Shown here in pieces: positions 1-64,000 of a stretch of DNA of 64,000 bases. Position 1 is the first letter of the stretch, and every line of letters begins with the position of its first letter. Source of the stretch: Omphalotus guepiniiformis (taxonomy: Eukaryota > Basidiomycota > Agaricomycetes > Agaricales > Omphalotaceae); NCBI GenBank assembly GCA_028554645.1, contig JAQOOI010000021.1, positions 434,001 to 498,000 on the forward strand. The letters run 5' to 3'. The position numbers and the translations under genes are program-made. The notes below the pieces were generated by a model. That model was given only the letters and a program-made list of their open reading frames with translations. It had not been told where the DNA came from and did no database searches.

Positions 1-795
1 CTGGTATACATAAGAAGCGCTGCGCCTTGCGGAAAAACGGCCTTGTTTAAGCAGCTGACGATACATTTCTCCCTGGCCAGCAAATTCGAGCATGAGGAAT
101 ACTCGCTGGGAGTCATGGAAATAACCATAGAGGCGCAGGATGTTGGGATGGCGAAGGTTCATTTGAATTTCGATTTCACGGCGCAGTTGACGCTCGCAGC
201 GTTCCTTGACGAGCTCGGCTTTGTAGAGGGTTTTAAGAGCGAGAATGTACTGCGGTGGCGTATTTGTTCTGACCATGTACACTCGTCCAAATTTGCCCTT
301 TCCGAGCGGCCGACCAATTGAAAACGAGTGTAACGACCAGTTCGGAGTGGGATTTGAGCTGCTATTGATCAGAAGAGACATATAAATAGAGAGGATATGT
401 ACTCACAGCTTACTCGAGTCCAGGGCAAGATCCGGGGCCTCTTCAAAAGAAACATGTTCATGGTTATCCGATTCCAGTCCTCCGTCATATTTCCCAATAT
501 CAACAGTCATTGCCAACTCAGTGGCATCCTTCGGCTTCGGTGCTTTCGTCTTCGGGGTTTTTGAAGCATTCAAGTCAGATTGACTCGATGTTAGAGAGCT
601 AGAGGCTTTCAAAGAAGAAGAAGAAGAGCTGGCTTTTGAACCAAGTTTCGAAGGTATCGCTGGTTTGCTTTTGTTCAACGGGTTGGGCGCAGCATACTTA
701 GATAGTAGCTTAGCGACTTCAGCGCTAGGTCCTGGATGCTTTTTCGAGATGTCAAGAGAGGAAAACTTGTGAGTTAGCGTCGAGACGGAGGACAT
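1..795 (-). CDS. Aurora-type serine/threonine protein kinase, N-terminal part (3' end outside window)
   Basis: Runs off the left edge. Exon 1 is 795-407 (ATG at 795), a 48-bp GTGAGT..CAG intron follows, and exon 2 starts at 358 and continues past base 1. The first ~130 residues are a Ser/Lys/Pro-rich, disordered tail. Exon 2 begins the kinase domain: glycine loop [13 protein letters not shown]-type lysine in ALKTLYK, the alphaC segment [20 protein letters not shown], and GEMYRQL. The peptide [11 protein letters not shown] with GEMYRQL..GRFS is typical of Aurora kinases (Ipl1/Ark1), the chromosomal passenger kinase that corrects kinetochore attachment. The catalytic HRD and DFG lie outside the window, so activity cannot be judged. 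Family assignment is from the sequence; the mitotic role is family knowledge. Confidence 0.9.
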
Positions 796-1556
796 GGTTC
801 AATGTTGAAAGTCGAAGTCGTGCTGACACAATAATCGCGGCAACATTTGGGGCCGCTGAGTCACATGATCGCGTTTTGCTCCATCCGCTACCGGGCGGCC
901 CGACGGCTTTTCCAGGCCCGCAACTGCTTGCTATTCACACGTATCGAATGTACGCCCGTTCAATATATCAATCTTCCTCAAGTCCAGGCATGATGCTGTC
1001 TTTCGCCCGCCCATGAAGATACATATGTACGTGGAAGATATGTACCAAATCTTATTCTATATATGCCGAAAGTAGTCAACAACGACCCACTTCGTCAGGA
1101 TTCGTGATTTCATTGCCAGAAAAGAAGGGGACTAGTAGTTGTGCACAGCACACAGCATACAATATCGATGTTCTACATGGGCTGTGTCTGCAGCTCGGTA
1201 GTACGGAATGTATGTATTAATATAAATCACAGTTCTCGACTGACGTTAGGAATGATGGAAGGGCGGTTAAAAGCTGTTAAATCGAATGCTGTGGTGCCCC
1301 GTAGTATTTCTGCTCTTTGCAGTGTAGGGCGCATTGTATGAGAATCCTTGGTGCGTCTCTATATCACCTCTTGCAGTTGTCTATCTCCTAACTACTATCA
1401 TAAAGAGCTCAGGCTTTGGTTGGTTTCAAGATCGGTTTGGCGTTTGTTGATTTACTAGGATTTCTAGGTGCGCCATTGTTTCGAGGCCTGGAGACGTACT
1501 CATGATGGCGTAGATCTCGAAGAGTAGCTCAGGAGAAACAAGGAACTGGGGAGGAT
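796..1556. other. Intergenic region between divergent kinase genes
   Basis: About 760 bp separate the start of the Aurora kinase (-) and the start of the TKL-like kinase (+), so promoters of both must lie here. I see CATG-rich and AT-rich stretches but no convincing gene, RNA or repeat. Confidence 0.6.
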
Positions 1557-4500
1557 ATGCCGCTCAATCCTGCTCGTTCGAGCAGTCCCGACGACTCATT
1601 CTCACTTCCTGAAAGCCCTCACTTGCTAAGAAGACCACTATCAAATCTGGACATTTCTTCCATCAATTTCATTCGCGATCAGGCCTTTTTCACTAACCCA
1701 GATATCTTGAAAGAGCTTGATCTGGAAAGCGAAGCCGCTCTCCCCTCTCGTCTTGTCGGCTGTCTAACCGCCGCGCAATACTTTGGGCATCAATACGAAA
1801 CATCTATGGATATACACACCCTGAACAAAGCAATCTGCTGTTATAGGACAGCTGAGGAGGAGAGCAAGGGCGTCGACCCTATTTGCCGCAGGGTTGCTCT
1901 TCAAGGCCTTTCAATCTGCCTTCTTCTTCGATATCAGGCAATGAAGGATCGGTGTGACTTGGATGAAACAATCAACATTTGCTGCGGCAGACCAGGAACA
2001 AACAATGCCCATTGCAATCCTTGGTTCCATCTTCGTGTGGCTGCCAGCTACCACTCACGCTTCGACCACTCGGGGGATATACATGATCTGGAAATCGCCG
2101 TTCAGCACTATCACACTGCTATCTCGCATCCTTTTCCACGCAAGACAGATTATTTAATGGCTCTCAAAGACCTTCAATCTAGTCATCAGGCCTACCCGGA
2201 GTTTAGATCCCTCCTTCTTGCACGGGCTCGCGAAGCCAAACTCGCCGTTGTTTCCCTAGATCCAGACGAGACACATCGGCTCGAGGTGCTGAAGTTGCTT
2301 TTGGACCTCCTTCGAGAGCAATTTCGGCAAAATAGATATCCTCAACTGCTCAAAGAAGCAATTGCTGTTGATCGAGAAATCTTTTTACTCTTTTGGCCGA
2401 TCTGGGAAAAGGAGACATTCTCCGACGCAAAGGGCTTAGTCAATTTGCGGGATTTCACTAGCTCTCTTCCCGGAAAAGCAGTCAAACTGCTGGAGACAGT
2501 GCAGAATGTAGCAGATGATGACGGTGAAACTCCATTGCATCACCAGTATGTCGGGGCTTGGTTTTGCGGTTGGTACGTGTTTGCATATTTGCCTTAGTGG
2601 ATTTGATTAGATTCGGTTATTGGACAGGTTGCGAAATGTAGACTTTTTCCGACTCCTCCTCCTTCGATTGAGAATAAAGCCGCGGCATCTTTCGAGGACC
2701 ATTCATCTTCTGAGTAGACTCGATCGGACTCGGAGATTTCGTGCGACGCTATGCCAGCAGGAACCAGAGCCCGGAAAACCATTCGTATTTATCGTCTCTT
2801 CTTCAAAAGCAAGCGACGAAATTGTTGCTGCCACGTCTGACTACAAGGAGGTTTTCCCTTTCGTGCGACATTTGACAGACGTCCGTGATATCCTGTCTTT
2901 GTCTGATCCTCTTCCATATATTCTTGAAGCGGATGCTGTCTGGGTACCTTCTATTATGCACTTTTTGCAATTGGTAACGATTACCGACTCCATATAATTC
3001 TCAGTTCTGTGACTAAGCATTCGATTCGGCAGGAACTCGATGACCTTGTGTCTCCACATCGCAAGGCATGCCTGAAGCTCCTTCGTGCCCTAGCCAGAAA
3101 GCATGGACTCCTGCCCCCCTCGCTATTTCTAAGAAATGTGAAGCGTCAGGGCGTCAATGCAATCAGAGGCGGAGGGTTTGCGGTGAGCTTTAAATTGCAC
3201 TGGCGGTGTTGTATTCCGTTAAATTTATCTCGATATCTAGGATATTTGGAAAGGAGAAACCTCAGGAAGATTGGTCTGTTTGAAGGTACTGCGGATGTTC
3301 ATTGAAAGCGACGACCGTAGCCGAGAGCGCATCATATGCGTCAGTGACTTCTTCCGTGTCTTCAGCGCTCATAGTGTATCGTGTTTAAACTGCGTTCTCC
3401 AGCAATTTTGTCATGAAGCTCTGTTGTGGAGACAATTAAATCATCCGAATGTACTTCCATTTCTGGGCGTCAGCACCGAATTGTTTGCTCCCGGATTCTG
3501 TCTCATCTCACCATGGATGAATAACGGAGATATTGTGACTTTCTTGAAGAATAACCCGCATCACGACCGACTGGACGCTGTATGACTATTTCTCTGATCA
3601 TTGTCAACGTACTCATAGCTGGTCATGCACAGATCTATGAAGTCTCGAAAGGTCTCGCGTACCTTCATTCCCTTTCACCTCCAATCGTCCACGGAGACAT
3701 AAGAGGAGTATGTGGTTCTCCTCTCATTAGACTGACGATGTCTTTCATCTGATCATATCCCTCGGCCTTGTAGGCGAATATCCTAGTGGATGATGATTTA
3801 CGATGCTGCCTCGCAGATTTCGGACTAGCGTTGGCCGCGGAGTCGCAAGTACTAGCAAGCACCACAGGCGGATTACGGGGATCTGTTCGTTGGATGGCTC
3901 CTGAGCTCATGGACAGAGGTGTAACTCAACATCAAGGCCGACCGCGGGACAAGACACCACGGGATATTTATGCATTCGGTTGCACCACCTATGAGGTATC
4001 TATGCTCATACTACAGCAAGAGGCTTTTCGTGCTAACCCTGACCTATCAATATAGATCCTCACCGGAAAACCCCCATTCTCGGAGCAGACCATGGAAGTA
4101 ACCGTGATTCTGGATGTCATTCGTGGCCGCAGACCCGCTAGACCCACCGATATGTGGTGTCCAGATAGCGTCTGGAACCTCATCGAGAAATCTTGGACGC
4201 AAAATGCTCGGGAACGTCCTAGGGCGAGCAATGTCCGTAACTTCCTCGACCGACTGAGTCTCCTCCGAAAGCGGAATGTGGATGACTACCGCACACTGGA
4301 GTTTGATGACGATACGAGCGGTCCGATTTTTATTGACCTCTCAGACGATGACGAGTGCGATTTGCAAAGTCATTGTGGGTCGGATGATGAAGGCACAAAG
4401 AGTCCGAGTCCGACGCCGTGGGGACAGAGAGGAGTAACACCTGACAACCCGATTGAACTCGATTTTTTTGAGCCCGCTAACAAACCGGACCAGAGAGGAG

Positions 4501-4804
4501 TAACACCCGAAAATCCGATTGAACTCGATTTTGATAATGGACAGTCAGCTAACAAACTGTTGGACCAAAGAGGAGTCTCACCCGCCTACCCAATTGACCT
4601 TGACCTTGACCTTGACTTTGACTTTGAACAACACCACGATGGGAACATTGAACAGCCTGCTAACAAACTAGTAAGTCTAATCGACATAATTTTCCTTCCC
4701 CCGTGCAGTTCTGAGTAATATTCATATAGGCCATACAGCCTACGAAGCGTTTACGGACAGACGACGATGAGGAAGGTAATAGAACATTCAAGAGGTTACG
4801 GTGA
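1557..4804 (+). CDS. Tyrosine-kinase-like (TKL) protein kinase with TPR-like N-terminal region
   Basis: Nine exons: 1557-2572, 2628-2973, 3033-3182, 3241-3339, 3403-3579, 3633-3707, 3774-3995, 4056-4670, 4730-4804; 924 aa. Residues ~60-200 hold paired-helix repeats with TPR-like spacing (ETSMDIHTLNKAICCYRTA; SGDIHDLEIAVQHYHTAI), as in many mushroom kinase/CHAT proteins. The kinase domain follows: glycine-loop region GGGFADIWKG, lysine in VCLKVL, HPNVLPFLGV, catalytic loop HGDIRGANILV (HGD in place of HRD, common in this fungal expansion), DFG in LADFGLAL, and MAPELM. The C-terminus is acidic with three copies of a short peptide and ends in a basic tail (TKRLR, FKRLR). The intron between exons 4 and 5 is 63 bp and in frame, so it could be retained. 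Substrate unknown. Confidence 0.82.
4425..4612 (+). repeat. Three tandem copies of a ~22-25 residue peptide repeat in the kinase C-terminus
   Basis: Within the last long exon of the TKL-like kinase, the DNA beginning cagagaggagtaacacc is repeated three times. It encodes QRGVTPDNPIELDF, QRGVTPENPIELDF and QRGVSPAYPIDLDL, each but the last followed by a variable linker and ANK. Copies differ at synonymous and conservative sites, so this is a modestly aged coding duplication. TP/SP dipeptides in each copy are possible phosphosites (inference). Confidence 0.85.
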
Positions 4805-5296
4805 AGCGAACGACGCTATTGCGTCGGGTTTGATGGCGGACAAATGGCAGGCCCTGCACGAGCATTTTGACAGTGCACATGGTGTAGACTTAGTGTACAT
4901 GTATTTCTAGGTGCCATTGTAAATCATCGTAGTATTTTTTTTACTTGGCTTAAACACATACACTGCAGAGAATTTATCCCATTCATGAAACACTGAAATT
5001 AGAAACTTTGAATAGTGATGTAACTAACCGAGGGGTAGGTAGGGTATATCCAAGAAGGTGAAAATAATGATAACAACGAGAACCAAACCGTCAAGGAGAG
5101 GGAGGGGGAGGAAGGATTCAAAAACAACCTATTCACAACAAAAGAATCCATCCACAAAGCGGATAATAAATCAAGCAAAGAAAAAAAACACCGAACCAAT
5201 AGTTGTACCCACAACTCCATCTACACACATTCACAACTCAAAACTAATAACCAAAAAAGCGCCTTGCTCTCCCCATCCTTATCCCATCTCCTCGAA
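4805..5296. other. Intergenic region between convergent genes
   Basis: About 490 bp between the stop of the TKL-like kinase (+) and the stop of the RhoGAP gene (-). It should hold both 3' UTRs. A/T-rich with poly-A tracts near 5180; no gene or RNA recognised. Confidence 0.6.
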
Positions 5297-8024
5297 TCAT
5301 ACCCCACCCCCACCCTTCGCCTCCAAACTCCCACTAACCGGCAACGGCGGAACAGGCGGAACAGTCCCATTCATCGGAGGCGCAAAAAATCCCTCAGCCG
5401 TAATACCCATAGCCTCAACCCCAGCCCCAGCAGATTTCCTCATAGTTCCTCTCCCAATAGAAATAGATCCTTTCCTACCGGTAGTTCCCAACGCCCCACC
5501 ACCACCTCCACCACCTCCACCAGCAGCACCGCCAATTGACCCCCGCTCGATACTGATGGTGGATTTGGCTTTAGATTTGTTGAACGTGGGGTAAGCGAAT
5601 GATGAAGGTGCAAAGTGGCTTGAAGAATTTTCGGGGCTACCGCTGCCAGCGCCAGAGGCGATGTTGTGGAGTGAGCGGACGCCTCGGGAGGTAGAGGAGC
5701 TGGTGGAGAGTCCTGTACGGTGACGTGGGCGGTAAGTTGAGTTTGAGGTTGGGGTCGGGGTCGATGTTGATGCTGTCACACCACCGCTGCTGCCCCAAGT
5801 ACTTGGTGGACCATCATTCCCATTGGGTTGAATTGTCGTTCCAGAGAAGGTATGTCCGTGGCTTGGACCTATAGGCATAACCAACATCGCATCGTCGATA
5901 TCCTCATCATCATCATGTGCCCCGCCTGTACTGCTCTGTCGTCTATGATGCTGATGAGCCCCACCGACAAATTCATTAAACTTGAACCCATTCGAACCAC
6001 CCCCCACCGCCTTGTTTTCATCCTCACTAACCCCACCACTCGCACTCGGACTTGGACTCCCACTCCCACTCCCACTCCCGCTCCCACCATCAACAAACTC
6101 TCTCTCCACATGTCCCACAGGTAACAGCGCCTCACTCCGATCCACAACTTCATCAAAAACCTCATAATACCTCTGTATACAAAGTTTCACAATCGCACCC
6201 AACGTCGTCTTATTTTCCGATAATGCCGCTTTATTCAGTGTAGACGGCGCTGGGGGGACATTCGATTCAAAGATGGCTGGGCCGCCTGGTACAGCACACA
6301 TTAGGACGTCCCGAGCGGGATTTGTACCTGAGACGAGATTAGGGCAGAGGACGACGGCGAGGTTGTGTGCGTCCATTCTGTTTGAGGCTGAGCGCAGGGA
6401 TACTTCGTGCATTAAGTCTAATAAAGATAGTGTGGGTGATTGATCAGAGGATAGGGGAGAAGATGATTGCGACTTACGCAGGACATGGCTAAGCAGGATA
6501 TACACGCAAGGCGGTAACTCCGGTAATAGCACCTCTCGAATATACATAACACTCGTCATATCCGTCAAATCACTCGACGGCATCGGACACCTCCTTATAA
6601 CAGGGTAAAGCATCTCAGGAAAAACAGGCGTCGGTAAATCCCTGAGATATTTCTTCAACAATACCGCAGCTAAATGAGGATCGCCAAATGTATCCAGGGA
6701 AACGACATTGCCTCTGTCATAAGCTTCTTGTGCGGCTCGAAGCATAGCTGAGGGTGGTGATCGTCTGAAAAGACCTTCCTCTTGTAATCCAGTTTCACGT
6801 AGAAACTGGATAGCGTCTTTTACGACCCGGGGAATACCACCTTTTTCTCCTTCGTATCCCATTATGTCTTCGAGTGGTACGCCAAAGACGCTAGAGGGTG
6901 CGGGTATTGGAAGAACAATCTTTTTCTCGTGTTTGAGGTTTTCCCTGTGATGAGATGAGAAGTTCAATGTGATGTAATGGGCCATGGAAAAGGGGGAACA
7001 TACTGATAGACAGCAGGAGCGATGTCGATCTGAGTGAGTGGTACGTGGTAGGCAAGTTCGGAAAGGGAGTCGATGTAGGATATCTTGCGAAAGAATTTCG
7101 GACTACAGGGAGGGAAATTACTAGGGTGCATCCTTTCGAGAAGAAAGGAGCCAACCTGATGATTGCACCTGCGAGAGAGAAAAGCACTAGCCACCATATG
7201 TCAGTTCTCGTATCATCATTTCTATTGGCAAAGATAAGAGCGTACTCTTGGAGAAAAACGACGAGTGAACGATAAACTAAATCCATGCGTTGAGTGAAGC
7301 GAATTCATTCTTAGTATGGCGAAACTCACCAGTCGTTTCAGATTCTTTCGATATTTCCGACTCAAGCTGCGATGAGCCTTCCATACCCAACTCCATCCGG
7401 GCGTATGCTTCCCACCAGCGGCGAAAAACACAACTGTATAGTCAGACTCCACTACGAAAAAGGTGAGCCAGGCATTACTTGTTGATAGATACTTGCCTAC
7501 CATAAAGGTTGAGATAAGACAAAATCCGACTAGAAGCACGAATCTATCGTCAGCGGCGCACTTTAAGGGGGCGCATGGGGGGTAAACGTACGAAAGCAAA
7601 AGATCATAGTTGACTTCTCGAGGATCAGGCAATGCAGAAGCATTTATCACAACCCTATTCTCACAATCAGTCTTATAAAGGACTAGAACGAAAAGTCAAG
7701 ATGTTTACATTGGACGCGTCCTGCGAAACACCTATGTTAAACGCCCCGGGTTTCACCAATTCAAAACTCTACTCACTCATAATCAACCCCGGCCTGAAAA
7801 ATGACCCTCGACATAACTTCCTGAACAAGCTCCCTACCTTCCTGCTCTACATTCACTCCAGACTCTCCATTCCGCTTTGTCCATGGGGGTGTGAAGAAAG
7901 TTTTTCGGCGAGGACTGATTGGAGAACGAAAATGAGAATCGGAAGAAATGGGAGAGCTGGGGGCTGAAGGAGCTATTGAGAGTGCAGCTAGTCTCTGCTT
8001 CAGGCTCAGATTGCTCGGAGGCAT
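5297..8024 (-). CDS. Rho GTPase-activating protein with CRAL-TRIO/Sec14-like domain
   Basis: Nine exons: 8024-7777, 7654-7592, 7529-7501, 7451-7330, 7276-7246, 7186-7156, 7102-7004, 6944-6478, 6417-5297; 736 aa. Residues ~80-230 form a Sec14/CRAL-TRIO-like lipid-binding module (VVINASALPDP, YTVVFFAAGG, MLFSLAGAIISPKFFRKI). The RhoGAP domain follows (~240-450): VFGVPLEDI, then EEGLFRRSPP with the arginine finger, VLLKKYLRDLP, and NRMDAHNLAVVLCPNLV. This order is that of p50RhoGAP/ARHGAP1 and fungal Ecm25-like proteins, which switch off Rho/Cdc42 at membranes. The last ~250 residues are low complexity (Gly, Ser) with a GGGGGGGGGA run. The start is supported by the N-terminus LSLKQRLAALSI. The intron between exons 1 and 2 is longer (122 bp) than the rest. 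Which Rho protein it acts on cannot be read from sequence. Confidence 0.9.
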
Positions 8025-8301
8025 CGAGTTTGGTGGTAGTCGCTGGTCGACAAGGTCGAGGAGTGAAATTCAATCCCAACCCCACGTGGGAGTCCGCAAG
8101 GTTCCATCGGATTACGTAATTTGTCACGCATCATTATTCGACATCGTCAACGATGGCAAGACTGAGGACTCAAGACGAGTGAGACGATGTCGAGGGCCAA
8201 GGATAGAATGTATGCGCTCCTGAGGGTGAAGAATATCCAGCTTCATCGTAAACTTTTAAGGTCGTCTAAAAAGGTAAAAGTGATTGATATACACAGCCGT
8301 A

Positions 8302-8388
8302 TGACAAGAGTGGGATTTGAACCCACGCCCTTTCGGACTGGATTTCATGTCCTGATTCCAGCGCCTTAGACCGCTCGGCCATCTTGCC
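8302..8388 (-). tRNA. tRNA-Leu(CAG) with a ~7-nt intron
   Basis: Read on the minus strand from 8388: acceptor stem GGCAAGA pairs with TCTTGTC (one G-T), discriminator A at 8302. The D-arm TGGCCGAGCGGTCTAAGGC is the type II form of Leu/Ser tRNAs. The anticodon stem CTGGA/TCCAG encloses ATCAGG + ACATGAA + A; with U33 conserved, the anticodon is CAG and about 7 nt follow base 37 as an intron. A short variable arm (TCC GAAA GGG) and T-arm GTGGGTTCAAATCCCAC complete the fold. The gene sits alone between the RhoGAP start and the CoA-ligase start. A T-rich stretch lies ~15-20 nt downstream. Confidence 0.9.
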
Positions 8389-8610
8389 TTGTTCAACCAT
8401 GAGCTGCAAGACACTATTGCCTGCGGTGAGCTGCCACTTTATGTAATGCCCCAGTCGGTCCGGAGACTCCGCCTGTCATTACAATCGGAAGCGGGAACAG
8501 AAATGACCGGAAATCCTGAGATACCCGCCACAAACTCGACCGGTAGTCCCACTATTAAAGCCCAATGTGCTTCAAAGGAAGCCCCTTCAAGTTTCCTCCT
8601 TCATAGAACA

Positions 8611-10997
8611 ATGGTTCTTACTTCCTTCTTCCCTCAGCCTCCGCCCCTCGTCGACGTTAATGTTCATAAAATCTTCTTTGGTAGAGAAGATCAAGCTACA
8701 TGGCCAGAATTTACGTTTCATGTTGATCCAGAGACGGACCGGAGGAGGACTTTTAGGCAGTTTGAAGAGAGGGTTGGAGATGCTTTGACTGCTCTTGGGG
8801 CTTCTGTCAAAGATAGTGGGATGGGGCTTGAGGGAGAGGGAGGTGAAGATATTGTTGGTATTATGAGCGAGAATTCTTCTGTAAGTTTTCTTTGTGTGTG
8901 TGGTATCATCGCTCATCGTCAAAGCGCCACAAAAACAGGACTACGTGGTCCTAGTGCACGCATTACTCGCAAATACCACACCATTCGCTTTGATTTCCGC
9001 TTATTCGACTCGTTTCGAGCTGCTACATGCATTCCGGTTATCGAAGATTACTAGATTGTTTGTTCAGCAAAAGTACTTGCCTCATGCGCTGTCTGTTGCG
9101 CGAGAGGTTGGTCTCTCGTTGGATAGGATTTATATCATTGGCGGTCACGTAAAAGGTCATCAGAGTATCTCCGGGATGATTGATCGAATTCGTAAAGCGA
9201 AATTACCCCGACTCGATCCTCGACCAGCTACGCGGAATACATTGGCGTATCTCGTGTTCTCTAGTGGTACCAGTGGTTTACCCAAAGGTGCGTTCTAAAC
9301 ACACACATAGGTGTCGTGGTGAAAGACGTTTTGATGTGATTCATGTAGCGGTCATGATAACGCACGGAAACTTGATATATTCCCTGCATCAAGCTATGGT
9401 TTTCGCAGCAGCACACGCCGAGGTTCATAAAGTAAAGAAAACCCAGCTTTTCCGTCCATTGCTCTAATCATCGAGAACTAACATCATCGCTTCAAGCCTC
9501 CGGAAGGTGTCCCAGTATCTCTCGCTTTTCTCCCATTACACCATACCTACGGTCTACACACCTACTGCTTCCGTTCATTGTTAACACCTACCACATACGT
9601 GATTCTGAACAAATGGAATATCGACACGGCTTTGCGGGTGATACCAAAGTGCGTAACATTTCATTCATTTATTGCATGCAATCATTACGCCGCCGGTATC
9701 AAATCATCTCCGAACTGATACGATTTACACGATTCAGGTACCGAATTACTGATTTGAATCTTATACCCTCCGTGATACATCAGCTCGTGAATCACCCTCG
9801 TATAACGAAAGTTGACTTGAGCTCGTTGAGATCAGTCTCCAGTGGTGCGGCGTATCTCCCAATACAACTCGCTAACAAGTTGGCGGCGATTTCTCCTGGA
9901 GAGACAATCATTAGAGAAGGTGTGTATCGATACTACCCGTCCACTTTCTTGGATTTATCCAAAACTGTACTCATTTTCCTACGTATCGTTATGATCAGGT
10001 TACGGAATGTCAGAATGTGTAAGTATCCGTTATTTCACTTCCTTTTTCCTTTTTTCCTTTTACCTACCTACATTCATCGAAAATAACTAATATGTATCTA
10101 TATTCAAGACGGTAGCAGCCATAACCCAAGTCCTACCTGGAGTTCTCAACGGTCGCGGCAAAAATACACCTGGAAGCGCAGGATTACTTCTCCCTGGAAT
10201 GGAAGCGCGTATAGTGCGCGAAGATGGTTCAGAAGCCGATTTCAATGAAGTCGGTGAGCTGTATCTTAGAAGCCCGAATGTGTCTCCTGGATACTGGAAT
10301 AATGAGAAAGCGAATAAGGAGACGTTTATTGATGGGTGGCTTAGGACGGGTGATAAGTTTAGGGTGGATGAGGATGGGTATTTCTTGTATGTCTGTCTTT
10401 TAAGTTTGTCGTTGCTTTCCTGGCCATTGGGGAGTGAAGTGATACTGAACCCTCGCTGACTCGGACTCTTTTTACGATGCAGTTTCGCGGACAGAGCCAA
10501 GGTCAGTCAATTGTTTCTTAGTGACGAAAACTAACCTCGAAACGAATTTTTGTGTTGTTTAGGATACCCTCAAAGTCTCCGGAGCCCAGGTTTCCCCGGT
10601 CGAAATCGAAGAGATGTTACTCGCACATCCAGACAAACTTATCATTGACGTTACCGTTGCAGGTGTTTCCGGTCACGGACGGACATCGGACGAGAAAGTA
10701 CCTAGAGCGTGGATCGTGCTTAGTGCTGCTGGGAAAAAGAGAGGTGCGGGTGCGGTGGTTAAGGAATTGGATAGGTGGCAACAGGAGAATTTGAGTAAGT
10801 ATAAATGGTTGAGAGGTGGGATTGAGGTGGTTAAAGAGGTGTGTACACGCATGCCGTTTGGTTTAATCTGGTTTGTTAATAACTGCTTATGGTGTGATTA
10901 GATACCCAAATCACCGACAGGGAAGACGTTACGGAGGGTTCTGGTGGATAAGTACGAGCGTCGTAGGGATCGGAGAGTCGTGAAAGGGAAGCTCTGA
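8611..10997 (+). CDS. AMP-binding acyl-CoA ligase, 4-coumarate-CoA-ligase-like
   Basis: Ten exons: 8611-8880, 8939-9287, 9349-9431, 9497-9648, 9738-9919, 9999-10018, 10109-10386, 10483-10501, 10563-10838, 10902-10997; 574 aa, usual for the family. Motif A1 reads YLVFSSGTSGLPK + AVMITHGN; LPLHHTYG follows. The adenylate motif is GYGMSEC (family usually YGMTE). Then GELYLRSPNVSPGYW, GWLRTGD, and the C-terminal KSPTGKTLRR with the catalytic lysine. The reaction is ATP-dependent adenylation of a carboxylate and transfer to CoA. Two exons are only 20 and 19 nt. No clear peroxisomal signal: the C-terminus ends VVKGKL. Substrate (phenylpropanoid or medium-chain acid) cannot be assigned. Confidence 0.92.
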
Positions 10998-12243
10998 GAA
11001 GGTCGTAGCTATTGATGTTTAGTGCATGTATGGTATGGTATGGTATGGGTACGTATTTCTGTTGTTCTACTTTTAAATAAGTACAACAACACATGTTTCG
11101 TGTTCGTTTTTGCGCCTTCGGACGCCGGACATCGTGGTGACGGGCTGGCTGGTGACTGGTGACGGGACGCTATCAGAAAAGAACCTCATATAATGCTATA
11201 GTCATTTTCTCATGCTAACTAAGTAAATCCAATTATATTCATGGATTTAGTGGGTCATTGGGTCAGATGGTTTGTTGGTACTTGCGCCCGGGAAGAACTT
11301 GGGAGTGGTAATTATACACTCGCCAGACGTCAGTCAATATTCAATATTGGAAGTCACCTTCTCTTTGTCAAGCGGGTGCGAAGCCAGCGAGTTGGGGTTT
11401 CGCGTATCTTTCGAGTACAATCACGGATAATAAAGGAAGTAAGTAAGTGAATGAACGCGCCCGGCCACGCTCTTTACATACATACGATAAGTATCTATGT
11501 ACATACATACATCCAGTCCAAGAAAAAAACAATCACCACCACCGCACGACACGCACATGTCATAGTTGATGCCCATTCATTAATCATTCACTAGGGCGCG
11601 CGCGAAATCATGTCATTGTCAGAGACCCTTCCTTAATGCTTCCTTTCCCTATCGATCAATGCTGTGCAGTGCGAGAGCATCATTTACACGTGTAAATCAA
11701 AAAGGGGAACCTTCCGAAGAAGGGGGGGGGGGGGGGAAACTTGAGAAGAAACATGTTGTTTCCGCGTGTTGCGAGTCCGTGAATACGTATGTATGTATGT
11801 ATGGTAGGTTAACCCCGCGTATGTACTTACATACCTGCAAAAATTGAAAAACACTTGACTTGAGGTAAAGGCCTCGTTTCTTCTTTCTCCTCTTCCTTGC
11901 ACCTACACCTACACCGCAGACGAGCATTCACTTCGCCCCTAATTGGAGTGACTAACGACTGACGAACTAACGAACTAACCCTGAGGCTGATCCTCACTTA
12001 CACCCTCTGCGTTCCACTCCGAATCTCTCGCTCCGTCGTCATTGTTCGTACATTGGGTGGTTACACAAACTCAAAGGATTCGGAGAAGTCGCCTTTGTTA
12101 AAGTCGGATTGAAAACGAAGGAAGGAAGGAAGGATGAGGTACCCAGGGCCAGACGATATAACCGGTGAGGACTCCAGCTCCATCTCCATCGCCGCCGCCG
12201 CCAACCGCAAGGGTGGTGGTGGCGTTTGGTTTGTTGAGTTGTT
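10998..12243. other. Intergenic region with simple repeats
   Basis: About 1.2 kb without a recognisable gene. It contains a poly-G run near 11721-11736, GTAT microsatellite repeats near 11786-11800, TACATACATA repeats near 11475-11510, and pyrimidine-rich tracts. A short open frame from ATG 12134 ends after ~38 codons and is not used as a start here, though it could be the 5' leader or an alternative first exon of the next gene. Confidence 0.55.
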
Positions 12244-14673
12244 ATGATCACACGAGGTACTAACTAACCTTACCCTCTCCCTCTTTCCTCTCCTCCCTCC
12301 CTCCCTCCCTCATCCCTTCCTTCATTCCTTCCTTCCTTTTTCGCGAACTCGAATACAATACAATACGGATCGGATATACAATAAAATTCTTCATAACCAA
12401 CCCCTCGATACGCAAACCCAACAATAAGATTCCGGCATCCTCTACCTAGTCCCAACCACATCCGGTCACGGAAAACGACTCGTACGAAAACCACGTGCAC
12501 CACTTACATCCCCTCCACTCGATGATGATTTTGATGCGTTTACTCTCGAGGCGACTACTATGCGCGGAGGCTTCGGAGGCTTCGGAGGTGCGGAGACGGA
12601 TGTTGTTGGGACGGGAACGCGTAGTAATGGTCATCACGCCGGGCGACCGTTATCTTGGGCGGCACCTACTACGTCTATCGGGTCCCCATTAGATGATGAT
12701 TTCGATGCTATCACGTATACAACGCCTTCTCAGCGTAGGAATGGCCCGGGAGGGGAGATGGGAAGTGTGTATGAGGAGGAGTATACTGAAGGGGAAGGGG
12801 ACGTGGAAGGTGAGGTGGAAGGTGATGGGGATGGGGAAGACAGAGGGTCGAGTGTTGGTTTTGGGTTAGCGGGAAGAAGAGATGGTTTAAACTTGAAGGG
12901 AGGGGGTACGAGGCGGATATCACCTTCGTCGTCGTCCAATCGATATAACCATCAGCATAATCATCATCAACATAACCATCGTGGAGATTCCGGTGGGCAT
13001 ACAATGACGGGTAACAATGGATACGAAACTTGGTGGAAGAACGATTACGAATATACTCCTCGTGCTCGTACGAACGGCGGTAGCAGACACCGAGGACCAG
13101 GACATAGTACCGGACACGAACACGAACACGAACACGGACATGGAGAGGGAAGGAGGCTTGACCCAGATCGTATGATAACCGAAGAAGATCATTTATACAA
13201 TCTCGATGATCACGTTGGCAGTAGCAGTCGAAGGATGGACCATCTAATGCGAAGTCCAAGTCAAGGAAGTCATCATCAGGGTCGAAAAGCCTCTAAATCC
13301 AAATCCAAATCCATATCCAAAACGTCTGGATCTCGTCACGGTTCTGGGGTTCAAGTTGTCCGAAGTGAGTCTGGGAGGAGGATACCTGCCACCACCACCA
13401 ACACCACCACCACCACCGCCCACAACAACGGCAACGCCAATAGCAGCAATAGCAACGCAATCGCCTTAACCCACTCCCACTCCCACTCCCACTCGCGTCA
13501 ACGCCCCCACAACTACGAAGTAGTCAACAGCAGAATCCTAGAAGACGGTCCCGAGAGAACAGTAACAATCTCAACGTGGCGCGAACGAGTTGCTAACGAA
13601 GTTCACGTTAACGCCAACGGTACCGGCGCCGGTGGGAGAGAGAGAAGCGAAGTAGCGATGAGTGTTTATTATCTAAGCGCTGAGGATTATCCTATGGAGT
13701 TGAGTGGGGTGCTTGAGGTTGAGGATAGGAGGGATAGGAGGGATATTGTTGTTGAGACTGCTGATGATGAACGACGAGGGTTTGATGTCAATGGGAAGTG
13801 GGTAGGGAATGGGAATGGGAAGGGGCCGAAGGGGAAAGGGAAGGGGAAAGAGAGGGAGGATATGTGGGATATACACGAGGTAGGATAAGGGCCGTTGCGA
13901 CCTCCCTTTCCGTTTCCTTTCCTTTGAAATACATTCTGATTTCTGATATGTGCCACGTTTATGTTTCACAGAATCGCAATGGCTCAGGCTCCTCCCTACG
14001 AAAAACCCAAGCCGCGAACCGAGCCTACACTCCCTGGCCATCAGGAACGACACTAGCAGATATAACAGAAGAAAAATCAGATTCGTACAACTCAAAATCA
14101 AAGTCAAAGTCAAGGACTTACCGACGACATGACTATACCCCGAGTCCTCCGAGTATGATTCCGAGTAATGATAAACCACTTCCGAGAGCACCTACACCTA
14201 CGCCACTCAGAGGTACCAGTACCAACGGTGATCACCCATGGCTTCCACCCAATGACGACTCGCCATTCCCGAGAACATCCACTCCCGTTCGAGGTACCGG
14301 TACCAGCTCAAAATCCCAATCACCCCCCTGGTTAAAAGGATCCAACACAACCCACTCCCACAAACTCTCGCCTTTCTTCCACCAACAAAAAATCAGTGGT
14401 TCGGGTCAAGATTCCGGCTCAACCACACTAAGCAGTAACATGCATCCAGGCATAACCCCCGCTCTCGAAACAATCCTCACATCCTGCGACCCACCTCTCC
14501 TCCACCTCGCACCCGTCCTCGTTAGTATGGGAATTCGTACTGAAGATCATTTGAGAGCTATAGGGAAGTTGAGTTCTGGGACGAGAGATAGAGAGATTAG
14601 GGAGGAGGCGTTGAAGAGGGGTGTTACGATTATGGAGTGGGCGATTTTGTTGGATAGGTTGCAGGCGAGGTGA
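12244..14673 (+). CDS. Low-complexity protein of unknown function with conserved-looking C-terminal helix
   Basis: Exon 2 (from ~12429) to 13879 and exon 3 13972-14673 are firm; a 13-nt first exon 12244-12256 (ATG ATC ACA CGA G) joined over a 171-bp intron gives MITRDSGILYLVPTTSGHG and is the best but uncertain start. The protein is dominated by biased stretches: GE-rich (EYTEGEGDVEGE), His-rich (EHEHEHEHGHG), SKSKSKS and polyThr/Asn. Two PPLDDDFDA/SPLDDDFDA copies lie near the N-terminus. Only the last ~70 residues look folded: ALETILTSCDPPLLHLAPVL, then MGIRTEDHLRAI and a final TIMEWAILLDRL, a helical segment resembling tails of other agaric proteins. No catalytic motif, signal peptide or membrane span. 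Function unknown. Confidence 0.7.
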
Positions 14674-15273
14674 TGAGAGAGTCAGGGTTTGAGGAGAGGA
14701 TTTTTGGTTTTGTTGTACGAGTCTCGGAGTGGGTTTATATGGATTTTGTTGTAGGCTGTATTGTATTGTACGTATTGTATGTATGTTTAACCGACGCATT
14801 TTTTTTTGAGCTTCAATGCCGCGTAGGAGAGTCCAGACCTTCAGAATCAAGGGCTCCGGGCGTACGGAACTTTGAAGGGATCTTCCATCCACTTTTTGAG
14901 GCGTAATTATGGTTTTCTTCTTGATGTAAGGTTGTGAATCATCTAGATTTAGAATCGGATGAAATATTGAGGCGTACTGCAGTGGAACAATTAGATTATT
15001 AGAGAGGATGAAGTTTCCAATTCTCAGTTTTCAGCAAAACCTATGGCCAGAACTTCACAAAGAAGGTCCAGACTTACTGCAAGCTCTGACATCGACGTAA
15101 ATGGCAGTTAAATGCCTGCCGGCTCACTACTCAGGCAGGCGCATCTCTCGGCCGAAGCCCACACCATGTCGGGGCCGAAACGGAAATCTTACAACAGAGG
15201 TCGACTTTTGGTACCGTCACTGTCACTGTCAGTTCAACGCGTCTACCGCTCTCCTCGTTCTCTCCCCAAGACC
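14674..15273. other. Intergenic region upstream of the mitochondrial carrier
   Basis: About 600 bp between the stop of the low-complexity protein and the chosen start of the carrier. An in-frame upstream ATG at 15166 would add ~36 basic/Ser/Arg-rich residues; I prefer the ATG at 15274 because carriers of this family begin almost directly with the first transmembrane helix. Confidence 0.55.
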
Positions 15274-16637
15274 ATGTCCCACTCAACAAACCCAACATTC
15301 CTTCAATCTCTCCTCGTACGTATACCCCCCCCCCCTACACCCATCACATCATCAGAAACATAATCATATCATCTAGGCCGGTGGAATGGCAGGGACAGCC
15401 GTAGACCTGCTTTTCTTCCCAATCGACACGATTAAAACTCGGTTACAATCAGCGCAGGGGTTTACGCGTGCGGGAGGTTTCTCGGGTGTATATAAAGGTG
15501 TTGGGAGTGTTGTTGTGGGTAGTGCTCCAGGAGGTAGGCGTGTTCAATGACTTCGTTTGTTCTGGAGTGAATAGTGAATTATATGGCTCATGGCTCATGG
15601 CGCGTGGGTAGCCGCGGCATTTTTCTCAACGTACGAAACGATGAAACAAAATGTACCTTTACCCGAGAATCTAGCACCTGTTACACACATGATATCAGCA
15701 TCTACTGGAGAAGTCGTACGAAACCCTTTCTTTCCGCTGAGCCCTCCTCTCCCCTTCCTCATTCCTCCTCTCCTCTCCCCCGGCGGTACCCTCCCTTCTG
15801 ATTCGAACTTCCTCCTACACCACGGTGTCCTCCCCCCGTTATTCTATCCTATTCTTCTGTTCTTTCTAGGCAGCATGTCTCATCCGCGTCCCAACTGAAA
15901 TCATCAAAACCCGAACTCAAACTTCAACCTATGGCGTCTTGGGTCAAAGTTCCTTATCAGCTGCTAGGATGGTTTGGGTTAATGAAGGGTTGAGGGGGTT
16001 TTATAGAGGGTTTGGGATTACGGTTATGAGAGAGGTACGTCTTGCCTGGTGTTCACCTCCTTTGCCATCCCATCTCATTCCGTTCCACCTTTAACTTTGT
16101 TTTTGACTCAACTCTCCGACGTTTGACCCTGGTTCTTTTAGATCCCATTCACTTCGCTCCAGTTCCCAGTATACGAACTCCTCAAAACACAACTCTCACA
16201 TCGACTTGACCGAAAACCACTATACGCACATGAAGCTGCTGTTTGTGGGAGTATAGCGGGTGGTCTTGCGGCTGCTTTGACTACACCTCTGGACGTATTG
16301 AAAACACGGGTTATGCTTGATTTGAGGGTGAGGGTGAATTCTCTCTCCTCTATTTCTTCTTCCTGCTTTCTTCCTGCTTTCTTTGACCTCACCTCACCTC
16401 ACTCAACCTCATTCTCATTCTTCTTAGGACTCCCAAAAAGAAAAACTCCCCTCTCTCCTCATCAGAGCAAAAACCATCTACACCACCGAAGGCCTCAACG
16501 CTCTCTTCGCTGGTGTTGTTCCTAGGACGATGTGGATATCTGCTGGTGGGGCTGTTTTTCTTGGTGTTTATGAGTGGGCTGTGTATGGGTTTATGGGGTA
16601 TGGGGATGGGGATGGGGTGGTGGAGAGTCGGAGTTGA
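15274..16637 (+). CDS. Mitochondrial S-adenosylmethionine carrier (SAMC/Pet8-like)
   Basis: Six exons: 15274-15315, 15377-15533, 15612-15715, 15870-16034, 16142-16327, 16428-16637; 287 aa, the usual carrier length. Three repeats each carry the signature Px(D/E)xx(K/R): [24 protein letters not shown] and [15 protein letters not shown]-type details ([52 protein letters not shown]) match the SAM transporter, which exchanges SAM for S-adenosylhomocysteine across the inner mitochondrial membrane to feed mitochondrial methylation. The C-terminus ends in a short GDGDG tail. An alternative start at 15166 is possible. The substrate is from family knowledge. Confidence 0.92.
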
Positions 16638-16852
16638 GAGTTGAGTTGAGAGTAGAGAGTAGAGAGAAGAGGTTAGATAATGGTGGTATAGATTTGAGTG
16701 ATACAGGGTTCGTTCGTGCGTAATACAATTAATTATAAGTATAACGAATAGCTTCTATCGTTCTCGTTTAATCGTTCAAAAGTCGTCAAATAGCAATCCC
16801 ACGTCCCACATCCCATCCATACGTGCAAACACTCCAGTCCTACGCATCTCTT

Positions 16853-19267
16853 TCATGGTTTAGGAGAAGGCCCAAGCTTTAGAATCACCCGAGGGATCTT
16901 GCGCGGCGCTGGCGCTGAAGCTGACGCTGATTCCCCCCCTAGACCAAGTGGCTGTGGTTCCCTGCCCCCGTCCTCGTCATCATCACCGGGAACATCATCC
17001 GGAACAGAACTCAAAGAACTCGATGAAATATCAGAGTCTTGACCAACTTCCTTTTCCTCCGCACCACCCCGCTTCTCAGTACCCGCAGTCTGAGTCTCAA
17101 CTTCCCTCTTCACCTTCACCTTCCCGCTAACTTTTCTCCTCCCACTCCCACTCCCCGCCCGCGTAGTACTCGTACTCGTACTCGGTACTTTCGAGGCCGG
17201 GGACGAAGCAGGACTTGGTTTCTTCCGTTGTCGAAGAGTCATTGAAGTCGGACCAATTGGGATATTATCCTTCCGCGAGGATGAAATAGGAAGTGTATGA
17301 GGTTCCAAAGACGAGAATATAACTTGTGTTCTCTCGAGCCAAGGTTCGACGGTGCCGGTGGTGGTGGTGCCAATTGAAGATCTACCCCCTCGTCGTTTTT
17401 TTGTTGATTTTTCCAGCTGCATGTATATGCATAGACAGAGAAAAAGGAAGGAAGGAAGGAATATATCAGAAAGGAACGAGGGATATGAGCTCAAACAAAC
17501 CTTTTCAAGATTCCCCACACCCCACCATTCCTCATCAACCTTCATATCCATCAACCCACACAAATGCGCCATCGAACCACTCATCAACGCACGATCGCTA
17601 TACCCGCCCTCCAAGACACTAACAAGCCTCCCCTTAGCATAACGTTCACTAAACGCACAAGCATCACGGGTAAACCGATGATAAAACGATGTTGGCACTT
17701 TTCTGTTATGCCGAGACATGGATGAATATTCGTGTTCGCAGGCGTCCATGCCACAGCTACTCAATCAAAGCAAGGCAAGGCAAGGCAAGGCAAGGCAAGG
17801 GCTGGTTATAAGCAAAGTGTTCTTGTGGGTGGGGATGGGGACAAAGTGGTTCTTCATACCTTATGAAAACCAGGACGTCATCCCCAGGTCCACCAGTAGA
17901 CTCGAGAAACTCTTCCGCCTTGCGTAATATCTTGGTATACTTCTTCGCGTAAAGCTCGTTCCAGAAGTGTTCTTCAGAATCGTACGTCTGTAGATGAACG
18001 TTCTCGATATATTGGCCGTGAGAGTCATGGATAGATACAGATGCCGCTTGAACGAGCTCGGGTTTGCCGTCCTACACCAAAGATGAAAGATGAGCATACA
18101 CGTCAATCATGATGAAAGAAGCCATCTACTTCGCAGGGATACGATAGAATATCGTGAATAGACCCATAGTATACCCTTGGACCAAGTTTCGTTGTGGGTG
18201 CCCCAGATTCAGATTCAAGAGTTTGACGATAAGTCTCTTCGTTGATCTGCCAAACGATAGACTGTGTTCCATTTCCTGCCCAATGAAATCAAGTATTTGA
18301 ATTAGGAACTGTCATCTACACAGTCGGTCGGACAAAACCCTACCATGATGTAGATCGATATCGAAAATGACCACACGCTTAATACCATACTTGAGATGTG
18401 CTATAAACAACCAACCAAAAACCAAAATCGTGAGATAGGCGATTTGAGGAAATGGAGGGAATGCAATGGCCTACCATGCGCAGCAGCTACAGCGACATTA
18501 TTAACGAAACAAAATCCAGATGGGCTATCTTCTCCACAATGATGACCCGGTGGGCGAATGGCCACGAAAGCTCGTTTCAGCGATGAACCTTCACCTATAA
18601 CATTGTCCACCGCTTCACACACCGTCCCCAGTGCACCATTAATAGCATTCAAGGATTCCGGGCACACTAGATTGAATGCTGATGTCAGTACTTGAAACGT
18701 AGTTAGCTGCCCGAGAGAGCACAAATAAAGATCCCCCTGTGAATACCCTTCCGGAATCTCCGATTCTCCTTTCTCAACCTTACCCACACTCTCCAATATC
18801 CACTTTTTCAGATTCAAAAGATACACATCCCCTTCAATATCCCCATGAACGAATTTCACAGCTTCGTTATTAAGAATATCCACAGACGCGGAACTATGTT
18901 GGATAGCCACCGGGAACTTTGGTGGGAATATCGAAAGAGTTGGATCGTCTGTAGCTTCGATTTTCAAGCCTCCCAGAGCAGTAGCTAGATCGTCTGGATC
19001 TGAGCCCGCTTGAGCGGCGTCAGTGGCAGGATGCGGTAGAAGTTCTTGAAGCCGAGAGAGAGCCGCTGAGAGGCCTACTTTGACCGCTCTTAACCTCTCT
19101 GGCCGTTCGACGATGTGAGATGTGTCTCGAGAGCGTATGAAGCGGTGCTGATAGCACGCGTCCTGTATAAAGATTGCGGTTTGCGGACCATCTAGTGCGT
19201 CAGAGGAAGACATCAAATAAGGAGTCCGGATGGGAGTAGATTCATAGAACGATTTGTTGTAAGGCAA
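16853..19267 (-). CDS. Histone deacetylase, HOS3-like
   Basis: Six exons: 19267-18475, 18400-18344, 18275-18130, 18071-17860, 17756-17501, 17416-16853; 675 aa. The arginase-fold deacetylase domain fills the first ~430 residues: HIVERPERLRAV, RPPGHHCGEDSPSGFCFVNN (the paired active-site histidines), VVIFDIDLHHGNGTQ (zinc Asp and His), FISCGMDACEHE (Ser-Cys where many HDACs have SAGFDA; HOS3-type) and VSVLEGGYS. The C-terminus is a basic/acidic disordered tail with TLRQRKKPSPASSP and a final RVILKLGPSPKP. It removes acetyl groups from histones, in yeast at the bud neck. Start at 19267; a second Met at 19213 would remove 18 residues. The gene is divergent from the PITH gene, 218 bp away. Confidence 0.93.
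17766..17800 (+). repeat. CAAGG pentamer microsatellite inside an HDAC intron
   Basis: Six perfect CAAGG units at 17771-17800, preceded by one CAAAG, lie in the intron between HDAC exons 4 and 5. It is a simple expansion, on the coding strand CCTTG. Confidence 0.9.
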
Positions 19268-19485
19268 TTGAAAGGAAGTATGAAACCTCGAGATGGTTGT
19301 AAGTTTAAAAGATATTCAATTTTCAGGTTCCTGCCGACCAGTTGCACATTTGTTGCTACCGACATCACGTGAACCCGTTTAGGGCAGGCCCTTTCGCGAG
19401 CGTCATTTATGGTCAATGAGCCACTTATAATCGAATCTTTGTTTTCCTCGCCTCGTTCTAGCCACCATCCATACTGTCTGCTAAA

Positions 19486-20319
19486 ATGCAAAACTTTTTA
19501 CAATCCGTGGCTGCGAACACTGGATCCGCTGGATCTACACCGAAAGACCAAGGAGATGTGAGATCATCTCATTGCATCCTTTCAAACCCTTAACCCTTCA
19601 AGCGACTAAAAAAGACATTATAATTTAGGTTTCCCTTCTACAGTTTCTGGATCTTCAACAACTAGATTGCTTAAATGATTCACAAAACCACTCTCTGAAA
19701 TCTATTCTTGAGGGCAAGAAGCTGAATACGAGTAGCGCGTATCTTGAGAGCGATGCTGATGAGCAGTTACTTTTGAATATTGCTGTGCGTGGCGACCTTC
19801 TTCATCTGTTTGTTTGTCTTGTATTCTTACGGATTCTCTTCATGTAGTTCAACCAGTCAGTCCGAGTAAAATCTATCATCATCAAAGCTTCAGATCCAGC
19901 AAAAGCGCCAAAAGCAATCAAGCTTGCCGTGAATAAACCCAGTCTTGGATTCGATGACGTTGCCGATGCTTCTGAGCCTCAAGTGGCTCAGATATTTGAG
20001 CTTTCGGAAGAAGACGTACGAGAAGGAAAACCTATACCGTTGCGCTATGTCAGATTCCAGAGCGTTAATAGCTTACATGTGTGTTGCTCGCTTTTCCCGC
20101 TATCTTTCATTCGATCCGCTAATTACCTATGGTCGATTTATGCAGATATTTGTGGCGTCGAACCATGGAGATGAGGATGTAACACAGATTAATGCAATCG
20201 ATATTATAGGGATACCAGTAGAGTGAGTGCCCATCCATTTCACCTACGTCTCCGGTACTGATCATCTGCTTAGAACTACCAAAGATTTGAGTGGCCTGAA
20301 GCAGCAAGAGGGTTCATAG
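19486..20319 (+). CDS. PITH-domain protein (thioredoxin-like/proteasome-associated family)
   Basis: Five exons: 19486-19557, 19629-19784, 19848-20078, 20146-20222, 20274-20319; 193 aa. The whole protein matches the PITH fold, which is the C-terminal half of TXNL1 and exists alone in fungi: LLQFLDLQQLDCLN, ESDADEQLLLNIAFNQSVRVKSI, KAIKLAVNKPSLGFDD, PLRYVRFQSV, and SNHGDEDVTQINAIDIIG. No thioredoxin CxxC domain precedes it, so a redox role is not indicated; PITH proteins bind the 26S proteasome in known cases (family knowledge). A very short divergent promoter is shared with the HDAC. Confidence 0.93.
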
Positions 20320-21115
20320 ATCGCTTATCGAAGTCTAATCATGTCATCTCGTATTCCACTACCGACGAGTAAGGTGTTTGTACCTATTACCAGGAATTAT
20401 TCGCAACTAGGAAGATTGGTTGTACACACACTGAGATGGACGCATCAGCGAAGAGCACCTCAAACGACCTCGTCTCCTATACTAAAATATGTCTTGTTCC
20501 GAGGACACTTCATCGTTACATCGGATCAAGTGGGCAAATCACGGTGGCGCAGACGCACACGGAATTTGATTGCTTCCACAATTTCAAGGCTTAGGAGACA
20601 AGTTGCGACCTGTTCGATATCGGTATATGGAGTACTGAGTATGTCGCCGTTATGTCAATTCATGGATCTGAAGAGGTTTTACCGGCTTAGCCTCTGAGGG
20701 TCTTGAGACTCCTTCAAACGCTGTATTGTTAGAACTGCCGTTAGAATTTGTCGGTCTCGCGCTGACAGGGATGGCCACCTACTGCGACTTCGGGGGTGAC
20801 GCTCGTTTCCTGGCCGTGTATCTAAGAGTCGGGTAATCTACCCGGGCCCTATGGTCTGTTGAAGCTTCCCGCCAAAGAGGACACCTCAGGAAATGTTCAT
20901 TCCCATCGGAGATGGTTTTTCTGAATTCACTGTCACCGTATCATGCAGGAAAATTGAAGAGTCCACATGGTGCAGCCCCGGTCGCCAGGCCTCTAGGTCT
21001 GATTTCACTAAAGTCCCATCTAAACACAACTCATCCTATATATTGATCAAGGAGGTATATCTATCATCAGCGACAAATCATCAACTGAACCTCGTCCGTC
21101 GAAAAAAAGAGCCGT
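20320..21115. other. Region between the PITH gene and UbiA copy 1
   Basis: About 800 bp. An open frame 20341-20697 (118 codons, basic, no known motif) starts 22 bp after the PITH stop; I see no homology or domain and do not call it a gene. From about 20790 on, the sequence matches the region starting near 29842 and so belongs to the segmental duplication (3' flank of UbiA copy 1). Confidence 0.5.
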
Positions 21116-23085
21116 TCACATAATCAGTCCAGTGTTGAGACCACTGAGAGCAACATGCGCCGTGCTCAGCCAGATCTGCGCAAAAAAAAAAAAAAAACAT
21201 AAGTCCATCAGTCTCGTCGTGCTATGATATCCCAAAAAAAAACCCCACTTACGTTGTACAAATTATACGAAACCTTGTCGTCCTTAGCATTCCTCAGAAG
21301 CAAAAACCGCATTCCAACCACAAAACTCATCAAGATCAACCCGCACTTGATCCATAGCGCAGTCGTAGAGAGGAAGTATAGCCCAACGGACCAGCCCATG
21401 AGCAGCATAGGCATAGTGACACGAGCAAAAGTCGGGTACGCCAATGTGAACGTCCGGCGGCCAAGCATTGCATCCCCTTCGTTATCGCGAAAGTCCTGAG
21501 CGTGAATCGTGGTGAGGATTATCAAGGCGCTGCCGATGATGGCTGCGAGTTGATCCCGCGTCAAGGTTCTTGACCCATCTGCAGACATACACCGTCAGTA
21601 TACTTGTCCATCAGAGCCCGAGGGGGGTAAGCGTCCTTACCTGCGACGAGAGTCCCGCCATACTCGAAGAGTGCGTAGAAGCCAGCACAACAGAGATTCT
21701 TCGTGAACCAGTGGCTATGTCCACTACCCTCGTTATAGATGATGGTCAGAGTTGTGAGCCCCAGTCCAGCAGGGAAGGCTCCAAGAATAAGAGAAACAGT
21801 CAGGTTAACGGGAATGAAGAGCCACCTCAAGATGCGCGCCGAGGCGATAGAAATGCGCTTTGCAGGAATAGGTCTGTCGGGTTTATTGGCTGCATCCTCT
21901 TCGGGGCTACTGCCGAAGCTCTGGCTCCACACGGTGAACGCTAGGAGACTGATATAAATCCAGGTCAAGACGGAGCAGACCTGCGTTGCGGTGAGGTCCT
22001 TGACTGCCAGAGCCAGAGAGAATGCAGCCTAAATTGCGAGATAGAATGAATAGGTCTGCTAATATGCGACGTGCAAGACGCTACTCACAACTGGCAGCTC
22101 AATAGTCCAAAGATCAGACTTATTGAACAAGTGCAGGGTAACAAGTGTGTACCAAAGCTTTTGCGGTAGTGAAAGAACAGACATCCTGGAGGCGTACTGT
22201 CTCGTCCTGGACCACAACACCTGCTATTTATCTGGTTTTCGTTCGTGACCGAACGACCTGAAATAGATGGAACCCCTAACGAAAAAAAACCACAAAGTCT
22301 TCGGGAAACGTTCGAAGATGAATTGAATGACGAAGCAAGCGGTCTCAGTCGGGACTCAAAGCACGGTTGAATTCACCCTCCGAGTCATGAGCATCTCATA
22401 AAGCTCTACTATGTGTCCACCAGGGTCAAAGCAATTCATTTGCAGAATGGAAGAGAAATTGCAGGATGACCACACTGCAGGATGGCCACGCATTCCGCAA
22501 GACACCGTGACTGAGAATAATAACCGTAGTGCAAGAATAAGGAACGACTCGGAGAGCTTGCGCTGGAACAAGAAACTGCCAGTCAGCGCTACATAGTAGT
22601 ACTAGACACCAAACGACATACCTTAGGGGCACCGTTACTACGCCACGGAACCGGTCCAATATCTACCAGAGAGTAGTTCACAAGTTTCTGCCTGCTTCCG
22701 CCTTGATTTCGTCGCGAGCTGTCAGGCGTAGAACACAAAACCATTAGTCTATCATTTTTCCAAGAATCTCAGAACTTCTGATGATGTAGGACGCTCGTAG
22801 GGAAGGCGGTCAGGTTGATGAATGCGAGAGAATCCAGTGCCCCAATTAGAGAAGCAATTCAAAGTGAAAGCCATAGAGAAACCTGTTCGTGAGGTAACTT
22901 ACTCGTAAGCCATGGGGCCTGGTGGCAACCCTGGCATAGCGTTTCGCTAGGGTACCCTCTCCTCCGGCGGGTCTTCAGGCCATTGAGACAAAGTATTTAG
23001 CCACGAATCGACACGATAGTGATATAAAAACCATGAGGTGCTCATGAAAGTTAACGTTAAGGACTGTTACAGTCGAGCGGCGACT
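20790..23085. repeat. Segmental duplication, copy 1 (contains UbiA copy 1)
   Basis: Blocks of this region recur in the same order and orientation at about 29840-32800: the 3' flank (GGTGACGC.CGTTT..TGGC, GATTTCACT.AAGTCCCATCT), the whole UbiA gene with its three introns, and 5' flank blocks (GAATCTCAGAACTTCTGATG, GGTGGCAACCCTGGCATAGCG, CTTCAGGCCATTGAGACAA). Coding parts are far better kept than flanks. Edges are approximate because the flanks have diverged with indels. Confidence 0.85.
21116..22184 (-). CDS. UbiA-superfamily membrane prenyltransferase/terpene-cyclase-like protein, copy 1
   Basis: Four exons: 22184-22089, 22028-21641, 21578-21253, 21175-21116; 289 aa. Several hydrophobic helices alternate with two loops carrying the UbiA landmarks: SSPEEDAANKPDRPIPAKRIS (degenerate first Asp-rich region with the RPIP signature) and the second motif DFRDNEGDAMLGRRT (DxxxD type). 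UbiA proteins bind polyprenyl diphosphate through Mg2+ in the membrane; the fungal set includes aromatic prenyltransferases and UbiA-type sesquiterpene cyclases. The Asn found before the first motif in copies 2 and 3 (NQSF, NQIF) is Ser here (WSQSF), which could weaken Mg2+ binding. The copy is otherwise intact. Substrate unknown. Confidence 0.88.
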
Positions 23086-23563
23086 AAAATATTTTCCGAA
23101 TGATTACATAGAGTGTATCACCCCCTGCACCTCTGCAGGGGTTACGCCGTTGGGCATCGTCAATTGAGGGATGGGCACGTAACCACAAGCCAGGTGGGTA
23201 CTCTTATTGTGAAGGCATCAATTGGCGCGCTTATTGTTCGATTGGGCCACATCGCTGCCACTCACGCTCACTTTGATGTTGTACAGGTTTTGCTCGCTCG
23301 CTCTCATTGTTGTATTCACCACCACTACTCTCGAGGAGCTCCATTTTTTCTTTGCTATACTTCTTTAATTCAACTTTTTGTACATGCTATCTCAAGTCCT
23401 GAATTCTACGAGTTTTTTCTCTCATAAACTGTGACAATTTGACACCTTCAAGTCGGATTTGCCAGAAGGGTAGAAGCTCTGCAGTCAAACAACGGTGAGT
23501 GGCCTAAATTCTCTTGTTGTCCACAAGGCTTACACTGACAATGGATGTCTAGAATCTGTGGCC
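22185..23563. other. 5' flank of UbiA copy 1 and left flank of the Crypton-like unit
   Basis: About 1.4 kb without a gene I can support. Up to ~23085 it is duplicated at 31360-32800. Beyond that it is unique and holds a perfect 8-bp hairpin (CCCCTGCA/TGCAGGGG, 23122-23141), CAATTGA-type motifs at 23158-23170 and 23217-23225, and a pyrimidine-rich leader just before the recombinase start. An upstream spliced leader exon is possible at 23495 (gtgagtgg at 23492, ..ctag at 23552). Confidence 0.55.
23122..23141. repeat. Perfect 8-bp inverted repeat (hairpin) left of the recombinase gene
   Basis: CCCCTGCA at 23122-23129 pairs with TGCAGGGG at 23134-23141 over a 4-nt loop. It lies just outside the duplicated UbiA flank, so it may mark the left side of the inserted unit (inference). 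Confidence 0.8.
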
Positions 23564-26500
23564 ATGTCATGTTCTCCCTCACAGAGACGATTTCAATTCA
23601 TGTCCCCGCAAATATCAACTACTTCAAAAGCAAGATTACGAGTAAACATACCCACTCACTCAACAGCCGTCTCTCCATCTCCCAATCTTCACGCGAACAC
23701 TGAGCTTCTCATGAGTTTCGATAATGACACGTTGTATGATCCCAACACCGTGTTTCCTTCACTCTCCTCGGCATCAACACCTCATTCACCACCTCGTCTA
23801 TGTGCCGCAAATGATTCTCAAGGAGATTCAGCTCAGCAACTGATTAACGAGTCACATTCAAACCGATTGGTTATGCAAGAGACGATGGTGATGAAAAAGG
23901 GAACTCAACCTAGCTATAATGGTCATCAGAAGCGATATTTTGAGTGGTGGGCTGCGGATCAGGACCGTCGACAGCTTGAAGACTGTTCATGGCAGATAGT
24001 CCCAGCTGAACCTATCACTGTGGCAAAGGTAGCTCTCTTCTTGGAGTATGAATCTAAACGAAGCAAAGTAAGTGGTTGTAATCCAAATCTTGAAATGTAG
24101 CCTCTAAAAAAATCAAATCAGCGTGATAACCAGGGGAAGAGCCTTGCGTGCAACTCGTTACTAGGCCACGAACATATCAAGCAATGCATCAGTGCTCTTG
24201 AGAGCCTACGTCGAAACCATCAACATCTATCTGAATACATTTCCGATCCACTATCTCAGGTTCATCTACGTGATGATATCCGTATCAAGGTCTTTGAGGA
24301 GAATGCTCGTGCTACTGAGCCTGCTCGCATAGCTCAATCACAGAAACGGAAAGCAGTTGGATCGTCAGCAGGTAAAGTGTTCTCATGCTTTCATCGTAAG
24401 TGATCCACTCTGACATTCCTACCGTAGACACATACACCTCAGAGGAACTAATGCGTGCATCAATTGCATGTCTTATCAATCAGCGTGGCCCTGCCGCAAT
24501 CCACAGAGCCATTCGGAACCGTGCCCTGTTCCTGTTTCCAACGGTGACAGCATTTCGAGGCAATAATGTACGCCAACTCTTATGGTCTGATTTATTTGTT
24601 CGAGACATTCCCTTGGATGACCTTGGGCCTGGTGCTACCCTTGAGGTGTGTTTTTATCCACTTGATATCATGTGTACATTCCTGAAAGTGAGACCTTAGA
24701 CGTTAGTTTGTCTTGTAGACCAGGCCAAGCATAATCAGACTGGGCGTGTTGACGAACATGGGGCCCTTCGACATCGTGATGTTGAGCTTTGTGCCTTTGC
24801 GGCAGTCGGCTTGGTTTTGTTCAGCCGTTTTCAAATAACTCGCCAACCAATCCCAGATTTCTCCCCCAACTTCGAGAACCTTGACTATGGTGAATTTGGT
24901 GAACGCCTCTGGTACAGGCTCTTAGTTTTTCCCAGTTCACGCGGAGAAGAGAATGAGATGTCATATGATAGTAAGTTGGGACTCGATGCTCATGCAGCTG
25001 CAGGTACTCACTCAATACATCTTAGATCACCGTGAGATCATCAAGACTATTCATGAGGACAATGGCATTGAGGTCTCAAAGGTGACTCATGCGGGACGGA
25101 TTCAGACTCCTCATACAGCGCGTGAGCATGGTGCATCAGACACTTCTACGAAGGCACTGGGAGGATGGAGTGATAGTGGTTCATTTAAAGCAGTATATGA
25201 CCGAGCCTTACCTGTTGATGCGCTTCTCGGAGCTGCAAAGTTCAACGCTCGAAAACCAGAGACATACTGTCTTCCTCGCAGTTTCCTCGGTATGTTTGTG
25301 CTGTTATAGAAATTAATAGTGGAAAGCAAGGCTAAGCATCTCATAGATCCACCCGCTGAGCTAACGACTATGATATTCCCCTGGGTCGAGGCCGAGCAAC
25401 AAGCCCTGGAGCAACGTCGCAAGACAGTTGGTCCAAAGGCGCAAGACCTTGCACTCCGACAATTCTTGCTTCTCTTGCAACGTTTCCGTCGCATTCTTCT
25501 CCAAGACTGTGCAGTACTCTTTACCAAGTATCCAGCATGTAACGTCTTTGAATTCTCGCCTTTCAATACTCGTTTGTTTCGTGATTTCGCTGCAACATCT
25601 GCTCAACTCATCACCGAAGCAGAGCAACAATGTCGTCTACGATTCCAGAATTTACCAGAGCACATGATTGCCTCACTTCAAGGTGTTGTACAAACGAACA
25701 CACTTTCGACTGAGCGAGACCGTTCCGTTATTGAACACCAATATCAGCATCTTTCAGTGCAGGTTCAAGCACTGACCAATGTTGTAACAGATCTAGCATT
25801 GGCAAGGCCCTCTAAACGTCGACGAGTTGGGGTATCTTCAGGTAATTAGGTGGCTTGCTTTCTTATTGGTAGTTTACTGATCCCAGAGTTTACAGTCTTG
25901 TCCGCTTCACTTGAACCAGCTAATCCTGCGGCGTCAACATCTCCATTACTCCTACCATCTGTTACAATGCCAAGAGATAGTAGCACTGTCCTTTCGGCAC
26001 CCTCTGGTCTCTTAACTCCTGCTATCGCAACTATCATCAATCCCCCTTCTTCTATTACCTGCTTCGTCTCAACAGCATCTGGTGTTCTTGCAGTTCTCCG
26101 AGATCAGTTTTCGGAACCACAGGAACTAGCTATGAAGGCTATCGAGAAGGAGTTTGGCATTTCAAAGACTCAGAATCATCACTGGGACTGGATTGAACCT
26201 TCTGGCCGCATCGCTAACGATTGGGTTCCGCGATACACACTCAAGCAGAACATTAGTCGCCATGACATTTGGGATGAGTGGATTTCGGGCCTTGATGGAA
26301 TGCTCTCCGTTCAGCAGCTCGAGAGCAGATGGGGGACAAGATGGAGAAGCAACAGCTCTGCACTGAAGACAGAGATGTGTCGTCGGCGGAAACTCATTGA
26401 CTTAGTCAATGAGTTGTCTCGAAAGCCGAATTGGAGCATTGGTCTAGCGTTTAGGTTTCTTGACGAGTGCTATCCAATCCAGGACAAGAAGGATTCACCC

Positions 26501-26605
26501 TCTCATCTTCGCTCGGCATCGTTGTTCTGTCGCTATCTTCAAAGCACAAAGATGGATGCAATCCAGCAGATCAAAGATGCTGCTGGTGTTTACTCCTCGA
26601 GGTAG
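23564..26605 (+). CDS. Crypton-type tyrosine recombinase with Ndc10-like core and GCR1_C DNA-binding domain
   Basis: Seven exons, about 23564-24067, 24122-24371, 24428-24649, 24719-24970, 25026-25289, 25347-25841, 25887-26605; ~901 aa (the exon 3/4 junction is uncertain because the best-framed donor is GTTTTT). The catalytic set of the tyrosine recombinase/Ndc10 domain 2 fold is visible: Arg in FRGNNVRQLLW, lysine region EVSKVTHAGR with H-x-x-R, ALGGWS, and the nucleophile candidate in VYDRALP. Upstream TGRVDEHGALRHRD also fits fungal Cryptons. A GCR1_C-like DNA-binding domain closes the protein: SRHDIWDEWISGLDGM, LESRWGTRWR, EMCRRRKLIDLV. A basic PSKRRRVG stretch could be a nuclear signal. 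It would excise and integrate DNA by single-strand exchange. No stops or frameshifts are seen, so the gene could be active. Confidence 0.85.
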
Positions 26606-26834
26606 TTTGCTCAAACGAGCAGGGATTCATGATCAAGTGGGTGGAAAAGGTACACAGTAAGCTAGAGATAGTGTTCTTATCTTATAGAAGCGAAGAAAAA
26701 TTTTAATAGCATGTTAATTCACATAGAAGCATAACAACTGTATTGTACATTTCGTAGAAACTAAATTATCATACATGCAAAAACACTCGACTGACTAGAC
26801 TATTGTACATGCGGTAGCTGGAGGGAAACAACCA

Positions 26835-28573
26835 CTACACCTCTTGAACCGGATGAGCTTCTGCAAAACACTGCAGAAAGTCGAGTAGGGCAGCTGTTCC
26901 GTGAGGGGGATCCTGCTGTCTCTGAACTTCTTCCTCAACTTCGGAATTGTCGCCATACAGTTCGATGAGTCGATGTCCCTTTATGGCAGAACGTAACCAT
27001 GTTTCGGAGCTGTAGCCTAGCGCTTCTGCAATTGCTCGGGTGTTGACCTTTTTGGTCTATCACAAGACAAACATAGTCAGAAAGGCAGAGAAGCAATGAC
27101 TGAGAAGACTCACAGAGACTTTGAGGGTCTGATTGTTCCATTTACGATAGAACGCTGTACTATATCTCCATTGAAACACTACTTCCTCATTTTGAAGAAT
27201 ATGGTGTGCACGGTTGCTGCAAAACCTCTCATACTCGGTAATATTTCCATTCTTGGCAGCAGACTGCAGGTAGTCCACAGTGCTCTCGTGCATTTCAAGT
27301 ATTATGCCCCTCAAGTCGCCTCGAACACGTATACCAGCAGGAACTGAGTTTTCGGATGGATTTTGGTTGACATTGGACGCACGTGAAGTGACCGATGCAG
27401 GAACAGTGACCCCTTCGAGCGACGCATTCTCAGGCTGTGCAGAGCTGAGGTTAGATGTACTGCCTGAAACGAGAACCCCACGGTCATTAGCGATGTTGAC
27501 AGAAACCAAACGTTGAGAAAACGAACCTCTGGATGAGACTGAGGTTTCTCGGGGCAGCGACAAGCTTGGTGGTATCAATGGCTAAGCGAGTAAGCGGCGA
27601 GACACTATGAGCATTTCATAGCATATCACACTCGAAGCATCAGACTCACGGAATTGACGAGTAGATGAAAGCCGTTTGCAGCGGATACAATGAGAAACTC
27701 TGGCTCGAACTTTACGCCTTCGAGGTCATTGAGGTCAGGAATGAGAGGCCCAGAAAAGCAGAGCGGGAAGTCTGGATCAAGGTGGTGGCGGCAGCTGAGC
27801 ATGACAGCGCTTGGTCCTACACATGCCAAGGCTAATCAGTATCATTGGATCAGTAGTGCAGCTGCTAAAAGACTCACCTTTGATTGGACTGAGTGACATT
27901 TGCACTTGCTCAACCAGGTTTCTTGCAAGTACACGGCGCTCGCCAGGCCCACAACCTACTCGATCGGAAGTCTGAACACGGATTGACACTGCGTGCTTCT
28001 GGCTAGGATTGAAACGGCGATCTTCGACAAACACAGTAAGAGCCTCCGTGAACGCGAGTGAGTCAAAGGAAGAAGAGGGTGAGGTCAACGAGACAGGTGT
28101 TTGCGAAAGACTAGAGGAGGTTGGGTTGGTGAAAGCCGCCACAGAAGCATCGAGCTGGTGTACAACGCGCGCCAGTTAGTGACATTAAGAAAAAAGGCCC
28201 AGTTCTCTCACCATGGAAGGAACGACAGTTGAGTTGGATAACTGGATAGTCCCAGGCGGAAAATCCTGAGTCGTCTCTGGCTCGAGGCTCAGGACACAGC
28301 AGTAACAGTTTGCGGGGTCGGAAATGATGTCGATTAGGGTTTGCTTCTTCATTCTGGTCTTCCGTTTGAGGTTTGAAGGCCAGCATTCCGACTGTTGCTC
28401 CACGATAGCATTCAGGTCCTTGAGTGAGAGCTTGCTTGAGAAGGCACGCGCAGACACGGCAAGAGAGCAATATAGTGAGGTCAAGAGAAACCGGTATCTG
28501 TGCTCCCCACTCACCTGAGATCCTCTTTTGAGAATGTCTGTGCACTAACCCCAGGAGAGTCTGTCGAAGCCAT
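26835..28573 (-). CDS. Unknown protein paired tail-to-tail with the Crypton recombinase
   Basis: Six exons: 28573-28515, 28434-28212, 28154-27878, 27816-27650, 27581-27114, 27056-26835; 471 aa with no stop or frame break, using GT-AG introns only. I recognise no domain. Visible features: KLSLKDLNAIVEQQ near the N-terminus, a Cys pair (NCYCCVLSLEPETT), a compact middle (ESFLIVSA-like beta pattern FLIVSAANGFHLLV after PDFPLCFSGPLIPDL), a Ser-rich linker, then a helical tail with FYRKWNNQTLKVS, TKKVNTRAIAEALGYSSETWLRS, which resembles a helix-turn-helix. It may be a DNA-binding partner of the recombinase (inference from position). It could also be an unrelated host gene. Confidence 0.68.
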
Positions 28574-29509
28574 CAAGTTAGTGAGACGGGACTAAGTTGG
28601 ATATGAGACCATCCAACCTGTGAGCTGCGCAAGCTACGTGAATTGACGAAAAGACCAAATAATGTCAATCGGGCATTGCGAACGACCTGATGCGGCTCGA
28701 TTGATGAAAGTCGTATTGAACATGGTCAATTGGGCAAAGACGAACCAATTGAGGTCTCTGGGGGTCCGATCACTTCAGACCTCAATTGACGTCAGCCAAA
28801 TCTCCAGGAAATCGCGTTGTTGAGGCCATCTAGAAGGTTTTGAGAGCCCGGAAAGCTTCACACACCCAGAGAGAGCCGCTATCGAAGACATCCAGGAAGA
28901 AGAGAAAGGAAAAGAGAGGAGCCATGCATGGCCCAGACGAAGCCGGAGATGAGGCCTTCAATTGACGAAAAGTCTATCGAGCTTACTTCACGCGATTGAG
29001 GAGAAAAGAAATCGTCATTAAAGGAAATGCGCCCAACGCGGAAGGCCAGCGAGAGAGCGGAGGGGAGCAGCGTAACCAGCCACGTCGAGTTGTGGCTGTG
29101 CCCCCCTTCGCTCGCGCGGGTACCGTCACGTGCACCACTGGCTCCCCAGGCGCCGCGGGCATGCCCCCACCCGCCATACATATGCTTATTTCCTATTCCA
29201 TACAGCCGTTTCGTATATATACCGGACCGGAACCCTTGTACTGTATCTCTTTTGGTCTCTCTATTGGTGTCTCTTGAAAATCACGTCGTTTACAACGGTC
29301 TCTCGGACGACTCTAAGCTTTCTCTTACCTCTCGTGTGAGAAAACCGTTTACAACAATTGCGCTTTCCTTTATGACTCTTGCTCGACGTCGTCTACATAG
29401 TAATTGGACACTGTCTGATCAATCAGGGAACTTATCTCTAGGCTACAACCAATACCTTCTCTGCTTCTATCTCTTCAAGACCTCTTGCTGGAGTCTCATT
29501 CTCGCCAGG
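28574..29509. other. Motif-rich region upstream of the unknown gene
   Basis: Contains repeated AATTGACGAAAAG (28641-28653 and 28960-28972), other CAATTGA/CAATTGG motifs at 28724 and 28958, and the 12-bp inverted repeat below. From ~29150 the sequence changes to a TATATATA-containing, pyrimidine-rich leader typical of a promoter for a plus-strand gene. No full gene seen. Confidence 0.55.
28746..28788. repeat. Perfect 12-bp inverted repeat CAATTGAGGTCT / AGACCTCAATTG
   Basis: Arms at 28746-28757 and 28777-28788 are exact reverse complements around a 19-nt spacer. The arm begins with the CAATTG palindrome that also appears elsewhere in the flanks of this unit. Spacing and symmetry suit a dimeric DNA-binding protein or a recombinase crossover region (inference). 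Confidence 0.85.
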
Positions 29510-29831
29510 ATGTCTACCACTGTGAAGTACAACCTTCGAAGTGGCGCTCGTGCTCCAACTGAGCTGACACTGTTGAGACTTCAGGCCTCAGGTGTGGCAG
29601 CTGACGGTGCACATCATTAGTGCCTTGAATGTGTCTGAAAGTCGTCCACCCTCTCCTATGCACCCCAGCTACCGGGAGTGTTCTCGGAGCGTGATGGAGA
29701 TTCGGAAGGAATTTGGAATCACGTTCGAACCCTACGCAATAGTCAATGTCAATGAATCAGGGCGGGTCACTGAAGTTGGAGATGCAAGGGTGATTACTAT
29801 TCGAGTATTTTCAAGAGACTACAATATATAG
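29510..29831 (+). pseudogene. 5' fragment of an unknown, probably element-derived gene
   Basis: ATG at 29510 opens MSTTVKYNLRSGARAPTEL, whose YNLRSG start is common in fungal transposon proteins (my recollection, not a search). A second open stretch in another frame (29622-29831, SPMHPSYRECSRSVMEIRKE, FGITFEPYAIVNVNE) would follow through an intron I cannot place. The frame ends next to the edge of the UbiA duplication at ~29840, so the gene appears cut off there. Its promoter-like leader begins near 29190. Confidence 0.4.
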
Positions 29832-29839
29832 ATATAACT

Positions 29840-32800
29840 GTCAGGGTGACGCACGTTTACTGGCAGTCCATTTGAGAGCCGGGTAATCAGCCCTGTGGTC
29901 TTCCCGCAAATGAAGTTGTTTTTCCATTAGAGATGTATTTCTGAATTCACTTCCAATGTCGCGGGCAGGGCAAATCAGACCGTCTAATGAGGGACAATTA
30001 AAGAGTCTCCACATGTAGCGTTCCCGGTCGCCAAGGCTCGACGTCTGATTTCACTGAAGTCCCATCTGAACACAACTCATTCTATTCTATATATTCATCT
30101 ACAATTGTAAACAACATACTAGACTGGTCTCCGGCACTAGTAATTCAACAATGCCGTAAAGACGGAGAAAACGTTACAAAGGGAGCAGAAAACACACAGA
30201 CAGAAAAAAGAGATACAAATGAAATGCATGCATAAAGGAACATCTACCATCAGCGACAAATCATCGGCTCTGCCTCGTTCGTCGATATGGAGCCGTTTAC
30301 AGGACTAACCCAGTGTTGAGACCGCTGAGAGCAACATGCGCCGTGCTCAGCCAGATCTGCACGGAAGAAAAAAGATCGAATTCCATCAGTCTCGTCGTGC
30401 AATGATAGCCAAAAAGACCCACGTACATTGTACAAATTATACGAAACCTTATCGTCCTTAGCATTCCTCAGAAGCAAAAACCGCATTCCAACCACAAAGC
30501 TCATCAAGATCAAACCGCACTTGATCCATAGCGCAGTCGTAGAGAGGAAGTACAGCGCAACGGACCAGCCCATGAGCAGCATAGGCATAGTGACACGAGC
30601 AAAGGTCGGGTACGCCAATGTGAACGTCCTGCGGCCAAGCAATGCATCACCTTCGTTATCGCGGAAGTCCTGAGCGTGAATCGTGGTGAGAATTATCAAG
30701 GCGCTGCCAATGATGGCTGCGAGTTGGTCCTGCGTCAAGGTTCTTGACCCATCTGCACACATACATCATAGTCAGTATACTTGTCCATCAGAGCCCGAGG
30801 GGTAAGAGTCCATACCTGCGACGAGAGTCCCGCCATACTCAAAGAGTGCGTAGAACCCAGCACAGCAAAGATTCTTCGTGAACCAGTGGCTATGTCCACT
30901 CCCTTCATTATAGATGGTAGTCAGAGTCGAAATTCCCAGTCCAGCAGGGAAGGCTCCAAGGACAAGAGAAACAGCCAGGTTGACGGGAATGAAGAGCCAC
31001 CTCAAGATACGCGCGGAGGCGACAGAAATGCGCTTTGCAGGAATAGGTCTATTGGGTTTATTGGCTGCATCCTCCTCGGGGCTACTGCCGAAGCTCTGGT
31101 TCGACACGGTGAACGATAGAAGGCTGATCCAAATCCAGGTCAAGACGGAGCAGACCTGCATTGCGGTGAGGTCCTTGACTGCCAGAGCCAGAGAAAATGC
31201 AGCCTGAAGGGAGAGATAGCATCAACAGCCCTGCTAATTCGCGACGTCCAAGAGGCTACTCACAACAGGCAGCTCAATAGTCCAAAGATCAGACTTATTG
31301 AACAAGTGAAAGGTTACAAGTGTGTACCATAGCTTTTGCGGTAGCGAAAGAATAGACATCCTGAGGCGTACTGTCTCGTCCTGGACCACAGCACCTGCTA
31401 TTTAACTAGTTTTTTCATTCACTATACCTTACGTTTTGACCTCCGACTCTGGCTCCAATTTTGAGAGTATTGTAGCCTAGACCCCTTGTCAAAGACTGCG
31501 TATCGATACTCCAAACGACCTGAAATAGAATTGTAGTTCAGCGCTCAGCATTCGCATAGATAGAACTTCTACACAAAGTCTTCAAGGAACCTTCGAAAAT
31601 CAGTTGAATGCTTTGATGCAACGAAGTAAGCGATGTCAGCGGGAGAAGTAATGTACGATTGAATTGCGCGCAAAAAGGTGTATGTTGCAGCATGCAACAG
31701 CGAAAATATACACATTTGAGCTCCCGGCGGCGAGGGCGAATATAGCATGTTGTCATTTGAGATACCATACTTGCCGGAACGAGCTGAGTGCGTCTATTCA
31801 CCCTCGATGAGGTCTTCGATTTAGAGCATACGGTACTTGTTGGTTGTATCGTGGTGTGATCGGTTTTCTTCACCGCAGAGCAAACAATCTACGTATGTTG
31901 CAAGAGGCGCCTTGTTAGCTGCTCAACATGAGCGAGTAATAAATTAAGCGAATTTGACGAACTTACCTGAGGTCTCATGCGCCTTAGTACACCAACCTAT
32001 CCTGACGACTCTGCCAACAATAAGGACAAGAATACTTGGCTTGAAGGATCGACTGAATTCGCCGGATATTACCGAAAGGTTTGAGTGACATACACGAGTC
32101 TAACCCATCCATTCTATGTTACGACCGTGATATTCGAGACTGCGTGAATTCAAAATACACATCAGAACCAGACTCTATCTTCCGAATCATGAGCGTCTCA
32201 TACCGCTCTACATTTCCACCCGGGTCCAGAGCAATTCATTTGCAGGATGGAAAGCACAATTCTTGACCTTGCAGAAAGCGTACGCATCCCGCAAGACACC
32301 GGAACAGCAAATAGCTTCTATTTATAGTGCAAGAATGAGCGACGACTGGAGGAACTATCGCTGGAACAAGAAAACTGCCACAAATTAATCAGCGCAAACG
32401 ACATACAGAGAGTAGTTAGAGCTAGAACACAAAACCGTTAGTCTGTCAATTTTTTTAAAGAATCTCAGAACTTCTGATGGCGTAGGACGCTCGTAGGAAG
32501 ACAGTCAATACATAGAGTGTTCATGAATTTTGAGGATATGAACGCGAGAACAAAGTCCGGTGCCCCAGTTGGCGAAGCAATATCAAAGTCAAAGCACAAT
32601 GATAGCACAATCCTCGGAGACAAATTGTTGGTGCGGTAACTTAATCGTGAGCCGTGGTGGCAACCCTGGCATAGCGTTTCCCTAGGGCACATACGGCACG
32701 TCTTCAGGCCATTGAGACAATAGCGATAAGAGTAACAAGAAATTCGTGAGGTGCTCCTAAGTCGGAGAGCTAAGGACCGTTACAATTGAGGAAGGCAAAT
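29840..32800. repeat. Segmental duplication, copy 2 (contains UbiA copy 2)
   Basis: Same order and orientation as 20790-23085. It is longer because of extra flank sequence (about 30090-30250 and 31380-32080). Both ends abut gene fragments: the YNLRSG fragment on the left and a broken minus-strand gene on the right. Confidence 0.85.
30297..31359 (-). CDS. UbiA-superfamily membrane prenyltransferase/terpene-cyclase-like protein, copy 2
   Basis: Four exons with the same lengths as copy 1 (96, 388, 326, 60 nt): 31359-31264, 31203-30816, 30752-30427, 30356-30297; 289 aa. First motif region SNQSFGSSPEEDAANKPNR followed by PIP, second motif DFRDNEGDALLGRRT. It keeps the Asn (NQSF) lost in copy 1 but has NKPNRP where copy 1 has NKPDRP. 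Intron positions and phases are identical, so the duplication was by DNA, not retroposition. The last exon ends LNTGLVL instead of LNTGLIM. Intact; which of the two copies is functional cannot be decided from sequence. Confidence 0.88.
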
Positions 32801-32819
32801 GCAATACAAAGATATTACT
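31360..32819. other. 5' flank of UbiA copy 2
   Basis: About 1.4 kb, largely duplicated from 22185-23085 with inserted unique stretches. Conserved blocks (GAATCTCAGAACTTCTGATG; GGTGGCAACCCTGGCATAGCG) may be shared promoter elements, since flanking spacer has diverged more. No gene recognised. Confidence 0.5.
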
Positions 32820-32822
32820 TAC

Positions 32823-33618
32823 GTGACGCCGGGTTTTTCGCCGCAAGTAAAAAGCTGTAGTTCCCCAGAAATTGTTGGGTCCTTTACTCTAATCAAGGTC
32901 GCGTTCTAAACCCATGTCAGTGCTTAGCGGTATCTAATTCAATCATGAAGACTTGCCGTTGAATAGGTGTCAGAAGTAATGAGCTCCAACTCGCTCTTGT
33001 GTTCATGATGACAATCAAAACAAACTTACTGAATAAGAGTGTTTTGAAAGCGGTAGCGCCACAGGGCTGGCAGGAAACGATGTAAGTCGGCAAGCACCTT
33101 TCTTCACACGAAAATGCATACAATTCTCCTACTATCAGTTGAATTGTAAGTACTGCACTCCGCCGAGGTGTTAGGCTGATACTCACCTTATACGTTACTA
33201 TGTTGTGCATGGCATCGACCCATCTCAATCTTGGACCGGGTAAGATAAGAATCAACCATTCTATACCGCGTTCCGAATGTACATATATTGCCTGCAGCGG
33301 TGGCGTCTAGCGTGCCCTTTCATGGTGACGTTGGTGACGTTTATGTAGCAGAAACCGTCAGAAACTTCTCGGTAAATCGCCAGCGTCAGCGCCTGTATGC
33401 TCGTGAAGTTTGGAAGAGAAGACGGCTTTTGTGGGATCCATTTCGCCTTGGCCTGTTTTGAGAACCTTTCCATTTTCAGTTGAATCTTGTTCCAGGCAGT
33501 TCCGAAATTCCTTTATCTGACCGCGTTGGACTAAAGGCAACTGAGGCGTGCCCCTCATTCCACTGGTGAGACAATCCGAATCCCCATCGCGTTCTGCGTT
33601 CTTGTGAGCACAATCCAT
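32823..33618 (-). pseudogene. Fragmentary minus-strand gene ending at the duplication edge
   Basis: Several exon-like pieces lie in order on the minus strand: 33473-33310 (WIPQKPSSLPNFTSIQALTL, IYREVSDGFCYINVTNVTM), ~33255-33190 (RWVDAMHNIVTYK before GTGAGT), ~33134-33030 (ELYAFSCEERCLPTYIVSC, QPCGATAFKTLLF) and 32905-32823 (NATLIRVKDPTISGELQLF, TCGEKPGVT before GTAAGT). They look coding, with two Cys pairs, but I cannot join all of them in frame and the next exon is missing because the UbiA duplication begins at ~32800. I recognise no family. Start unresolved: candidate ATGs at 33640, 33618 and 33473. Confidence 0.45.
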
Positions 33619-33806
33619 CTTTGCTGTGCTTTCGCTTCATGTATGCAAGTCAATGTTGAGATTCCTGGGCATCGAGATCCTGGAGGTCGAGTACATGGAG
33701 GTATAGCAATATAAAAGTTTATGTAAGTTATCCGCGGCGCTTACATATGCGAATTGGCGCCTATTCTGAATTCAGCTTGACTCGAAGTATTTCTCTTACA
33801 TCTTCA

Positions 33807-35540
33807 ATGGATGACAGCCTCGAGAAACCCACTGCTGAACTCAAAAGGCCTGTTGAAGACGACGTCGACGATGAAAGCCAATCGTCTGATGAGGACGAAG
33901 GCCCTGATTGGACGAAGTTAATGTAAAAACATCTACTCATTTCTTCCTTGCCGCATTCTAATTTTTTTCCCGATCCTGGTATAATCAGGCCCAGCGTTGC
34001 AAGACCTGTTATCCCAAAACGTGGCGAAAAAGAATTCGAGCCATCCAAACATGGAGGCTCTGGTCTTCAGCGGCATGTCCTTCAACGGTCGAGAGACGCG
34101 ATGTTTGATGCTCTGAGAGCCACTAGGACAATATCCAAGTGTGTATGCAGATGTTTAACGTCTCAAGTTCGATTTACTGATTGTTCTAACTTCTAGCAAA
34201 GCGATTAGCTACGGCGTATGGCACCCCGATCTTCAGCGAGTTTCAGTTACCGTTGCTCGTGGATCAGGCATGAATTCTTTAGGGCATACCGTCCCCAGAC
34301 CGACTTTGACTACGGATGGCACGTTGAAAACTCAAAAACGTTTGGAGCTGCTACCTGAAGAAGCTATATACCTCATTGAACGGGGCTCTCTTTTTTGCTG
34401 GAAGGAGTCTTCGATAGAGTACCCCCAAGATAGTCCGTTTGAGAATGTGTCAGGGAGCCCAATGACCGTGCAGCAGGCATATTCGGAGATGGTTGGAAAA
34501 GAGGATTTGACATTGGATAGATATCAGGTACGAATTCTGTCATTTGGACGATCGTCAATATTGATTTCTCTGTTATAGGTCTATGCCTATCTGAAGCGCT
34601 TGGGATACGTTGTAACACGTTCCAAACCACCAAACACATACTATCCTGAGGCAGCACCGTATCCCCAACCGTCAACACCCTCCTTTTTCCAAAGAATATT
34701 CTCGACGTTTCCTCTGTGGTTATGCAAGATATCGACCCTTTTCACTAGAGCGTTCAATTGGTGGAAACCTTTGCGCATAAGTTGTTGGCTCCGCCGGGAG
34801 AAGAATTACGGTAAGTTCATAGCGCTCATGTTCCCGCCCCCACTCGATTTATTTTTATTTCCTCCTACTTAGGGACTATCTTCCGTTCACTACGCTTCAT
34901 CCCGTCCGGACACAAGGTTCCCATTCACACCCCAAAAGAACCTCCTGCTTCCCCTTATCATCCATTCTTCAACCTTTACAAGCCTCCAACACCATTCAAA
35001 AAGTCTGCACCTCCGCCGCCTGATTACCAAATAGTCGTGGTCAAGTAAGTCTACGCAGTTTCAGTTGAGATTCAGTAATCTAACCGTGTGTCTCCGTCTG
35101 GCTTTGACAGTGCACGAACGACACCGATGCCATCTCTCCGAGAACTCACTGATTTATACGCTATCTCTCCTGAACTCCCACCTCCAAAACCTCGCGTACG
35201 CAATCCATCTCAAATGCAAGGCGTGTCGTATAAGCACCCACAGGCAGCACCACAACCACCCGTCGATGCTCCATCCTCTTCCTCTCAACCCCCATCGTCC
35301 ATTCAGGATGCTTCTCCCAGCAACCCCACATCCATCTCGGAACGTCTTTTATCCTGGTTACCGTTTTTTAAACCGGGCGGGGAACAAGGAAAAGCGAAAC
35401 AAGGACAGCAAAGAAGGCTTAATCCTTTTATGGTCCTTCGTGCAGGGAAGAAGACAGCGATTGTTGCTGCAGTCGATGCTGGGAATTTGAATTTCTTCCG
35501 GTTTGCGCAAGGAGCGTTTGAGGAGGGGCCGTGGTTTTAA
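33807..35540 (+). CDS. SEN54: tRNA-splicing endonuclease subunit Sen54
   Basis: Six exons: 33807-33922, 33989-34138, 34197-34527, 34579-34810, 34873-35044, 35111-35540; 476 aa. The Sen54 N-terminal domain is clear: DALRATRTISNKAISYGVWH followed by PDLQRVSVTVARG, SLGHTVPRP, LLPEEAIYLIERGSLFCWK, MTVQQAYSEMVGKEDLTL, and YQVYAYLKRLGYVVTR. The tail is proline/serine rich, then RRLNPFMVLRAGKKTAIVAAVD, the C-terminal beta core. Sen54 is a structural subunit of the heterotetrameric endonuclease that removes tRNA introns; catalysis is in Sen2/Sen34. It is a housekeeping gene inside the accessory region. Confidence 0.95.
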
Positions 35541-36848
35541 TGATCTGGGTGCTTTGGGTCGCTGGTTAGTCCATGACCATGTAATGATGTACGACGGTGT
35601 TTCAAACCAAAAGAGGTTACGGTCGTAACCTACAGAGTCAACTGTAAACTTTTTTTTTCGGATGTGTTGTAGATATCTACAACATACATGTCCATTTGTT
35701 GCGATTCAGTTGGCATCGTTAAGAATGAATGGCAGATGCTAGGCTATGTAGGAAGCAATGCTGAAGAACTCAAAGCTAAGTGCTCCGACCGGGTTTCGAC
35801 GCCTTGCGAGATCTGCAGGCAGAGAATTCCCACGTGATCATGGGCGCTTAAGTGTTAGTCCAGCCAAGTACCCATCGTACCATCCGTCCAGAAAGCTTCA
35901 CCAGGACTTGGTGCCTTCGTCAAAGTCTGTATGACTTGGTGTCAGGCTTCTATCAGTGCGAAGACTTGGTGTCTTCCGTTTGAACCTCTCTATCCTTCAT
36001 TCAATATTCTTCAGTCTTCAAGTCTTTTTTTCTTCATTCGAACCCCTCGGGCAATCTCGATATGACATGTTTCTTTGTCGCGCGCCGTCCTTTCATCGGA
36101 AAGCCATGAATGCTTGCAGCGTTTAATTTCTTGATTCCTTCTCACCACGTCGAGCCCTGTTCCTAACTTAATCTCACACAGAACACATCACAGGTTTGAT
36201 TCCAATTCATTCGGATATGACAGTAGCTAATCCACTGGTTAGGTGGGCATACAAATCTCGGCCGAAATATCCTTCATATAAACCATCACTTTCGACCATC
36301 ACCTTCGACGTCGGGCGTTCTGTCTCCCGGCCGAGAAAGTGATCAAACCTCGACCGAGAAAGGGAAAAATATTCACAGGCGGGGCTTGGCGGGTCATAAA
36401 CAAAGAGTTATTTAAGTCAAGGGAAAGATCATGATCTAACGATATTGTAAGAAGCTGGAAATCGGATAGGTACTGGGACAATTGTCTAATTGATGCTGAT
36501 GCTGATGCTGTCTACTTGTAGCTATACTTTTCTTCTGATATCTTTCATGGGAGTATGTACTCTCATCATCTTTGGAGCAGTTACGATCACATCCATTCCT
36601 CCAAGGACTGACTGCGTTTCACGGGTTCTCACTTCGCCGGCAACCCTCACCAGTACCATTCTAACCGTTTCTCACAAAGTAAATTGGACCTGGGGCGGAC
36701 TGAGTCGGTATGCATGTTCACTGATCACTCCCGCGCACTGCATCTTGGCTTTTATTTTGTAAGCGGCGGGGTGTACGCTGTTGCAGCATAAAAAGAGAGA
36801 CGGTCCTATCGAGTTTTCGCCAATCTGTATTCATACCGTTTTCACGCT
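35541..36848. other. Intergenic region between SEN54 and the FAD-linked oxidase
   Basis: About 1.3 kb. I see TTGGTGTC/CTTGGTG repeats near 35906-35970 and a minus-strand-like Arg-rich frame near 36299 without domain support. The last 300 bp contain a short open frame with hydrophobic residues (36490-36762) that I do not call. No RNA gene recognised. Confidence 0.5.
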
Positions 36849-38703
36849 ATGTTTCCGACGCTGAGGAGTTTCATCATAATCTCCAGCTTCTTCCTCCCTT
36901 GGACTGCTCTTCCATCATCTGCGGACATTCAAAAGTCCAATTCTCCTTGCGTATACCTCTTTCATACGTCACATCCTCTATGTATGCTGATGAACAATAC
37001 ATTCAGTGTAATGCTTTTCTAAGCACATTTCCAGGACAGGTGGACCTCCCTGGATCTCCAGGATTCGCTGTACAGTTGTCCGAGTATTTCTCGGCTCAGG
37101 AATCCGAAATAATATCCAGTTGCCGTGTCAAACCCAATTCAGCTCCCCAAGTAGCAGAGATTTTGAACATCACCACTCAACTTGGATGTCAATTCGCCGT
37201 TCGCTCAGGTCAATCGCTACTACTGTGATATGTAGAGAGTTTTCCAACGGCTAACTAATCCGTAGGTGGCCACATGCCATGGGCAGGCTCGGCAAACATC
37301 GATGGCCCTGGTGTAACTATCGATCTTGGCTTGTTGAATTCAACAACTATATCGGAGGACAAAACAGTGGCACACGTTCAGCCTGGCGCTAGATGGGGCT
37401 CAGTTTACGATACGCTTGACCCAGAGGGACTCGTCGCTGTTGGGGGACGGGGGGAAGGCATTGGCGTAGGTTCGTTCGCGTTCTTCTGTCGTACCAAGTG
37501 CGAACTGAGTGAACATCTGTGCGATTCAGGTGGTTATCTTTTGGGAGGTGAGATAGCAAATACGTGGTTCTACACGCCAACTTCAACATGTTCTTACACC
37601 AATTGGTCTGTCGACAGGAGGATTATCGTTTTTTTCCCCAAAATTTGGTTTCGCTAGCGACAATGTCGTCGGATACCAGATCGTGACCGCGAACGGTCAG
37701 ATTCTTGAAGTGAGCAGCAGACAAAATCCTGATCTATTTTGGGCACTACGTGTTGGAAGCACCAATTTCGGCATTGTCGTTCGATACGACTTGAGGACTC
37801 TTCCGTCTACTCGGATGTTCGGCGGAATTCGATCTGTAAGTTCTGGTTGTAGTCTAAGAATCCTTTCGAATTTATTGATTTTTTTTGATTATTCACCTCA
37901 GTACAATATAACCCATGCCCTCGATGCCGCCAAGGCACTTGTCGACTTCACGAATAAAGTCGCTGCTGAAGGTCTGGACACTTGTGGCCTTGATCTCGGT
38001 CCTGGTGACACCTTTTTTATGAACTTCGCTCACATCACCCCGAACATTAACGGATCGAACGTCTTCAACTCCACCCTTTCCATCCCGCCCCTCACGGACA
38101 CCACTCGATCTAACGTTACGTTGACGAATCTGTTACAAGAAATTGACGCTTTGTTCAGTTCAGGGCTGCATGTCTCCTTCCGAACCCTATCCTTTATTCC
38201 CAACGCACAATTCATGGTAGACATGTGGCAAGAGGGTCGTAAGATTTTTGCTCCATTCGATGGAAATGCAAATGTTTCGTGGACCCTCGGCTTCCAACCT
38301 ATACCTTTGTCCATGATTCGAGCCATAGAATCGGCTGACGATCCCCAAGGCCTGACCACGGAAGATGGTGCGATCATGAGTAAGTGGTTTCATGGAATGA
38401 CAATGTGTCTGTCTCTGTTAAAGAATTTTCCTGGCAGTTACAAATCTCAGCGCTTTCTGGACAGATAGCATAAGTGAAGACGAAATGCAAAGGAAGCTTG
38501 CCGCTCTGATAGAGTGGGGTAAGGTTACTGCTCAGAAACGCGGCATCTGGAAGAAGTATCTCTATCTCAATTACGCCTCTCGTGATATGGATCCATACGC
38601 GTCTCTTCCTTCTGCCAACACACAGAGATTACGTGCGATCCGCCGAAAGATGGACCCGGAGGGGATTTTCCAGAAGAAGTGGCCCGGGGGCTTCAAATTG
38701 TAA
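36849..38703 (+). CDS. Secreted FAD-linked oxidoreductase (BBE-like, PCMH-type FAD domain)
   Basis: Seven exons: 36849-36950, 37007-37208, 37266-37469, 37530-37547 (18-nt mini-exon), 37618-37835, 37902-38379, 38438-38703; 495 aa. A signal peptide is evident (MFPTLRSFIIISSFFLPWTA). The PCMH FAD domain follows: CRVKPNSAPQVAEIL, FAVRSGGHMPWAGSANI with the histidine used for covalent FAD attachment, GGRGEGIGVGGYLLGGGLSF, and the substrate domain to KMDPEGIFQKKWPGGFKL. The family oxidises alcohols or makes ring closures in secondary metabolism and sugar oxidation. The usual WALRGGSTNFGIV is WALRVGSTNFGIV here (Gly to Val near FAD). It lies 131 bp from the end of UbiA copy 3, tail to tail. Confidence 0.9.
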
Positions 38704-38834
38704 ATCCTGGCTCTTATGTCGGCCTATTTTCCTTTGTATTGTCAGCTACTTCAGCTCACAGTCATTACAAATGATGATTACCTACCTTGCTGTAAACGTT
38801 AACATAAGTAAGTCATGATTGAGGGCTGTAATTT

Positions 38835-39848
38835 TCATCTGCTTTGAAACGGAATGATCTGTGCAGTACAGAGCCATATCTATAACGAAAGAGTACATTT
38901 ATATCTTGCCGTGAAACATGTGAAGCAGACACACCATATAGAGTCTTAATGAGGCTTTGTCCTCTTCTTCAGATTGTTGAATCAACAAGCGAAAAGCGAT
39001 GTATGATCCAAGAAACACGAAAGATATTGCCATGATATAATCTACGTCCCAGACGATTGCCAGTCCCAAGCTCCAAGCGATCAATATGATTGAAGTGAGT
39101 CTTCGACTCCATTCCGGTATCAGGACAGGTAATGTCATTCTGCCTTGCATCCTATCGCCCGCTTCGTCCCTAAAGTCCTGAATGTGGATTGTAGAGCATA
39201 CCAATACGGTACTGAGGTATGGGGCAATCCAAGCATAAGGTGTGATATCGCCGCTGCCTACCCAGGTAGTACGTGAAGTGCAGATGTTTCAAGAAACTAA
39301 GAACAGCACACACCTTGGCTAATGATTCGGGCGGCACCCACATTCCAAGAGACAATGCCCACAGCATTTAAGATGTTTTTTGAGTAGAAATAGGAGTGAA
39401 ATCCCATTTCATTGTAAATGATAAAAGCAAAGGTGAGCGATGCACCGGGAAGCATCACTCCTAGAGACCAGGATAGTGCTGAACAAATTGGAACCAGTGT
39501 CCAGCGTAGAAGCCATGTACTTCTCACAGAAATGAGATTAGAAGGAATTGGCCTATAAGGTTTATTGAGCAGATCTTCTTCTGAGCTGAAGATTTGATTT
39601 GCAGCGCAGAATTGCAGAAGATAGAGCCAGATCCAAAGAAGACAGTGAAACAAAGAGGTGAATGAAGATTTTGGAGATGCCAGAAAACCATAGACAATCT
39701 GTGCATGACTTTGTTAATAGCAACGTAACGAGGCAATCCAGCATGCACTTACTGACGGAATGACTACCGTTTTGAAGTCGGATTTGGTGAAGTTGAACGC
39801 GATACGTACGATACTGAACAGGGATGCAGTATGCTTGGATGGGGCCAT
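38835..39848 (-). CDS. UbiA-superfamily membrane prenyltransferase/terpene-cyclase-like protein, copy 3 (divergent)
   Basis: Four exons: 39848-39753, 39698-39314, 39257-38935, 38879-38835; 282 aa. First exon 96 nt and intron phases equal those of copies 1 and 2, which supports the splice model (alternative upstream Met codons exist at 39908 and nearby, but 39848 keeps the 32-codon first exon). First motif region AANQIFSSEEDLLNKPYRP, second motif IQDFRDEAGDRMQGRMT. Sequence identity to the other two is low outside the motifs, so this is an older paralogue. Multi-helix membrane protein; the substrate may be a prenyl diphosphate and an acceptor, or the protein may act as a UbiA-type terpene cyclase (family knowledge). 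Confidence 0.86.
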
Positions 39849-40538
39849 AATAGTTGAGTTCCTGGAGTTGATCATAGGCATAATATGTCTTCGCAGAGCT
39901 GCCTGCAATCAAGCTGGATAATTAGTTCGGTATGTATGCGACTCACCATACTTCCTGTAAGAGCTATCACATGAGAAGCTTTCCTGGAACATCAGAACTC
40001 CAAGTATCCGTAGAGTGTGCGTGCATTATAAAATCATAGAAGTTGAGGCCTTTGAGGTGCTAGACCTCGGATATTCGAACTTCGAAGGTTTCCATTTGTT
40101 GATTTTGGCTCCCATAACTTGTGATTACTGCCTTGAATGTCGGAAGTCTGAATGTAGGTGCCTCTCCGCGGGCCTCCAAAGCTTCATTGCGTTTAGGTCA
40201 TTTCAAACCGGCTCCTTGAGAATTCCGAAGATGACATACAGGGTACTAGATATGTACATTAACCGGCTTGGGGTCCAAGTGCTGAAACGCCGGCTCGATT
40301 ATGGCTCTTGATGAGATGTTCATGTTATCTTGCAGTTCAAGGTGAGAGCGGGTATCAAACGATACAGTGACCGTCTGAGCTCAGCCTGCTGACGCGCCAA
40401 CCCAGGCGTCACCTGACTCGGTAAGACTTGACCCGATACGATATCTATGCAAGCCGTTATACGTAGTTTCAGCTGGCAAAACCCTTTTCATGAGCTCTCA
40501 CGTCTAGTGGAATACTAGCAGACCTATCTGTGCAACAA
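39849..40538. other. Divergent promoter region of UbiA copy 3 and the MDR gene
   Basis: About 690 bp between two divergent starts. An open frame 40015-40311 (Cys-rich, LECRKSECRCLSAG) has no recognisable domain and is not called. Contains GCGTCACCTGACTCGG near 40407; no repeats noted. Confidence 0.5.
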
Positions 40539-40798
40539 ATGGAAGTCAAATTGCGGCAGAAGGCGCTGACTTTGGATCAAGAGTTCCAGCTTCACATCTG
40601 CGAAAGAGAGATTCCTAGGCCACACGCAGGGGAAGTTTCAATCCGAGTCACTGCAGCAGCTTTGAATCCGGGCGATTGGAAAGTCAAACAATGGGGTATC
40701 AAGATTGAAGGCCAGCCTGTGATCCCTGGTATGGACATGGCTGGTACAGTAGTGGAAGTGGGAGAAGACGTTATAGGGTTCCAGAAAGGTGATAGAGT
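40539..40798 (+). pseudogene. Medium-chain dehydrogenase/reductase, exon 1 (gene split by insertion)
   Basis: ATG at 40539 opens the GroES-like N-terminal domain: HAGEVSIRVTAAALNPGDWK, VIPGMDMAGTVVEVG, FQKGDRV. Exon 1 should end after GATAGAGT at 40798, where a GT donor is expected; instead a 3.9-kb element begins at 40799. Reading on gives ~20 foreign codons (TNSECNEGF..) and a stop at 40861. The rest of the gene continues at 44724. Enzymes of this branch (enoyl reductase/quinone-reductase type, often in fungal clusters) use NADPH and usually lack the zinc ligands; no catalytic Cys-His zinc set is seen here. Confidence 0.88.
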
Positions 40799-41283
40799 TA
40801 CGAATTCGGAGTGTAACGAAGGATTCGTTCTTATGGCGGGCACCGTCCAGCCAAAAATTTGACGGTTAAGCGGGCCTCCGCTTTGATCGGAAGCGACCTT
40901 AAATTGTATATGTAATAACTGTATATTAGTCAGCATTTTCGGCCCTCGTTTTTGCGCACTTATGGTCAGTTAAGCTGGCCTCGGTTAAGTCGGTTGTCAT
41001 TGCCGGAGGCCTGATTAGTCAGCGTTTTCTCTTGCGCTCCGTGGTCAGTTAAGGCTGGCCTCCAGTTCAATCGGTCCGTCCTTGCCCCGAGGCTCGTTCT
41101 GCCCCTCATCTGCCCCCTCATTTTTGTGCTCCATGCCACTGGCAGGACTGGGTTAGATATTATTTTGAGGTTGTTATAAACATAAGATATTCTAGGAGGT
41201 CCAAGTTATAAATGTATTAAAACAAGATGTTAAATACAAGTAAAAAAAACACATTTTTTGTAAGAAACATGTAATTTTTTATA

Positions 41284-41488
41284 CACTGGATGAAATTTTA
41301 ACATAAAATCTGTGAGAAAATGCTAAACATATGTTGAATTAATACGGCATTTTTTTGCTACTAATACTAAAATTATGTTGAAATTATAGTAAATTGTATC
41401 AACACAATACCTTCATTTCTCCAACATCAAACACAGTGATTTACAGTGAACAGATGTTGAACAAATATCAAAAATCATTTATCATAAA
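41284..41488 (+). repeat. Internal inverted repeat arm of element A (left)
   Basis: Begins CACTGGATGAAATTTTAACA and ends ..ATTTATCATAAA. It is an imperfect reverse complement of 44421-44634 (ends CCAGTG), about 205-214 bp long. Confidence 0.85.
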
Positions 41489-41499
41489 ACTTTAATTAT

Positions 41500-41880
41500 A
41501 CACTCTGTACACCTGTATACACCATGTATACACCCTGTCACATGTGTATACACCTGTATACACCTGTATACACCCATATACACCCTGTACACCTGTATAC
41601 ACACTGTCTGTATACAGGGTGACAGATGTACAGGGTGTATACAGGTATACAGGATGACATGTATACAGGATGTATACAGAGTGTATACAGGGTGCATACA
41701 GGGTGCATACAGGTGTATACAGGGTGCATACAGAGTGTATACAGAGTGCATACAGGGTGTATACAGAGTGCATACAGAGTGTATACAGAGTGTATACAGG
41801 GTGTATACAGGGTGTATACAGGGTGTATACAGGTGGGAGTGTATACAGTGTGTATACAGAGTGTATATGGGTGTATACCT
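41500..41880 (+). repeat. 11-bp satellite array 1 of element A
   Basis: Units of GTGTATACAGG and variants (GTGCATACAGA). The first ~110 bp are in reverse orientation (CCTGTATACAC); orientation switches at a palindromic hinge near 41595-41620. All six frames are open, which produces long meaningless reading frames. Confidence 0.92.
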
Positions 41881-42715
41881 TGTCTGTATATACCTCACCT
41901 TGGAAACATCTTCTGTACGCAAGTTGTATATATTAACCCCTATGTTCTGTATACAGAGATATCAGTGTCCATCTACTAGGTCCATGCAGATGCATCCTGG
42001 ATGTATACACATGAGATATGCAAGATGAATTCACCTAATACAACTGTATCCATATACACAGACTATATACATAAATGATCCTGTTTACCATAGTTTTTTG
42101 TTATTTGTTTAAACATATAGCCAGTATATATGAACAACCAAAACATACATTTTACCATCAGATATTTAACATTACTTTCACATATGTTTAGCATAAGTTC
42201 ACAGTAATTTTCTGTCTGTTATTCTGGATCAATTTTAAATTGGTTTAGCATATTTTTCCACACATCTACACCGCCAAGAATTCAACATAAATCCCATGGA
42301 AAAATATTACAATATGGTGAAATAACATGAAAAATTAAACTTTTGATGTAATTTCACCATATTTTTTAACATTTTTCCATGGAATTTATATTGAATTGTT
42401 TGCAGTGCTATTCTATTTCTCTCTGTATTTCACTCTGAATATATCTTATTTGTTCAGCATATCTTCAGTATATTTGCACCAGCAAAACATGAATGTTTAT
42501 TTTAGAAACATTTAACATTAGTTTCACATTTGTTTAGCATAAGTTCACAGTAATATCCTGTCTGTTATTCTGAATTGATTTTGAATTGCTTTAGCATAGT
42601 TTCCACACACCTTTTCCATTTGTCTCTGTATTTTATGATGAAACAATCATGATCTTGATTAACATAATTGCATCCAAAATTCAATATTTATTTTAAACAA
42701 TTTTCTCAAAAATAA

Positions 42716-43690
42716 TGTATAGAGTGTATATAGGGTGTATACAGGTCTACAGGGTGTACTACAGGGTGTATACAGGGTGAGATGTATACAGGGTGCATAC
42801 AGGGTGCATACAGAGTGCATACAGGGTGCATACAGTGTGTATACAGGATGCATACAGGGTGTATACAGGGTGCCATACAGGGTGCATACAGGGTGCATAC
42901 AGGGTGTATACAGGGTGTATACAGGATGTATAATCCTGTATACAGAGTGTATAAAGGGTGTATACAGCGTCAGGCTGGATACAGAGTGTATACAGAGTGT
43001 ATACAGGATGTATACAGGGTGCATACAGAGTGGATACAGGGTGCATACAGAGTGTATACAGAGTGCATACAGGGTGGATACAGGGTGAATACAGGGTGGA
43101 TACAGAGTGCATACAGGGTGGATACAGAGTGCATACAGAGTGCATACAGAGTGCATACAGGGTGTATACAGAGTGTATACAGGGTGTATACAGGGTGTAT
43201 ACAGGGTCAGGCTGGATACAGAGTGTATACAGAGTGCATACAGGGTGTATACAGAGTGTATACAGGGTGTATACAGGGTGTATACAGGGTCAGGGCTGGA
43301 TACAGAGTGTATACAGAGTGCATACAGGGTGTATACAGGGTGTATACAGGGTGCATACAGGGTGTATACAGGATGCATACAGGGTGTATACAGGGTGCAT
43401 ACAGGGTGCATACAGGGTGCATACAGGGTGTATACAGGGTGTATACAGGGTCAGGCTGGATACAGAGTGTATACAGGATGTATACAGGGTGCATACAGAG
43501 TGGATACAGGGTGCATACAGAGTGTATACAGGGTGGATACAGGGTGGATACAGGGTGGATACAGGGTGGATACAGAGTGCATACAGGGTGGATACAGAGT
43601 GCATACAGAGTGCATACAGGGTGTACACAGGTGTATACAGAGTGTATACAGGATACAGGGTGACATGTATACAGGGTGTATACAGAGTTT
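42716..43690 (+). repeat. 11-bp satellite array 2 of element A
   Basis: About 975 bp of head-to-tail 11-mers, mostly GTGTATACAGG, GTGCATACAGG/A and GTGGATACAGG, broken by CAGGCTGGATACAG and GAGATG interruptions. Variants are mixed along the array in higher-order patches. Apparent proteins of up to 293 codons are artefacts of the repeat. Confidence 0.92.
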
Positions 43691-44420
43691 TTATATGGTG
43701 TATACCTTGTCTGTATATACCTCACCTTGGAAACACCTTCTGTACACAAGTTTGTATATATTAACCCCTCTGTTCTGTATACAGAGATATCAGTGTCCAT
43801 CTACTAGGTCCCATGCAGATGCATCCTGGATGTATACACATGGGATATGCAAGATGAATTCACCTAATGTACAACTGTATCCATATACACAGACTATATA
43901 CATAAATGATCCTGTTTATCATAGTTTTCTTATTTGTTCAACATATAGCTAGTATATATGAATAACCAAAACATAAATTTTACCATCAGAAATTTAACAT
44001 TACTTTCACATATGTTTAGCATAAGTTCACAGTAATTTTCTGTCTGTTATTCTGAATCAATTTTAAATTGGTTTAGCATATTTTTCACACATCTATTCTA
44101 TTTCTCTCTGTATTTAACTCTGAATATATCTTATTTGTTCAGCATATCTTCAGTATATTTGCACAAGCAAAACATGAATGTTACTTTAGAAAACATTTAA
44201 CATTAGTTTCACATTTGTTGGGCATGAGTTCACAGTAATATCCTGTCTATTATTCTGAATTGATTTTGAATTGCTTTAGCATAGTTTCCACACACCTTTT
44301 CCATTTGTCTCTGTATTTTATGATGAAACCAATCATGATCTTGATTAACATAATTGCATCCAAAATTCAATATTTATTTTAAACACTTTTCCCAAAAATA
44401 ATGATAAGATTTTATGGAAT

Positions 44421-44634
44421 TTATGATAAATGATTTTTGATATTTGTTCAAGATCTGTTCACTGTAAATAACTGTGTTTGATGTTGGAGAAATGAAGGTA
44501 TTGTGTTGATACAATTTACTATAATTTGAACATAATTTTAGTATTAGTAGCAAAAAAAATGATGAAAAATTTTGGTATTGATTTCAATATATGTTTAGCA
44601 TTTTCTCAGATTTTATGTTAAATTGTGTCCAGTG
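44421..44634 (-). repeat. Internal inverted repeat arm of element A (right)
   Basis: Imperfect reverse complement of 41284-41488, reading TTATGATAAATGATTTTTGA to GTGTCCAGTG. Located ~86 bp from the right end of the element. Confidence 0.85.
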
Positions 44635-44723
44635 ACAGTTTTGTCTGTATTGCATGCACAGATGTGCTGCCAAAACTGATTCGTTCCCGCCTGCATCCCG
44701 TGATGCAGGCTGACAGTCCAAGT

Positions 44724-45738
44724 GTGAGTCTAGAGGACATGCAGTATTTGATGCGTTTACTGAGGACAAGAATAGGATAACTATGGGCACTTGGACACCT
44801 GAAAGTTCGTCTTTTCAACAATATGCTCGTGCGACTGCAAAGTTTGTTACGAAGGTGAATGAAGACGTTTCGGCCTGGTTCTTTCTAACGCTGGGTAAAG
44901 GTTCCGGATCATATTTCTGACGAAGAAGCGGCCTCAATACCAGTCGGGATATTGGCAGCTTGGATTGGACTTTACAATAATCCCTATGGTGCGGGATATC
45001 CACACCCATTCAGCAATACTCGGGGCGAAATCATGCCTCTTCTCGTGCTTGGCGGATCCAGCTCTGTAGGGCAATACGGTAAGTGAACAGTATGGCCCTT
45101 TATGACATCGGAACCATCTTTTCTCTTCCAGTACTGCAGTTCGCGAGGTTATCAAAGTTCTTTCCTATCGTGACTACAGCGTCCGTTCATCATGAAACTT
45201 ACCTGAAGTCATTGGGTGCTACTCATGTTCTCAATCGACAACTTGCGGATGAAGACATTATGGCAAATATCAGGAAGATTACAAATCGTTCCTTTCCAAT
45301 CGTCTTTGATGCGATTTCCTCTGCTGAGACCAAGAGATTAGGATATGCCATGGTAGCAAGAGAGGGAAAACTGTTGACGGTTGACACCCGCTTTGGGAAT
45401 TTCACGCGTCCTATCGGCGAGAAATTGACATTCAACCCAGACCTTGAACATCCAAAGTGTATCGTGAACGTCAGAGGGGTCACAATTGACCCCGATACTG
45501 CTACTATGGCGGAACTACTGTTCGCTAATCTCAATCGCCTATTACAAGACGGGTCAATAGTTGTAAGTAGGCATGCAACCAATTGCGTGTATAGTGAATT
45601 ACTGATTGCTTCCAGCCCAACAGAGTTGAAGTGTTGTCGAATGGGCTTTTGGGTGTTCCCGAGGGTTTGGTGAGGCTTGAAAGTGGCTCGATCTCAGGAG
45701 TCAAGTTGGTTGTCCGACCACAGGAAATGATATTGTAA
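44724..45738 (+). pseudogene. Medium-chain dehydrogenase/reductase, exons 2-5 (continuation after insertion)
   Basis: The original intron 1 (GTGAGTCTAG..GAATAG, 44724-44775, 52 bp) follows the element directly. Exons: 44776-44854, 44901-45078, 45132-45562, 45616-45738. With exon 1 the frame closes at 356 aa, normal for the family. Cofactor domain: DEEAASIPVGILAAWIGLY, LVLGGSSSVGQY (nucleotide-binding GGSSSVG), KSLGATHVLNRQ. C-terminus GLVRLESGSISGVKLVVRP. No further stop or frameshift, which suggests the insertion is recent compared with the decay time of the gene. Part of the candidate biosynthetic cluster. Confidence 0.88.
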
Positions 45739-46382
45739 GAATATAAATCATCAGGATTGATATGAAGGTTGACTACATATTGAATCGTGTCCAGCAAGTG
45801 AGCTCGCTACGCTACTACCAGCGGTTGATATCGTTTTCATTACCGTATGTGAATCAGCCTCTCTACTTCATCCCGAAACCTTTTAGCCTTGAAGCTTTGA
45901 CAAGACCGTATCACCATTAATCCATCGTTTAGCCTCCCGATCATCTGGATGGCAGCCTTCCCCGCTCAATGCATCATAACCGTGAAGCATCCTGTCGCCG
46001 TAAATAGTCGCATTGATGTCGGACCAATCGGACTCAGTCAGACGGTGTTTGGTATCAGCAGCGGGACAGGCGGGTTAAGCGGATCTGAAGGTGGCGGGAA
46101 CATGAGCACAACACCAGTCAGCTCTTTGAGTGTTGATTATGACCCATGTATTATTCGGTCGTTAAGCATATGATATCTGTTCAATTGCGCAATCTCGGGA
46201 GGTGAGCTCCACTTGACGCTCTTAGAGTCGGCGAAGGATCTTGTCTATCTTGGGGTCAGTACCCCCCGAGTCAATCGAAAGAGAAACGAGCACACAGAAC
46301 AATTCAGATTCATCATCAGATATACTAATACAATTTCAATTCAGAGTCAAGCTGCAACAAACCGTAGATGGCTCCAACGACT
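45739..46382. other. Intergenic region with an exon-like fragment on the minus strand
   Basis: About 640 bp between MDR (+) and aldo-keto reductase (-) stops. On the minus strand 46074-45883 there is a ~60-codon frame that looks coding (LTESDWSDINATIYGDRMLH, HPDDREAKRWINGDTVLSKL) but has no start or upstream exon. I take it as a relic of an unknown gene. Confidence 0.4.
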
Positions 46383-47842
46383 CTACGCCCATCCATATTG
46401 TTCTACCGTCCACCCATAGAGAACACCATTCTCATCAGGCTTGTTGATCATTCGCTCGTTACGATCCAACGCAGTGAGTGCCTGCACGTCTTCAGGACTG
46501 AGCGTGGGTAGCTATGTATGATAAAATATCAGACTGAGTAGTATCACAACATAGTCATCGATACCGTAGCGTGATATTCTCTTTCTGGCGAACTGGATCA
46601 GCACTCTTTGGGACAGGAATAACCCCTCTTGCGACGTGCCAAGCCATGATGACCTGATTCACAGTGACATTGTATTTTTCGGCGAGAGAGATGATAGCAG
46701 GGTCTGAGCGAACTTTCGCGTGGCCTATGTGCAGAGCTGAGTGAAAGAAAATCCGGTTGAATGGAGGAACGACTGTACCGGATGGACTGTACGCCATAAT
46801 CACAATTCCTTTCTCCTTGCAGTATTCGACCAGATCGTTTTGCGTACAATACGGTGACATCCTACGCGAGGTTAGTCATTATTTTGCTCGTAGAAACGAC
46901 ATTGCGTACTCCACTTGGTTCACGGCGGGCGTGATCTTGGCCGTCTTCGCGAGCTCCTTGAGCCTATCGAAGCTCAATCATATCAATCAGCACTGCAATC
47001 TGTAACGCGAGACACGCACGTCTTTACAGAGAAATTAGATACGCCAATTGCTTTCGCCTTCCCGCTCTCGTAAATCTTCTCGAGCTCTGCCCAGTTATTG
47101 TGAAAGTCTGGCTTCTCGAGGACTTTGAAGCCATGGAGGACGGTTTCGGCGTCCATAGGAATGTCATATCCAGCTTCAAGATGTTCAGAACCAGGATATG
47201 GGGTAGTAACAACAGCACTCACTGGGATACTGGACATTCTGAGGGAAATGAAGCAGATACTAATACGTCCCCATGAGTTGATAAATTCGCCACATAAAGT
47301 TCAGAGACGCGTACAGACCAACGTAGTCGACACCTAGACTCTGAAGACTGTCGTTGAATGCGCGCTGGATGTATTCGCCGCGGTGCCATCTATCACCACT
47401 GAGTCCGTGGAGGGATTATCACAAGATAGAAGATGACTCATGCAAGCTTAGTGAGAATGGTAACCTCCTCTCTCGGCAGACCAGACTCTCGTATAGCCTC
47501 TCCTAGAACCTGCTCAGTTCCTAAAAATGTGCAATTCAATAAACTCGCCAGAATCGTGCACGACAGTTTGCTCACCGTATACTTGGGCAGTGTCAAAAAA
47601 GCGATATCCAGCCTATGATTATTGAGTACATGATTAGAATGTGTGCCAGATCTAACCGACCTGGATAGCAGTGAGGAACCAGGACTTCGAATTGACTATA
47701 TCCTCCAACGTGAATCCAGCAGCGCAACCGAGGGCTAGAACGACATCGATGATTAGTGAGCACTCGGGAGTAGTCACAGGAACGTACCAATGCCAGGAAT
47801 CGAAGCACCTGTGTTCAATCTTCGCGTCGGAATCGAGGACAT
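46383..47842 (-). CDS. Aldo-keto reductase, probably damaged at two splice junctions
   Basis: Pieces from 47842 to 46383 line up as one AKR: IPGIALGCAAGFTLED (47842-47788, 47734-47660), AGYRFFDTAQVYG with the catalytic Asp/Tyr (47612-47576), GTEQVLGEAIRESGLPREEV (47520-47445), WHRGEYIQRAFNDSLQSLGV (from 47389), YLLHFPQ, WAELEKIYESGKAKAIGVSN, ITPAVNQVE, MSPYCTQNDLVEYCKEKGIV, IPVPKSADPVRQKENI, and end ..YGWTVEQYGWA. Enzymes of the family reduce carbonyls with NADPH in a TIM barrel. Two joins fail: after AAG CT at 47445 the intron begins TGCATGAG rather than GT, and the join between VDYVG and YLLHFPQ (~47312 to ~47262) is one base short. Either unusual splicing or early pseudogenisation. Confidence 0.78.
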
Positions 47843-49106
47843 GGCTCCAAGTGAGTAGAAGGAATGGTATTCGTCAATCGTCAATAGTATATCGATTCGG
47901 CCGGTCGGTAGGTCGGTAGCTCATGAGCAAAAATCGACCTATATATTTTTTACAATCGTCAACAACCTCTTTCGTGATCCGAGCTGACTCGTCAGTGGAT
48001 TGAGCCGAACACTATCGCTGAATCAGTATGCGCTTGTTCACGAGCATCAAGGAATATTACTGAGAAGAACTTCTGCCACCCACTATACAGTAGCTTGTTT
48101 ATGGACAGAGAAACTCCCCTGAATCAAGTTCTCTGCGCGAAGATCAATCAAATAAGCTTCTCCATTCTCCTACGAGAATTCCATCAAGCAAGAGCATCAC
48201 GGCGAGCTGAGGTACGATAGCTGAGTATGAGAATGTCAAGAGGAGAACATAGATTTGACCATTTTTGTATGAACAATCCCACGATCGTTAGTCGGCATAT
48301 ACTTATGTGTAGAGCTCATCCTTCTCACCGCTATGAACGCCTGATTGCGATTTCTCAAGCTTCAAGCCAATCAAATTACTCTGTGAACACCGACTGCAGC
48401 GAGTGAACAGTTGTATAAATGACTGATTATCACGAAGGCTGTACATCAAGGTTCAAGAATCAACGGCGGGACCTCATCTGGACCCTCAAGGCCTCAAGCT
48501 CAAGCTCTGGACGTAACGGTATCAGTCATCTGCCCAATGCGTGGGGTATCCTGGGGTATTCTCAACAAAAGCCCTTGTAGCCTGAGGACGAAGTCACACT
48601 GTCGATTGATATGGAGGTGGCCCAAGGAGAACCAGTTCACTACTATTCAACCAACCCATGCAATTCCAAGATTCAACCATTTTCGTACACGAAATTCCAC
48701 GGCCAGGCATGCCGTAGCGCTTCAATCATTCACAAACATCATTCAATGGGCTATCATGATCATCAGCTGCAGAGGGCGAACAGACGTAAAATGTTAAGGA
48801 GGCTGTACGTCCCATAACTAGTCTCGCTCTTTCTTCCAAGCTTACATTTTGCGAATTGGGGTAACAGTATATATCATCTGCCTAACGTGGGGCCGTAATA
48901 CTAAAAAGAAATCGCCTTATAGCTGTCAAAGCTACACGCTGTTGATCGCAGTGATCAACAGCAACCAACGTCTCCAAGTAGGTTGATTTTCCTCGCCTCT
49001 GAATATTGAAGTTACTCTGATGTGTTGTGTTGGGGATAGTCAGATAGGGAGATATTAGGCATACCACATCCCTGGAAATTGTGGACCAGTAACACGAATA
49101 ACCAAA
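47843..49106. other. Intergenic region between divergent AKR and 7TM genes
   Basis: About 1.26 kb. A small frame at 48611-48817 (EVAQGEPVHYYSTNPCNSK) is open but has no domain and no clear start context; I do not call it. No RNA gene or repeat recognised. Confidence 0.5.
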
Positions 49107-50396
49107 ATGGCCGCTGACATCCCGCTCACTGAAGCGAAACTCGTCGGCAATTTTCTTGCGACCCTTCTGTTTGGTTTCCATACTATCGCCTTTGGCTTTG
49201 GCCTTAGGTGTTTGCTATGGGACAAGAAAGGTGCCAGGAAAGACGAGATCCATTGGATTATGCTTACGGCCGGAATAATCATCTGGTTGCTTGGCTCGTT
49301 TGACGTCTCACTCAGTCTCTACGAAAACATTCGGGCATTTGTGCTTTATGATGGGCCCGGAGGACCTGAAGCAGCTTTTATCCTCCCAGTATGGTCTGGA
49401 ACTGTTAGGGTGCGCGAAACTTTGATTTTTATTAGTATACAGATTGATGAAACTTATCTTTTGCAACAGGGCTGGATTTTCTTCGGAGATGCGCTGGTTG
49501 GCGATTATATCATGGTAAATTCCATCTTATAGTCTAACCTTGCGGAAATGCTGACCATGTTATTCATGATATATCGTTGTTGGATAGTCTGGAATCGGTC
49601 CTGGCTAGTCGTTGCACTCCCATTATTACTCATCGTGGCCGAACTCGGGACGGGTCTTACGAGCTTGATATGGCAGATTGTAATTCCTCCCAATGTGATC
49701 CTCACTCATACGGGCCAAGTGCTGACGGCCGTATCCTTGTCGAACTGGGCAATCACTTGTACTTTGACTTTGCTCACTATGAGTAAGCCGTTACAATCTC
49801 TCGTCGCTATTTTCGGACATTGACTGTTTCATGAACACAGTTTTCATCGTCATTCGTATCTGGCAAGTTGAGCGGTCTTCAGCAAAACTCTTAACCACGG
49901 GTTCGAGTAAATCTTCTCGAGGAGACGCTCTTCGATATGCCATCCGCATTATCATGGAATCCGGTCTCATCTATTCCGCAACAATACTGACACTGCTCAT
50001 TGTATACGGAGCGGGAAGTATTGGAGCATACCCCATGACAGATACAGTTGGGTACCATCCTACCATCCTGTCTTATCGTTAAAATTGAGCTCCCTCTTTT
50101 AGGTACCCCAAATTGTCGGCATATCATTTAACCTAATCATTGTTCGTGCAACAAGTCATTCCGAGCATTCAACCACCTACAGCGTCACTGGCGAATATCC
50201 CAAATTCGCTGTACCTCTGCGCCGACGTGATCGATCGACAACGTTCGGCGCTACCTCCTTGGGAGACACATCCCAAGGCGATGAACATCCCTCCAGTCCC
50301 CTTGAGATAAGTTTGGTGGAACGGAACCAAAGAGGGTGGGACGTTAAAAAGGACAATCCTGCTATCGGTGATATGACACAATCTAGTGCCGCCTGA
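49107..50396 (+). CDS. Seven-transmembrane protein of the mushroom 'YRCW' type
   Basis: Five exons: 49107-49409, 49470-49514, 49533-49782, 49841-50046, 50103-50396; 365 aa. Seven hydrophobic helices are visible, in order: VGNFLATLLFGFHTIAFGFG, IMLTAGIIIWLLGS, GWIFFGDALVGDYIM with LTMLFMIYRCWIVW, WLVVALPLLLIVAE, SLSNWAITCTLTLLTM, LIYSATILTLLIVYGA and VPQIVGISFNLIIVRA. The YRCWIVW motif after helix 3 and the Ser-rich cytoplasmic tail are typical of a large, uncharacterised agaric membrane family with GPCR-like layout. The intron between exons 2 and 3 would be only 18 bp, so the true boundary there may differ. Ligand and partners unknown. Confidence 0.8.
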
Positions 50397-52715
50397 GCTT
50401 TTCGGGTGATGCTTTCCTGTTGCTTCTTGGCTGTGTATATTCATTATATGCATATTCATTTAAAACGCCATGTATGTATAACTTGGGATATTTCGCTCGC
50501 TAAGGATATGTCATTGTTTTAGTCTCAGTTTGGGGAGGTGAGCTTGACTCTGAGAATAATGATTCCAAGATATTCAAAACGCTATGAAGAGTAAATGCGA
50601 ACGTCGAATGTCTGTATACCCTCGACCAAGATTTCCTGGTATCACTAGCCTTCAAGCCCTCCACCTCACCAGAGGTGATGCTTTGCTCGTGGTCCCAAAC
50701 TCCCTCGGGGGTTTCGACACCATACCGGAACAATCTGCATTGGAGCATGCGAGCCTCTTACGAGGTTAGGGTACACCTGGAAAAGAATGTTCAGCCACTC
50801 GATCATCTCACGCATGCATCAAGAATCTTACTGGGCCTTATCATGCCTTGCACGGCCTCGCAATCATGAGTCTCGACACCTTTGTCGAGGTACACGGTCC
50901 TTGCGCGCATGCCACTACAGGATATACTGCATCAATTTCTCGTCTCGAGAATCAACGGCTACGCCTGTCTTATAACCACGTCAAGGTCCTGGTGAAGATT
51001 TTCACGTCAGCTGTATTCGCCAGAAACACCAATACGTCTCGACGTTCATCAATACGACGAGAATCGAGAAAACGTAGCCCTGAAGCTCACCTGCAGCAAG
51101 CCTTCTCAATTTTTTTCGGGGGAGGAGAATGGTATTCCTGAAAGACGAACACCTGCGACTGCGAACAACACCTGATGTTCATATGAATTGGAAAGCTGAA
51201 CAATCAATGAAACGAACCTGGTTCAACGTTCAGAAAACGCGGAATTGTCGGTGGTAGTCATTGTATGAGTTGTGTGTGGTGTACTTCGCATGCCTTGCCT
51301 TGAGTCTTGGAATGCTACACCAGCTTACAAGCATAACTGTAAGATGACACGTCAACAGAGCTTACCAGGAGCGAGAAGACACAGCGTACCTCATAATACT
51401 CGGGAATTAGACATCTTCTGGATTACACTCTTCGATGTATGTGAGGAATGGCGAGCCACCAACAGAAGCACGCCTATCGTCTTGCGGCCCAGGATGATAT
51501 CTGTAATTGAAGAGTGAACAGACAAGCAACGTGCCCGAGAACCATAAACCCCTCACCTATATTGTTGTTGCTCGAACACGGCACATGAAGACTTGGCTAC
51601 AACCAGCACTCCTCTGTTACTGCTTGTCGTTGTAGTCGAGAGTCTAGCAGTTCCATGACATAGGTCGTTGTTTGGAAGCTGATTTGAAGAGCATATACGA
51701 AGAGTTTTGTGAATAATGGTTGGGTTTCAAAAGAATTCTCAACACACCTGTCATATCCGTCAGTATACAGCCACAGGACAATGCCTGCGTCATTGAATGG
51801 CGGGCTTCGGCTCTTTGGATCGCGTCCTTATTCGAGATTTGGCGCCATTCTGCAGTTCTGTTGAGACTGGAAGGAGTAACAAGTAAAATCCAGTCTCTAC
51901 TGTAGCCTTGGTCTCAGCTCTGGACCCGCATATCCCGCTCCTAGGGTGTCGGAGGAGACGCCAAGACTTGGATACTCAAAGAATATTCCTAGCGCAAAGA
52001 GAAGACGATGTAAACGGTGTTCATGACGTTGAAGGCAGGTTGAAGGAAGGGCGATGAGCGGAGATCATAATTGAAATCGAAATTACAGAATACATTATGT
52101 CAGCGGATTACAGGAAGTAAACACGGTGTTGCCAAACAACGTACCAATTTCGGTAATCGCGCTCGTGCTTGAGAATGTCCGCACAGCGATGTCGATGAGC
52201 CTCAGGCGTTGGCTCCAATGTTTCGTCGCTTTACGTTCATGAACTGCTTACCATCTATCTGGCTCTCCCTCATGAAGCATGATTTTAAACTTTCCTGGCC
52301 TCTGCACATCCCTACATGACTGGCAGGACCTACTGACCCAGAACCTCTGAATTCTCGGTATCCCTCTGACGCTTATATCCGATTTTTGTTGCGCGCACGC
52401 TAGCGAAACTCGTACACGTCCTCGTCGAAGAGCACAAAGATAGTAAGCAACAGGCAATGCTATCATCTCTGTCCCTGGCCCGCACCTTCCTTGGGAAGAA
52501 ATCGTGAAACTATGCAACGAAGAAGACAACGTATGGAGTGTTGTTAATGGTGCTTATTTGATTGTGCAATAAGAAGGGTTGGATATGTGCGGTGTTATAT
52601 GTGCCTAAGAGGTAGCTATACAGTTCAATGTGTATTCTCATTCTCCTCGCTGATGGTGCACCCGTGGTGTAGGGATCAACAAATAATTAAATCGACGTCA
52701 CCTACTTCCCATACT
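50397..52715. other. Gene-poor stretch between the 7TM gene and element B
   Basis: About 2.3 kb with no recognisable gene on either strand. Short open frames (50848-51141 plus, 52248-52529 minus) lack domains and intron-consistent neighbours. Composition resembles normal unique DNA, so this may be remnants of decayed genes. Confidence 0.5.
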
Positions 52716-55562
52716 TGGACTGTCAGCCTGCATCACGGGATGCAGGCGGGAACAAATTCAGTTTTGGCAGCACATCTGTGCATGCAATACAGACAAAACT
52801 GTCACTGGACACAATTTAACATAAAATCTGAGAAAATGCTAAACATATATTGAATCAATACCAAAATTTTTCATCATTTTTTTTGCTACTAATACTAAAA
52901 TTATGTTCAAATTATAGTAAATTGTATCAACACAATACCTTCATTTCTCCAACATCAAACACAGTTATTTACAGTGAACAGATCTTGAACAAATATCAAA
53001 AATCATTTATCATAAATTCCATAAAATCTTATCATTATTTTTGGGAAAAGTGTTTAAAATAAATATTGAATTTTGGATGCAATTATGTTAATCAAGATCA
53101 TGATTGTTTCATCATAAAATACAGAGACAAATGGAAAAGGTGTGTGGAAACTATGCTAAAGCAATTCAAAATCAATTCAGAATAATAGACAGGATATTAC
53201 TGTGAACTTATGCCCAACAAATGTGAAACTAATGTTAAATGTTTCTAAAGTAACATTCATGTTTTGCTTGTGCAAATATACTGAAGATATGCTGAACAAA
53301 TAAGACATATTCAGAGTTAAATACAGAGAGAAATAGAATAGATGTGTGAAAAATATGCTAAACCAATTTAAAATTGATTCAGAATAACAGACAGAAAATT
53401 ACTGTGAACTTATGCTAAACATATGTGAAAGTAATGTTAAATTTCTGATGGTAAAATTTATGTTTTGGTTATTCATATATACTAGCTATATGTTGAACAA
53501 ATAAGAAAACTATGATAAACAGGATCATTTATGTATATAGTCTGTGTATATGGATACAGTTGTACATTAGGTGAATTCATCTTGCATATCCCATGTGTAT
53601 ACATCTAGGATGCATCTGCATGGACCTAGTAGATGGACACTGATATCTCTGTATACAGAACAGAGGGGTTAATATATACAAACTTGTGTACAGAAGGTGT
53701 TTCCAAGGTGAGGTATATACAGACAAGGTATACACCCATATAAACTCTGTATACACCCTGTATACATGTCACCCTGTATACCTGTATACACTCTGTATAC
53801 ACCTGTGTACACCCTGTATACACTCTGTATACACCCTGTATACACCCTGTATACACTCTGTATACACCCTGTATGCACTCTGTATGCACTCTGTATGCAC
53901 TCTGTACTCTGTATCCACCCTGTATGCACTCTGTATCCACCCTGTATCCACCCTGTATCCACCCTGTATGCACTCTGTATACACTCTGTATGCACCCTGT
54001 ATGCACTCTGTATCCTGTATGCACTCTGTATCCACCCTGTATGCACCCTGTATCCACTCTGTATGCACCCTGTATACATCCTGTATACACCCTGTATGCG
54101 CCCTGTATGCACCCTGTATGCATCCTGTATACACCCTGTATACACCCTGTATGCACTCTGTATGCACTCTGTATGCACTCTGTATGCACTCTGTATGCAC
54201 CCTGTATGCACTCTGTATGCACTCTGTATCCACCCTGTATGCACTCTGTATACACCCTGTATGCACTCTGTATGCACCCTGTATACATCCTGTATACACT
54301 CTGTATACACTCTGTATGCACTCTGTATGCACTCTGTATGCACCCTGTATACATCTCACCCTGTATGCACCCTGTATACACCCTGTATGCACCCTGTATG
54401 CACCCTGTATGCACCCTGTATGCACTCTGTATGCACCCTGTATACATCCTGTATACACTCTGTATACACTCTGTATCCAGCCTGACCCTGTATACACCCT
54501 GTATACACTCTGTATACAGGATTATACACCCTGTATACACCCTGTATACACCCTGTATACACTCTGTATACACTCTGTATGCACTCTGTATACACCCTGT
54601 ATGCACTCTGTATACACTCTGTATCCACCCTGTATCCACCCTGTATCCACCCTGTATCCACCCTGTATACACTTTGTATACATCCTGTATACATGTCATC
54701 CTGTATACCTGTATACACCCTGTACATCTGTCACCCTGTATACAGACAGTGTGTATACAGGTGTACAGGGTGTATATGGGTGTATACAGGTGTATACAGG
54801 TGTACAGGGTGTATATGGGTGTATACAGGTGTATACAGGTGTACAGAGTGTATAATTAAAGTTTTATGATAAATGATTTTTGATATTTGTTCAACATCTG
54901 TTCACTGTAAATCACTGTGTTTGATGTTGGAGAAATGAAGGTATTGTGTTGATACAATTTACTATAATTTCAACATAATTTTAGTATTAGTAGCAAAAAA
55001 ATGATGAAAAATTTCCGTATTAATTCAACATATGTTTAGCATTTTCTCACAGATTTTATGTTAAATTTCATCCAGTGTATAAAAAATTACATGTTTCTTA
55101 CAAAAAATGTGTTTTTTTTTTTACTTGTATTTAACATCTTGTTTTAATACATTTATAAGTTGGACCTCCTAGAATATTTTATGTTTATAACAACCTCAAA
55201 ATAATATCTAACCCAGTCCTGCCAGTGGCATGGAGCACAAAAATGAGGGGGCAGATGAGGGGCAGAACGAGCCTCAGGCAAGGACGGACCGATTGAACCG
55301 GAGGCCAGCCTTAACTGACCACGGAGCGCAAGAGAAACGCTGACTAATCAGGCCTCCGGCAATGACAACCGACTTAACCGGAGGCCAGCTTAACTGACCA
55401 TAAGTGCGCAAAAACGAGGGCCAAAAATGCTGACTAATATACAATTATTACATATACAATTTAAGGTCGCTCCGATCAAAGCGGAGGCCCGCTTAACCGT
55501 CAAATTTTTGGCTGGACGGTGCCGCCATAAGAACGAATCCTTCGTTACACTCCGAATTCGTA
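52716..55562 (-). mobile_element. Satellite-bearing insertion element, copy B (2,847 bp), inverted, ACT target duplication
   Basis: Reverse-complement relative of copy A. Flanked by ACT at 52713-52715 and ACT at 55563-55565, i.e. AGT in element orientation, the same 3 bp as copy A. Its ends TGGACTGTCAGCCTGCATC.. and ..CACTCCGAATTCGTA match those of A. It has one A/T-rich unit and one satellite array, whereas A has two of each. Inverted arms lie at 52803-53016 and 54864-55077. No host gene is recognisable at the insertion site. Confidence 0.85.
53731..54855 (-). repeat. 11-bp satellite array of element B
   Basis: About 1.1 kb (roughly 100 units) of CCTGTATACAC-type 11-mers and variants, with an orientation switch near 54730-54750 (CACCCTGTATACAGACAGTG). 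Open in all frames on both strands for up to 389 codons; none of these is called as a gene. Confidence 0.92.
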
Positions 55563-56665
55563 ACTTTCCTCTCGCCTCGAGAGCGCAAGTGCGAGAGGGG
55601 GGGAATTTTGTGGCTATGTTCGAACGTACGTACCTCGAAGTTAACAACACCCTTCCCTCCAAACGTTGACACCTTCTGATATATCAGGGAAACGGCAAGA
55701 TCGACTTCACTACCTACCTCTCTACGCTCTCCTCTCCCTCCTGGCCAGCGGCGAGCGGGCTGTCAACGACTCGGAGTGGGCTATCAACAAGTATTGCCAT
55801 AGGATTGCGCTCGGGTATAGAGAGATCACGGATGGATCAAAGAAGTTCAGTGACCAGCTTACGCTTAATATGGTGGGCTGGGAGTTGCTTGGTGAACGTT
55901 TGAACTCTTGTGAGCAAATTCTCGGCGATAGAGAGGGGTGTGTTTGGCTCGTTCCGCTTGGTTTCTTTCCTGGTTTTGACCCGCCCTTTCAAACATCCTG
56001 CAGTAGATTAGGCACAAGGAGGTCCCACAGATACATAGTTGGAGGAAATGAAAGGTTTCTAAGGCCCTCCATACCAGGTGGAGGTTACATGGCAAGGTCA
56101 CCTGACCGCGCCTGTAATTACATTACGTAATATGTATTCTGTATTTTCGAAAAGATTCATTTTTTGGATGAGCGCCAGTTGGGCGCTCAAGCGCTCATGC
56201 ACCCAGGGAAAAACGCGTCGTTTCAGAAGATTTCGCAGCGATTGAGGTCGGATCCACTTAAGCGAATCACTAGGAAACGTTGAAAGTGAGAATACCACAA
56301 TGGGAGCATATGGCGAATCCTTTGACGTCGTTTCGTGTGTTCTCGCATTGTTTCACACTGACTCAATCTTCTAGCTATTCGCAATCGATTTCAATAGATG
56401 GCTCAGGAAACTGCCTCACGATATAAAACTATTTGGACATATAATGCACCGCGCAATGTATTTTGATATCGTTTCTATAGATTGCTTGTTACACTACACC
56501 ATCCAGCCCAGTGCGCCACAATGGCCATGACACCCCACCTCCTCTGTGATTCCCCCATTTCGAGGCTCGAAGCCAATTGTCTGGCGGCGGGCTGGGTATG
56601 TCCGAGTCATCATTTTCATGCCTTTTACCATAGTCTTGTTAGCACATGCCGCGAACAAAGGAAGT
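55563..56665. other. Region between element B and the three-gene transposon
   Basis: About 1.1 kb. A frame 55666-56130 (YLPLYALLSLLASGERAVND, WAINKYCHRIALGYREITDG) has mildly coding character but no domain; it could be the 3' remnant of a gene interrupted by element B. CACTACACCATCCAGCCCAG at 56492 begins with CACTA but finds no partner at the other side. Confidence 0.45.
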
Positions 56666-58729
56666 CTAACTCACGGCAGCAGCTTTATGAGCAGATTTGG
56701 CACTCGAAGATGCCTTTTCCCATTCCTGCAAGTCTTTTGAGTAGTGTGCAAATGAGGATACAATGGAATGGCTTGCCTTATACTCTGCTGTGCCTTGAAT
56801 GCTCGCCCAGTGCTCTTCAAATGCTCGTACTGTTGCTTTCTTCCCATTTTCCTTTTTGAAGGCAATCATACACAAGTTTCTAGCACATTATGTCAATGTA
56901 AAACAGTGGGTATCAAGGACAAGCACATGTACCTTGCCGTTTTGCTACTCTTGTTGGGCTTGACGAGTTTTTCAGGAACATCATTGTCTGACGCAGTGGT
57001 GGCGGCTCCTGGTACCAATTGTTTGATTGAACTGTTGATGATACTATCAACCACCACCGTGGCAGCTTTAGTGGATTCTTGAGTTGCATCGACTGAACCA
57101 ATAGCTGAAGTACAAAGTGCAGTGGTATCTGAATTGGAGTTGGAGTGAGATGTGGAAGGAAGTGAGTCACTAAGTGCGGTATCATCAGTTGGACACTAAT
57201 TAAAAGCCAAATAAGAGCAGGATTGCGAGCAGGGATTTTAGCACGCACCAGGGACAATGAATTAGACTGCGTGTCTTCCACTGTGGTGGTTTGTTCTGGC
57301 CTATGATTGTGACTGCCAGTCGCCTCCGCTACAAAGGTGGTATGGTTTGAGTCCACGGTCGAACACCTGAATTGTTGATTAGTTTTGAAATGGAATAAAC
57401 TGAGGATATATGGAGCTCACAGTGGATTTACAAACTATAGCAAGGGCAACGTGAATATGGTGGCTTAGACAGATAGTAGAGCACTAAAGCATACTTTGAA
57501 TGTGTTCACCTTAGTTTTCTTCACGTCACTGCCGCAAGGTTCATGGCCTGGGATATTGTGAGAGTCAGACTTGGCATGAGATCGCTTCTGTCCACCATGA
57601 ACTGTCTTTTCTGCACCATCGCCACTGCGAGTAATAGCCTTTTCAATGGCACCTGCACTACCAGTATCAATGTCATCACCATCCACCTCATCATCAACAT
57701 CCTCAGCCTTGATGCTAGATGGCTCGGATTTCTGCGACCTTGTTCTATACCATCCAGCATACAGTTTTGTGGCGAAGTAATGCAGTTTCCAATTTTCTGC
57801 ACAGAAGCGCAACTCAGGAAAGGAAGCCCACATAGCACGATTGAAGCGCCGAACAACCTCATCTGTCGCATTCTCCCATGTTGCTGGTGCCTTGCCTTCT
57901 GCGAGAAACTGTGCCCATAGCTGTCGTGCCAAGCGGCGGATTGCAGCAGCACGTATACCATCAATTATGGTACCGTCTTTCTTTTCAATGTATCGTTGGG
58001 CTACGTTGATCCCATTCGCAGCGCGTGTTCCTCCCCGTTGGCCTTGCCCACTAGATTGACTCTTTTGAGCAGTTTCGAATTTCTGCCATGCTTGTCTAGT
58101 CCAGAAATTAACTCCAGGGAAGTCTTCGGGTTTCAATGCAACTTCCAGGTTGACACCATTTGAAATTGCAGCGCTGACACCACTTGTCTCAGGCATAGAC
58201 AGGCCAAATGGATTGGACACAGTGAGAAGGGCTGGCACGGCGTTCACAAGTGTCATATAAGCATCTCTGGTGTAAACACAGTGAGTGTAATGATGCCTTC
58301 CTAAAAGATAGTTGACGTACTTTAGAGCTGACAACTTTCCTTCCAGACCCTTTCTCTCGCATTCCAATACCCAAATATGTTTTTTCAGCTTTGCCATTTC
58401 CGAACTTTGCATAATGCAGCGGCTACATCCAACTGATCCAAACTCGTCTTTAGCATCATCTTGAATGTGGCCAAAGCTCTGAGGAGAGGAGGTAAGCAAG
58501 AGCTCAGTTAAACTTGCTTGAATATCATTTTTATATAATGGACTTCGCAGCTGGAAGTATGTGAGTGTGGTGCCGTCATAGAGTATAGGCTGCAACATAC
58601 ATCTAGACGGTTTGCTTGACTATGATTTGCAGCACGGTCTGGACCAGCTAGTGCGTATGGAAGTATTGACTCAGTTGAGTTGCTCGATGCCCGTGAAAGA
58701 ACTAACGGTGTTGCAGGTTCTTCCTGCAT
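56666..58729 (-). CDS. Transposon-associated protein of unknown function (downstream of Tnp2)
   Basis: Seven exons: 58729-58601, 58550-58321, 58266-57495, 57434-57421 (14-nt mini-exon), 57366-57249, 57195-56933, 56879-56666; 579 aa, frame continuous. Around residues 55-100 a Cys pair and helix (GCSRCIMQSSEMAKLKKHIW). The central part is most conserved-looking: INVAQRYIEKKDGTIIDGIR, AAAIRRLARQLWAQFLAEGK and LRFCAENWKLHYFATKLYAG, a helical block found in many agaric hypothetical proteins. Then an acidic linker (EDVDDEVDGDDID), a Ser/Thr-rich region and a final helical segment (CMIAFKKENGKKATVRAFEE). It could bind the element ends like plant TnpA (inference); no enzyme motif is visible. Confidence 0.78.
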
Positions 58730-58826
58730 GAAGCAGAAGAGAGAAAGACCAGGTAAGATTGCGTTTTTTGTTCATGTGACAAATAGATAGTTTCTTATCG
58801 TTTTGTGTAGTATTGCAAATTATACT

Positions 58827-61800
58827 CTATGTTTCAGGTTCAATATCTTCGTCGTTCTCTATCCATCCTATCCTTGCTCCCATTTTTAGTCCAGGTCTCT
58901 CCATCATATACCAGCAGTTGACTTGTGACCCATCTTGAAATATAGTACCATATCTTGGATCGGGAGCCATCATAACTACAGCAGAGATGCATTTAATATC
59001 AAATGCACGAACATCAGTGTCCCGGAAATGTTGGACAGTGTAATATGTTCCTGAGGACTGTTTCAACAGACCTTGGTGTGGTTCTCCGTAAAAAGAACCA
59101 ACAGCAAAATGGTATTCTACACTGCCAATTTTTTGTGAAACGTAAAAGTGAATTTCTGCAAAATATGTTTTCCCTAACATTTCAAGCTAAAATGTGCTAG
59201 TGTCAGTCGCATGTGGCCTTGAAGAGAATGCATCACAACTCACCTTAACATTGCGAGCAGTTTGAATACTGCTGATATCCTTCAGATCTTCTTTCCAACA
59301 AGAGCGTGCAATTTGACCATTCGGCAGTGATACGCGGGCCCATCGAACAACGAAAGGCTGATAGCTTTCATCAATAACTGTCCCGTTATTGTCATTACTG
59401 AGTCCATTGTGCAGATAATAGTGAGCAATTGCTCTTGCTTCAAGATTTGACACAGCACGAGCAGCAGTGTCTCTTGCACGGCGAAGTTCATATTGATCTC
59501 CAATGTCAACAGCTCCACGAGGAAGAGCTACCGGCTTTGGTTGAATATCTGGCACCATAGCCATTAGTGCGTTGATTTGAGCTCGTGTGACTGCAATGCT
59601 AGCAATATTCGCAAAAGGATTTGAATGAAGCCGCAAGTCTGAACCCAGAAAGCCAATGATTCTCTCCATTGTCCATTGAGAATAGATGATACCAGGGCCA
59701 ATGCGAACAGTTTCGAATGGCATATGTGAGGGAGCATGTATACTTGCACGAACAAAATGAAGGCGGTCTGTTCTTCGTTGGACATATATACGCTCGAAAA
59801 TATCAGAAGCCTCGGTCAAGAGTCTGTTTGCTTCTTGGACGTCAGAAGGCAAAATTTCCTCCTGGAGAAGAAGCCGAATTCCTCGCACAAGCATGCAATA
59901 TTGCTCCCAATATGGTGCGGGAAGTAAGCCATAGAACAAGCATGGACCAAGCCCAAAAAAATACAAAAGAAATTCCCAAGCTTTGTAACCACTGGATATT
60001 TTCTCAGCAGGATTGCGAGGTGGGCGATCAAACGATCCAGGAATATAAGATGTTGCTGCAACGACATCTTGCCCATGAGCTTTCCAAGCTGCTGTGGGCT
60101 TGAAGACAGCCCATTCCCATGTGTTCTTGTCATCTGTGGAGTCGCAATCGAAGGTGCCACGCCAAAGTGAAATATAGAGATCTGGGATATTGAGTGCGGG
60201 AAGATGCATGCAGTCTCCAGGAAACATTCCAGGAATGCCCAAGCAGGAATTTGATGGAAGTCCACTGAAGATACTTGGTTTAACGATACCAGTCTCAAGG
60301 CGTTGAGCAAGATACTCAGTTTTAGTGCGAGATGCAACCACGCGGTTGAGATTTCTCTGATATGCCTTCTGTGCATCGGTCGAAGTAAAGTTTGCCAATA
60401 GTTTGCGAATGTCGACATCCTCATGATCACATCCTTCTACATGAAAATTCTCCGGTTTAAAGCGCACAGGATAATAATGTGTACCACCTGGCTTATGCCT
60501 TCCAATTAGAGGACAGTACAAGCGGCAATGAACACGTCCGTGGTGGCCAACAAAGCCATTCAAATATGCCATAGCTGGGCCATCGGCACTTCCAAGTGCA
60601 ACAAAGATATTTGAAAGAAAAAGGCGTGCCTCAGCAGCATTCCAGATGCGTATACCACCAGCTCGCTGAATAGCAGCGACATGATATAGTCCGGGAAAGA
60701 GGAAGCTGTCAAGATTTTTGGGCTTATTGGGCCCTGGAATAGATCCACCGAGAAGGACATGTCGTATTTTGTAGCGAGTCGAAGGATGATGATCAAAGAC
60801 AACCCAGATATACATCCAGCAGTCCGAATTCTTGTTACGATATAGTTGAGCACCATCTATTGACATAAGAACCACCATATCATCATCCGCAATCTTGCCA
60901 TCAACTACTACCTGAAGATAGTCTGACCCATCAAAAAAATCCTTATACGCTGATAACTTCACGCCGCCATTGTGTTCGAGTTCTTCCAAGATAGCTTGAG
61001 TGTAAGCTCGGCGATACTGCATGCTAGCAGCACCTTCAGGTGTCCTCCAGAGAGCCTGCAACTGCGGAGCAAGAGGTATTGTGGTGAATTGCTTCCTTGG
61101 TATTTTCTTCTTGCCCTGTACTTTGTGACGAGCCTCTCCGCAATGAGGGCAGTCTGATAGTCCAGCATACGGACCAGTGTATCCAACACAAGAATTCACG
61201 CACATATCCCGAAGGATAGGTGACACCCCACTAAGTCGTTCAATCAACTTCTTCACCTTATAATAGCTTAAAAGCAAGCAATCTGGAAATCGACGCGCAA
61301 TAGCAGCACAGGCATCCTTGTACGTGTCTTCAGAAGCATGTGTTGTGGCAAGGTATAGGTCAAGGCAAAGACGCTCATCTGGATTCGAAATATGAAGGAT
61401 GTTCTGCGGAGGGTCTCGGATTTGCTGTAGAAGGGTTTCGTCAAGTGGCTCTATCTGACTATTCAGTGTGGCAGTCTTGAGTTCATTGATGAAATTATAT
61501 GCTATTTTGATATCGTCTATACGAGGGACAAAGTTTGGAGCCTGTGCTTCGTCTTCATACTGGCAGTCCTGCTCATCTAAATCGTGTTGGTCATCTCGAG
61601 CGGAAGACGAAGCGCATTGTGATTCAGGTGGCATGCTTCTAGTATTGGCGCCTTCAGCCGCATTGATAACCTGGTTAATTTAAAGTGAGAAGAATAGAAT
61701 CGTGACTATAATTAACAAGACGTACAGAGTCCGAATCACTCTGCCGCTCCATATCATTGCACGCAGCAGTCGCAGGACTATCACCCATAAAAAATGGCAT

Positions 61801-62172
61801 GCCATCTTCTTCGAGTCCAGGAGCATAAGAAAATGAAGGTGCTGCAGCATTGACTGCAGAGCTGCTAGAAGCAAGCCCAGAAACGCGCATGCGCTTAGAA
61901 CGCATCTGCAGCACTGGATTAAAAACCTCTCCGAATGATGCGCTAGCTTTGTGTTTCTTGCGTGTACGAGGCCGTTCTGCGGTGGGGCCTTCGAGAACGG
62001 GATACTCTTTTCGAAGATGAGTATAGCGAGTTGAATAACCAACTAGCTTGCCTGGACCGCTGGCCCCCCCACAATGCCTTGTGCAATGGCAAAGCACGCG
62101 GCCTGGCTTTGCTAGGTCGGAAGTTGGCACTGAATCATTTGGATTGAGGTTTTCACTGACTCGTGGAGGCAT
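58827..62172 (-). CDS. Tnp2/EnSpm-like transposase
   Basis: Three exons: 62172-61726, 61670-59244, 59186-58827; 1,077 aa. The N-terminus has a Cys-His cluster (LCHCTRHCGGASGPG). A second Cys cluster follows in the middle (CVNSCVGYTGPYAG with DCPHCGEARH). Catalytic core: FFDGSDYLQ, VVLMSIDGAQLYRNKNSDCW (first Asp), YIWVVFDHHPSTRYK, GGSIPGPNKPKNLDSFLFPG, then GSADGPAMAYLNGFVGHHGR and CRLYCPLIGRHKPGGTHYYP, FPGDCMHLPALNIPDL, and WTMERIIGFLGSDLRLHSNP. These are hallmarks of the fungal Tnp2-type DDE transposases. The last exon is a beta-rich tail (GSFYGEPHQGLLKQSSGTYY). It cuts and pastes DNA with terminal repeats. Reading frame intact, so it could be active. Confidence 0.9.
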
Positions 62173-62480
62173 AGCAAAGAAATGCTAATGAAGACAAGCT
62201 GCCAGCGCAGGTGGTGCAGTGAAAAGAGAGTAAGCAACGCCTAGCAGAGCAGCAGCAACCAGAGTCTACAAGTTATTTCCACTTCAAATATCATGCAGCC
62301 GAGCGGCACGCACCGCGATGCGGGACACTGCACAATATTCGAGAGGACTCGAAGAAGGCTGGTGGCTGGAAGAGTCTGCCAGGAGTTTGCTCATGTTTGG
62401 TCTCTTTGCGCTGCACCTAGCTTCGACTTCGCAAGTAAGGCGATGAAACAAAATACTAGAGAGATACATATGAAGCGTCC

Positions 62481-63473
62481 CTAGAGAGGTGATGGACGTC
62501 CACTCGCAAAGCAAGATATCTTTTCTCCTGTCTGCCTCAGCTTCTCTCCAGTCCGAGTGAACTTCCTCTTCCAGTATTCTGACTCCTCCAATAACTTCTG
62601 CTTTTCTCGGTGCATCTGCTCCAATGCCTTCTGGCTGCGATCTCTCTCTAGAGCATTCCGTTCGCTTTCCTCCTGAGCTTGGCGGCAGGCTTGCTCCACA
62701 CGAAAGAACTTGGCATGAAGGGCATTGCATTCGCGCTGGGAATAACCGAGTTTGACTTGAAGTATCTGCCGCTCGTCTTCAATTTCTTGTTGAATTTGTT
62801 TTGCCTGATCGTAGCGAGCAGCAGCGAGACCGACCATCGCGCTAGTTAAATCGGTCTGAACAGCGATATCTGACACTTGCGAACATCAGCAAACCCACGA
62901 AATTGAAAGAAATCTCAGTGCATTACTTTGCTTAGAGGAGATGCTATCACCATCATGTAATGTAGCGCAAGGTTGTACACCGTTGGCAGGATCCCTGGAG
63001 AAAATAGCCGCAAGGGTGTCAGAGGCAGGATTGGAAGAACTCGCAGGCTACTCACATATCGCAGGAAGGCTCGTCATCTGAATCAATCACTTCAATAACT
63101 CCAGGCGAAACCTCCTCTGCAGTATCATTCTCAGCAAAGAAGGTAGAACGAGGGCACATAAAACCATACCTTTCACCATTGTAACCACTCTCATGTCCAT
63201 TTGTGCATCATCGTACAGGGACTCGATGTATTGCTGCGAGGTTATCTGAGAATCTTCAAAACCACTATCATACAAGCTGAAAATAGCACTAGTCAGAGGA
63301 TGTACCCAGCGACAGAACCATTCAACATACTTTTGCACTTTCTGGCTTGCCCTTACTGCACTGCAACGGGAAGGAGGAATAGATTGCGCGTCACAACTTT
63401 CTAGTTTGGTACGTTTCTGAGGCGGAAAGCGAGGCGAGGGGTCTATTTTGTGTTTTGATTGACTCAAAGGCAT
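62481..63473 (-). CDS. Coiled-coil protein upstream of the transposase
   Basis: Five exons: 63473-63331, 63288-63170, 63116-63056, 62994-62927, 62869-62481; 259 aa. The first ~25 residues are basic (KRTKLES; HKIDPSPRFPPQ). A middle segment with alternating acidic and hydrophobic residues follows (VIEVIDSDDEPSCD). The C-terminal half is a long coiled coil with heptads (AKQIQQEIEDERQILQVKLG, RNALERDRSQKALEQMHREK, LLEESEYWKRKFTR). IDSDDE looks like a SUMO-interaction motif. It has the same orientation as the transposase, 308 bp upstream, so it may belong to the element or be a host gene next to it. Function unknown. Confidence 0.72.
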
Positions 63474-64000
63474 AGTGAGAAGTGGCTAAACTGGCTCACC
63501 CTAGAGCGACAGGTGAATTTGATGACAAAGCCAACTGAAAGCACTTAAGCATATCTTTGGAATCCATGTGCATGCACAGCGCTAAGGACAGAGAAAGCGC
63601 GAGGATGGAAAAGGCGAAACGACTTCAGTCGATGTGGTACTCCAGCCGGATGACGCGTGCACAATCGTGCAAGGTTTCTGCTTATCTCATTCAAATCTGC
63701 GTATTCGGAAAGTATCTCACACGATCGCTTATTGGGGAATACATCCCAGATCCTCTCGACCTTACCGAAACGACGCGTTTTTCACTGGGGCTCATGCACA
63801 TGACTTGAACAGGACCGGCCCGTCTCTGCACTCGAGTCTCGCGCTCCTTCCTTGGCTACATACTGTACATCCATATGCTCCGGGAAACGACTGCGCCAAT
63901 AGCCATCACATATGAACTACATCTCGGATTAGCGCGTTTCAGCGCCGTCGTGTCATCCGTCGCTAGTGGGTCTCCGTGAGTATTGTTTCATGATTGTTAT
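63474..64000. other. Right edge of window, upstream of the coiled-coil gene
   Basis: About 530 bp holding the promoter of the coiled-coil gene and, possibly, the missing right terminus of the transposon. No gene, RNA or repeat I can support. Confidence 0.5.

Follow-up and report, generated by a model that had tools for sequence, protein, structure and literature searches.

A satellite-bearing element family of Omphalotus guepiniiformis with the features of a non-autonomous Helitron2

Two related elements, copies A and B, lie in a 64,000-nucleotide stretch of the Omphalotus guepiniiformis genome (the window; contig JAQOOI010000021.1, positions 434,001 to 498,000), and the question they raise is what kind of transposable element they are. 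They have both ends and most of the body in common. A first-pass annotation made from the letters of the window had proposed an undescribed family with hairpin ends and a constant AGT flank, and had judged these ends to lie outside Helitron rules. Two copies alone do look unclassifiable; the flanks of 37 left ends and 42 right ends across the genome, together with nine empty sites, lead to Helitron2. On the sequence evidence set out below, we assign A and B to a non-autonomous, satellite-bearing Helitron2 family that is HINE-like.

Structure of copies A and B

The features of the two copies, in window positions, are as follows.

40798-44722, + strand: copy A, whole element TTACGAATTC...TGACAGTCCAAG, flanked by G at 40797 and T at 44723, both of them host bases
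40800-40828, + strand: left terminal hairpin ACGAATTC...GGATTCGT, predicted single-strand fold
40800-40807, + strand: 5' asymmetric inverted repeat, the first 8 bases of the left hairpin, 2 bases from the end
41284-41488, + strand: left arm of the internal inverted repeat, 87.6% identical to its partner at 44420-44634
41497-41878, + strand: first tandem array, units of 10-11 bp, with an 11-bp array at 41660-41878
42724-43705, + strand: main 11-bp array of copy A, about 92 units
44420-44634, + strand: right arm of the internal inverted repeat, partner at 41284-41488
44678-44684, + strand: 3' asymmetric inverted repeat in its copy A form GATTCGT (GAATTCGT in most family copies listed)
44689-44710, + strand: 3' hairpin GCCTGCATCCCGTGATGCAGGC, predicted fold, 12 bases from the 3' end
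44711-44722, + strand: 3' terminus TGACAGTCCAAG, followed by host T
52714-55563, - strand: copy B, whole element, with an empty paralogous site at C65:151382-151487
53728-54693, - strand: main 11-bp array of copy B

Comparison of A with B bore out the earlier statement that they share both ends. The large 11-bp array and the internal inverted arms of ~210 bp were likewise located where the body had been described as carrying them. Two direct repeats of ~85 bp, also listed at that stage, survive only in reduced form: a 20-nt search setting returned none, and a looser setting returned short degenerate repeats, 16 nt at a spacing of 89 and 14 nt at a spacing of 104. Nineteen open reading frames of at least 60 aa overlap copy A. 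A Pfam scan of six of these 19 gave three matches, all below the curated cut-offs and none to a transposase, in keeping with the claim that no transposase-like frame lies outside the satellite; we also agree that the layout is other than that of a TIR, LTR or LINE element.

Each end contains a predicted hairpin, as had been noted. Folded as single-stranded DNA, the right hairpin reaches -11 kcal/mol (z -4.75), a value that none of 200 shuffles equalled or bettered. The left one reaches -5 kcal/mol (z -1.95), which 7 of 200 shuffles equalled or bettered; judged by predicted energy alone, it is weak. Family left ends consist of TT and then ACGAATTCGGAGTGTAACGAAGGATTCGT, and right ends are ordered GAATTCGT-TCCC-GCCTGCATCCCGTGATGCAGGC-TGACAGTCCAAG. 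The ends had been thought to be unrelated by inverted repetition, a view that the family as a whole overturns: ACGAATTC and GAATTCGT form an 8-bp asymmetric inverted repeat, its left copy within the left hairpin and its right copy inboard of the right one. In most right ends listed, GAATTCGT sits four bases before the 3' hairpin and 38 bp from the 3' end. The repeat is hidden within the window because its right-hand copy is altered in both elements, with one A missing in copy A (GATTCGT) and one change in copy B (GAATTTGT).

Family size, flanks and empty sites

The genome (42.5 Mb, 80 contigs) was searched with sequences from both ends, copy numbers being pattern counts. The left 30-mer was found 39 times exactly and 42 times at up to three mismatches, and the right 21-mer 57 times exactly and 68 times at up to two mismatches; the reversed controls both gave 0. 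The counts exceed chance, and A and B belong to a genuine transposable element family. Among right ends with flanks read, a same-strand partner lies 2.3-10.0 kb from 32 of the 37 left ends and only at 17 and 23 kb from two more; three have no partner in that set, and the genome-wide pattern list has a right end 2-4 kb from each. More left ends of the family type were found at C65, C63 (two), C69 and C71, each with a same-strand right end 1-6 kb away. On contig C14, two copies stand head to tail with zero bases between them (CCAAG|TTACG). The last 104 bases were compared among the best 40 of 58 candidates, which comprised A itself, 30 sequences at 99% and nine at 98% identity to A. With right ends this similar, the family is probably young; the near identity of ends among copies suggests that it was probably active recently.

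The flanks follow a simple pattern. The base 3' of CCAAG is T in all 42 right flanks, and TACGAATTC has T directly 5' in all 37 left ends. The host base before the terminal TT is G in 23 of the 37, A in nine, T in five and C in none, where one of the 37 flanks is the first copy of the head-to-tail pair, serving as the flank of the second. Host A two bases before TT occurs in 19 of 37. Relative to local background, the preference for G before TT has a binomial p of 1e-6 and that for A before it a p of 0.001. G also precedes TT in six of six further left ends of relatives (C65, C63 (two), C69, C71 and the C20 relative described below). The AGT flank is not constant: host AG stands on the left in only 14 of 37 copies, and of the right-hand AAGT only the T is host (42/42), AAG belonging to the element. 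Copies lacking the flank, which the annotation itself had named as evidence against its reading, were found.

Comparison of insertion sites with empty paralogous sites, a check that had been proposed, was carried out by joining left and right flanks. The search covered 28 of 32 pairs; outside the 28 were both head-to-tail copies, one of a close pair, and copy A, which was searched separately. With the best 40 candidates scored per search, bridging empty sites were recovered for at least nine of the 28 insertions: copy B, C37, C14:166119, C38, C31, C59:299462, two at C76, and C68. Base-by-base reading of twelve alignments showed exactly one T missing at the junction of the empty site for all nine. 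The empty sites of C31 and C68 carry one further base difference elsewhere, one of the C76 sites matched only part of the right flank, and the C38 and C59 sites have many matching places, of which one and two, respectively, were read. The target was G|T or A|T at eight of the nine, C68 being ambiguous between A|TT and AT|T. A 72% match at C34:67086 to the joined C18 flanks was left uncounted, since it falls within a family copy.

The joined flanks of copy A yielded no empty site. Copy A lies within, and disrupts, an alcohol dehydrogenase-domain gene (ADH_N match to profile position 60 of 104); the host-gene reading frame at this copy is ambiguous and was kept out of the decision on the target rule. 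Collectively, the flanks and empty sites indicate that the element inserts 5' of a T and that one T is gained. The element may be read either as TTACGAATTC...TGACAGTCCAAG placed 5' of T or as TACG...AAG with a one-base T duplication, and the two readings are indistinguishable.

Longer relatives with a Rep-helicase

Rep-helicase genes at C20, C41, C45 and C75 are each followed, ~7 kb further on in their own direction, by the right 21-mer, which is exact at all of these but C41 (one mismatch). A two-mismatch form of the right end is found 11 kb downstream of the Rep at C76:330698. The C75 frame encodes 2256 aa and contains DUF6570, Helitron_like_N and PIF1-type domains; the same Pfam comparison found no endonuclease domain in it. 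Among PDB sequences, its helicase half resembles Helraiser (3e-13) and its Rep half has no match. The C75 right end is 86.7% identical to that of A over 45 bases only; with other copies the figure is 87% over 47. C75 diverges from the other copies immediately upstream of its gene and has, beyond the gene, a tandem array built of different units. Over the 7-8 kb of C45, C41 and C20 that were read as far as the Rep region, these three are 99.0-99.8% identical to one another; the left end of the relative was not found in that stretch at any of them.

A left end was located at greater distance on C20, the window's own contig. The 10-mer TTACGAATTC occurs at 128 places, versus 25 for the reversed control, and C20:730685 was among the first 100 of the 128 listed. 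The sequence there is 84% identical to the left end of A over 234 bp, giving 24.1 kb from left end to right end (706556-730685), and its gene runs, relative to the ends, in the direction in which A is drawn. Three points count against reading this element as the partner: about 14 of the 24.1 kb are unread (706641-712168 and 721301-730099), its Rep match is divided over two frames, and its joined flanks gave no empty site. A candidate relative at C47 was dropped, its right end being that of an ordinary A-type copy, 93% identical to A across 1662 bp.

A tree built from 22 Rep regions of the genome placed C41, C45, C75 and C76, which were taken to have these right ends, and three regions of the canonical kind in separate supported clades; 15 of the 22 rows have unassigned ends, clustering as strong arose in 28 of 500 shuffles of the labels, and a long-branch warning applies. 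A longer autonomous relative, which the earlier work had suggested looking for, is in part recovered: C20, C41, C45 and C75 have a matching right end, and both ends of one relative are seen at C20 only, where the element is partly unread. We consider it likely that these longer relatives with matching ends encode the enzyme of the family.

Proposed transposition model and comparison with known systems

We propose that A and B are non-autonomous Helitron2 elements (HINEs if Helentron-derived) and that longer elements with matching ends supply, in trans, the Rep-helicase for their rolling-circle transposition; we put the probability of this reading at roughly 0.94. What can be read directly are the shared ends, asymmetric repeats, predicted hairpins, 3' T, one-T insertion and Rep-helicase relatives. 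In the proposed mechanism, an HUH/tyrosine Rep would nick at (A)G|T, both at the 3' end of the element and in the target, and the helicase would peel off one strand starting at the TT end. The 3' hairpin and the inverted repeat together may mark the stop. AGT on both sides would then come from nick-site preference and not from a duplication: the left-hand AG is host sequence, and the right-hand AAG belongs to the element and is followed by T. The satellite would be passenger DNA between two end modules.

Another possible source of the enzyme was a 10-kb family copy at C61, which contains, between the two family ends, an opposite-strand frame for a Rep-helicase of 1636 aa. We first accepted this copy as the autonomous form on account of that frame; its protein would mobilise the family, and A would have arisen by internal deletion from an element whose gene is reversed, an arrangement described for some Helitron2. 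However, the C61 copy has an extra 6.7 kb that breaks a sequence continuous in A, and this insert has a canonical Helitron end of its own (CTAG, with a hairpin) and sits where an A and a T adjoin in the sequence that lacks it. Close copies that share this end lie in other flanks at C79 (100% identity) and at C36 (97% across 1.6 kb of comparison). By these sequence features, the Rep-helicase piece in C61 is a nested canonical Helitron and no partner of the family; the copy was rejected as the autonomous form, and mobilisation of the family from it is very improbable.

Two explanations that dispense with a Rep-helicase are less probable still. A Crypton-like element, whose tyrosine recombinase would act on a short sequence common to element end and target, fits the absence of classical terminal inverted repeats and the short base match at the junctions, but not the asymmetric inverted repeats and hairpins at both ends or the relatives with a Rep-helicase and matching ends; we give it hardly any weight. 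The reading implied by the first-pass annotation was a cut-and-paste DNA transposon of unspecified type whose ends are hairpins and whose target duplication is the 3-bp AGT; A, B and the C61 copy, with AG before TT and AAG before T, match it. The minority of copies with AG on the left speaks against such a duplication, and the nine empty sites, at which one T was gained instead of three bases, refute it, leaving this reading a negligible probability. Nor does the family resemble TIR transposons, which have inverted repeats at their extreme ends and a fixed target duplication of at least two bases, its repeat being asymmetric and the gain a single base.

Under the Helitron2 reading, the favoured target is similar to AAG|T, the 3' junction of the element itself, which is what a single nick specificity would produce. 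It is conceivable, if somewhat less likely than not, that the element 3' end and the target are nicked at one and the same short motif, (A)G|T, target choice then being the nick specificity of the Rep. If so, the motif would lead to the gain of exactly one T at single-T sites, unlike poly-T targets, which blur borders. A new copy might also insert exactly at the end of an older one, as in the head-to-tail pair on C14, and end-to-end insertion would offer satellite-bearing elements a route to grow into arrays.

Comparisons with published systems draw on excerpts of the papers cited. In Helitron2 elements, an 8-15 bp repeat situated 0-2 bp from the 5' end pairs with the adjoining bases to form the 5' hairpin, the 3' repeat is immediately upstream of the 3' hairpin and 20-30 bp from the end, and there is a 5' T (Bao and Jurka 2013, PMC3627910). 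The O. guepiniiformis family is alike in its asymmetric repeats, with the 5' copy two bases from the end and in a hairpin and the 3' copy upstream of the 3' hairpin. The repeat has the shortest size allowed, 8 bp, and its 3' copy lies 38 bp from the end rather than 20-30; targets are (A)G|T here and TTTT|T or C there (PMC3627910). The further hallmarks of hairpins at both ends and a 5' T without multi-base duplication are present, as is a Rep-helicase partner with the same ends, both of which were seen at C20 only, in a partly unread element. The earlier statement that the ends do not suit canonical Helitron rules was correct: canonical Helitron1 elements have 5' TC, 3' CTRR and A/T insertion, whereas the family has TT...CCAAG ends, with host G (23/37) or A (9/37) before TT. 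The rules of Helitron2, which had not been considered, do fit.

HINE or DINE-1 elements, which are non-autonomous Helentrons, have a 3' repeat 38-60 bp from the end (Thomas 2014, PMC4067079), and share with the family subterminal inverted repeats, a 3' palindrome, central tandem repeats and the absence of a gene. They target TT or poly-T, in contrast to the mostly G|T or A|T sites here, and the Helentron partner carries an endonuclease (PMC4067079), whereas none was found in the C75 Rep-helicase frame. A strict Helentron or HINE assignment would entail that endonuclease and insertion at TT dinucleotides; the former was not found in the C75 frame, and eight of nine sites are G|T or A|T. Poly-T targets usually blur Helentron borders (PMC4067079), while the sites of this family are mostly single T's in mixed sequence, and its borders are therefore known up to one T, which opens the nick specificity of a Helitron2 Rep to direct testing. 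An (A)G|T preference is absent from the published target rules examined in these excerpts (TT; TTTT|T or C; TNAT|T).

Fungal Helitron2 elements (PMC5148889) and satellite-bearing non-autonomous Helentrons (PMC7492417) are already known from the portions of the literature covered, and the useful part of the present finding is the clean single-T insertion rule. The oyster Cg_HINE (PMC7492417) resembles the family in its satellite-like array between end modules and its genome-wide spread, and differs in its T-rich targets, its animal host and its array units, which are unrelated as far as described; the present family would add one more case of satellite arrays spread by rolling-circle elements. 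FoHeli of Fusarium oxysporum (PMC5148889) is a fungal Helitron2 with asymmetric repeats, two subgroups of which have hairpins at both ends; its TNAT|T targets and its terminal sequences are different. Among the titles listed in a survey of the literature, none concerned a satellite-bearing Helitron2 in basidiomycetes, which is weak evidence of absence. The basidiomycete Helitrons HELPO1 and HELPO2 of Pleurotus ostreatus, some non-autonomous and one with satellite sequence, have canonical Helitron1 ends and AT insertion, and so resemble the nested C61 Helitron, not A or B (PMC4289320). Helitron2 is also mentioned, in the text available, for Agaricus bisporus (PMC12730594).

Insertion sites of family copies

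Copy A of the satellite-bearing Helitron2 family interrupts a host gene that encodes an ADH_N (alcohol dehydrogenase) domain and leaves this gene in two parts.
Window 40530-40799 and 44723-44870: split ADH_N-domain gene

Elsewhere in the same genome, two family copies on contig C76 lie head to head, separated by about 60 bases. Both sit in one repeat, empty copies of which were found on C77 and C74.
G000:C76:106463-106583 (L089): head-to-head pair of family copies

Coding sequence of the longer relative on C75

The longer relative on C75, which shares the family's right end, was read beyond its helicase domain and between its array and right end.
L118:1-3686: C-terminal part of the 2256-aa frame
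L118:5055-5513: 153-aa ORF in the array-to-right-end interval

C-terminal to the helicase, the 2256-aa frame carries a Cys box, DNSCAYD, followed further on by a GDQHY motif, and by eye we take this stretch to resemble a cysteine protease or deubiquitinase. A Pfam scan of the frame returned no match for the stretch with these two motifs. Helitrons with deubiquitinase domains have already been published (PMC9741609, excerpt). For the 153-aa ORF, Pfam matches to T5orf172 and MUG113 were under the cut-off.

The canonical Helitron nested on C61

The family copy on C61 contains a canonical Helitron with a CTAG 3' end and hairpin, an A|T insertion and an open Rep-helicase frame of 1636 aa.
G000:C61:403602-410303 (L069, L070): nested canonical Helitron

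A near-identical copy on C79 contains two stops, and a copy on C36 is 97% identical over the 1.6 kb compared. Among the matches scored, a further group about 70% identical to the 3' part of the nested Helitron (C42, C22, C57, C69, C74, C75, C15, C78 and others) retains helicase fragments with stops; these are probably decayed or non-autonomous relatives.
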